Origin: a virus
IMG/VR virus record: IMGVR_UViG_3300020476_000011
Coordinates: 1 to 29,915 of that record
Reading direction: 5' to 3' (one strand)
DNA: 29,915 bases
Shown: piece by piece, positions 1 through 29,915 of the stretch
How the letters are laid out: every line of letters starts with the position of its first letter
How positions within the stretch are numbered: the stretch's first letter is position 1
Made by a program: the position numbers and the translations under genes
The notes under the pieces: generated by a model
The model's database searches: none
The model's input: the letters and a program-made list of their open reading frames with translations, nothing else
What the model was told of the DNA's origin: nothing

Positions 1-203
1 GGAGCAGCCTTAACTAAGAAAACAGTATCTCCTCCACTCTTAGCTAATTTTATAGAAACAGTAATATCTCCTGTTGTCGTATTAGCCATATCTATTTCTA
101 GAAGGATTGTTTCCTTCGCTGAAAGACCTGTATACATTGTATCAAATGTACCACTGTCTATCGCTATATTAGTTTTTGCTACGCTTTTAAAATCATTTGC
201 CAT
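1..203 (-). CDS. small virion-region protein, partial at left edge
   Basis: This open frame starts at ATG 203 and runs off the left edge after 67 codons, so its C-terminus is missing. The start follows AAGG at a workable spacing and lies 11 bases after the stop of the preceding gene. The visible part begins MANDFKSVAKTNIA and is rich in Thr, Ile and Val, with alternating polar and hydrophobic residues that suggest a beta fold. It is the last gene seen in the late baseplate operon, so a small structural or fibre-associated role is likely, but I do not recognise the family. Confidence 0.75.
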   Translation of the reverse strand, partial: MANDFKSVAKTNIAIDSGTFDTMYTGLSAKETILLEIDMANTTTGDITVSIKLAKSGGDTVFLVKAA

Positions 204-214
204 AATTCTTTACC

Positions 215-397
215 TTATCCTAATGCTACTGCCATAGCAATAGTAAATCCTTTGGATGACGATGCATTGACAGCTTCCACCAAATCTGGTTCAGTAAAAG
301 TCTTTGCTCCCATATCACCAACATCGGCCGAAGTACTATTATAAGTTGTTCGGAATGTTTCTAATGTATCGGTTGATAATACTTCCCTATCTGCCAT
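215..397 (-). CDS. hypothetical small virion-region protein (60 aa)
   Basis: This is a 60-residue acidic protein starting MADREVLSTDTLETF. Its ATG lies inside the last codons of the upstream coiled-coil gene (11-base overlap), with GGAG about 11 bases before it, so it is probably translationally coupled. There is no signal peptide, membrane segment or cysteine. The C-terminal half (SSSKGFTIAMAVALG) is small and hydrophobic. Its place in the late operon suggests a minor virion or assembly protein. I do not recognise the family. Confidence 0.7.
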   Translation of the reverse strand: MADREVLSTDTLETFRTTYNSTSADVGDMGAKTFTEPDLVEAVNASSSKGFTIAMAVALG

Positions 398-620
398 CGG
401 TATTTAAACTCCCCAATAATTGTCCTATCATATTTTTTATTTCGGACAATTCTCCTTTTATACTATTTATATCGTTTGTATTGTCTTCTAATTGTTTTCT
501 AGCCAGTTCTCTATCTTTGCTTGCCTTTACAGCGGCATTATATGTTCTAGTATCAATATTTAAAATAGCACCAGAAGATGGATCTCGCACTAAATCTTTT
601 CTTCCTTCTACATTCAGCAT
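387..620 (-). CDS. small coiled-coil virion-region protein (77 aa)
   Basis: This 77-residue protein has a charged N-terminus (LNVEGRKDLVRDPSSGAI) and then a helical region from about residue 28 to 70 with heptad-like Leu/Ile spacing (ELARKQLEDNTNDINSIKGE), a likely coiled coil. The ATG is one base after the stop of the 2201-aa gene and has no strong ribosome site of its own, so it is probably coupled to it. Short coiled-coil proteins like this are common after the large fibre-type genes of marine T4-like phages. A structural or chaperone role is inferred from position only. Confidence 0.75.
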   Translation of the reverse strand: MLNVEGRKDLVRDPSSGAILNIDTRTYNAAVKASKDRELARKQLEDNTNDINSIKGELSEIKNMIGQLLGSLNTDGR

Positions 621-621
621 A

Positions 622-3600
622 TTAAGTGGATAAAGCTATAGCTCTAAAATCCTTTATAGTGGGAGGTAAACTGGAATTTTGTCCCTGCATTACAATCTTT
701 ATAGCGAACGAAGCAAATTCATCAAGAGAATTTCCAGTACCATCTTCTTTTTTGCCCGCAAAATATTTGTATTCTTTAAAATCTTCTCTATTTTTAGAAA
801 CCAAAACTACTTCTGATGGTAAGCCATCAGCAGTACCGCTCGCTCCACTAAACATAGTCCATGGCAAATCATCAAATGGGACAGTTTCATCAACCCTTTG
901 TGCTTTATAAAGTACTCTAATATCTGCTTCTGCCATTTGAACAGCATCTAAATAAACTTTCAACGCACTAGCATTTTGTGCCAATGTAACCTTCTTAGTA
1001 ATATAAATGGCAGCATTATTATCGCCAGAAGCTTCAAGCATTGAAACATAATTACTCATAGCGCCTATATCGGAAGAACTATCAATCTCATTAAGTCGAT
1101 TCGATACACAAATCATACCCATCCTCTGAGTATCAATAACTGGAGATACATTTTCCACTGTTGAGGTCATGTTTATAGAAAAACGTAATGATTTATTACT
1201 AGACAGTTTATTAGTCTCATTAACTTGAGAACAAACAATTTTCGGTGCTTCAAAATAATAATCTTGATTTAATGGAGCTCCCACAGCATTGGCCAAAGTA
1301 GCAAACGTATAAGCATCTTGTGTACTAGAATTAACACTCTTGCCCGTTGTTGTTTGCAAACTTCCTGTCAAAGCAGTATTAGGTAATTCCATATTTTGTA
1401 TTACTGGCTGCATTACATCAGCCGGCACATTATAGGTACAAGTAACTGCTGTACCTCCGCCCGATCTAGCAGCTTCTGCTGCAGTTAAAGTTGTAGTGGT
1501 AGGTGTTGTTACTGTAAAACTATCTAATTCTATATCACCTATACCTATATGTGTTTTATTAATTTCTATTAAAGGAATACCCGCAAACATATATAATTCA
1601 ACAACACTATTATCATCATGAGCAGCAGCTGTCGTATTTGCACCACTTCCATCTGCCGTTCCCCTTGTACACGTTGTTAATTGTGTTGTGCCACTTTTGC
1701 CTGTATATGTAATAAGTTCATTATCAATTTTAACTGTACCTGCCGTTGGAAAATTAGTAACATCATCACAAGTGACTGTTGTAGCACTATCTGTTAGAGC
1801 ACCATTCAATGCAGTATTTCCTACATCTGATTTTACACCTGTTATGGTTACATAACTGTCTACATCATAGTTAGCATGATTAACAGCAGTAACTTTTACT
1901 TTAGCTACATTATATTTTGCTTCAATAGGGTTATTGCCCAAAGTTTTTATATACTCATTATCAGCTGTTAATTCTTCATTAATAACAGTATATTGTCCCG
2001 TAGCGCCTGTAGTAAATTTAGCTCGACGCAAGGTGAACTTCATATCTTCATACTGTGAAGGAGTCCATGTAGAAGCGTTCTGTGATTTAAATAATGATCC
2101 CAATGTTGGTTGAGTAGTAATAGCTCTATTACCTCCAATATCCAATTCACCAAGTCGTGATATCCAAATCTTATATTCGGGAGAATTAGAAGCAGCAACG
2201 ATACAATATTCTACACCCTTTTGTAAATAAACAGGAGATGGAAATGTAAACTTAGTCGCTGTAGTACCATCGGTAGGATTAACATTTACACTTGCAGGTT
2301 CCAGTTGTTTGTAACCAAAGGGCAATTTTTCTTGTGTAGGATAACCATTTTTCACCGTTCTCATTTCTACCCAAACAGGAAGGGTTGTATCTTTTGCTGA
2401 AAAGAATAAATCAACACTTGTAACAAAAGCTCCACCATCATTATCAATCATTATAGATTGAGCTAATGGATCATACCAACCACCAGCAATCGTTCGAGAA
2501 GTTACTGCAGTAAAATTCCTTTCCTGTTCTACCTGCCGTTGTACAATTTCTCCATTTCTAGTAGCTATAATTAATTCTTGTTTAGTTTGTTGCATGCCTC
2601 GCGCCGTGTATTCTCTTTCGGCCGAAGTCTCTACTTGTCCAGCAATTCTACTATCACTTGAGCTGTCTGTTAATCTGAGAGTGCGGTCACCAACTCTAAA
2701 GCGCTTAGTATCTGAACTAGGAATTCTAAAACGTCCATACAAAGTACCTACACTATTAGTTACTAGTTTAGCACCATAAACTTGGTCTGTTACTGTAGTA
2801 CCACTAAGCCAATTTTTTGCCTCATCTAAAACAAAATTACTATTACGAGTACAGCCCGTAAACGTAGTAGAGGTAGTACCTGTATAAGTAATTTCTTCTG
2901 CAGTAATAGTGCCAGGACCCCAAGGATCATTTTCTGCTAAATTACCAACAGCTATAGTTCCTGCTGTTGGGAAACCTGATGTAGATGCTACTGTAACTGT
3001 AGTGTCGGCCTTTGCTAAATTAGCAGTAAGGGTTGTACTGTTAGAAGTTGTGCCTGTTGGTTTTACATTTATATTTACATCAGTCTTATCAAAGAAAGCA
3101 TAAACCCTAGTATTAGGTTTCATGTTTTGTACTAGAAAATCTACATTGCGGCTTCTAATCCACGGTACAATTTCTATATTAACAATTCTATCACCAGCAC
3201 TAACATTATCAATACGTTCTACCAATCGGGTATTAGTACCAGTTCGTCGCTGTCTTAATTCTGTAGCTTCTGTAATAGTTGTAGAACCTTGGTTACCCCA
3301 TACTCCAGTAAATTGTCCTGAATTGCGTGAAAGCTCTCTAGTGTTTCCAGTCCAAGTTGTATTCCATGAATTCCAAATTGTTCCTAAAGCACCAGCTTCA
3401 GTTTGGTCTTTCAACATTTGTTCGTAGTTACCTTCCACATTAATAGTAATAGAAGGAACTCGTTTACTATCCATCCAAAAATCTGATTCGGGAGTTAATT
3501 GTAAATTTCCAACCCACTGTGTTACACTATAAGGATTGACACTCTCTACTCGACTAGCATAAGGTTGGATAAGTTCATCATATTCTGTATAAGGTAAAGT

Positions 3601-6600
3601 TATCAAATCTCCAGTCTTTTGATAACTGTCAGCAGAGCGTTGAGCATCTGTTGTATTTTCTTCAATGAAACCTACCATATTTTGTATACCAACAGGCCTC
3701 AAATGTCCCACAGCAGAATCCACTGAACATTCGTAATCAGGATTTTGGCTATTACCTATATTATGACCTACAAAATTATCTACTATAAACCCAGACTTAA
3801 ATCTATTAAGTCCTGCACTATCTAAAATCTGGTAAGAATCTGTTTGTCTTTCTAGTAAACCTAAAGATGTGGCATATTCTAATCTGGCAACTCTTGTTTC
3901 CAATTTACCAATGTCGGCCATCGTATAGCCTTTGTTCTGTTGGTAATTAACCACAACATCATCTGCCTTATAGGTATAAGCAGGAACTTCCAATTTAGCA
4001 ACTAACATATTAACATTATCTGTTGCAGCATAAAATGGTTCTTCTGCAGGAATACCCGCAACACTAACCCAATTGCCCAATTTATCAAGATATAATAAAT
4101 CTTTTCTATTAAGATAAAAGTCAAAATCCATTTGTATATTGCCATCAGGTTCTACTAAGTTACCATTTGTAGCACCAGCATCTTCAAAGTTTTTATTTTC
4201 AAAAGCAAATGGACACGTTGTAGGAGATGTTTGACTTTTTACCACAGGACGAAAATCTAGCGAATCTCTTAATTCATACTTACCCTTAGGAACTCTAGAA
4301 TCAGGATCAACTTTAGAAGCAGTATACTGAGGAATATTTTTATAATCTACTTGGTCAGTATAAGAGTCTACAGAGAAATAATCTCCTGTACCGTGTGTAA
4401 AATAATCATAAATGATTAATAATTGTCCAGTAGGAGCAATCGGTTTTGCTTTGCGAACTATACGACCAATATCATAAAACGAATCTCTTTGTCCTTCATC
4501 CAATAAAAAGTTAGACGTAATGTTTTGGTCGCCAGGAGTTGTTGCTGTAATAGAAGCAGTAAACCCAGAAGATCCTCCAGTAATCGCATCTGATGTTGTA
4601 AAGGTCCCTGTAGTTTTAACATAAGTTAAAGTAGCACCAGCTACAGAAACCACTCTACCTGTAGAAGCGGTAGCAGATCCAGTAATAAGTTCACCCACAG
4701 TAAATGTTCCTGATGCGCTTGCTATAGTTAATGTGGGAGCAACAGCAGCAGTACCTATGGCTGTAGATTCATATACAGCGTGTAATTTATAAACGTCTGC
4801 ATATGACAATGAAATTTCTTTATCGCCGACATTTTCTCCATATACATCTGGCAAAGTAGCAGCAATAGCCTTTGTAGTCATTTTCTGAGCTGTCTTAGTT
4901 CGTTGATTTGCTACAGCATCAGTAATAGTTGCCATTAACTCTACAGTGGCTGCGTTGCCCAGAATTGTTAGGTCCGTTACTGTAAGAGTAGTAGTGCCGG
5001 CGCCCGTTGAGCTGCCAGTTATGTCTACAACATCTCCGGCTGCACCACTACCTGATCCAGCAGTTACAATAGTTAATGTATAATTTCTTCCTACACTTGT
5101 AGCATTAAATGTCTGCCCTGCTGGGACTGTAAATGTAGCAACACCCGAAGCATTTGTTGTAACGCCCGTAATTTGTTTTCTAAATGAGAAAGAAGTATCT
5201 GAAGTGCCGCCACTATCTAATAAGGTCTTAATATTATCCTTAGGCATTTTATAAACCAACACAACTTCTTCATCTTCTTGGAATTTTGTTCTTTTCCGTG
5301 TAGCATTAACATTAGTAATAGCGCCTGTTAAAGCAGCAGAAATAGTAGCTGTGGTAGCATCAGTAACAAGTGTAATCCTTCTTTCTTCTAAAGCGCCTGA
5401 TGCACCACTTGGAAAAGATACAATATCTCCTACAGTCAATTCATTAACAAAATCAGTATTTAAACCAGTAAGCGCAGTAGACGCTCCAGCAACACTTACT
5501 TGTCCTGATAATGTTGTATTTACATCTATGACCAAATCAGAAGTATAATCAAGAGCGCCACTAGCAGATGTATCCATAAAAATTTGTTTTACATCTCGAG
5601 CAAAATTCTTTAAATTCTGAGTATCATTAGTCTCCGGACCAATAGTACCTCCAACAACATCACCACTCACGCTACTAGTATAACTTTCACCAGTCTGAAA
5701 TGAACCTTGCTGCTGCATCAACTGAAAGCTATTAGAAGCAGTAACCGCAGCTACTACAATACCTGTCGCTTTACTTGTTGTTCCTGTAATAAGAGCTTTT
5801 GCACTTAAAGTGGCTCCAGGACTACCAGCTATATGAACCGTATTAAACATGGTGATATCAAAAAGATAATGATGATAAACGGCTACAGGATCACCAATAG
5901 TTCCAGAACTATATTCAAATGCTCGTGAACGAGCATAACCTACTTGTGAGCCAGCTGATGAACCTCTTGAAGATGTCTGTTGGTCGTAAAGTTTAACTTC
6001 TTTAAACGGGTCTAATGTTGTGCCTTGTTCCGTAATATCTGGCTGACCATATACATTAGATACTTTAACATACTGTCCTAGATTAGCAGGCACAGTATCA
6101 TTTTGTATATTTGTTGTAGTTCTTGATTTATCAAAATTAACATACGAAGCGCCCTGTAACTCTACTTCATATCCATCAACATAAGCTTTACCCGGTGAAA
6201 TAACTAAAGTATCTTTTGTTTCTACACCACCCTGAGCAGCTGTGTAAATTCCTCTATTCGTACCATCATCTAAATTTTCTCTAGGATCTATATCAAAATG
6301 TTTTACAATATAATCGCCAGATTCATCATTTGTTCTGCGGGCGAGCATATCATCTATAATGCTATATTCCGTAGCCTTTATTTTGTGTTTAAGAATTCCA
6401 TCCTCTATACGGGCTAATTCCACAAAATTGCTATCATCGGTAGTTGTTAAAGTTTTCTTAGTTAAGGTTAGCTGCATCTTAAATCTATCAGCACCTTTTG
6501 CTGCATAGTTTGATGAACCTTGAGCATTATCCAGCAAGTTAGAATCCATTTCAGGAGTAACTAGCGTTTCTGTTATATTAAAACCAACTCGATATGAAGG

Positions 6601-7227
6601 AGTATTGGAATATTTGTCTAAAGTAATAGTCTGTTGTAAATTTTGAACCATAAATCCACGAATAAAATATATACCTGCCAGTACAGTAGCAGCTGAACCT
6701 GTAGCAGTAGCACTTGTTGCTAATGCAGTAGCTGAGGTTACTCCAGCACTATAAGATGAAATTGTTTTATTAGCAGAAATATATTCATTATTAGAAAACG
6801 TAATAGTAGAATTATCTGCTGTGGATGTAGTAATATATTTTACAAATAAAGTATCCGGGTCACCCGTAGTAGAATCTGCAACAGCAGTACCAATAACTTG
6901 AGCAGTAACACCAGATGTAGCGCCTGTAATAATGGCACCATCATACTGAGTTAAATAATCACTGACAGTTCCAGAGCCATAAGTGGCTTGCAGTTTTAAA
7001 GCATAATACTTACTATCATAAGCTACTGAGCCTGGAATAACTATAGCACCTTCTTTAAAAATATGATTACCAAATTGTTCTATTTGGTTTTGAAGGATAG
7101 TTTGTAGAGTAGTTAATTCTCTCGCCTGTACTGCGTAACTTGGTCGAAATAATACTCTGTAAAAATCATTACCTATTGAGAAATCATCCCAATACGGAGA
7201 TACATTAAAATCTGTTTTTGCTGGCAT
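622..7227 (-). CDS. giant baseplate/tail-fibre structural protein, DUF4815-type N-terminus (2201 aa)
   Basis: At 2201 residues this is the largest protein in the window. Its N-terminus (SPYWDDFSIGNDFYRVLF, then YAVQARELTTLQTILQNQI) matches my recollection of the DUF4815 domain in large structural proteins of marine T4-like phages. The interior is Thr/Ser/Gly/Ala-rich beta sequence. It carries copies of an ITGxTSxATGxVV-like motif near residues 95, 475 and 865, and two copies of a module with FPTAGT, ITYTG and CTR (around nt 2830-3040 and 1590-1800). The same modules occur in gp7 and gp8. It starts three bases after the gp8 stop, in the place where T4 has its gp9-gp12 fibre-attachment genes. 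A role in the outer baseplate or in fibre attachment and host contact is inferred. It could also be annotated simply as a virion structural protein. Confidence 0.85.
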   Translation of the reverse strand: MPAKTDFNVSPYWDDFSIGNDFYRVLFRPSYAVQARELTTLQTILQNQIEQFGNHIFKEGAIVIPGSVAYDSKYYALKLQATYGSGTVSDYLTQYDGAIITGATSGVTAQVIGTAVADSTTGDPDTLFVKYITTSTADNSTITFSNNEYISANKTISSYSAGVTSATALATSATATGSAATVLAGIYFIRGFMVQNLQQTITLDKYSNTPSYRVGFNITETLVTPEMDSNLLDNAQGSSNYAAKGADRFKMQLTLTKKTLTTTDDSNFVELARIEDGILKHKIKATEYSIIDDMLARRTNDESGDYIVKHFDIDPRENLDDGTNRGIYTAAQGGVETKDTLVISPGKAYVDGYEVELQGASYVNFDKSRTTTNIQNDTVPANLGQYVKVSNVYGQPDITEQGTTLDPFKEVKLYDQQTSSRGSSAGSQVGYARSRAFEYSSGTIGDPVAVYHHYLFDITMFNTVHIAGSPGATLSAKALITGTTSKATGIVVAAVTASNSFQLMQQQGSFQTGESYTSSVSGDVVGGTIGPETNDTQNLKNFARDVKQIFMDTSASGALDYTSDLVIDVNTTLSGQVSVAGASTALTGLNTDFVNELTVGDIVSFPSGASGALEERRITLVTDATTATISAALTGAITNVNATRKRTKFQEDEEVVLVYKMPKDNIKTLLDSGGTSDTSFSFRKQITGVTTNASGVATFTVPAGQTFNATSVGRNYTLTIVTAGSGSGAAGDVVDITGSSTGAGTTTLTVTDLTILGNAATVELMATITDAVANQRTKTAQKMTTKAIAATLPDVYGENVGDKEISLSYADVYKLHAVYESTAIGTAAVAPTLTIASASGTFTVGELITGSATASTGRVVSVAGATLTYVKTTGTFTTSDAITGGSSGFTASITATTPGDQNITSNFLLDEGQRDSFYDIGRIVRKAKPIAPTGQLLIIYDYFTHGTGDYFSVDSYTDQVDYKNIPQYTASKVDPDSRVPKGKYELRDSLDFRPVVKSQTSPTTCPFAFENKNFEDAGATNGNLVEPDGNIQMDFDFYLNRKDLLYLDKLGNWVSVAGIPAEEPFYAATDNVNMLVAKLEVPAYTYKADDVVVNYQQNKGYTMADIGKLETRVARLEYATSLGLLERQTDSYQILDSAGLNRFKSGFIVDNFVGHNIGNSQNPDYECSVDSAVGHLRPVGIQNMVGFIEENTTDAQRSADSYQKTGDLITLPYTEYDELIQPYASRVESVNPYSVTQWVGNLQLTPESDFWMDSKRVPSITINVEGNYEQMLKDQTEAGALGTIWNSWNTTWTGNTRELSRNSGQFTGVWGNQGSTTITEATELRQRRTGTNTRLVERIDNVSAGDRIVNIEIVPWIRSRNVDFLVQNMKPNTRVYAFFDKTDVNINVKPTGTTSNSTTLTANLAKADTTVTVASTSGFPTAGTIAVGNLAENDPWGPGTITAEEITYTGTTSTTFTGCTRNSNFVLDEAKNWLSGTTVTDQVYGAKLVTNSVGTLYGRFRIPSSDTKRFRVGDRTLRLTDSSSDSRIAGQVETSAEREYTARGMQQTKQELIIATRNGEIVQRQVEQERNFTAVTSRTIAGGWYDPLAQSIMIDNDGGAFVTSVDLFFSAKDTTLPVWVEMRTVKNGYPTQEKLPFGYKQLEPASVNVNPTDGTTATKFTFPSPVYLQKGVEYCIVAASNSPEYKIWISRLGELDIGGNRAITTQPTLGSLFKSQNASTWTPSQYEDMKFTLRRAKFTTGATGQYTVINEELTADNEYIKTLGNNPIEAKYNVAKVKVTAVNHANYDVDSYVTITGVKSDVGNTALNGALTDSATTVTCDDVTNFPTAGTVKIDNELITYTGKSGTTQLTTCTRGTADGSGANTTAAAHDDNSVVELYMFAGIPLIEINKTHIGIGDIELDSFTVTTPTTTTLTAAEAARSGGGTAVTCTYNVPADVMQPVIQNMELPNTALTGSLQTTTGKSVNSSTQDAYTFATLANAVGAPLNQDYYFEAPKIVCSQVNETNKLSSNKSLRFSINMTSTVENVSPVIDTQRMGMICVSNRLNEIDSSSDIGAMSNYVSMLEASGDNNAAIYITKKVTLAQNASALKVYLDAVQMAEADIRVLYKAQRVDETVPFDDLPWTMFSGASGTADGLPSEVVLVSKNREDFKEYKYFAGKKEDGTGNSLDEFASFAIKIVMQGQNSSLPPTIKDFRAIALST

Positions 7228-7230
7228 CTT

Positions 7231-8655
7231 TTAGAACTCGATTATCAGTTTGATATTTTCTGTTTGGTCACTAGCTCTTGTTATAGGAGCTCTATTCTCA
7301 ACATACAATGAAGTGCCCGAATAGTAATCTATTTCTGGATTAGTTAAAGAACTTACCGTGCCTGTTGCAGAAGAAGCAGCACCAGTAATAATTTCTGCAG
7401 CTTGAAATGGAACTAAACTGGCTTGAGTAGCTCCGCTAGCAGTTTGTACACCCGTCCATTGTGTCTGAATATATTTCAATGTGCGTGTAGAAGATTCCCA
7501 ATCTACCACAATACCTTTAGCATTTGAAGTACCGCCTGTAATAACTTCATCATTTTGAAATGTGCCTGGTGTGGGAGATGCAGCAAACACAACAGACTTC
7601 AAAGCATTTCTTGTATCTGCTGTAGCGATAGTAGTTGTTCCCCAATCATAAGGATTTAATTGTACACCCACTCTACGAAAATCTTGGCCGACAACAAAAT
7701 CACCAGAACCTGCTGTGCCGGCTATTGTGGTGTTAGTCATTACATAAAAACCACCACCTTCATTAATTGCATTAGAACCATGGCCGCCTTTGGGACCGAT
7801 AATAGGTGTTACAACAGCATCTGTAGAAGGAGTGCCTATACCACTAATGTTGTTTATATTACAATCAGCAAAAGTATATTTGGATCCTTGTGAAGCCATG
7901 CTGACAGCTGTGACGGCACCACTATTTACAGTAAGATTAAAAGTAGCTACTGTTCCACCATTAATAGAATAATCGCCTTGTAAAGTGTTAGCGGAATAAG
8001 TTCCATCTGTATAACCAGCTCCACCATTTTCTATCTTGTAATGTCTTACAGCACCATCTACTGCAGCGGCTGCTACTGTAGCATCTGTAGCAACTGCCAT
8101 AAAATCTGTTGTTAAGAAATCTGTAATTTGTGTTGCGGTAAGAGTATACATATATTTCCAAACATATAAATCAGCAGTTTGGAGTTCACTAGTAGATGTA
8201 CCAGAAGGTTCTTGTGTAGATGTTCCTCCATTATTATTCCACATACATTTGTAAACATTGTTAGCCGAACTTCTTACCATCATTTTTGTGGTACTAGCCC
8301 ACAAATTTGTGCCGCCTGCTACAGTCTGAACCACAGAGCCATTTACTGTTGCTCCATAATCGCCTCTGTAGTAATCATAAACTGTACCTGTTGTCCAGTT
8401 GTGTCTGGGTATAGCATAAGAGCGGTCACTACTTGTAATTCTTTTAGCAGCCAGCATATCACGATAATACATATATTCATCATCGACATTATCCAGAGGA
8501 GTAGGGGGAGCTGCATCTGTGCCACCACCTGTACTTGCGGACCAAGGTTGGGGCCGACCTACGAACAAATAATAAGAAGTACTTGCTTCAGCAAATGATT
8601 CATAAAATTGTTCGGAGTTGTTAAGTCTAAATTTATTAGTTACGATAGCTGCCAT
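7231..8655 (-). CDS. gp8: probable baseplate wedge protein gp8
   Basis: This 474-residue protein has an N-terminus (FRLNNSEQFYESFAE, YYLFVGRPQPWS, then RDMLAAKRITSSD) like proteins annotated as gp8 baseplate wedge in marine T4-like phages. T4 gp8 is 334 residues, so this one is longer. The extra length lies in Gly/Thr-rich repeats, including two ITGGTSNAKG-like motifs near residues 370 and 430 that also occur in the neighbouring large proteins. The start has AGGA eight bases upstream and lies just after two late-promoter boxes, so it can be transcribed apart from gp7. The order 6-7-8 supports the call, but sequence similarity to T4 gp8 itself is not obvious by eye. Confidence 0.65.
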   Translation of the reverse strand: MAAIVTNKFRLNNSEQFYESFAEASTSYYLFVGRPQPWSASTGGGTDAAPPTPLDNVDDEYMYYRDMLAAKRITSSDRSYAIPRHNWTTGTVYDYYRGDYGATVNGSVVQTVAGGTNLWASTTKMMVRSSANNVYKCMWNNNGGTSTQEPSGTSTSELQTADLYVWKYMYTLTATQITDFLTTDFMAVATDATVAAAAVDGAVRHYKIENGGAGYTDGTYSANTLQGDYSINGGTVATFNLTVNSGAVTAVSMASQGSKYTFADCNINNISGIGTPSTDAVVTPIIGPKGGHGSNAINEGGGFYVMTNTTIAGTAGSGDFVVGQDFRRVGVQLNPYDWGTTTIATADTRNALKSVVFAASPTPGTFQNDEVITGGTSNAKGIVVDWESSTRTLKYIQTQWTGVQTASGATQASLVPFQAAEIITGAASSATGTVSSLTNPEIDYYSGTSLYVENRAPITRASDQTENIKLIIEF

Positions 8656-8674
8656 AGTATTTTTTTCCTACGAA

Positions 8675-8695
8675 TATTTATATCCATTATTTATA
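8675..8695 (-). promoter_or_regulatory. tandem T4-type late promoter boxes before gp8
   Basis: Two exact TATAAATA octamers lie on the minus strand at 8675-8682 and 8688-8695, 13 bases apart, in the only sizeable gap between the gp7 stop and the gp8 start. TATAAATA is the T4 late promoter -10 element, read by the late sigma factor gp55 with the gp33/gp45 machinery. The proximal box ends 19 bases before the gp8 ATG, leaving room for a short leader with the AGGA ribosome site. AT-rich DNA yields such octamers by chance a few times per 30 kb, but the position is telling. Confidence 0.65.
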
Positions 8696-8705
8696 AGGGA
8701 TATCA

Positions 8706-11700
8706 TTACGTTTTATAAAGCGTAACTTCTGTTGGAGTACTAATATCGTTACGTCTGTGTGGATAATTAGTAATATCTCCAATAGTTAGCGTTGTGTTAT
8801 TATAATCTGTCAACCAATCAGCCATTCTGTATGTTGGTCGCGACAGACTTTGATTTATAGCCCAGCGTACTGAATCAACTCTAGAAGCATCAATATGAGC
8901 TGCTGCTGTAGTAGAATGTTGTCCTCTTGTACAACCAGTTAAATCGTTAGTAGATTTTCCTGTATAATCTATTAATTCACTTCCTATCTGTATAGTGCCA
9001 GCCGCTGGATAATTAGTTCCATCAGTAACCGTAATCGTGGTAACACTACTATCTATTGCTCCATTTAATGTACTGATAGGAATGGGCACTGTATAAACGG
9101 AGTGACTTCTAAAGGTTAATGATGATGTCATTGATTGTATCATGCTGTTCGCAAACATATACTGATTAATATTATTATAATCGGGTTGAGCACCACTACC
9201 ATCACCTTTTGGTCCCATTTGATATTCTATGTCCATTACATGATTCAAAGTAACATCTCTCTTACCACGCAATCCATATACTTCATCAATAGTAGTTGTT
9301 CTACCACTAGTAGATCCCGTTATAACTTCAGCAGCTTGGAATATACCACTGTCAGGTTCATAAGTTATAATACGGACACCTTCATCTGTGGTTGTATCTA
9401 AAACTACACGTCCTGTTGCACCAGATGTTCCACCTGTAATTGTTTCATATGTAGTAAATGCTGTACCAGGCAAAACTTTAAGAGCAGGATTATAAAGATT
9501 GGCTTTATCTTGTGGTTCATTAGCCTCAGATTGGGGTGTGGGGTTAATAGGACCTTGATCGGTTGTACCTAACCTACGTCCAATAAGAGCATTCCAAATA
9601 AACTTATAAGTGGGTCCAAGACCTGTTATGGATGTTATATTAGCAAGATATCCAAGAGCCGGCGCATTGCCGCCCATATCTACTTCACCAAAAACCGCCC
9701 ACCCAGCAGGATGGACTGCAGCTAACAATTCATCTCTCCAATCTACAATAGATGATGCTGTTTTTACTACATAAGAAAAGTCTTGGTAATAATAACTATC
9801 TTGAATCCTTTGGGAAGAATCATCTAGAAAACCAGTTTCTCCAATATATTTTCCACTACGTTGCACTACCGTTCCTATACTACCAGGTATATTACTCTTA
9901 GTAAAGGAATTTATTATAGCTGTCTGACTAGAATTATACCCAGTAATAGTTTCACCAACTATAAAAGGAGTAGTGCTCAAAGTATCCATTTTAATAACAC
10001 CAATAGGATTTACTTGAGACTTAAATCTAGCAGTAGCGCCAGAAGTACTTCCCGTTACTGTTTCATTAGAAACAAAAGTTCCACTAATAGAAGTACAAAG
10101 AAAATTTGTAGTGGTTGTAAATTTTAAAGAAGCATCATCTGTATAATGGGCTCCTTGTTCTATAATATTAACAGAACTTATTGTACCTACATTAGTTCCT
10201 TTTGCTAATACTGAACCACTACTACCTCCACTACTCGTAATGGTTAATGTGGGAGGAGCAGTATAGCCATACCCAATAGATGTTACTCTTACTTCAGCAA
10301 GTGGCCCAGTATCTCCCTCTTGGGTAATTGCTTCACCTTGATAAGTGTCAGCAACAGTTGTTTCTCCTTCCAATATAAATCTATTAGCAGCAATCATACC
10401 TAAATCTTCTTCATTAGAAATAAAATTTTCAACAGTATTTGTTAGCAATGTTGCTTTATATCCAGAAGTTCCACCTATAATTTCTTCACCCAAAGTAAAG
10501 GTGCCGCTAACTGCATTATAAAATATATGTTTCACATCTGTTTCTACTGCAACAACTGTTCCTGTAGCAGCAGAAGTATTACCCGTTATCGTTTCTCCTA
10601 TTTGAAAAGTTCCTGTAGGCGTTTCATATGTTATAAGAGATTCTTCCATTAATATTTCGCCAGGAGCTCCAGGTGTTCCATCTTCTAAAGTAATTCTAAA
10701 TTCATTAGTTAATGTTCCTGTTTCTGGAGCAAATCCTCCATTAACCATAGAAACTTCACCTGCTAAATTGACTCCATTTGTATTAGTATTATTGACTACC
10801 AATTTATCCCCAACAGCATAACCAGTGCCGGGAACATCAACAACAAATTCTTTAATTTCACCTGCTGTTACCGTTTGTATGGCTGCTGTTGCATCATTAC
10901 CCGTATCAGCAGAAATTATAACAGGATCTGCCGTAGTAGCATATTGGCTTGATTGAAAATTTGCAGATGTCGTATCAGCCTTAGAAATAATACTAATAAT
11001 TTTACCAGTTAAAGTAATATCAGTATTAGTATTATCTGTTCCTGTGATATTGTGACCTACATAAAATGTTCCATCAATACTGCCTGGATTTAGAACAAAC
11101 TCAGTTATTGTTTCCCCCAACAGAATATATTGAAACACACTATCGACAACAGCAGTAGCAACACCTATTTCTGGATAACCTAAACCACTATATGCTCCGC
11201 CTGGAGCTATAGTTAAATCTGTAACAGCTGCTTGTGTAATTGTTTGGCCTACTAATTTAAGTAAATCAGATGTACCATTCGTAGAATCTTGTAATAAAAT
11301 TTGAGAACCATCTTCCATTAATGGAAAAATAGCACTACTTGAAGAAGCGTTTTCCATCTCAACGGTATCATTAGTAGCTACAATTCTTAATATAGTATCC
11401 TCAGACCATTTACCAGCCGAAACTCGTAACATCTTTTCTGTAGGATAAGTTATATTAGCTGTTTCGCCTAAAAGAATACGAAAAAATAATTCATGGCCAC
11501 CTTTGGTTCCTTTAGCTCGATAAAGGTCTTTAATATTCTTTAAAAGATTTCTATGTTTTATTCCCGCCGTAAGTTTTTGCGGCAATGTACGCATAAATGC
11601 TTCTTTAAATTCTGTAAAGAAAGCATCAATGGTTTGGTCAACATCATAATATTCCATCAACTGCACAATGTTTTGTATAGGATTGGCAGTATAACTAGTA

Positions 11701-12128
11701 ATGTAGCCTGAAGCGTTTGAAGTTTGTCCTACTATTTGTTCATCTAAAATAAATTTATTCTCAGCAGATATAAACAATCTAGAGTTTAAATTAATATCTT
11801 CTACCCTAATGGTAGCAGTTGCTTTAGATGTTTGGCCGACAATAGTTTCACCATTAACAAAAGCACCCGCTGCAGTATCTTCTAAAAGTATTGTATTCTC
11901 TTCGCCTGTTCTATATCTATTTAAATTCTCTTGTACTATAAAGGACGATGTGCTACCTTCAATTAATATAGAAGAAACTGATCCCAAATTATATAATTTA
12001 AGTTCACCAGTTTCCAAAAACTCATAATAAGCTTTTAGAAATTGTAAAAAATCAGGATGATCCGCTTGAACAAAGTCAGGCTGTTGATCCGCTACCTGTA
12101 TAGAAACTTTACTTTTGATTGTTGCCAT
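8706..12128 (-). CDS. gp7: probable baseplate wedge protein gp7, expanded by repeats (1140 aa)
   Basis: This is a 1140-residue protein; T4 gp7 is 1032. The N-terminus (VADQQPDFVQADHPDFLQFL followed by KAYYEFLE) is typical of large structural proteins next to gp6 in marine T4-like phages. About nine copies of a short motif of the form F-x-GE-x-ITG-x-TSGATG-x-V occur near residues 95, 135, 355, 510, 550, 690, 730, 890 and 935. A further module near residues 1020-1085 has YPAAGT, IDYTG and GCTRG. The gene starts two bases after the gp6 stop and has no visible ribosome site, so coupling is likely. The gp7 name rests on gene order and size more than on recognised T4 sequence. Confidence 0.65.
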   Translation of the reverse strand: MATIKSKVSIQVADQQPDFVQADHPDFLQFLKAYYEFLETGELKLYNLGSVSSILIEGSTSSFIVQENLNRYRTGEENTILLEDTAAGAFVNGETIVGQTSKATATIRVEDINLNSRLFISAENKFILDEQIVGQTSNASGYITSYTANPIQNIVQLMEYYDVDQTIDAFFTEFKEAFMRTLPQKLTAGIKHRNLLKNIKDLYRAKGTKGGHELFFRILLGETANITYPTEKMLRVSAGKWSEDTILRIVATNDTVEMENASSSSAIFPLMEDGSQILLQDSTNGTSDLLKLVGQTITQAAVTDLTIAPGGAYSGLGYPEIGVATAVVDSVFQYILLGETITEFVLNPGSIDGTFYVGHNITGTDNTNTDITLTGKIISIISKADTTSANFQSSQYATTADPVIISADTGNDATAAIQTVTAGEIKEFVVDVPGTGYAVGDKLVVNNTNTNGVNLAGEVSMVNGGFAPETGTLTNEFRITLEDGTPGAPGEILMEESLITYETPTGTFQIGETITGNTSAATGTVVAVETDVKHIFYNAVSGTFTLGEEIIGGTSGYKATLLTNTVENFISNEEDLGMIAANRFILEGETTVADTYQGEAITQEGDTGPLAEVRVTSIGYGYTAPPTLTITSSGGSSGSVLAKGTNVGTISSVNIIEQGAHYTDDASLKFTTTTNFLCTSISGTFVSNETVTGSTSGATARFKSQVNPIGVIKMDTLSTTPFIVGETITGYNSSQTAIINSFTKSNIPGSIGTVVQRSGKYIGETGFLDDSSQRIQDSYYYQDFSYVVKTASSIVDWRDELLAAVHPAGWAVFGEVDMGGNAPALGYLANITSITGLGPTYKFIWNALIGRRLGTTDQGPINPTPQSEANEPQDKANLYNPALKVLPGTAFTTYETITGGTSGATGRVVLDTTTDEGVRIITYEPDSGIFQAAEVITGSTSGRTTTIDEVYGLRGKRDVTLNHVMDIEYQMGPKGDGSGAQPDYNNINQYMFANSMIQSMTSSLTFRSHSVYTVPIPISTLNGAIDSSVTTITVTDGTNYPAAGTIQIGSELIDYTGKSTNDLTGCTRGQHSTTAAAHIDASRVDSVRWAINQSLSRPTYRMADWLTDYNNTTLTIGDITNYPHRRNDISTPTEVTLYKT

Positions 12129-12130
12129 TT

Positions 12131-14032
12131 TTAAGTACTATAAGAAGTTACCGTCGAATATTGTGTGCCGCCATCGGATACACCTGCGGCAATAGTGTCG
12201 GCTGCTCCCGTCACGTTCATATTTGTTGTATCTATTTCCAATAATTGATTTCTAACAGGGACTATATCATTTGAAGAAGGTATCACTGTTAATCGAACAT
12301 ACGTTTGTGTAGATCCATCATAATTTTCTACCGACGCAATATCTTCTTTGTTTAAAACGATAACTCCGGTTGCGTACGTTATGGTACCTACGGCTGCTGA
12401 CTTATATACTTTCGATTGACCAGAAACATAATAAGCATTTACATTACCTGCTCCATCATCCTCATAATAGTAAATATTAACAGTATCTCCTGTATATTTA
12501 AATCCAGTAGAGGTCAAAATACCACCATACGTTGTGCCTGACGTATCGGCCATATGACCAGAATGGGGATTATAAAAAGCATTAGCAAAATTTATAGTAT
12601 ACTTTGTTGCAGTTCCTGTGGTGGGTAAAAAAGTCTTACTTATTTTGACAGTTGTTATATTAGATAAAATAGCAGTATCAACATCATCAATCATAGTAGT
12701 AAAAGGTGAATATCTAAAGATAGCTTCATGTTTTTCCAATTCATTATCAGAAAAGGTACCTATAGCCGTTGTAATCAATGTTGCTAAATCATCTTTTGTT
12801 TTTGCTGTAATATTTTCGTTAAATTTAAAATTAACAGTTGGAATAACCTTAGTTACTTCCGGATCTAATATTACAGGTGTTATTGATGCTACATTATAAG
12901 AAGCTAAGCTTGTTACTATAGAAGATTTGGTAGCTTCGGTTAATGTATACCCAGCTTTAGTCTTTATACTAATATACACTTTACCATAAACAGCTGGGTC
13001 AGCATATTCTCCACCCCAAACTGCTATAGATTGTACATTAGGATAAATGGTAGGCACTATTGTTTTATAATCAGAGGAAGTAACTGCTCTATTTTGTGCT
13101 GTATAACTAAAGGGAGCATTATGTTTAATAGACTCCATATTTTCTTCAACAGCACCACCAGCCGCGGCTCCTATTGTTGTTATAGTAATATCTCCAAATC
13201 CACCAATCGTTCCTCCGCTTGAAAAGGCTGTTGCCCCATTTGCATCATCACCATTTGTCACGATGTATTTTAAAATGACTATGTTACCATCTATCAAAGC
13301 CTTACCAACAACCCCATCACCAAAGTAAACTTCCCACTTATCATCCACAGCTTCTTCAACAAAATAAGTTGTGGTTGTGGATATAATATCAACTAAAGAT
13401 GTAGCAGCTGACCATGTTGCCGTAGTAGTATCAGCAGCACTAGTTTGTATTTGTACTTGTAAAGTAGAAATGTCTGCTTTATCATTCTCTATTAAAAAGC
13501 GTTGGTCAGCATTACTAACATCTACCGTATATTTTGTAGTAACCCATGTACCTTCATAGACAGGAATACCATTACTAGGACCAAATATATACTCACCCGA
13601 CGCAGGCTGAATTGTGCGGTCTGTAGTATTTACAAAATTATAAGAAACACCATTTATTGTGGTTGAAAAGGAATATCCTTCCGCCATAGTAAGCGTAGAA
13701 GTATTAGCGTCATTTACTTGAACTTTAAGCCAAGCTTCTGGAGCTTTTGTAGAGGTTGGTGTATAACCTAAAGCTTTAGCATGAGAGGTAACACTATTTC
13801 TTTTAACAGCAGTATCAAGGAACATTTCATTCGCCAACATATTAGCCATAAAAGCATTATAATGAGTATTATAGGCTAATGTGTCTAAAAGAATATTTAA
13901 ACTAGAACCTTCAAAATCATAATCTGTAAAATAAGTTTGTCCTTTCATATAGGTCTTTAAATTAGCTTTGATTGTATCAAAGTCTAATTCTGTAATTTGC
14001 ATTTTACCTTTTGTATTTAATCCTGCTGCCAT
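12131..14032 (-). CDS. gp6: baseplate wedge protein gp6
   Basis: This 633-residue protein matches the gp6/J-like baseplate wedge family: MQITELDFDTIKANLKTYMK, then FEGSSLNILLDTLAYNTHY and NEMFLDTAVKR near the N-terminus. Mid-protein it has YFGDGVVGKALIDGN and TSSDYKTIVPTIYP, segments shared with phage baseplate J-type proteins. In T4 gp6 dimers form the inner ring that joins the six wedges and changes shape on sheath contraction. T4 gp6 is 660 residues, a close match. The ATG overlaps the gp25 stop (TAATG), a normal tight coupling of partners. Confidence 0.92.
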   Translation of the reverse strand: MAAGLNTKGKMQITELDFDTIKANLKTYMKGQTYFTDYDFEGSSLNILLDTLAYNTHYNAFMANMLANEMFLDTAVKRNSVTSHAKALGYTPTSTKAPEAWLKVQVNDANTSTLTMAEGYSFSTTINGVSYNFVNTTDRTIQPASGEYIFGPSNGIPVYEGTWVTTKYTVDVSNADQRFLIENDKADISTLQVQIQTSAADTTTATWSAATSLVDIISTTTTYFVEEAVDDKWEVYFGDGVVGKALIDGNIVILKYIVTNGDDANGATAFSSGGTIGGFGDITITTIGAAAGGAVEENMESIKHNAPFSYTAQNRAVTSSDYKTIVPTIYPNVQSIAVWGGEYADPAVYGKVYISIKTKAGYTLTEATKSSIVTSLASYNVASITPVILDPEVTKVIPTVNFKFNENITAKTKDDLATLITTAIGTFSDNELEKHEAIFRYSPFTTMIDDVDTAILSNITTVKISKTFLPTTGTATKYTINFANAFYNPHSGHMADTSGTTYGGILTSTGFKYTGDTVNIYYYEDDGAGNVNAYYVSGQSKVYKSAAVGTITYATGVIVLNKEDIASVENYDGSTQTYVRLTVIPSSNDIVPVRNQLLEIDTTNMNVTGAADTIAAGVSDGGTQYSTVTSYST

Positions 14033-14490
14033 TATCGTATTCTCTTAAGCATTATGTCTATAGTTTCTACCTTCTCTGGAGCATTGTCTAAAGTAAACTC
14101 TATTTTCATTTTTAGTTGATTATTGTCCATAGAATCTTCATTATCCCCCTCAAAGTCCACATTAGTTACCGTTACCCTTGGTTCATAAGACATAATTGTT
14201 GTTTCTACTTGATTACGTACCACAGAAAACATAATCGGGGTAAAGTTTTCAAAAAGCATAGCTCTTATATTACCCCCAATTTCTGGATGGAAAGGTTTAT
14301 CCCAAGTATTCAATAAAACCAAATTGCGTACCGCCCGTTTAATATCTTGAGCATCTGTAATTGTAGATACATCACTAGTAACGGGATTACGAGTAAAAAA
14401 TAAACTAAAGTCCTTATAGATAAAATTATCTCTAGGACTATTATTTACAGCTTCAGCATCTGTGAAGCCTGGATTATATTGAGTAGCCAT
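14032..14490 (-). CDS. gp25: baseplate wedge protein gp25
   Basis: This 152-residue protein is a gp25/GpW-type baseplate wedge subunit (T4 gp25 is 132 residues). The diagnostic part is KRAVRNLVLLNTWDKPFHPE followed by GGNIRAMLFENFTP, with an EPR segment (SYEPRVTVTNV) further on, the EPR-type core that binds the sheath and gp6. In contractile systems this protein nucleates sheath assembly with gp6 and gp53. The stop overlaps the gp6 start. No good ribosome site is seen before its ATG. A GATAAATA octamer lies seven bases upstream, too close to act as a normal promoter for a leadered transcript. Confidence 0.93.
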   Translation of the reverse strand: MATQYNPGFTDAEAVNNSPRDNFIYKDFSLFFTRNPVTSDVSTITDAQDIKRAVRNLVLLNTWDKPFHPEIGGNIRAMLFENFTPIMFSVVRNQVETTIMSYEPRVTVTNVDFEGDNEDSMDNNQLKMKIEFTLDNAPEKVETIDIMLKRIR

Positions 14491-14503
14491 TTGTAATATT
14501 TAT

Positions 14504-14647
14504 CTACTTCCCTTGACCTCTATACTTTTTCCATGTACGTTTCTTATTTTTATTCTTAGGTCTGGACCGCACTGAATCTCCTATAGATGTTCTCTTTTTT
14601 ACACTATCTCTTTTTATAGAAGATGGAACGTGTATTCTTTTAGCCAT
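14504..14647 (-). CDS. small highly basic protein (47 aa)
   Basis: This is a 47-residue protein of which about 40 percent is Lys or Arg, beginning MAKRIHVPSSIKRDSVKK and ending KKRTWKKYRGQGK. A strong ribosome site (AAGGAG) precedes its ATG, and the start overlaps the last codons of the upstream membrane-protein gene by eight bases. It sits between the spike/tip genes and gp25. The charge suggests binding to DNA, RNA or an acidic virion surface. I do not recognise the family. The strong ribosome site and the gap-free fit between neighbours make it a convincing gene. Confidence 0.8.
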   Translation of the reverse strand: MAKRIHVPSSIKRDSVKKRTSIGDSVRSRPKNKNKKRTWKKYRGQGK

Positions 14648-14867
14648 TCTTTCTCCTTACCTTTTTCTTATTTCCATTATGGTGATGATGGTGATGATGT
14701 TCTTCCTTCTTCTCATCTTTCTTCCAAAACATTTGAATAGCACCATATATAACTAAACCTATTCCAACATACTTGGCTATTCCAAACCACACTAAAATTC
14801 CTGCTACAATCATTATTGTCCCAAGACTCACATCTCTATCTTTAACCCATTTTACAAAATCTAACAT
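14640..14867 (-). CDS. small membrane protein with a natural seven-histidine tract (75 aa)
   Basis: This 75-residue protein has two hydrophobic segments, about residues 16-30 (GTIMIVAGILVWFGI) and 33-47, separated by a short turn. A charged tail follows with seven consecutive histidines (57-63) between acidic KKDEKKEE and basic KKKVRRK stretches. AAGGAG precedes the ATG at good spacing. It lies between the PAAR tip gene and gp25. Possible roles include a holin-like or membrane-contact protein or a metal-binding tail, but none can be shown from sequence. Confidence 0.8.
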   Translation of the reverse strand: MLDFVKWVKDRDVSLGTIMIVAGILVWFGIAKYVGIGLVIYGAIQMFWKKDEKKEEHHHHHHHNGNKKKVRRKNG

Positions 14868-14894
14868 TTTAAATTTCTCCTTATTATTTCATTA

Positions 14895-15206
14895 TTAAGG
14901 CCCCGCAAATACATTTGCAGAACCAGTAGCGATTACATCACTTACTCCACTGTAACCATCTCCCACTCTACCTACACCTTTACCGTTCGCAAACACAGAA
15001 GTACTCCCAAGTGCTAAGGTAGGAGTATGATTAGCACAAGGTGGATTAGGTGGGTAAGGATGCGGTACAGTAGCATCATCTTTACGATGTACACCTGTAC
15101 CATTTACAAGCACATCAGCTGACATTCCATCTGTCTTAGTTGTGCCACTACAATCATGGTTAGTTGTCACATCATCATCCTCATCACCTCTTGCTACTGC
15201 TGCCAT
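14895..15206 (-). CDS. PAAR-motif tail-spike tip protein
   Basis: This 103-residue protein is Gly-, Asp- and His-rich with PAAR-type features: VARGDEDD at the start, VLVNGTGVHRKDDATVPHPY, and TLALGSTSVFANGKGVGRVG with repeated G-S/T-x-x-V-x-x-N/T-G units. PAAR proteins form a small zinc-stabilised cone that caps gp5/VgrG beta-helix spikes; T4 gp5.4 is the phage example. The gene lies directly downstream of gp5, as expected for a tip protein. Candidate metal ligands are His17 and Cys19 near the N-terminus, and His49, Cys57 and His59 in the middle; which of them bind zinc cannot be told by eye. AGGAG precedes the ATG. Confidence 0.85.
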   Translation of the reverse strand: MAAVARGDEDDDVTTNHDCSGTTKTDGMSADVLVNGTGVHRKDDATVPHPYPPNPPCANHTPTLALGSTSVFANGKGVGRVGDGYSGVSDVIATGSANVFAGP

Positions 15207-15216
15207 ATCTTTTCTC

Positions 15217-18200
15217 CTAACACGGCGACTTAGTATCTGTTATTGGATCAGAAGCGCCCCTAGTGGATGGGTTGTTTCTTATTCCATCCGCTACCTTCCC
15301 TAAAGGCTCAACTAATATATTATGATCCTGATATCCGCTCCACGGGTCTTGCGTTTCATAAGTATGTGTTCCTGTCCATACAAATGCTCCTTGGTCTTCC
15401 ACATATGTTTTAGGACTGGAGGTCGGTGGATATTTTGCTGTTGTAATAGCACTAACTCCTGCTTGCAGATTGGATATTGTGTCTTGTAAATCTCTAATAT
15501 TCTCTCCGCGAGAACCTACAGAACTATTAACTGTGCCCGTATCATTCAAATTTAAATTAAGAGCCAACATTGAAATACTACTTCCCACTGCTGGTCTTGG
15601 ATTAGGCAAATCTATAGACAATAAATCTAAAGTGCCTGCTATATAAGCTCGTTTAGACCCACTAGCAATTGTTGCGGCTGTTGCTGCGGTAGGTGTTGTA
15701 ACACTAGCCTCGCCTGCTGAAGGAGCAACCTGGCCAGAACTATTCATATGAACCTGTCCCCCTGCACCGCTTGTAGTCATTTTAACCATTTGGGAAGCAC
15801 CAGTAACAAGCATATTTGTATGATTGGCTGATTCCAAAGAAAACGCTGCATTAGATTTTATATTAATATCAGAACCAAAACCCGAACCAGCTTTCGTTTC
15901 TATATTAATCTTACCATCACTAGCATCTGTTGTGCCTGCCTTCATATTAATATTGTAACCCGCATCTACAGAAACATTGTCAGAAGAAGTTTGAATATAT
16001 CTAGCAGCATCAATACTAATATGTCCAGTATCGCCGGCAAGAGCATCCAAATCGGTTCTACCTATTGCTTGTATGTTTATTAGTCCTGTATTAGTTATTA
16101 CCGTATCACCAGAACTATCTGCCAAGATATTAATAGCTTCTTTGGCCCATATATCAACTGTACCTGTATTTTCGCCCGCAATGCCACACGCCTTTATATC
16201 AATAGCCTTTTTAGCAGTATAAAGGATATTCTGAGATTGTGCTGTTGCATAGATACTTCCAGTTTCAGCAGTTAAGTAGGAATCGACTTGTGCAAAATCT
16301 TCTATGTTACCAGTTGCGGCTTCTCGATAATGATTTTTATACGCATATAAATTCATATCTTCGGCAGATGATAAGTTAATATTACCCCCAGCTAATAATG
16401 TCTTTACAGCAATACCACTTTGATTAGCTTGCATCATAATGGCGTATTCGTCGGGTTTATTTTCATTCCCAACCATTTCTACTTCTAAATGTCCAGCCTT
16501 CATTCTAATCTTAGAACGCTCTTTAGCATTTCTAGTTCCTGCTCTAGAACTATCTACCTGTGAGGGAGTAAGACCGGTACCATTCATATTAATATGACCG
16601 TCGGCCTGTAAGTTAATATCTCCTTCAGATTTTAAATTAATATTACGTTTAGAAAAAATATCTAAATCGCCACCAGACCATAATTGTAATTTCCATTTAG
16701 AAGATAATTCAGCACGGTCATTCCAACGAATCATTACCTCATCATCATAAGTATGTACTACCTTACCCTTAACATACATATAATCATCATGTAATCGTAT
16801 ATCGTAATTGTCACCCTTCACATAATTTGTTTTAGTGCCGTTATGGTCTATCTCATAATGAGTTCCTGACCTATGCCATTGATGTATACGTTCTGCACCT
16901 GGTGTATCGTCATACTCCATAATGTGACCAGACTCAGTTTCAAATACATGGTTAAATGGATATCTAGCATTAAAATCTCCTGTGGGTTGATTCCAAAATC
17001 CAACATTTAAACCAGTAATAGCATCTGGTGAACCAATATTAATTTGGCGTTCTCGCATATCTGCTTTCCAACATAACATCCAATGTGGGTTATGTGGAAT
17101 AACTACTCCGCCACCAAGATAAGGAGATAATGATTCAGTTTTTATTTCTGTACCACTACCTACTGCTCCAGGACCTGTCCAAACAGAACCATCAATCGTG
17201 CTAAGATTCATAGTATAATGTGTGCCATTATCAGAACAACTAGACAAACGGAATATTCTTCCGTTAAGTTCCTGCATACCACGACAACCTGCTATCTGTA
17301 CAATATCTCCAGATTGCAGTTTTGGTTTAGTAGGTTCACCACTACTTCTATCTACATCAGCGAAATATGTTGTGCTGTCTCCCCACAGACTCTTAACTGT
17401 AACTATAGTGGCGCCACTTGATGTACCACCAGCACTAGCACCACCTACAGTCGATATGGGAATACCTCCCATAGCCAACGAGTTGGTATCAGGCGTAGGT
17501 ACTAAAACTAAGTCGGTATCTTTAACATCTTTCCACTCTAAATCGTTTCTACCTAACTTGTTATCACTAACATTATAAACACCACTGCCATAATGTCCTG
17601 TATCAAAAAGTTCTTTGATTACTTCTGTTTCTGTAGTACTTAATTTGCCTTTGGCTATCCATTTAACTCTAGGGTGGGGTAATCTATAATCTTCTGTAGT
17701 ACTAGTCCAATCTCCCGTACTAGAACCTTGTAAACTGCTCGGGCGAGTATCTAAAGGATCAATACCTGTTAAACTAGCACTATCAGTAGATACAGCTGCC
17801 ATATCTCTTGTTACAGGAAAGGATGGAGCGTATGTTCCGCCAGGACTACCATAACTTATATCCCCTGACCAAAATTCTGGTTCTAAATACCCTGTCGAAA
17901 ATATAACACCCTTTCGTCCTTGTACAGCATTGTCGCTTGGAGGCGTATTACCTTGTAGACGTTCACTTACAACACCTTCTGGCTCCGCTTCGTTACCGTC
18001 TTTGCCATACGTCATGGTGTCTGGGTATCTAAAGGTACCAAACATTGTCCATGAAGGGGCAAACCTTTCGTCTGCTGTTATACGCCTAGTCGTTTTAAAT
18101 AAAGCGTGTAAGGTGTCTGAATAAGTAGCTCGTTGTAATGTAAGAGGAGCACCTTCCTCAAATTTCCATTTGGCCTCATCATAAGTTGGTTGTTCTATAG

Positions 18201-18804
18201 ATAAATCTGCCCAATCAGGTACTGCAGGCCAACCATCTTTAACTGATGCTGTCGCTTCTTTCTCCATATCTATTTTCATAGGAGCAGCTGTAGTTACAGC
18301 AATAGGACTTCTATAAGAAATAGGACTTGGGGGATGAGGAATATTTCTTTGGTCTACTGTGGGGTCAAAAAAACCTTGTTCATAATCTTTGAACTTGGTA
18401 GAAAGTATAGGAATATCTGTAGAATATTTTTCAATAAACTCTTTATAATTTCCTCTATATTTTGCCCACTTTTTACTAGGACTTCCTGCTGATGCTGTAG
18501 TAGTGTTCCAACCGGGTAAAGTTCCCATCACAATCCACTTCTGTAGAGTGTCTGGGTCTTTAGAAAATCCTACAACCCACGTACCTTCTGTGATAATGGG
18601 ATTTTCACCTACACCTGCTGCTGGGTTAGCACTAGGAGATTGCATTACTTCTGACCAAGGTAAATCCTTAGTCAAAATATTTTCTTTACTTTCGTCGTGG
18701 AGTCCTAACCATCGTACCCTAACACGACCAAATTTTTCAGGATCAAATCTATCCTCTACAACCCCTATGCTAAAAACAAAACCATCTGAACCAAAAAATG
18801 CCAT
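15217..18804 (-). CDS. gp5: baseplate hub/spike protein gp5, no visible lysozyme domain (1195 aa)
   Basis: The N-terminal 105 residues form a gp5-type OB fold: FVFSIGVVEDRFDPEKFGRV, RVRWLGLHDE, then PSANPAAGVGENP and TEGTWVVGFSKDPD. A spacer of about 500 residues follows, including a region near 378-438 (STTETEVIKELFDTGHYGSG). A beta-helix spike starts near residue 620 (SGHIMEYDDTPGAERIHQWH) and continues to about 1020 with INLKSEGDINLQADGHINMN-type repeats. T4 gp5 is 575 residues and has a lysozyme domain between these parts. I see no T4-lysozyme-like segment here, so cell-wall opening must rely on the spike, on an unrecognised domain, or on another protein. PAAR follows immediately. A late-type promoter and the ribosome site GGAGAGG precede the start. 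Confidence 0.9.
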   Translation of the reverse strand: MAFFGSDGFVFSIGVVEDRFDPEKFGRVRVRWLGLHDESKENILTKDLPWSEVMQSPSANPAAGVGENPIITEGTWVVGFSKDPDTLQKWIVMGTLPGWNTTTASAGSPSKKWAKYRGNYKEFIEKYSTDIPILSTKFKDYEQGFFDPTVDQRNIPHPPSPISYRSPIAVTTAAPMKIDMEKEATASVKDGWPAVPDWADLSIEQPTYDEAKWKFEEGAPLTLQRATYSDTLHALFKTTRRITADERFAPSWTMFGTFRYPDTMTYGKDGNEAEPEGVVSERLQGNTPPSDNAVQGRKGVIFSTGYLEPEFWSGDISYGSPGGTYAPSFPVTRDMAAVSTDSASLTGIDPLDTRPSSLQGSSTGDWTSTTEDYRLPHPRVKWIAKGKLSTTETEVIKELFDTGHYGSGVYNVSDNKLGRNDLEWKDVKDTDLVLVPTPDTNSLAMGGIPISTVGGASAGGTSSGATIVTVKSLWGDSTTYFADVDRSSGEPTKPKLQSGDIVQIAGCRGMQELNGRIFRLSSCSDNGTHYTMNLSTIDGSVWTGPGAVGSGTEIKTESLSPYLGGGVVIPHNPHWMLCWKADMRERQINIGSPDAITGLNVGFWNQPTGDFNARYPFNHVFETESGHIMEYDDTPGAERIHQWHRSGTHYEIDHNGTKTNYVKGDNYDIRLHDDYMYVKGKVVHTYDDEVMIRWNDRAELSSKWKLQLWSGGDLDIFSKRNINLKSEGDINLQADGHINMNGTGLTPSQVDSSRAGTRNAKERSKIRMKAGHLEVEMVGNENKPDEYAIMMQANQSGIAVKTLLAGGNINLSSAEDMNLYAYKNHYREAATGNIEDFAQVDSYLTAETGSIYATAQSQNILYTAKKAIDIKACGIAGENTGTVDIWAKEAINILADSSGDTVITNTGLINIQAIGRTDLDALAGDTGHISIDAARYIQTSSDNVSVDAGYNINMKAGTTDASDGKINIETKAGSGFGSDINIKSNAAFSLESANHTNMLVTGASQMVKMTTSGAGGQVHMNSSGQVAPSAGEASVTTPTAATAATIASGSKRAYIAGTLDLLSIDLPNPRPAVGSSISMLALNLNLNDTGTVNSSVGSRGENIRDLQDTISNLQAGVSAITTAKYPPTSSPKTYVEDQGAFVWTGTHTYETQDPWSGYQDHNILVEPLGKVADGIRNNPSTRGASDPITDTKSPC

Positions 18805-18823
18805 ATAATATTCCTCTCCAGGC

Positions 18824-18831
18824 TATTTATC
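18824..18831 (-). promoter_or_regulatory. T4-type late promoter box before gp5
   Basis: GATAAATA lies on the minus strand 20 bases before the gp5 ATG, followed by GGAGAGG as ribosome site. It is one base off the T4 late consensus TATAAATA. It comes directly after a terminator hairpin, so it is well placed to start the baseplate operon independently of upstream transcription. Confidence 0.6.
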
Positions 18832-18846
18832 GCAAAATTTAGACCA

Positions 18847-18876
18847 TAAAAAACCCCACCATTATACCGTGGGGTT
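18847..18876 (-). terminator. rho-independent terminator upstream of gp5
   Basis: On the minus strand an 8-bp perfect stem (AACCCCAC with GTGGGGTT) closes a short loop and is followed directly by a run of Ts (TTTTTT). It would stop transcripts arriving from the gene block at 19.1-20.7 kb before the late gp5 promoter. The loop contains the string TATAAT, but no -35 hexamer lies at proper spacing, so I do not call a promoter there. Confidence 0.8.
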
Positions 18877-18929
18877 CTTTACCTAACTATTAATAAATGT
18901 CAGAGGATATCGGTTGAGTGCGAAGCTTA

Positions 18930-19031
18930 TTACAGTCCAGTCAGAGCCTTGTTCTTAACATTTGATAACGTCAGTATGTATATCGCGGGTATTGCACGAC
19001 CTATTCTTCTATCAATAGGGTTTTGTACCAT
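18930..19031 (-). CDS. possible 33-residue basic peptide
   Basis: A 33-codon frame in an otherwise gene-free 250-base stretch starts MVQNPIDRRIGRAIP and continues IYILTLSNVKNKALTGL. An AAAGG lies directly against the ATG, which is closer than a normal ribosome site, and an in-frame stop just upstream rules out an earlier start. It is basic with one weakly hydrophobic stretch. It could be a real small protein or a chance frame. Confidence 0.4.
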   Translation of the reverse strand: MVQNPIDRRIGRAIPAIYILTLSNVKNKALTGL

Positions 19032-19093
19032 CCTTTATGCGATTATACAACAATCGTAAAGTTCGCTCGCCTTACGATTTTACTTTTCATATG

Positions 19094-19309
19094 TCATCGT
19101 TTTTTCTCCCTAGATTCTCGGATTACATAACCAGAACCTTGATTACCTTTACTTGCTACTTCTTCGGCCTTACTTAATCGAACAAGTCCCGTTTTGTAAA
19201 GACTTCGAGCGACACCTCTTAATCCAGCCCTTTCTAAATTTGCTTCTCTCATCCTTACAGAACGAAAATAATCATCAATCATATGTGGTACTAATTTCTC
19301 ACTAATCAT
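19094..19309 (-). CDS. hypothetical helical protein (71 aa)
   Basis: I place the start at the internal ATG giving MISEKLVPHMIDDYFRSVRM, because a strong GGAGG lies six bases before it. A longer frame would begin inside the upstream membrane-peptide gene. The 71-residue product is helical and charged, with a Lys/Arg-rich C-terminus (YVIRESREKKR). There is no membrane segment or recognisable catalytic motif. It follows the 35-aa membrane peptide with the ribosome site overlapping that gene's end. Function unknown. Confidence 0.75.
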   Translation of the reverse strand: MISEKLVPHMIDDYFRSVRMREANLERAGLRGVARSLYKTGLVRLSKAEEVASKGNQGSGYVIRESREKKR

Positions 19310-19310
19310 A

Positions 19311-19418
19311 TTAACCTCCGTTAGCAAATATGGTGAAGTAATAAAGTGCACCACAACAAATTGCCAAAAATATTAATAACCCAATGGCTCTTTTTGAAAT
19401 TGTTTTCCAATCATCCAT
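19311..19418 (-). CDS. single-span membrane peptide (35 aa)
   Basis: The protein is MDDWKTISKRAIGLLIFLAI followed by CCGALYYFTIFANGG. It has a charged N-terminus and one transmembrane helix at about residues 12-30 with two adjacent cysteines. The ATG is two bases after the preceding stop, and the stop codon overlaps the strong GGAGG ribosome site of the next gene, so the three genes form a tight unit. It is one of several tiny membrane peptides in this window. Function unknown. Confidence 0.75.
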   Translation of the reverse strand: MDDWKTISKRAIGLLIFLAICCGALYYFTIFANGG

Positions 19419-19421
19419 AAT

Positions 19422-20195
19422 TTAATCTTCCACTTCTGCAGAGGTTTGATATTCAGATAACGCTAGTTCAATTTCATCATTAATAGAATCAGTCCACAAT
19501 TCGATTCTTCGGCGAAATAATTTCACGGCTATAGCATTTAACTTTTCATCACCCGCCTTTGTAATGATGGACATAACATCTGCCATATCGGAACCATGTT
19601 CACCATGTACGCCAGAATATCCATGTAAAAGAAAACGAACTTTTATTTTAGATTCATTGTATATGTGTAGTAATTGTTCAAAATCTTTTAACTTTTTACC
19701 GCCGAGTAATTCTCCCGTTTCAGCATTAGCAACTGTCATTACCAAAACTTGCAAATCATTTTTTACCAAATCATTATAATACATGAATCTGCCTACACCA
19801 TGACCATCAGGCTTACCATTAGCAGGAGACAAAACTCTATCTAATATATTATCAGACATTCCTATGTATAAAGCATATACAGCATATTTTAAATAATCAT
19901 TTGCTAAATCTGTTGCATTTACCTTTTCCAGTAATGTAGAATCTGGTCCAGTACTATCTATAGCATTAGCCGCAGCAAGTGCTTTTTGTGTAGCAGGAAA
20001 CCAAGTATAAATGCCTGGAAAACTTGTACCGTTACCTTGGTCTGGACCTTCCTTCCATGCTTTTTCCTCATTCATGTCTATATAGGTTTTCTTGGTAACT
20101 TTAGCAAAGATGCCACTCATAGTACCATAATTCTTCAGCACCTGAGCCTTAATGACTACACCATGTTCTGCACAAAATTGTTTAAATTCGGACAT
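19422..20195 (-). CDS. possible GIY-YIG-fold nuclease with an inserted segment (257 aa)
   Basis: The protein has PGIYTWF at residues 60-66 and ALYIGMSDNILDRV at 108-121, resembling the GIY and YIG strands and the following Arg (R120) of GIY-YIG nucleases. Glu173 in KLKDFEQLLHIYNE could be the metal-binding Glu. In the canonical fold GIY and YIG lie about 10 residues apart. Here some 46 residues separate them, so either a segment is inserted or the resemblance is fortuitous. GGGAG precedes the ATG. GIY-YIG enzymes in phages include homing endonucleases and host-DNA nucleases. I put the nuclease assignment at about even odds; that this is a gene is not in doubt. Confidence 0.8.
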   Translation of the reverse strand: MSEFKQFCAEHGVVIKAQVLKNYGTMSGIFAKVTKKTYIDMNEEKAWKEGPDQGNGTSFPGIYTWFPATQKALAAANAIDSTGPDSTLLEKVNATDLANDYLKYAVYALYIGMSDNILDRVLSPANGKPDGHGVGRFMYYNDLVKNDLQVLVMTVANAETGELLGGKKLKDFEQLLHIYNESKIKVRFLLHGYSGVHGEHGSDMADVMSIITKAGDEKLNAIAVKLFRRRIELWTDSINDEIELALSEYQTSAEVED

Positions 20196-20197
20196 AA

Positions 20198-20419
20198 TTA
20201 TCTCCCGATATCTTTTATTTCACTGTTAAGTATTACTTGATAAGCGCCTTTATTATAAGCCGGCGCTATTGTATGGCTGGAGGTATAGGTCTTGGCCTTA
20301 GGGCACGCCATATTATTCCAATCATTCTTTGATGGTACATTCTTCCAAAATTTGTCATTTTCTGATTCATATCCACTTGGGTTGGGTAAACCAGCACTTG
20401 CCTTACTATACGATATCAT
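20198..20419 (-). CDS. hypothetical protein (73 aa)
   Basis: This 73-residue protein starts MISYSKASAGLPNPSGYESE and continues with a Lys/Asn/Tyr-rich, mostly polar sequence with one Cys (ACPKAKTY). Its ATG overlaps the stop of the SWIM zinc-finger gene (ATGA), and its end carries the GGGAG ribosome site for the next gene. This dense fit is the main evidence that it is translated. No domain is recognised. Confidence 0.7.
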   Translation of the reverse strand: MISYSKASAGLPNPSGYESENDKFWKNVPSKNDWNNMACPKAKTYTSSHTIAPAYNKGAYQVILNSEIKDIGR

Positions 20420-20664
20420 ACGAATGCCTTTATGTGTTTACATTGTTTGCGAAAAACAAAACCCGGACAATTACAAGTTATTCCATACGGCCTTTTGTAA
20501 ACTTTGTAAATAGCCTTACTTGAACCTGACTTGAAAGTGCCAAGCAACTTGTAAATGGGCTTGACTGGCTTAACACGCTCAGCAGCAACTAATGCTATTT
20601 GGTCTTTTGACCATTTTCGCAAATTCTTAATGTAAGGTATATCAAAGGGGTTTTCATTTTTCAT
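20416..20664 (-). CDS. SWIM-type zinc-finger protein (82 aa)
   Basis: The C-terminus holds a SWIM zinc-finger pattern, C64-x-C66-x8-C75-x-H77 (TCNCPGFVFRKQCKHI). SWIM fingers bind DNA or proteins in recombination and ATPase partners. The N-terminal half is basic (KWSKDQIALVAAERVKPVKP). It stands alone rather than being fused to a helicase or MuDR-type domain. A TTGACA-17-TAGGAT promoter ends only six bases before its ATG, so the transcript would have almost no leader. It follows the RNA candidate at 20701-20816 and begins a new transcription unit. Confidence 0.85.
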   Translation of the reverse strand: MKNENPFDIPYIKNLRKWSKDQIALVAAERVKPVKPIYKLLGTFKSGSSKAIYKVYKRPYGITCNCPGFVFRKQCKHIKAFV

Positions 20665-20670
20665 ATATCC

Positions 20671-20699
20671 ATCCTAACATGGAAAAAATTATCTGTCAA
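20671..20699 (-). promoter_or_regulatory. sigma70-type promoter for the SWIM gene
   Basis: TTGACA at 20694-20699 is followed after exactly 17 bases by TAGGAT at 20671-20676 (4 of 6 consensus). The predicted start site falls at or next to the SWIM ATG (20664), implying a leaderless or nearly leaderless mRNA. The same TTGACA-17 arrangement occurs at two other sites in this window. Confidence 0.65.
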
Positions 20700-20700
20700 G

Positions 20701-20816
20701 TAAATTAAATAAAAATGGGGGTCGGATAGATGTGCTACTGGCGGTAGCAGAGCCCTTCGGAGGAGCCTCTCCAAGCAACAGGTTGAGTCCCCAGGTTACC
20801 CTAGGGACAAACCCCC
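20701..20816 (-). ncRNA. compact multi-hairpin structured RNA candidate
   Basis: Between the CobS-like stop and the SWIM promoter, the minus strand can fold as a closed multi-branch RNA. The outer stem P1 is GGGGGUU/GACCCCC (20810-20816 with 20717-20723). Inside are a 9-bp hairpin with a GUAA (GNRA) tetraloop (20787-20808), a weaker hairpin AGAG.../...CUCU around 20750-20772, and a 6-bp hairpin UGCUAC/GUAGCA (20733-20749). P1 is followed by AUUUUUAUUU, which could act as a terminator tail. GC content is far above the flanks. I compared it by eye with the cobalamin, glutamine, SAM, c-di-GMP, TPP and HDV-like classes and found no match. It could be a stable small RNA, a 3' UTR element of the CobS-like gene, or an elaborate terminator. 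Strand is inferred from gene direction. Confidence 0.6.
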
Positions 20817-20822
20817 TTACAA

Positions 20823-22025
20823 TTAAATTAATGTATCTTCCTCAGACTCCTCATCATCATCATCTACCATCTGACCCAATTCTGAAATATCTGCTCCAGC
20901 ATCAATCTTGGTAAACAAATCAAGGAAGGATTCTTTAGTTTCAGCATCAAACCTATTTACCGTCAATTCGATTGCTTTCATTTTGTTATCAAAGATAGCA
21001 AAAGCATTAACAATGTGTACCAAACGACGAGTCGATATAATCTCATCACAACCACCTTCATAAAAGGTCTTGCGAATCACATCAGCCCATTTAACCAAAT
21101 TACTACTGAGTTCGGTTTCAACCTTATCATGTTTGGCAAATTCGTTATTAAGGATTTTCTCCTCCATCTTACCCTTAGGATAAAACTGTTCAATGGTGAC
21201 AGGAAATCTTTCCAAGAAAGCTTCATTTAATACATTAGTACCAATAAAACGTCCATCATCGGATCCCTGACCCTTTGTGTTAGCAGTAGCGATAACATTA
21301 AAGCCCTTAGCAGGATGTACCCACTTACCAATCTTCTTAATATAGATTGATGAGCCTTCAAGCACTGGCTGTAAACACATAATCTTATTTGATGCCAAAT
21401 CTATCTCATCAAGGAGAAGTAAGGCGCCACGTTTCATGGCGGTCACAACAGGACCATCATGCCACACTGTCTCACCATTCAGTAAACGAAAACCACCAAT
21501 CAAATCGTCCTCGTCAGTTTCGATGGTAATATTGGCACGGACATATTCTCGTTTAAGACGAGCACAAATTTCCTGTACCATTAAGGTCTTACCATTACCA
21601 GAGAGTCCTGTTATAAACACAGGGTAGAACAATGCTGCCTTGATAATGTCCCTTACAGTATTGAAATTGCCATAAGGAACATAACCATTATGTTTTTCTG
21701 GCACATAGCTGTCTTGATTGTCCATTACACCCAAAGCAGACGGCGCCATGGCAGTAACACTATTAGCAGCAACCTGGAACACTTTAGCAGAATCTTCTGC
21801 GCCCAAGGTAACACTCCCATACTCGCCATGTTCATTTGGCAACCAATATACGCCGCGGTCTTTTTTACAACGGCTCACTAACCAACTGGGCCAGGACAAA
21901 CTAGTATCCTTTCTGACCAAGTTTAACAATTCGGTTCTGTCCATGAATGTACGGTCTTGTCCATACATCTCACGGGCTGATGCCACAAACGCTTTACGCT
22001 TGGCATTCATCTTAATCACTTTCAT
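20823..22025 (-). CDS. cobS: CobS-like AAA+ ATPase (MoxR type)
   Basis: The start at 22025 (MKVIKMNAKRKAF) follows AGAGGA; a longer TTG-started frame is less likely. The 400-residue product is a MoxR/CobS AAA+ ATPase with Walker A GLSGNGKT near 140, Walker B ALLLLDEIDLA near 203, sensor NVIATANT, and an ERFPVTIEQF segment with a likely Arg finger. In bacteria CobS and CobT form part of cobaltochelatase, but MoxR-type ATPases in general pair with VWA proteins to remodel metal-bound or protein targets. CobS-like genes are common in marine T4-like phages, where the role is unsettled. The VWA/protease partner gene lies directly upstream. The C-terminus is very acidic (DDDDEESEEDTLI). Confidence 0.88.
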   Translation of the reverse strand: MKVIKMNAKRKAFVASAREMYGQDRTFMDRTELLNLVRKDTSLSWPSWLVSRCKKDRGVYWLPNEHGEYGSVTLGAEDSAKVFQVAANSVTAMAPSALGVMDNQDSYVPEKHNGYVPYGNFNTVRDIIKAALFYPVFITGLSGNGKTLMVQEICARLKREYVRANITIETDEDDLIGGFRLLNGETVWHDGPVVTAMKRGALLLLDEIDLASNKIMCLQPVLEGSSIYIKKIGKWVHPAKGFNVIATANTKGQGSDDGRFIGTNVLNEAFLERFPVTIEQFYPKGKMEEKILNNEFAKHDKVETELSSNLVKWADVIRKTFYEGGCDEIISTRRLVHIVNAFAIFDNKMKAIELTVNRFDAETKESFLDLFTKIDAGADISELGQMVDDDDEESEEDTLI

Positions 22026-22080
22026 TATATTAGTATCCTCTAATACTCTAATCAAAATCTAGTCTTTAAACTATACGGAT

Positions 22081-22109
22081 ATGCTACAGTATTCCCATAC
22101 TTTTGTCAA
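22081..22109 (-). promoter_or_regulatory. sigma70-type promoter for the CobS-like gene
   Basis: TTGACA at 22104-22109, exactly 17 bases, then TAGCAT at 22081-22086 (4 of 6 consensus) in the gap between the VWA and ATPase genes. The predicted start near 22074 leaves a leader of about 50 bases. The inverted-repeat element at 22115-22196 abuts its upstream side. Confidence 0.7.
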
Positions 22110-22114
22110 GTCGT

Positions 22115-22196
22115 AAGTGGTTGATTTATATAGATGTCGCTTTTAGACAAGTCTATGACGTTTCTCTGGAGAAAAAGTCAATAAAATCAACCACTT
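22115..22196 (-). repeat. inverted-repeat element, copy A, upstream of the CobS promoter
   Basis: The ends are a perfect 13-bp inverted repeat (AAGTGGTTGATTT / AAATCAACCACTT at 22115-22127 and 22184-22196). The interior has two small hairpins, TTCTC/GAGAA and TAGAC/GTCTA. A second, diverged copy lies at 26047-26136, and both end a few bases upstream of a TTGACA promoter. About 30 bases at one end (GTGGTTGATTTTATTGAC and a following T-rich run) are shared, while the interior is not. Confidence 0.7.
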
Positions 22197-22210
22197 TAAG
22201 TCATTGATTC

Positions 22211-24553
22211 CTAACAGATAATTTCCATCATTCTATTGACTAAAACCTTCGACCCAAACTTCTGGGATTGGTGCTTACTAAACACCTTCTTAATTTTAGC
22301 AGCTGACATATCCTTATCAAACTCTAATTCACCAGCCTCGTCACTTATCTTACCAACAGGCACAATGTAGAAAGCATCATACCCCAAATACGAAGCAGTA
22401 ATAAATCCATCCTTTCGGAGACCCTTTCTACAAGCAGTGTGAACATCTTTATGGAAATAATGATGGCCTATAAATTGTTCCATCAATCCTTTTCTATAAC
22501 GATTGCCAACTATTCTCGTATCTAGAAAAATACCGACAATATTTGCACCCGATACTTCTCTAATCATATTGTGAATAACAGCCTCTAAGCCCAGCATCAA
22601 TTTTCTGTTACTATGAAGATATTTGAAAATTTCACCAGCTTCCGTTATTGTACTATATGAAGTTTTGGTCTTCCTATTCTCCACCACAACATCTCTCCAA
22701 GAAAAATTCAATAGGGGACTATCACCTTCATGGGCCCCTGTTACTCCGCGGGGTGTACTATTAGCTTCACCATCTGTCAATACAAACAGATTGACGATAT
22801 CCAAATTATAGTTTTCCTTAAACAGCGGAATAATCTTGTTTATACCCACTAAGCCTTCCAATAAAGGAGTAGATGATAAAGATAATTGATCCCAATCATA
22901 TTGGACCTGTTCCTCACCAAAGGAAAATAAATTACGACACATGGTACTAAGAGCCTTAGCATTCATATCACTACTAAACAATTCTAGCAATGCTGTATAT
23001 TCATTACCAAGTTTTAAGGTTGACCAAGTCTCCTTCATAATAGGAGATTTTAATCGGAAATAATCGTCCCTATCCTGATCCGACATACCTTTCTTAATTA
23101 GGTTTGAAGCTTTAGCTTCCTTATAACTTGCCGTAAAACCATATACTCTAAAAGGTATATTCACTTTATTACAAAACCATACCAACTGCATAATCTGTTT
23201 CAGAGTAGGAAGCATATGGTTATGCATACTGGCTGACCAATCAACCAACATTACCATACCATGACTCTTACCATCTGGGCGAATGATATTCTTTAGGAAG
23301 ATATCATCATTATACTTGTATGAAAACAATTTGTTTACATCAAGCACACCCGTCTTGGATGTGGACTCTTTACGATATTCCCGAGCTGCCTTTTTACGTT
23401 CAAATTCCTTGACCATATAGTTTACAATCTTACTAGACGCTATACGAAACTTATTATAGGACTCTGTTACATTTTGTTGATGCTCTTCATAAGACAGCTT
23501 TTTCCAACCACCAGAAACTCTTTTTTCGCTATGACGGTATCCATTAGTATGGTTTAAAGATTCATTATACAACCATTTATTGTGTGCTTTTAACTTCACA
23601 AAATCTTCTTGAATTTCCTTGTAAGGAATAATCATCTTATCCAACATCACCACAGGTAACTGACAATAGATGGCTTCCCGTGGCGCATTATATTCATTTT
23701 CATCCTGAGACTTGATAGCCTCGGTAAGAGCTTCCGAAGACTTGTCAAAATTATTTTGAGTGGTTGATTCCACATCTTTAAGATTTTCGGTCAACTCCTC
23801 ATTACTCTTTTCCGAAGCTTCATCCATACTTTGACTATTCGGCTGAGGAAGATTATTGGACTCCTCATCCATATCCTCATTATCAGTGGGAAACGGTAAC
23901 TCTACAGAATCACCATCCATATTCATATCAGACCATTCATGGTCATCACTAAACTGCGGTGATACTGATTGTTCCAGCTCTTGAGCCGATAACAGTTCCA
24001 TCAGAATACGGGTAACTCGTAATACATCCTTCCAGGTGTTACATTCACCAACCATCTTGACATATTCGTATTCCCAATCCTCAAAAGGAATATCAGCCTT
24101 TACACCTAATTTGTAATGGAGGTTAATACGATCCAACAAACCCATTTCAAGAACCTCTGCTGGGTCTTTAAAAAAGAATCTCTGCTTAACCAACTCTTGG
24201 TAACCATGGAGAAAATTAGTCAGAATACCGGGGTACTTTAACTTGATTTTCTTCTCGATACGGGCGTCCTCCACAATATTCAATATATCGGGATGATAGT
24301 CCTTATCCTTTACTGCTGTTGCCCAATCATCAGGAGCCGTCCATAAAGCATGACCGACTTCATGTCCAGTCATCATATCATGGACATCCTTGTTATCAAT
24401 CAACCATACAGGTAAAGTAAGAACCCGACTCACCACATCAAAACTGGCAGTCTTAGCCTTCACACTGTGCCGTACCGTAACATCCTCGGTAGCCAACAGC
24501 TTAGCCAATCTGCCTTCATTAATTGTTTGCGATTTCACGCGACGATTTCTCAT
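22211..24553 (-). CDS. CobT-like metalloprotease/VWA protein (780 aa)
   Basis: The N-terminus has a zinc-protease motif HEVGH (64-68, in MMTGHEVGHALW) and, 27 residues on, NIVEDARIEKK, where Glu95 may be the third metal ligand. A long acidic Asn/Glu/Ser stretch follows (about 205-285). The C-terminal half is a von Willebrand A domain with a MIDAS DxSxS (D438, S440, S442 in MLVDWSASMHN) and a later VLTDGEANS. This layout matches CobT-like and other VWA partners of MoxR ATPases. The CobS-like ATPase follows in the same direction. Together they probably form a chaperone-like or proteolytic complex acting on a host or virion target. AAGGA precedes the ATG. A foldable element lies in the leader. 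Confidence 0.85.
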   Translation of the reverse strand: MRNRRVKSQTINEGRLAKLLATEDVTVRHSVKAKTASFDVVSRVLTLPVWLIDNKDVHDMMTGHEVGHALWTAPDDWATAVKDKDYHPDILNIVEDARIEKKIKLKYPGILTNFLHGYQELVKQRFFFKDPAEVLEMGLLDRINLHYKLGVKADIPFEDWEYEYVKMVGECNTWKDVLRVTRILMELLSAQELEQSVSPQFSDDHEWSDMNMDGDSVELPFPTDNEDMDEESNNLPQPNSQSMDEASEKSNEELTENLKDVESTTQNNFDKSSEALTEAIKSQDENEYNAPREAIYCQLPVVMLDKMIIPYKEIQEDFVKLKAHNKWLYNESLNHTNGYRHSEKRVSGGWKKLSYEEHQQNVTESYNKFRIASSKIVNYMVKEFERKKAAREYRKESTSKTGVLDVNKLFSYKYNDDIFLKNIIRPDGKSHGMVMLVDWSASMHNHMLPTLKQIMQLVWFCNKVNIPFRVYGFTASYKEAKASNLIKKGMSDQDRDDYFRLKSPIMKETWSTLKLGNEYTALLELFSSDMNAKALSTMCRNLFSFGEEQVQYDWDQLSLSSTPLLEGLVGINKIIPLFKENYNLDIVNLFVLTDGEANSTPRGVTGAHEGDSPLLNFSWRDVVVENRKTKTSYSTITEAGEIFKYLHSNRKLMLGLEAVIHNMIREVSGANIVGIFLDTRIVGNRYRKGLMEQFIGHHYFHKDVHTACRKGLRKDGFITASYLGYDAFYIVPVGKISDEAGELEFDKDMSAAKIKKVFSKHQSQKFGSKVLVNRMMEIIC

Positions 24554-24588
24554 ATACAGTCCTTAACACTGAGTGATTTTTTGGTTGA

Positions 24589-24656
24589 TACCCCTGTGCC
24601 ACGGTGCTTTCATAATGCATGAGTAAGACATTATACCATGGGCATCCACAGGGGTA
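24589..24656 (-). promoter_or_regulatory. structured leader hairpin before the CobT-like gene
   Basis: The 107-base gap is mostly one nested hairpin. The outer 10-bp perfect stem is TACCCCTGTG/CACAGGGGTA (24589-24598 and 24647-24656), next CCATGG/CCGTGG (6 bp with one wobble), then ATAATG/CATTAT. It is not followed by a T run on the minus strand, so it does not look like an ordinary terminator. The string TATAAT at 24630-24635 sits inside it without a good -35. The downstream base of the stem runs into TATCAACC, like the arms of the repeated element elsewhere. It could be an operator or an RNA control element. Confidence 0.55.
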
Positions 24657-24660
24657 ATAA

Positions 24661-24966
24661 TCAAAATGGCATATCTACCAAACGAGGTACACCATATCTT
24701 CCAGACATCTTCCATATGTTTTTACAATCACTATTAACAATATAATTAATAACCATATCCTCTGTAATATAAAACCCAGAAGTATCTCTATGATTATTGA
24801 ATACTGCCATAGCACTATTTAATGTTCTATAATGCTTATGATGATCCTCTAAATCCATATAAGCATAATAATAAACACCATCCCGACAATACTTGATCCT
24901 GAAACCTGTAAAAGTATCCGGCCAATCAGGAGAATGTTGCCATCCAGCTTGAATAATTGCCATCAT
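24661..24966 (-). CDS. hypothetical protein (101 aa)
   Basis: This 101-residue protein begins MMAIIQAGWQHSPDWPDTFT and is rich in Tyr, His, Asp and Met. It has two separated cysteines and a middle part (VYYYAYMDLEDHHKHYRTLN) dense in aromatic residues. It reads as a small globular cytoplasmic protein without signal or membrane segments. It follows the 66-aa gene by four bases and precedes the structured CobT leader. I recognise no family. Confidence 0.8.
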   Translation of the reverse strand: MMAIIQAGWQHSPDWPDTFTGFRIKYCRDGVYYYAYMDLEDHHKHYRTLNSAMAVFNNHRDTSGFYITEDMVINYIVNSDCKNIWKMSGRYGVPRLVDMPF

Positions 24967-24970
24967 AATA

Positions 24971-25171
24971 TTACTTAACCATCCTGACAGAATGAACCAC
25001 TATATCCATCATGTCACAAAAATGAGCAGTATTGCTAATTGCTTCTTGCTCATTGTTAGCTTCAGTAGCAACCACTGCTACCAATGTACCTGGCACACCA
25101 TCACTATATTGATATGCCAGAGAATTACGGTCATCCTTACTGACCTCAGATAGTATTTCATAGGTATTCAT
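24971..25171 (-). CDS. hypothetical protein (66 aa)
   Basis: This 66-residue protein starts MNTYEILSEVSKDDRNSLAY and ends FCDMMDIVVHSVRMVK, with an alpha/beta pattern typical of small phage proteins. AGGAA lies about ten bases before the ATG. It comes after a terminator-like hairpin and a 45-base spacer, so it may have its own promoter, but none is clear to me. Function unknown. Confidence 0.78.
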   Translation of the reverse strand: MNTYEILSEVSKDDRNSLAYQYSDGVPGTLVAVVATEANNEQEAISNTAHFCDMMDIVVHSVRMVK

Positions 25172-25216
25172 TATGTTAAAATTCCTCGTCGAAAAAAATT
25201 ATATAAAAGGGCTTAG

Positions 25217-25246
25217 AAAATCACCAGATTCCGTGGGGGATTTTTT
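25217..25246. terminator. hairpin, possible bidirectional terminator
   Basis: AAAATC-x-CC and GG-x-GATTTT pair around a nine-base loop, with six Ts after it on the plus strand and a shorter T run on the minus strand. It lies in the gap after the 34-aa peptide gene, where leftward transcripts from the 26.0 kb promoter would be expected to end or be trimmed. Since no plus-strand gene is seen, minus-strand use is inferred; the longer T run favours the plus strand. Confidence 0.45.
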
Positions 25247-25327
25247 AAGACTTTCTATACACCTTGACATTGGCTGGAACAAAAGGACCACCCCCCTTTC
25301 GAGGAACTGCTTTTGCTCAGGTTGGTT

Positions 25328-25432
25328 TTATTGCCCTATTGTTATGCCCCAATAACCCATTCGGTGTAGTTCCGAGAGGACTATGATGGACCATATGGCA
25401 ACTAGGATTCCCATGTTTTTGATAAAGGTCAT
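25328..25432 (-). CDS. single-span membrane peptide (34 aa)
   Basis: The 34-residue frame starts MTFIKNMGILVAIWSIIVLS and ends ELHRMGYWGITIGQ: one hydrophobic helix at about residues 6-20 and a short polar tail. Its ATG overlaps the stop of the 150-aa gene (ATGA), as for several other peptide genes here. A longer out-of-phase frame across the same DNA is judged spurious. Function unknown. Confidence 0.6.
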   Translation of the reverse strand: MTFIKNMGILVAIWSIIVLSELHRMGYWGITIGQ

Positions 25433-25881
25433 CGGTTGTATCTCCGACGATATGAACGGCGTGGGCGTCTAATGTAACGTAGGGCTTCCTCGTTACGGCC
25501 CATGCGATATGTGAGGCGAAGCGAAGCACCGATGTTTCCATGGGCAATGCCTTCAGAGGCAAGCAGCGTCCAGCGATGGGTTATCTCACCCTGGCTGTTG
25601 ACACGCTCGACGGTCATCGGACCACTATAGCTTCCGTCTGAATTGCTATCGACATCTATGGCGCCTCTAAGGGCCTGCATGGAGCACGCTACTGCCTCCT
25701 CCACAGTTGCCGTCTTCCACACATGGCGACGATTGCCACCAAGGCAGTTACGATACTGTATAGCGAAACATGAGGCATCCAGCAGACCTCTGGCCAATGC
25801 TTCAGCAGCGGCATCAGACGGCACTGGGCTGTTCCGACCATCATCCCAATTACGTGGGATATTGTTGAATCTAGCAGACAT
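25429..25881 (-). CDS. hypothetical protein with Arg-rich tail, atypical composition (150 aa)
   Basis: This 150-residue protein begins MSARFNNIPRNWDDGRNSPV and ends in a very basic tail (YIRRPRRSYRRRYNR). The middle has VEEAVACSMQALRGAI and a compact globular look. Third positions are clearly GC-richer than in its neighbours, which points to recent acquisition or different selection. It is the first gene after the strongest promoter in the window and has a structured leader, so it may be highly expressed early. AAGGA precedes the ATG. The Arg tail suggests nucleic-acid binding. Family unknown. Confidence 0.82.
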   Translation of the reverse strand: MSARFNNIPRNWDDGRNSPVPSDAAAEALARGLLDASCFAIQYRNCLGGNRRHVWKTATVEEAVACSMQALRGAIDVDSNSDGSYSGPMTVERVNSQGEITHRWTLLASEGIAHGNIGASLRLTYRMGRNEEALRYIRRPRRSYRRRYNR

Positions 25882-25905
25882 ATATCAATCCTTATAGTTA
25901 ATTCG

Positions 25906-25988
25906 GGAGCCTTTTCAGTTAAATTCTAGACTATTCCAGTTGCCATGGAGGCATTCAGTTAAATTCTAATAGTCGCCAGTAAGGCTCC
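25906..25988 (-). promoter_or_regulatory. structured 5' leader with 15-base direct repeats
   Basis: The leader of the 150-aa gene can fold with an 8-bp outer stem (GGAGCCTT/AAGGCTCC, 25906-25913 with 25981-25988), a 7-bp inner stem (GACTATT/AATAGTC, 25929-25935 with 25968-25974) and a small TGCC/GGCA hairpin. A 15-base direct repeat TTCAGTTAAATTCTA sits at 25914-25928 and 25954-25968, exactly 40 bases apart. The element begins about 13 bases after the predicted transcription start and ends some 25 bases before the ATG. No known riboswitch class is recognised. It may bind a ligand, a protein or a small RNA, or may simply protect the mRNA. Confidence 0.55.
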
Positions 25989-26007
25989 TTTTCTATTCTA
26001 TATGTGG

Positions 26008-26036
26008 ATTATACAGAAGGGTTTTGCAGATGTCAA
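26008..26036 (-). promoter_or_regulatory. perfect-consensus sigma70 promoter
   Basis: TTGACA at 26031-26036, a 17-base spacer, then TATAAT at 26008-26013: both hexamers and the spacing are the exact bacterial consensus. The predicted start is near 26001. It drives the 150-aa gene and probably the genes after it. Such a promoter needs only the host polymerase and suits immediate-early transcription. Confidence 0.85.
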
Positions 26037-26046
26037 CCGGCGTTCT

Positions 26047-26136
26047 AAGTGGTTGATATATATACACTAATTCCCACTGGTACCTGCTTATATCCCTACA
26101 AAATGCTAAGAAAAAAATCAATGAAATCAACCATTT
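26047..26136 (-). repeat. inverted-repeat element, copy B, upstream of the perfect promoter
   Basis: The arms AAGTGGTTGAT (26047-26057) and ATCAACCATTT (26126-26136) pair over 11 bases with one G-U wobble where copy A has G-C. The end ATCAACCACTTA lies about ten bases upstream of the -35 hexamer, as in copy A. The interior is unrelated to copy A, apart from the shared stretch of about 30 bases next to the distal arm. Confidence 0.7.
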
Positions 26137-26175
26137 ACAAGGGGGACCAGGGGGTCAGTAAATAAACGCCACTTG

Positions 26176-26213
26176 GTACCTCACAGTATCTCAGAGTACC
26201 TTAGATACCTTCT
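26176..26213. repeat. 10-bp degenerate tandem repeats
   Basis: Three to four units with an exact 10-base period: GTACCTCACA, GTATCTCAGA, GTACCTTAGA, then a degraded TACCTTCT. The period matches one helical turn, so the units face the same side of the DNA. It could be an iteron-like protein-binding site or a regulatory array upstream of the promoter, or a chance short repeat. Confidence 0.5.
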
Positions 26214-26232
26214 GTAACCTATTGATTTAATT

Positions 26233-26267
26233 AAAAAAATCTCGTTGCCGAGTAGATATAGTCTCGG
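26233..26267 (-). terminator. terminator with a competing upstream arm
   Basis: On the minus strand CTCG-GCAA-CGAG forms a short GNRA-loop hairpin followed by ATTTTTTT. An upstream CCGAG (26263-26267) can pair instead with the CTCGG that overlaps the first arm. The two folds exclude each other, as in attenuators. It lies about 90 bases after the last gene of the right-hand operon, so an operon-end terminator is the simplest reading. The stem is only 4-5 bp. Confidence 0.5.
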
Positions 26268-26354
26268 TGTCCGTGAAGGTTTCTCAATGATTTCAATGAC
26301 TTATAACACTTTCCCCCACATATACACACAAGACAACACCATTTATTAAACGGT

Positions 26355-26549
26355 TTATTTTGGATCAGGTTTTGGGTCTCTGATAAGGGGAAATTTAATC
26401 TTTAGCTGTCCCTTGGGGTAATAATCACTTAGCATAACAAGGTCCTTAGAGGGTTTAGGGCCGGTAATAAAGCACTCATTATAGCTATATGTATCCTCAT
26501 CGGGATCATATTTGACATTGGTCAGCTTGGTTTTCCATTCGTATTTCAT
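26355..26549 (-). CDS. hypothetical protein (64 aa)
   Basis: This 64-residue protein runs MKYEWKTKLTNVKYDPDEDT to LKIKFPLIRDPKPDPK. It is charged and Tyr/Pro/Lys-rich, with a beta-like pattern and one cysteine. Its ATG overlaps the stop of the preceding 26-aa membrane peptide (ATGA). It is the last gene of the right-hand operon. No family recognised. Confidence 0.75.
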   Translation of the reverse strand: MKYEWKTKLTNVKYDPDEDTYSYNECFITGPKPSKDLVMLSDYYPKGQLKIKFPLIRDPKPDPK

Positions 26550-26626
26550 GTGTTGAAGTTCATCATACAGGTTGTGATAAGTACTATAGCGATTAAAATA
26601 ATAATTATCTTGGTGAATTTGCTCAT
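26546..26626 (-). CDS. tiny single-span membrane peptide (26 aa)
   Basis: MSKFTKIIIILIAIVLITTC followed by MMNFNT: a short basic start, a pure hydrophobic helix and a cysteine that could resemble a lipobox, though the small residue before Cys is Thr rather than Ala or Gly. No clear ribosome site. The stop overlaps the next ATG (ATGA), the main reason to accept it. It could be a lysis-type or membrane-stress peptide, unproven. Confidence 0.55.
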   Translation of the reverse strand: MSKFTKIIIILIAIVLITTCMMNFNT

Positions 26627-26643
26627 ATGTTATCGTGATCCTA

Positions 26644-26751
26644 TTAATTGGGACCGAAGAACCCTACTAGTAAAACAAATCCAATTAGCACTCCTATACC
26701 AGCGGTGAGGAGTATAAGGTTCTGTAGTATTTTTTTATTTGTTTCTTTCAT
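26644..26751 (-). CDS. tiny single-span membrane peptide (35 aa)
   Basis: MKETNKKILQNLILLTAGIG then VLIGFVLLVGFFGPN: a polar, basic first ten residues and one long hydrophobic helix. The ATG lies 17 bases inside the end of the preceding gene. No clear ribosome site is seen, which suggests coupling. Function unknown; its shape resembles small phage membrane regulators or holin-type peptides, but it is short for a holin. Confidence 0.6.
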   Translation of the reverse strand: MKETNKKILQNLILLTAGIGVLIGFVLLVGFFGPN

Positions 26752-26995
26752 ACGGTATGTCGGGTATACATGACCAGACGGCTACCCATTCTTCATTTAA
26801 CCCTAGATAGTTCATGGTTGAGTCTAGTCGGTGGTAATGATTTTCTTTTGGTTCTCTTAATGGCTTCCAATCTGCAAATAAATGTTCGGCATGAGCGATA
26901 CACTCTTGCTTGTTAGGGAAAGGTGTGACAGCAGACATCGCATCATGCCCTTGGTGAGGCATAATAATAAAATGAAATACTAGTATCCAATTCAT
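26735..26995 (-). CDS. hypothetical small protein with hydrophobic N-terminus, possibly exported (86 aa)
   Basis: This 86-residue protein starts MNWILVFHFIIMPHQGHDAM, a short hydrophobic stretch that could act as a weak signal, and has two cysteines in contexts QECIAHAEHLF and VWSCIPDIP. A mature domain with two Cys, one before an alpha helix and one near the end followed by Pro, is common in small exported phage proteins and could form one disulfide. Its ATG overlaps the stop of the Lys-rich peptide (ATGA). Function unknown. Confidence 0.75.
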   Translation of the reverse strand: MNWILVFHFIIMPHQGHDAMSAVTPFPNKQECIAHAEHLFADWKPLREPKENHYHRLDSTMNYLGLNEEWVAVWSCIPDIPYERNK

Positions 26996-27066
26996 AGCGG
27001 CTGTTGTTTCTTCTTTTTAGGCTTCTTCTTTTCTTTACGAGGTGATTTTTCTTTATTGGTTAGCAT
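26992..27066 (-). CDS. lysine-rich 24-residue peptide
   Basis: The frame MLTNKEKSPRKEKKKPKKKK followed by QQPL is half lysine. Its ATG follows a GAGA at good spacing, and its stop overlaps the next start (ATGA). The short length and simple composition make it uncertain. If real, it may be a nucleic-acid-binding peptide or just a coupling leader for the next gene. Confidence 0.45.
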   Translation of the reverse strand: MLTNKEKSPRKEKKKPKKKKQQPL

Positions 27067-27077
27067 TATATTCTCTT

Positions 27078-27320
27078 TTATCGGTTATACCAATCTATAT
27101 AATCTTCGCGATTGTGTTTCCATACCTTATCAGGGGTAGGGTCGGGCGATATCATTAGGGTGTACACCTTGTTACCCATTCTTAAAATAAATTCACCCTT
27201 TGTACCGTTATAGGCACAATAGGTTATATCAGGATGGCGCCAGTTCTCTGTTTTGCACATCTCGATTACCTTTGTTTCAAATCGGTCGACAAGACTTAAA
27301 AAATTGATATCAGAATCCAT
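27078..27320 (-). CDS. hypothetical protein (80 aa)
   Basis: I choose the internal ATG (MDSDINFLSLVDRFETKVIE), which overlaps the end of the ParB-like gene by 11 bases; a longer frame would run 59 bases into it. The 80-residue product has two cysteines and a C-terminal half with TLMISPDPTPDKVWKHNRED, a pattern of strands followed by a helix. No family is recognised. It lies in the accessory operon. Confidence 0.72.
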   Translation of the reverse strand: MDSDINFLSLVDRFETKVIEMCKTENWRHPDITYCAYNGTKGEFILRMGNKVYTLMISPDPTPDKVWKHNREDYIDWYNR

Positions 27321-27642
27321 GGATCTCTTTATAACTCTTTGCAAAGGGCTCCCAATCATTAGGGTCATTGATTACGATGACAGGTACAGTCGGTAGGTCG
27401 AGTTCTTGAGCAGCCTGTAGTCTAGTGTTACCTAGAATGATGGCTATTTTATCTTCTCGGTTCACACCTAATAGGGGGTTGATGATGCCTTTGGTCGTGA
27501 TTGATTCCTTTACCTTCTGGTAAAATGAATCGGTCTTGGCTACCACAGAGGCAGCTGCCCATGGCTCACAGTCGGTGACCTTATACAGTTTCGGCACTCT
27601 ATCGACCGTCGCTATACGGTGAGCCACAGCAGGGCTATTCAT
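27310..27642 (-). CDS. ParB/Srx-fold domain protein
   Basis: From the ATG overlapping the previous stop, the protein is 110 residues. It matches the ParB N-terminal fold: KVKESITTKGIINPLLGVN, then IAIILGNTRLQAAQELDLPT and VPVIV (GNTRLQAA at 71-78 is the counterpart of the ParB GxRR box). No helix-turn-helix or C-terminal domain follows, so it is a stand-alone ParB-like module. These serve as CTP-binding switches or, in some phage and plasmid forms, as nucleases. Here a role in host takeover or DNA handling is only inferred. A TTG-started frame 16 codons longer is less likely. Confidence 0.82.
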   Translation of the reverse strand: MNSPAVAHRIATVDRVPKLYKVTDCEPWAAASVVAKTDSFYQKVKESITTKGIINPLLGVNREDKIAIILGNTRLQAAQELDLPTVPVIVINDPNDWEPFAKSYKEIHGF

Positions 27643-27787
27643 AATCAAACCAATAATGAAGTATAGTATGACCATCAGTATCAAAGGCAATAAACAGTAT
27701 AGGCATCCAAAATAATATTAGATAGAGACTCCATCCCAGCCCAATCGCCACCGACTCTTTAAGGGTCGGAGCAGGTAGTTCATTCAT
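27635..27787 (-). CDS. single-span membrane peptide (50 aa)
   Basis: MNELPAPTLKESVAIGLGWS then LYLILFWMPILFIAFDTDGH and a short tail (TILHYWFDYE). There is one transmembrane segment at about residues 18-35. AGGA lies six bases before the ATG. Its start overlaps the preceding 120-aa gene and its end overlaps the ParB-like start (ATGAATAG), so all three are chained. Function unknown. Confidence 0.72.
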   Translation of the reverse strand: MNELPAPTLKESVAIGLGWSLYLILFWMPILFIAFDTDGHTILHYWFDYE

Positions 27788-28142
27788 CAGTTTCCTTTAG
27801 TATTACATCACGGCGTGGCTGACCCATCTTCGTCCAATAGGGGTTCTCCCTCTCCTCCAATACGGCAGGTTGACGTTTATGGAATGTACCCGTCAGATAA
27901 TCATACTCGACAGCCTCCCCCATTCTTTCCTCTAGGGATGTTTTTTGGGGTGCCACCCATGACGGAACATCCGTCTTATCCAAAATCGGTGTAACATGGT
28001 CTATGGCAGGGTCATCATAGAATGCCGACCCACTCGGCGCCGCCTCTAGAGGCTCTGGTCGCCGTAGGTCAAACCATATATCAGATTCATCCTTTAGTTG
28101 GTCAGGGCCCAGGTCTTCAGCTAGTGGTCTTTTTTTGGTCAT
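27780..28142 (-). CDS. hypothetical acidic protein (120 aa)
   Basis: This 120-residue protein begins MTKKRPLAEDLGPDQLKDES and is Pro/Asp/Glu-rich and probably partly disordered, with a segment VPSWVAPQKTSLEERMGEAV and a basic end (KMGQPRRDVILKETDE). GGAG lies six bases before the ATG, inside the end of the upstream gene (26-base overlap). No domain is recognised. A binding or adaptor role is possible but unproven. Confidence 0.75.
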   Translation of the reverse strand: MTKKRPLAEDLGPDQLKDESDIWFDLRRPEPLEAAPSGSAFYDDPAIDHVTPILDKTDVPSWVAPQKTSLEERMGEAVEYDYLTGTFHKRQPAVLEERENPYWTKMGQPRRDVILKETDE

Positions 28143-28305
28143 TGTTTACTCCTAGTGCTTCATTAATCGCATCATCTATTTTTTTATTGTGCAATAAATC
28201 TTGCTTAAGTTCTAGGGCTCTTTGGCGGGGATTATAATTGAAAGTCTGGGTACACCATATCTCTATACGGTCAGACCATTTCCATAATCGTTGTTTTAAT
28301 CCCAT
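28117..28305 (-). CDS. hypothetical helical protein (62 aa)
   Basis: This 62-residue protein, MGLKQRLWKWSDRIEIWCTQ to NDQKKTTS, is amphipathic at the start and helical throughout, with a stretch ALELKQDLLHNKKIDDAINE. AGGG precedes the ATG. Its ATG overlaps the stop of the membrane peptide before it and its end overlaps the next gene by 26 bases. It may be a membrane-associated or adaptor protein. No family recognised. Confidence 0.7.
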   Translation of the reverse strand: MGLKQRLWKWSDRIEIWCTQTFNYNPRQRALELKQDLLHNKKIDDAINEALGVNNDQKKTTS

Positions 28306-28460
28306 CTAAGCCCTGGTCCTAAAAGTTCTTCAAATATTGCCCGACGTTTGCATTCCTCACATAGGTGGCTTTCATAATATGCTCCGCCGACCGTCAGTAT
28401 TATTGCAGACACCCAATAAGACAAGATGATAGCAAGTATATAAAGACCGAAGGATTTCAC
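28296..28460 (-). CDS. membrane peptide with a CxxC motif (54 aa, GTG start)
   Basis: From GTG 28460 the frame gives MKSFGLYILAIILSYWVSAI, ILTVGGAYYESHLCEECKRR and a C-terminal tail. There is one transmembrane helix (about 5-26), then a cytoplasmic or periplasmic CEEC (C34 and C37), a possible metal or redox site. An in-frame stop just upstream makes GTG the only sensible start; no good ribosome site is seen. Its stop overlaps the next ATG. Function unknown. Confidence 0.68.
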   Translation of the reverse strand: MKSFGLYILAIILSYWVSAIILTVGGAYYESHLCEECKRRAIFEELLGPGLRWD

Positions 28461-28501
28461 TATAGCATATTCTCATATTAACACCTTTGTAGCCATATTT
28501 A

Positions 28502-28681
28502 TCATTTTGTTAAGTAGACCACGACCCCAAAGAACAACACAACAGCTAGAATACCCAATGCCAAAAGTCCAGCGAAAATGCCTATGTACTTAAACGATTG
28601 CTTCGGGTAACGAAATAACCTATAGACTAACCATCCCACAAACAGCAAGATGATTAATACATCTAATGGACCCGTAATCAT
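28502..28681 (-). CDS. two-span membrane protein (59 aa)
   Basis: MITGPLDVLIILLFVGWLVY, RLFRYPKQSFKYIGIFAGLL and a second hydrophobic segment up to LTK: two transmembrane helices (about 8-22 and 33-56) joined by a basic loop (RLFRYPKQSFK). GAGGTG precedes the ATG eight bases after the preceding stop. Size and layout resemble small holins or membrane anchors, but no lysis neighbour is visible. Just after it lies a GATAAATA string that may be chance. Confidence 0.75.
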   Translation of the reverse strand: MITGPLDVLIILLFVGWLVYRLFRYPKQSFKYIGIFAGLLALGILAVVLFFGVVVYLTK

Positions 28682-28689
28682 TTTTCACC

Positions 28690-28899
28690 TCAATAGTACC
28701 AATCGAGTTTACCACCCCTACCATCTTTATCAAATTGGTGGTATACCCCGTCAGGCTCCTCATCCATCGCCCGCTCAAAACTCTCATTCAATTCCAAAAA
28801 ACGGTCATACCGCTCTCTATCTTCCCTAACTTGACTACGGCGCTTTTTATCAGCGAGCCGTCTGCGTCGAGCATCTTTATTGTTGGGCTCCATCCTCAT
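28690..28899 (-). CDS. basic hypothetical protein (69 aa)
   Basis: The 69-residue protein starts MRMEPNNKDARRRRLADKKR and continues RSQVREDRERYDRF, a strongly basic N-terminal helix, then an acidic half with FERAMDEEPDGVYHQFDKDG. The opposite charges could fold on each other or bind nucleic acid. GGAG precedes its ATG, which overlaps the previous stop (TAATG). Family unknown. Confidence 0.72.
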   Translation of the reverse strand: MRMEPNNKDARRRRLADKKRRSQVREDRERYDRFLELNESFERAMDEEPDGVYHQFDKDGRGGKLDWYY

Positions 28900-29084
28900 T
28901 AGGATTTCTCCTTCTCTATTTGCAAATACTCCATCAGGTGTTTTTGAGCAATCGCCAAATTCTTATCAGCCTCCCGTAAAGAAAACCTTTCTACCTCTTT
29001 ACGGAATTTTGTGGTCGTCAATTCAGTTTGGACACGAGCACAAAGTGCCCGCGCTTCATCTAATAATTCTTGTCTATTGTTCAT
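28899..29084 (-). CDS. hypothetical coiled-coil protein (61 aa)
   Basis: The start is placed at MNNRQELLDEARALCARVQT, since GGGAGG lies eight bases upstream and a longer frame would overlap the previous gene. The 61-residue product is largely one helix, with charged heptads (KFRKEVERFSLREADKNLAI) likely forming a coiled coil. The stop overlaps the next ATG. No family is recognised. Confidence 0.72.
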   Translation of the reverse strand: MNNRQELLDEARALCARVQTELTTTKFRKEVERFSLREADKNLAIAQKHLMEYLQIEKEKS

Positions 29085-29086
29085 TC

Positions 29087-29467
29087 TTAAATCCTCCCAG
29101 GCATCCAACTTACACATTTAAAAGTGGTGGCTTCTTTAGAGACCGTACAGCTAAAAAACTCATCACGAATTTTAGGAAAACGGTCGCCCTTATAGGGGCC
29201 AATGAAATGGGCAGAGCCCGAAGCATCAACACCAGTCACTATACGGGTTGAATTGACGATAATCTCCATAGCGTCCGTTCCCTGAGCAACAATCTGGGTG
29301 GGGCGATAATTATTCATCGAACCGAAACCATTTTGTTTAACAAAACCTGCTTCTTGACCACCACAAGGGCGACCCTGTAAGTCATATCCATTAATACAGA
29401 TGGTAAACTCAGCAGCAAAAGTAGAGCTTGACGCTAACATTGCCATAATTACAAATAATTTTTTCAC
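29087..29467 (-). CDS. secreted four-cysteine protein (126 aa, GTG start)
   Basis: A clear signal peptide (KKLFVIMAMLASSSTFAAE, cleavage near residues 18-19) starts from GTG 29467, which overlaps the previous stop (GTGA) and has GGAG before it. The mature domain has four cysteines, C24, C35, C107 and C118, likely two disulfides, and begins EFTICINGYDLQGRPCGGQ. It should go to the periplasm or outside. It could alter the host envelope or exclude other phages. Family unknown. Confidence 0.82.
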   Translation of the reverse strand: MKKLFVIMAMLASSSTFAAEFTICINGYDLQGRPCGGQEAGFVKQNGFGSMNNYRPTQIVAQGTDAMEIIVNSTRIVTGVDASGSAHFIGPYKGDRFPKIRDEFFSCTVSKEATTFKCVSWMPGRI

Positions 29468-29730
29468 GATTCTTCTCCTCGCGGTATATCATAACGTGAC
29501 CCTTCCACAGGGTCGTTCATCCAACTCGGCTTCATACCACTATTATACTCGTTGTGGTATTCATAATCATTTATAGATTTGATATGTGTTATTTTATCAC
29601 ACACCACCTCTTCCTTTAGCGACGGTAGTAACGACATCCATTCCTCAGTGATTTCTTCTGCTGTATTAGCAGTGACCACATATTCGCTATGGGTAACGGT
29701 TGTCATATGTACTATAAATTTTGGTTTCAT
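29464..29730 (-). CDS. hypothetical protein (88 aa)
   Basis: I choose the ATG at 29730 (MKPKFIVHMTTVTHSEYVVT) because it overlaps the stop of the gene before it (ATGA); an ATG five codons earlier is possible. The 88-residue product has AEEITEEWMSLLPSLKEEVV and a C-terminal acidic end; the first half resembles small ferredoxin-fold phage proteins. It is directly coupled to the secreted protein gene. Family unknown. Confidence 0.75.
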   Translation of the reverse strand: MKPKFIVHMTTVTHSEYVVTANTAEEITEEWMSLLPSLKEEVVCDKITHIKSINDYEYHNEYNSGMKPSWMNDPVEGSRYDIPRGEES

Positions 29731-29903
29731 TTTCGCTGTGTCCATTTATAATGACTATCCTTTACCCAACCACGTCGATTGAGTTCTCGATTCATCTGTA
29801 CCCACATAAGATTACCCTGTTGTCGAGCAAGGTTCATCCGTTTGAATAACTCACTCGTTTCCATATTCAGTATTTTACGACTGGTGTATATTTTTTTAAT
29901 CAC
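29727..29903 (-). CDS. basic hypothetical protein (58 aa, GTG start)
   Basis: The frame from GTG 29903 gives MIKKIYTSRKILNMETSELF then KRMNLARQQGNLMWVQMNRE and a basic end (LNRRGWVKDSHYKW). GGAG lies seven bases before the GTG, so this start is well supported; a later ATG (METSELF) is possible. The stop overlaps the next ATG. The basic, Asn/Arg-rich makeup suggests a nucleic-acid or ribosome partner, but no family is recognised. Confidence 0.68.
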   Translation of the reverse strand: MIKKIYTSRKILNMETSELFKRMNLARQQGNLMWVQMNRELNRRGWVKDSHYKWTQRK

Positions 29904-29915
29904 CGTAATTCTCCA

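Follow-up and report, generated by a model that had tools for sequence, protein, structure and literature searches.

A conserved structured RNA in the 3' UTR after cobT-cobS in a group of marine T4-like phages

Results

Organization of the locus downstream of cobS

The window, meaning the whole 29,915-nucleotide stretch of viral DNA that was analysed, is a T4-like contig encoding baseplate wedge and hub proteins. The genes around the element studied here are all on the minus strand. A CobT/VWA-like gene designated 'peptidase' (22211-24553 (-); phrog_459, 1.1e-166), the partner of cobS, lies upstream of the gene for a CobS-like (MoxR-type) AAA+ ATPase (20823-22055 (-); AAA_5, 1.4e-21; phrog_249, 1.4e-117). 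The nearest deposited relatives of this CobS by coverage were from Pelagibacter phages (57% identity over 93%); the host is not established. The next gene downstream encodes an 82-aa SWIM zinc-finger protein (20416-20664 (-); PF04434, 5.2e-4, just above its cut-off) and is preceded by a sigma70-like promoter, TTGACA (20699)-17-TAGGAT (20671), at 20671-20699 (-). Only some 6-7 nt separate the -10 box from the start codon of that gene (window 20664-20699; also in L023 and L122), and this proximity suggests leaderless mRNAs. Elsewhere in the window, a 75-aa membrane-type protein (14640-14867 (-)) has seven consecutive histidines, a natural tract close to the C-terminus (EEHHHHHHHNGNKKK).

The interval from the cobS stop codon (20823) to the promoter is occupied by an RNA domain of 100 nt, GGGGGUUUGUCCCUAGGGUAACCUGGGGACUCAACCUGUUGCUUGGAGAGGCUCCUCCGAAGGGCUCUGCUACCGCCAGUAGCACAUCUAUCCGACCCCC, read from the minus strand (20816-20717) directly 3' of the CobS-like gene, followed by the U-rich tail AUUUUUAUUUAAUUUA (20701-20716 (-)) and then by the promoter. 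The 5' end of its closing stem, P1, is 6 nt past the stop codon, and tail and P1 together look like an intrinsic terminator. The element has a GC content of 61%, compared with 36-37% in its flanks and 38% for the window, and no other 100-nt stretch of the 29.9 kb is as GC-rich. A preliminary description had listed a 7-bp closing stem, a 9-bp GNRA hairpin and a U-rich tail, filling the gap between a stop codon and a promoter and much richer in GC than the flanks; all of these held, on the minus strand. The limits of the whole domain, P1 to P1' (20717-20816 (-)), rest on the sequence, on covariation and on a match to model R1 (E 3.9e-29), although this last value is not independent, the window sequence being one of the model's own rows.

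Relatives and covariation support for the fold

Relatives were sought by comparing the CobS protein with IMG/VR, which gave 80 loci; many of these had the element in the region 3' of the cobS stop codon, and a core pattern added more. At least 24 distinct members were recovered, the window and 23 others in IMG/VR, all of them metagenomic viral contigs; the number is a lower bound, and some members may have been missed.

The alignment of 21 distinct members gave a covariation score of 0.449 for the P1-P5 structure, against 0.173 in shuffles (none of 500 as high) and at most 0.135 in slid controls. Paired cells amounted to 95.8%, compared with 81.4 in shuffles, 17 of the 33 pairs had changed on both sides, and the eight strongest covarying column pairs all fell within the proposed structure. 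No competing or alternative (antiterminator) covarying helix was seen in this alignment, and three members withheld from the model (L103, L107 and L122) were recovered at E 1e-20 to 1e-27. With compensatory changes in several helices and independent members, the element satisfies the criterion for a new conserved structured RNA family.

The minus-strand folding energy was better than that of dinucleotide shuffles (z -3.5, 0/200; z -2.5 in a second run), whereas the plus strand was not clearly better (z -1.4). Folding z averaged about -2 over the members for the RNA strand, as against -1.2 for the opposite one, with some members near 0, so that energy alone is weak evidence, and it is covariation that is decisive for a real fold. 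An RNA read from the plus strand was ruled out by its weaker folding and by invariant U-G pairs that would read A-C there; which strand is transcribed is settled by the invariant U-G pair of P2. Two of the objections that the preliminary description had raised against itself, absence of covariation and folding no better than shuffled sequence, thus failed, the second on the RNA strand.

The closing stem P1 (5'-GGGGGUU...GACCCCC-3', 20816-20717 (-)) pairs the 5' strand GGGGGUU (20810-20816 (-)) with the 3' strand GACCCCC (20717-20723 (-)), the latter placed by the covariation alignment, with compensatory changes at 5 of the 8 aligned pairs. P2 is a 9-bp hairpin with the loop GUAA (20787-20808 (-)), with 100% of cells paired and 3 pairs changed on both sides; in most members the loop is a GNRA tetraloop (GUAA, GCAA or GUGA). 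It is followed by the unpaired conserved core J2/3, UCMACCUGAWGCUU (UCAACCUGUUGCUU in the window, 20773-20786 (-)), a joining strand that holds most of the 16 unpaired columns among the 44 invariant ones. The P3 5' strand GGAGAGG (20766-20772 (-)) pairs with the 3' strand CAUCUAUCC (20724-20732 (-)), leaving over a 2-nt bulge, and the two strands covary, CAUC occurring with GGAGA and CAUU with GGAAA. P4 (CCU, loop CCGAA, GGG; 20753-20763 (-)) was 100% paired, and 3 of its 3 pairs had changed on both sides in relatives; the nearly invariant J4/5, CUC (20750-20752 (-)), connects it to P5 (UGCUAC, CGCCA, GUAGCA; 20733-20749 (-)), in which 5 of 6 pairs had changed on both sides and whose helix length and loop differ from member to member.

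P1, P2, P4 and P5 are secure. P3 is the weakest helix, with one compensatory pair (G-C/A-U), most of its other pairs invariant and a G-A mismatch in most members. The conserved middle is a P3/P4/P5 three-way junction in which P4 has 3 bp and a 5-nt loop. One predicted middle helix is replaced by this junction: the middle hairpin drawn from a single sequence was rejected, as its column 55-66 pair does not form in 15 of 21 members and no covariation supports it. Because 16 of the 44 invariant columns are unpaired, a binding site or a tertiary core is suggested; this is a possibility inferred from sequence alone, and there are no binding data.

Some variation among members was recorded beside the fold itself. 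Two P5 loops recur in otherwise divergent members, CGCCA (the window, L105, L110, L112, L114 and L122) and UAAUUA (L017, L028, L042 and L103). There are also two linked allelic forms (alignment A2, columns 15-38, 68-69 and 168-169), one with P2 GUCCC, L4 NNGAA and 3' CGA, the other with P2 GGCUC, L4 NNAGA and 3' CUG; L021 and L042/L017 look like mosaics of the two.

Position at operon ends and relation to termination

In 19 of 23 members P1 starts 5-16 nt past the upstream stop codon, regardless of which gene precedes it, the other four being at 27, 29, 44 and 77 nt. The upstream gene was cobS in 16 of the 24 members, the cobT-like 'peptidase' gene in two (L119 and L122) and hsp20 (PF00011) in four (L103, L105, L123/L110 and L125/L112), while L114 has a small ORF there and the upstream gene of L107 is unknown. 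Whichever of cobS and cobT comes first, the element follows the second gene of the pair. The genes downstream differ between members, and in about 8 of the 24 a TTGAC-type promoter comes directly behind the element. The element thus marks operon 3' ends, and its placement in the 3' UTR is general across members. The proposal raised at the outset, a novel phage small RNA or a 3'-UTR element, is supported, a free RNA of ~105 nt being putative. A short inverted repeat rich in AT (CUUCUAAUUAUUGGAAG or CUAACC...GGUUAG) was also noticed across or after the cobS stop codon, immediately ahead of the element, in L009, L021, L011, L022 and L030, and in L023, L026 and L037.

A U-tract after P1, as judged by eye, was clear in 15 of the 24 members, borderline in two (L042 and L220) and absent in seven (L012, L029, L103, L114, L119, L123 and L125), all of which kept the fold; another hairpin, terminator-like and separate from the element, lies further downstream in L012 and L114. 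P1 with its U-tract therefore resembles a terminator in 15 of 24 members, termination itself being inferred, and a simple terminator scanner did not call the window element because of the large insert in the stem. As the fold persists in the seven members without a U-tract, the element is not merely a terminator. The terminator idea is in this way only half excluded: the inner domain is conserved independently of the terminator-like feature.

The main rival to the reading that we favour below, and a possible one, is a regulated, riboswitch-like terminator, in which a ligand or protein bound at the junction (an inference) would shift the stability of P1 and so set read-through into the downstream gene. 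In its favour are the junction, compact, made of several helices and equipped with a conserved unpaired core, and the arrangement seen in several members (e.g. L105, L042 and L024), where a start codon comes within ~10-25 nt of the U-tract with no visible promoter. Against it, the downstream genes vary and about eight members have their own promoter between element and gene; the spacing is constant to the upstream stop codon and not to the downstream gene; no covarying antiterminator helix is seen in the alignment; and in L002, described below, a bare terminator precedes the same downstream gene.

Exchange of the element between phages

Identity between L002 and L004 is 96% in the last 600 nt of cobS, and the two have the downstream gene in common, but in place of the complete element of L004 there is in L002 just the bare hairpin GGGGGGTTTTAAAACCCCCC and a U-tract, a difference that may be either a gain or a loss. 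Bare hairpins were found at the corresponding site in L022 and L030 as well. The end TTCTAATTATTGGAAG was common to loci carrying the main element (L009 and L021), another small element (L011 and L333) or a bare hairpin (L022), and a close variant of it was present in L030. Element and CobS distances were uncorrelated (Mantel r 0.05, p 0.31; 17 members, the short element limiting resolution): L017 and L028 share 97% identity in the element and 76% in cobS, while L003 and L028 share 70% and 92%, respectively. In the 96-kb record G001 the element follows cobS, and the hsp20 gene of the same record has a different structured 3' end. Taken together, these observations show that the element moves as a unit.

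Other small modules were observed at these sites. A second, smaller conserved element, GGGGAGYAAGGUCUCAA...CGACCUGCCCC, follows cobS in four contigs without the main element (L011:2590-2630, L033:1021-1061, L034:2887-2923 and L333 from position 79). On the reverse strand of L309 (~1984-2085, the hsp20 3' end of G001) a different structured stretch, UGGGGUGACAACC...GGUUGUUCACCCCA, precedes a TTGACA promoter and follows hsp20 where other phages have the main element. At the site after cobS, other phages have either a small structured element of another kind or just a bare hairpin, as if 3'-end RNA modules were swapped.

The exchange bears on a second alternative, that the element is nothing more than a PeSL-type terminator and recombination joint (PeSLs being promoter-terminator cassettes found in T4-like phages), conserved through recombination and without function as an RNA. 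The terminator-like stem, the adjoining early-type promoter, the varied downstream genes and the exchange between phages all speak for it. We nevertheless regard it as unlikely, given the compensatory changes in P1, P2, P4 and P5 and the conserved unpaired core, and also the retention of the element without a U-tract and the bare hairpins that suffice elsewhere (L002, L022 and L030).

Searches beyond the recovered members

No match to Rfam 15 was obtained at the gathering threshold in the window, and four members gave only chance-level matches at E<=10; the statement in the preliminary description that the sequence matches no familiar riboswitch or ribozyme class agrees with this, and its third objection, a match to a known terminator family, did not apply in Rfam either. 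Resemblances to words of the hammerhead, TPP and glycine-riboswitch RNAs were dropped, as no Rfam model matched. For a few of the motifs published in PMC2864571, among them Ocean-VI, which is marine only, there is no Rfam accession, and the element might still be the same as one of these unregistered motifs. It seems very unlikely that the element is a self-cleaving ribozyme trimming the 3' end of its message: the size and the junction with its conserved unpaired core are generally like those of small ribozymes, by inference only, and no Rfam ribozyme family matches.

Searches by blastn with the members and the consensus against 50,697 deposited phages returned chance matches or none, and with the covariance model the complete records of HTVC008M, Mosig, AG-345-E15, T4, Syn33 and Sf-FS3 yielded no element. 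No element was present in the CobS-bearing contigs more distant from the window, looser viral patterns gave only chance-level scores besides the known members, and the loci tested with the GNRA-stem seed TCCCTAGGGTAACC alone had no credible model match. A pattern search of bacterial genomes gave 17 hits, about the number estimated by chance, none a credible model match. The 385 sampled alphaproteobacterial genomes contained no member; because the host is unknown, this is a weak test whose empty answer shows little. ARAGORN called no tRNA or tmRNA gene in the window, and a second copy per genome was not seen in any record, the 96-kb contig included.

A further possibility, which we consider rather unlikely, is a phage small RNA that acts in trans (such as a decoy serving host takeover or counter-defence) and of which the operon terminator would merely be the 3' end, the free RNA being inferred. 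The single copy per record, the exchange independent of cobS and the two allelic P2/L4 forms with mosaics (L021 and L042) are consistent with it, while no promoter of its own was recognised, no target was found, and the alphaproteobacterial sample, weak as it is, held no member.

Discussion

The fold, the strand, the conservation, the 3'-UTR position, the exchange and the absence at a near-identical locus are shown by the data above. The reading that we prefer, at a probability of roughly 0.45, is that of an exchangeable 3'-UTR RNA module in which P1 ends transcription and the inner domain acts after termination; termination by P1, processing and a binding partner are all inferred, and there are no expression data. 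A group of marine T4-like phages carries the conserved RNA domain in the 3' UTR with which the cobT-cobS operon closes; according to this proposal P1, usually with a U-tract behind it, would be the transcription terminator. The domain inside P1, that is, the GNRA hairpin P2, the 14-nt conserved joining strand and the P3/P4/P5 three-way junction, would stay on the 3' end of the message, since it is nested inside P1, and may also be carried on a processed RNA of ~105 nt. Its conserved unpaired core would most likely bind a protein (or an RNA or a small ligand) and thereby control stability, or act in trans. The domain is swapped as a unit between phages and between terminators.

An action of the inner domain after termination is the best supported of these possibilities, because the domain is absent at L002 with the hairpin kept, is kept where there is no U-tract, and is tied to the end of the upstream gene, not to any downstream gene. 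What counts against the preferred reading is, besides the lack of a candidate partner, the start codon shortly past the U-tract, without a visible promoter, in several members, which has the look of a regulated terminator. A bolder version, against which we would lean slightly, is an undescribed class of phage regulatory RNA, an exchangeable terminator cartridge that would bind a host or phage factor through its junction after termination, for instance as a host-takeover or counter-defence RNA.

Structured RNAs are rare in bacterial and phage 3' UTRs. The RNA described here is strongly backed by covariation, has no counterpart in Rfam or in those deposited phage genomes that were searched, and shows that such RNA modules pass between uncultured marine phages irrespective of the preceding gene. 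The near-identical locus that lacks the inner domain and retains the terminator hairpin is a natural control, so the role of a structured domain inside a terminator is directly testable.

Among known systems, the PeSL cassettes of T4-like phages (Arbiol 2010 and Comeau 2014, described via PMC4503421) are similar in placing a terminator-like stem-loop and an early-type promoter between T4-like phage genes and in being linked to shuffling. PeSLs as described are, however, simple stem-loops, whereas the element encloses a covarying domain of ~90 nt that has a conserved unpaired core, and no more than about one third of its members show a promoter. The T4 species 1 and 2 stable RNAs (rnaC and rnaD) are likewise small phage RNAs of similar size and unknown function, but they lie in the tRNA cluster, and model R1 finds nothing in the T4 genome. 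The manA (RF01745), wcaG (RF01761) and PhotoRC-II (RF01717) motifs are also structured RNAs that marine T4-like phages carry and that metagenomes, for the most part, have brought to light; they are cyanophage candidates, riboswitch-like or linked to photosystem genes, in contrast to the element, which has no Rfam match.

Bacterial 3'-UTR-derived sRNAs (PMC9438474) share with the element a conserved sequence right after a stop codon that ends in an intrinsic terminator, a putative one in the case of the element. Such sRNAs are usually less structured and have a single-stranded seed; processing and pairing of the element are at most inferred. Structured-RNA control in a bacterial 3' UTR was termed highly unusual by Weinberg et al. 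2010 (PMC2864571), with the L17 downstream element (RF01708) as one candidate. This RNA and the other 3'-UTR candidates of that study resemble ours in being structured, in lying just 3' of a gene with unknown function, and in having their strand argued from G-U pairs and GNRA loops. The phage element matches the L17 downstream element in neither sequence nor structure, and differs from it in being attached to several genes and exchanged between genomes.

Follow-up and report, generated by a model that had tools for sequence, protein, structure and literature searches.

Two similar inverted repeats, each lying between the end of a gene and a sigma70-type promoter of a viral genome, raise the question of what kind of element they are and what may recognise them. 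The deposited record (IMGVR_UViG_3300020476_000011) comprises only the 29,915-base stretch analysed here, referred to as the window, and all window counts cover that span. The minus strand carries all long genes of the window: structural and baseplate genes of large size (PHROGs 358, 438, 219 and 261) are followed by a cobS-like gene, a cobT-like gene and small genes of unknown function, and the virus is a marine T4-like phage. Its closest isolates, at 49-57% protein identity, are the Pelagibacter phages HTVC008M and Mosig and the Methylophilales phage Melnitz, the hosts of which (SAR11 and Methylophilales) are Proteobacteria. Promoter 2 serves an operon whose first gene (25429-25881) encodes 150 aa and which runs on to cobT. 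The region has a third promoter (TTGACA-17-TAGGAT, at 20699 on the minus strand), which is without an IHF-type site. A conserved structured RNA with no match in Rfam is found after cobS.

A sequence-only reading of this DNA had described two copies of an element, at 22115-22196 and 26047-26136, with AAGTGGTTGAT/ATCAACCA(C/T)TT arms, a common T-rich stretch and dissimilar interiors, both abutting strong promoters of different operons. The coordinates proved exact and this description was confirmed, including the change from G-C to G-U in one arm pair, which corresponds to a C-to-T/G-to-A change in element 2 and to one G-U pair if the DNA is folded as RNA. Read on either strand, the arms have the form (A/T)ATCAACCA(C/T)TT(A/T), which is the IHF consensus WATCAANNNNTTR; three arms match it exactly and one has the last base off. 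The C-to-T change falls in the unspecified NNNN of this consensus, and the T-rich stretch, on the opposite strand, is an A-tract that, in the strongest arms, precedes WATCAA on its left by about 7-9 bp. For comparison, the published IHF site has the consensus WATCARNNNNTTR, is wrapped over 35 bp and, when strong, carries an A-tract on its left side (PMC8421141). Exact matches to WATCAANNNNTTR numbered seven in the window for 3.15 expected (sd 1.8), and five of them were intergenic, although intergenic DNA makes up 2,878 bases, or 9.6%, of the window (binomial probability about 1.5e-4). The identical 11-mers are, as predicted from their sequence, two IHF-type sites facing each other and not a palindrome selected as such.

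To learn the motif from other phages, viral contigs were scanned for ATCAANNNNTTA located at most 30 bp upstream of TTGACA-N16-18-TATAAT. The histogram of gaps in this training set, among the matches listed, is by itself weak evidence, as a scrambled control was also non-flat owing to homologous copies, and a matrix test was used in its place. A mixture model was used to derive a 30-position matrix from 98 distinct sites among the matches listed, the window sequence being excluded. The learned motif consists of an A-rich segment from -15 to -11, YYC from -9 to -7, AA-ATCAA, a loose tetramer ending preferably in AC, and TTAC. The seven best matches in the window all lie inside the two elements and correspond to the four arms and to three sites absent from the earlier description (Table 1); the eighth scores 9.7 bits. 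Simulated sequence has a mean best score of 12.8 bits and a fifth-best score of at most 11.9, chance matches ranging overall from about 9 to 13 bits. The same pipeline run with a scrambled core (AACTA) gave no window match of at least 12 bits. Within the window, predicted sites are restricted to two regions, both upstream of promoters.

Table 1. Genes, promoters, repeat arms and predicted IHF-type sites at the two elements (positions in the window; scores from the phage-trained matrix)
Feature	Position	Strand	Remarks
CobS-like AAA ATPase gene	20823..22055	-	First gene after promoter 1; PHROG 249, E 1.4e-117
Promoter 1, sigma70-type	22081..22109	-	TTGACA-17-TAGCAT; in front of cobS
Element 1 arms	22115-22125 and 22186-22196		Perfect, 11/11
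Site, element 1 proximal (left arm)	22113..22142	-	AATCAACCACTTA; 18.1 bits; exact WATCAANNNNTTR; same direction as promoter; ends 4 bp before -35
Site, element 1 right arm	22169..22198	+	16.2 bits; opposite orientation; AAAAA 8 bp before AATCAA; final consensus base T, not A/G; centre 73 bp from proximal site
Site, element 1 third	22196..22225	-	AATCAATGACTTA; 19.8 bits; exact consensus; overlaps cobT end
CobT-like ('peptidase') gene	22211..24553	-	Upstream of element 1; PHROG 459, E 1.1e-166
Promoter 2, sigma70-type	26008..26036	-	TTGACA-17-TATAAT; 12/12
Element 2 arms	26047-26057 and 26126-26136		One C-to-T/G-to-A change
Site, element 2 proximal (left arm)	26045..26074	-	TATCAACCACTTA; 15.0 bits; exact consensus; 9 bp before -35
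Site, element 2 right arm	26109..26138	+	AATCAACCATTTA; 20.2 bits, best of window; opposite orientation; A-tract AAAAAAA; G-C to G-U change in its NNNN; centre 81 bp from proximal site
Site, element 2 further	26214..26243	-	AATCAATAGGTTA; 18.2 bits; exact consensus; NNNN is TAGG
Site, element 2 further	26275..26304	+	TTTCAATGACTTA; 16.7 bits; one mismatch; opposite orientation; centre 78 bp from site 26214..26243

With the added sites, the clusters extend over 22113-22225 and 26045-26304; the elements had thus been placed correctly and delimited slightly too narrowly. A partial TATCAACC string reported in front of the CobT-like gene is present (about 24585-24592) but does not fit the relevant motif, having no TT at the right place. 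In both clusters the proximal site is directed at the promoter, and 73-81 bp farther upstream there is another site with the reverse orientation. The core WATCARNNNNTTR, the E. coli consensus, is complete in five of the seven sites and has one mismatch in the other two. Sites 22169+ and 26109+ have the left A-tract where it is expected, some other sites are T-rich or AT-rich there, and the tract is weak at 22196- and 26045-. The NNNN tetramer varies freely (CCAC, CCAT, TGAC and TAGG in the window; GGGG, GGGT, GGAC and TAAC elsewhere), AC still being preferred at its last two positions.

The sequence-only reading had proposed to look in relatives for conservation and for further copies beside promoters, and site clusters are indeed present there. 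In four relatives fetched through CobT protein similarity alone (37-44% identity), sites of at least 12 bits numbered 7 in L021, 3 in L022, 5 in L028 and 4 in L041, with 0.3, 0.8, 0.9 and 0.6 expected by chance, respectively. Another relative, L013, which unlike these was fetched through the arm motif itself, has 9 sites for 0.5 by chance; its CobS and CobT are 73% and 39% identical to those of the window, and five of its sites occupy the short stretch that follows cobT, which is where element 1 is located in the window. Two cyanophages, the hosts of which are not expected to have IHF, showed no excess of sites above chance. The two pelagiphages, whose proteobacterial host could have IHF, have few sites. 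HTVC008M (KC465899) has two at 21 bits, one of them at its cobT promoter (TTGACT-17-TAGGAT), where an A-tract and AATCAACGATTTA recall the window; this is, however, a single site in opposite orientation about 40 bp from the -35, and the cobT-cobS gap of this phage is without an element of the window's kind. The matrix scan found no sites above chance in Mosig. Matches of 17-18 bits in Melnitz were counted as false because they resemble CCCTTG-AAAAA-CAAGGG terminators. Strict scans for the arm pair gave a single match in bacterial genomes (L097), a longer GC-rich palindrome without an adjacent array that was judged unrelated; among strict viral matches, some look like chance or coding sequence (L006/L011/L014 and L015) and others belong to a different repeat family (GGTTGATTNGGTTAAGTGGTTGATT; L009/L010/L012).

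The geometry of the sites recurs in related phages with different NNNN. The gap between site and -35 is 9 bp in copy 2 of the window, twice in L021, and in L013, L099 and L101; copy 1, L022 and L028 have a gap of 4-5 bp. Copy 2 and two promoters of L021 share an inverted pair of sites spaced 80-81 bp, the inner member of which is 9 bp away from TTGACA-17-TATAAT. Many relatives carry single or same-direction sites at equal distance from the -35. When promoters were relaxed in loci chosen by CobT only, the IHF core came above all permutations of its letters (2 forward and 3 reverse, for control means of 0.17 and 0.15). In the loci obtained by the scrambled-core scan the IHF core was at chance (1 and 1, for means of 0.80 and 0.98), indicating that the sites belong to certain phage groups and not to viral promoters generally.

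These observations suggest, with good but not full confidence, that the elements are clusters of sites predicted to be bound by IHF from a proteobacterial host, or by a DNABII protein closely resembling it; the factor might also be a DNABII paralogue or some other protein that leaves a comparable footprint. IHF occurs in only a few phyla, the proteobacteria among them (PMC10380432). A pattern matching the sites was about five-fold more frequent than its backward control in Gammaproteobacteria (52 vs 10 in 114 genomes), both outside and inside ORFs, with many of the inspected matches outside long ORFs, and this enrichment suggests a host protein; a longer motif with CC fixed occurred in 3 of 150 Proteobacteria genomes, too rarely for a test. 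Neither the window nor any of 14 related records, mostly fragments, showed a DNABII gene, so that the phage would rely on its host if the factor is a DNABII protein. When the phage-trained matrix was applied to E. coli control regions, it ranked first an IBS1-like site (GATCAACAACCTG) at oriC and a site with 8/9 consensus positions between pspF and pspA, both of which we take to be known IHF sites. The scores of these control sites were low (just 4-9 bits), and nothing convincing was seen between narK and narG. The oriC region holds IBS1 together with a GATC (PMC10380432). Likeness to the E. coli sites (PMC8421141) lies in the core, in the A-tract to the left of WATCAA and in the free NNNN, and the phage sites differ by the additional YYC at -9 to -7 and AC before TTA, which give their motif greater length and specificity than the E. 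coli consensus has. This greater specificity, and a fixed gap of 4 or 9 bp to the -35 that is typical of activators touching RNA polymerase, would also fit a regulator other than IHF, encoded by phage or host and recognising A-tract/YYC/ATCAANNACTTAC, the clusters then being operators of a regulon of middle or late genes. We consider such a regulator unlikely, since A-tract, WATCAA, TTR and free NNNN reproduce the layout of IHF sites and the pattern is enriched in Gammaproteobacteria. A common operator, as the sequence-only reading had it, holds insofar as the arms resemble protein-binding DNA sites at conserved places before the -35, but four IHF-type sites explain the arms better than a new operator.

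That reading had also considered an RNA element, in which the arms would pair as a hairpin in a read-through transcript (cobT 3' UTR or leader) and act as an attenuator or processing site. A stem of 12-13 bp, the G-U pairing kept by the C-to-T change and the fold of copy 1, which beats all shuffles (z -5.7; -4.4 in L013), speak for it. Copy 2, however, folds no better than shuffled sequence (z -0.7, 38/200), and the change sits in NNNN, a tetramer that is non-complementary in five of eight inverted pairs of the window and relatives even though WATCAA and TT(A) are largely kept, and that matches in the remaining three, once through G-U; the RNA interpretation is therefore unsupported. Moreover, many sites of relatives are single or same-direction at equal distance from the -35, the elements lie upstream of the promoters and thus outside transcripts begun there, and Rfam gave no match. 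The folds and the comparison of arms led us to reject the hairpin, which appears highly improbable. Insertion of a small mobile inverted-repeat (MITE-like) element at two places, suggested by the agreement of the two copies at their termini but not inside, was rejected and is the least credible of all: the interiors are unrelated, a target duplication was not seen, the termini consist of the IHF-type sites alone at a conserved position relative to the -35, and relatives show the same layout with other termini. Finally, IHF-type clusters might serve replication or packaging (an origin or a cos/pac-like nucleoprotein structure) and not transcription, given that oriC and lambda cos are places of IHF action; element 2 would be the candidate, being larger, with four sites, nearby short GGTAYC-type repeats and AT-rich DNA. 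The tight spacing to the -35 at many different promoters of relatives, with several such promoters per contig in L110 and L021, makes this very unlikely.

As strong promoters are preceded, at fixed distances, by clusters of IHF-type sites that are common to related uncultured phages, the virus probably controls genes of the cobT/cobS region through a host architectural protein, judging from the arrangement of the predicted sites. In the proposed mechanism, host IHF would bind each predicted site and bend the DNA sharply; the bend caused by IHF is about 160 degrees over 35 bp (PMC8421141). A pair or array of such bends would fold upstream DNA back toward RNA polymerase, acting through alpha-CTD and upstream wrapping or by helping strand opening. 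The inner site, ending 4-9 bp before the -35, would cover the UP-element region and lead the DNA back across RNA polymerase, and the outer inverted site would make this fold tighter. How strongly, or when, the cobS and cobT-region operons are expressed during infection would be determined by such bending. Activation by DNA bending appears to be the likeliest role, more so than repression, because no site core overlaps the -35, the -10 or the start and because known phage-related cases are activated. The GTA promoter and the gafYZ promoter of Caulobacter are activated by IHF (PMC11150451). There, as predicted for the window, an IHF element immediately precedes the promoter of a phage-type structural operon, between the -35 and further upstream DNA, and host IHF is in use, as proposed here; the partner activator GafY binds upstream in Caulobacter, whereas the window sites form inverted pairs or arrays. 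As cited in PMC3820752, IHF also activates early transcription from Pe of phage Mu, in likeness a phage promoter under a host IHF site; Mu is a temperate transposing phage, whereas the phage of the window is T4-like and each promoter has 3-4 sites in a fixed spacing. With gaps of 4 and 9 bp, which differ by half a helical turn, the inner sites face almost opposite sides of the DNA, and a single bending mechanism does not account for this. It is doubtful, though conceivable, that across a clade of uncultured T4-like aquatic phages an inverted IHF pair 80 bp apart, 9 or 4 bp before the -35, forms a genome-wide timing switch that reads the level of host IHF, opposite responses resulting from the two phases.

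IHF sites at phage promoters are already known; targeted searches of the open literature, the coverage of which is incomplete, gave no report of inverted pairs arranged at fixed spacing in aquatic phages of the T4-like type. Gene regulation in non-cyanobacterial marine T4-like phages is hardly known. If the proposal is true, promoters of such phages would be recognisable from sequence through a grammar of IHF sites, this grammar would hint at a proteobacterial host, and phage gene expression would be linked to a host protein that varies in level with growth phase.

The transcript expected from the sigma70-type promoter at 26036, which precedes the operon leading to cobT, has a leader with the closing stem GGAGCCTT/AAGGCTCC and a direct repeat, AGAATTTAACTGAA; its fold z-score is only -1.6. 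Upstream, in element 2, a cluster of short repeats is flanked by two predicted IHF-type sites. In viral contigs L107-L226, the distances from IHF-type site to -35 peak at 4-5, 8-9 and 16-17 bp, a half-turn alternation. Immediately upstream of the cobT-like gene lies an inverted repeat, whose location coincides with the partial TATCAACC string of the sequence-only reading. A repeat family distinct from that of the window was found in viral contigs L009 and L012; it has the 11-mer arm sequence in common with the window elements but neither their A-tract nor their promoter layout.

Coordinates of repeats and RNA-like features
Feature	Location	Strand	Remark
Structured RNA-like element	window 20718-20815	minus	3' of cobS
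Inverted repeat TACCCCTGTG / CACAGGGGTA	window 24585-24660		arms ~50 bp apart
Leader of promoter-26036 transcript	window 25905-25990	minus	
GGTAYC/GGTACT-like short repeats	window 26140-26215		clustered
GGTTGATTNGGTTAAGTGGTTGATT repeat family	L009 7165-7272; L012 1060-1160 and 8600-8880		

The RNA-like element has the layout GGGG..TCCCTNRGGTAACYTGGGGACTC..GCTTGGAGAGGC..GGCTCT..variable hairpin..ACATCTATCCGACCCC, and T-rich DNA often comes next. It is also present in L430 (the contig of CobT-related locus L021), L431 (a near-copy of L430), L432, L433, L434 and L435 (the contig of CobT-related locus L022), and it follows cobS in the window and cobT in L022. Across the window and these contigs, the majority of its columns are invariant and compensatory changes occur at three predicted pairs. 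No match was found in Rfam, and the element after cobS is possibly an undescribed phage RNA.
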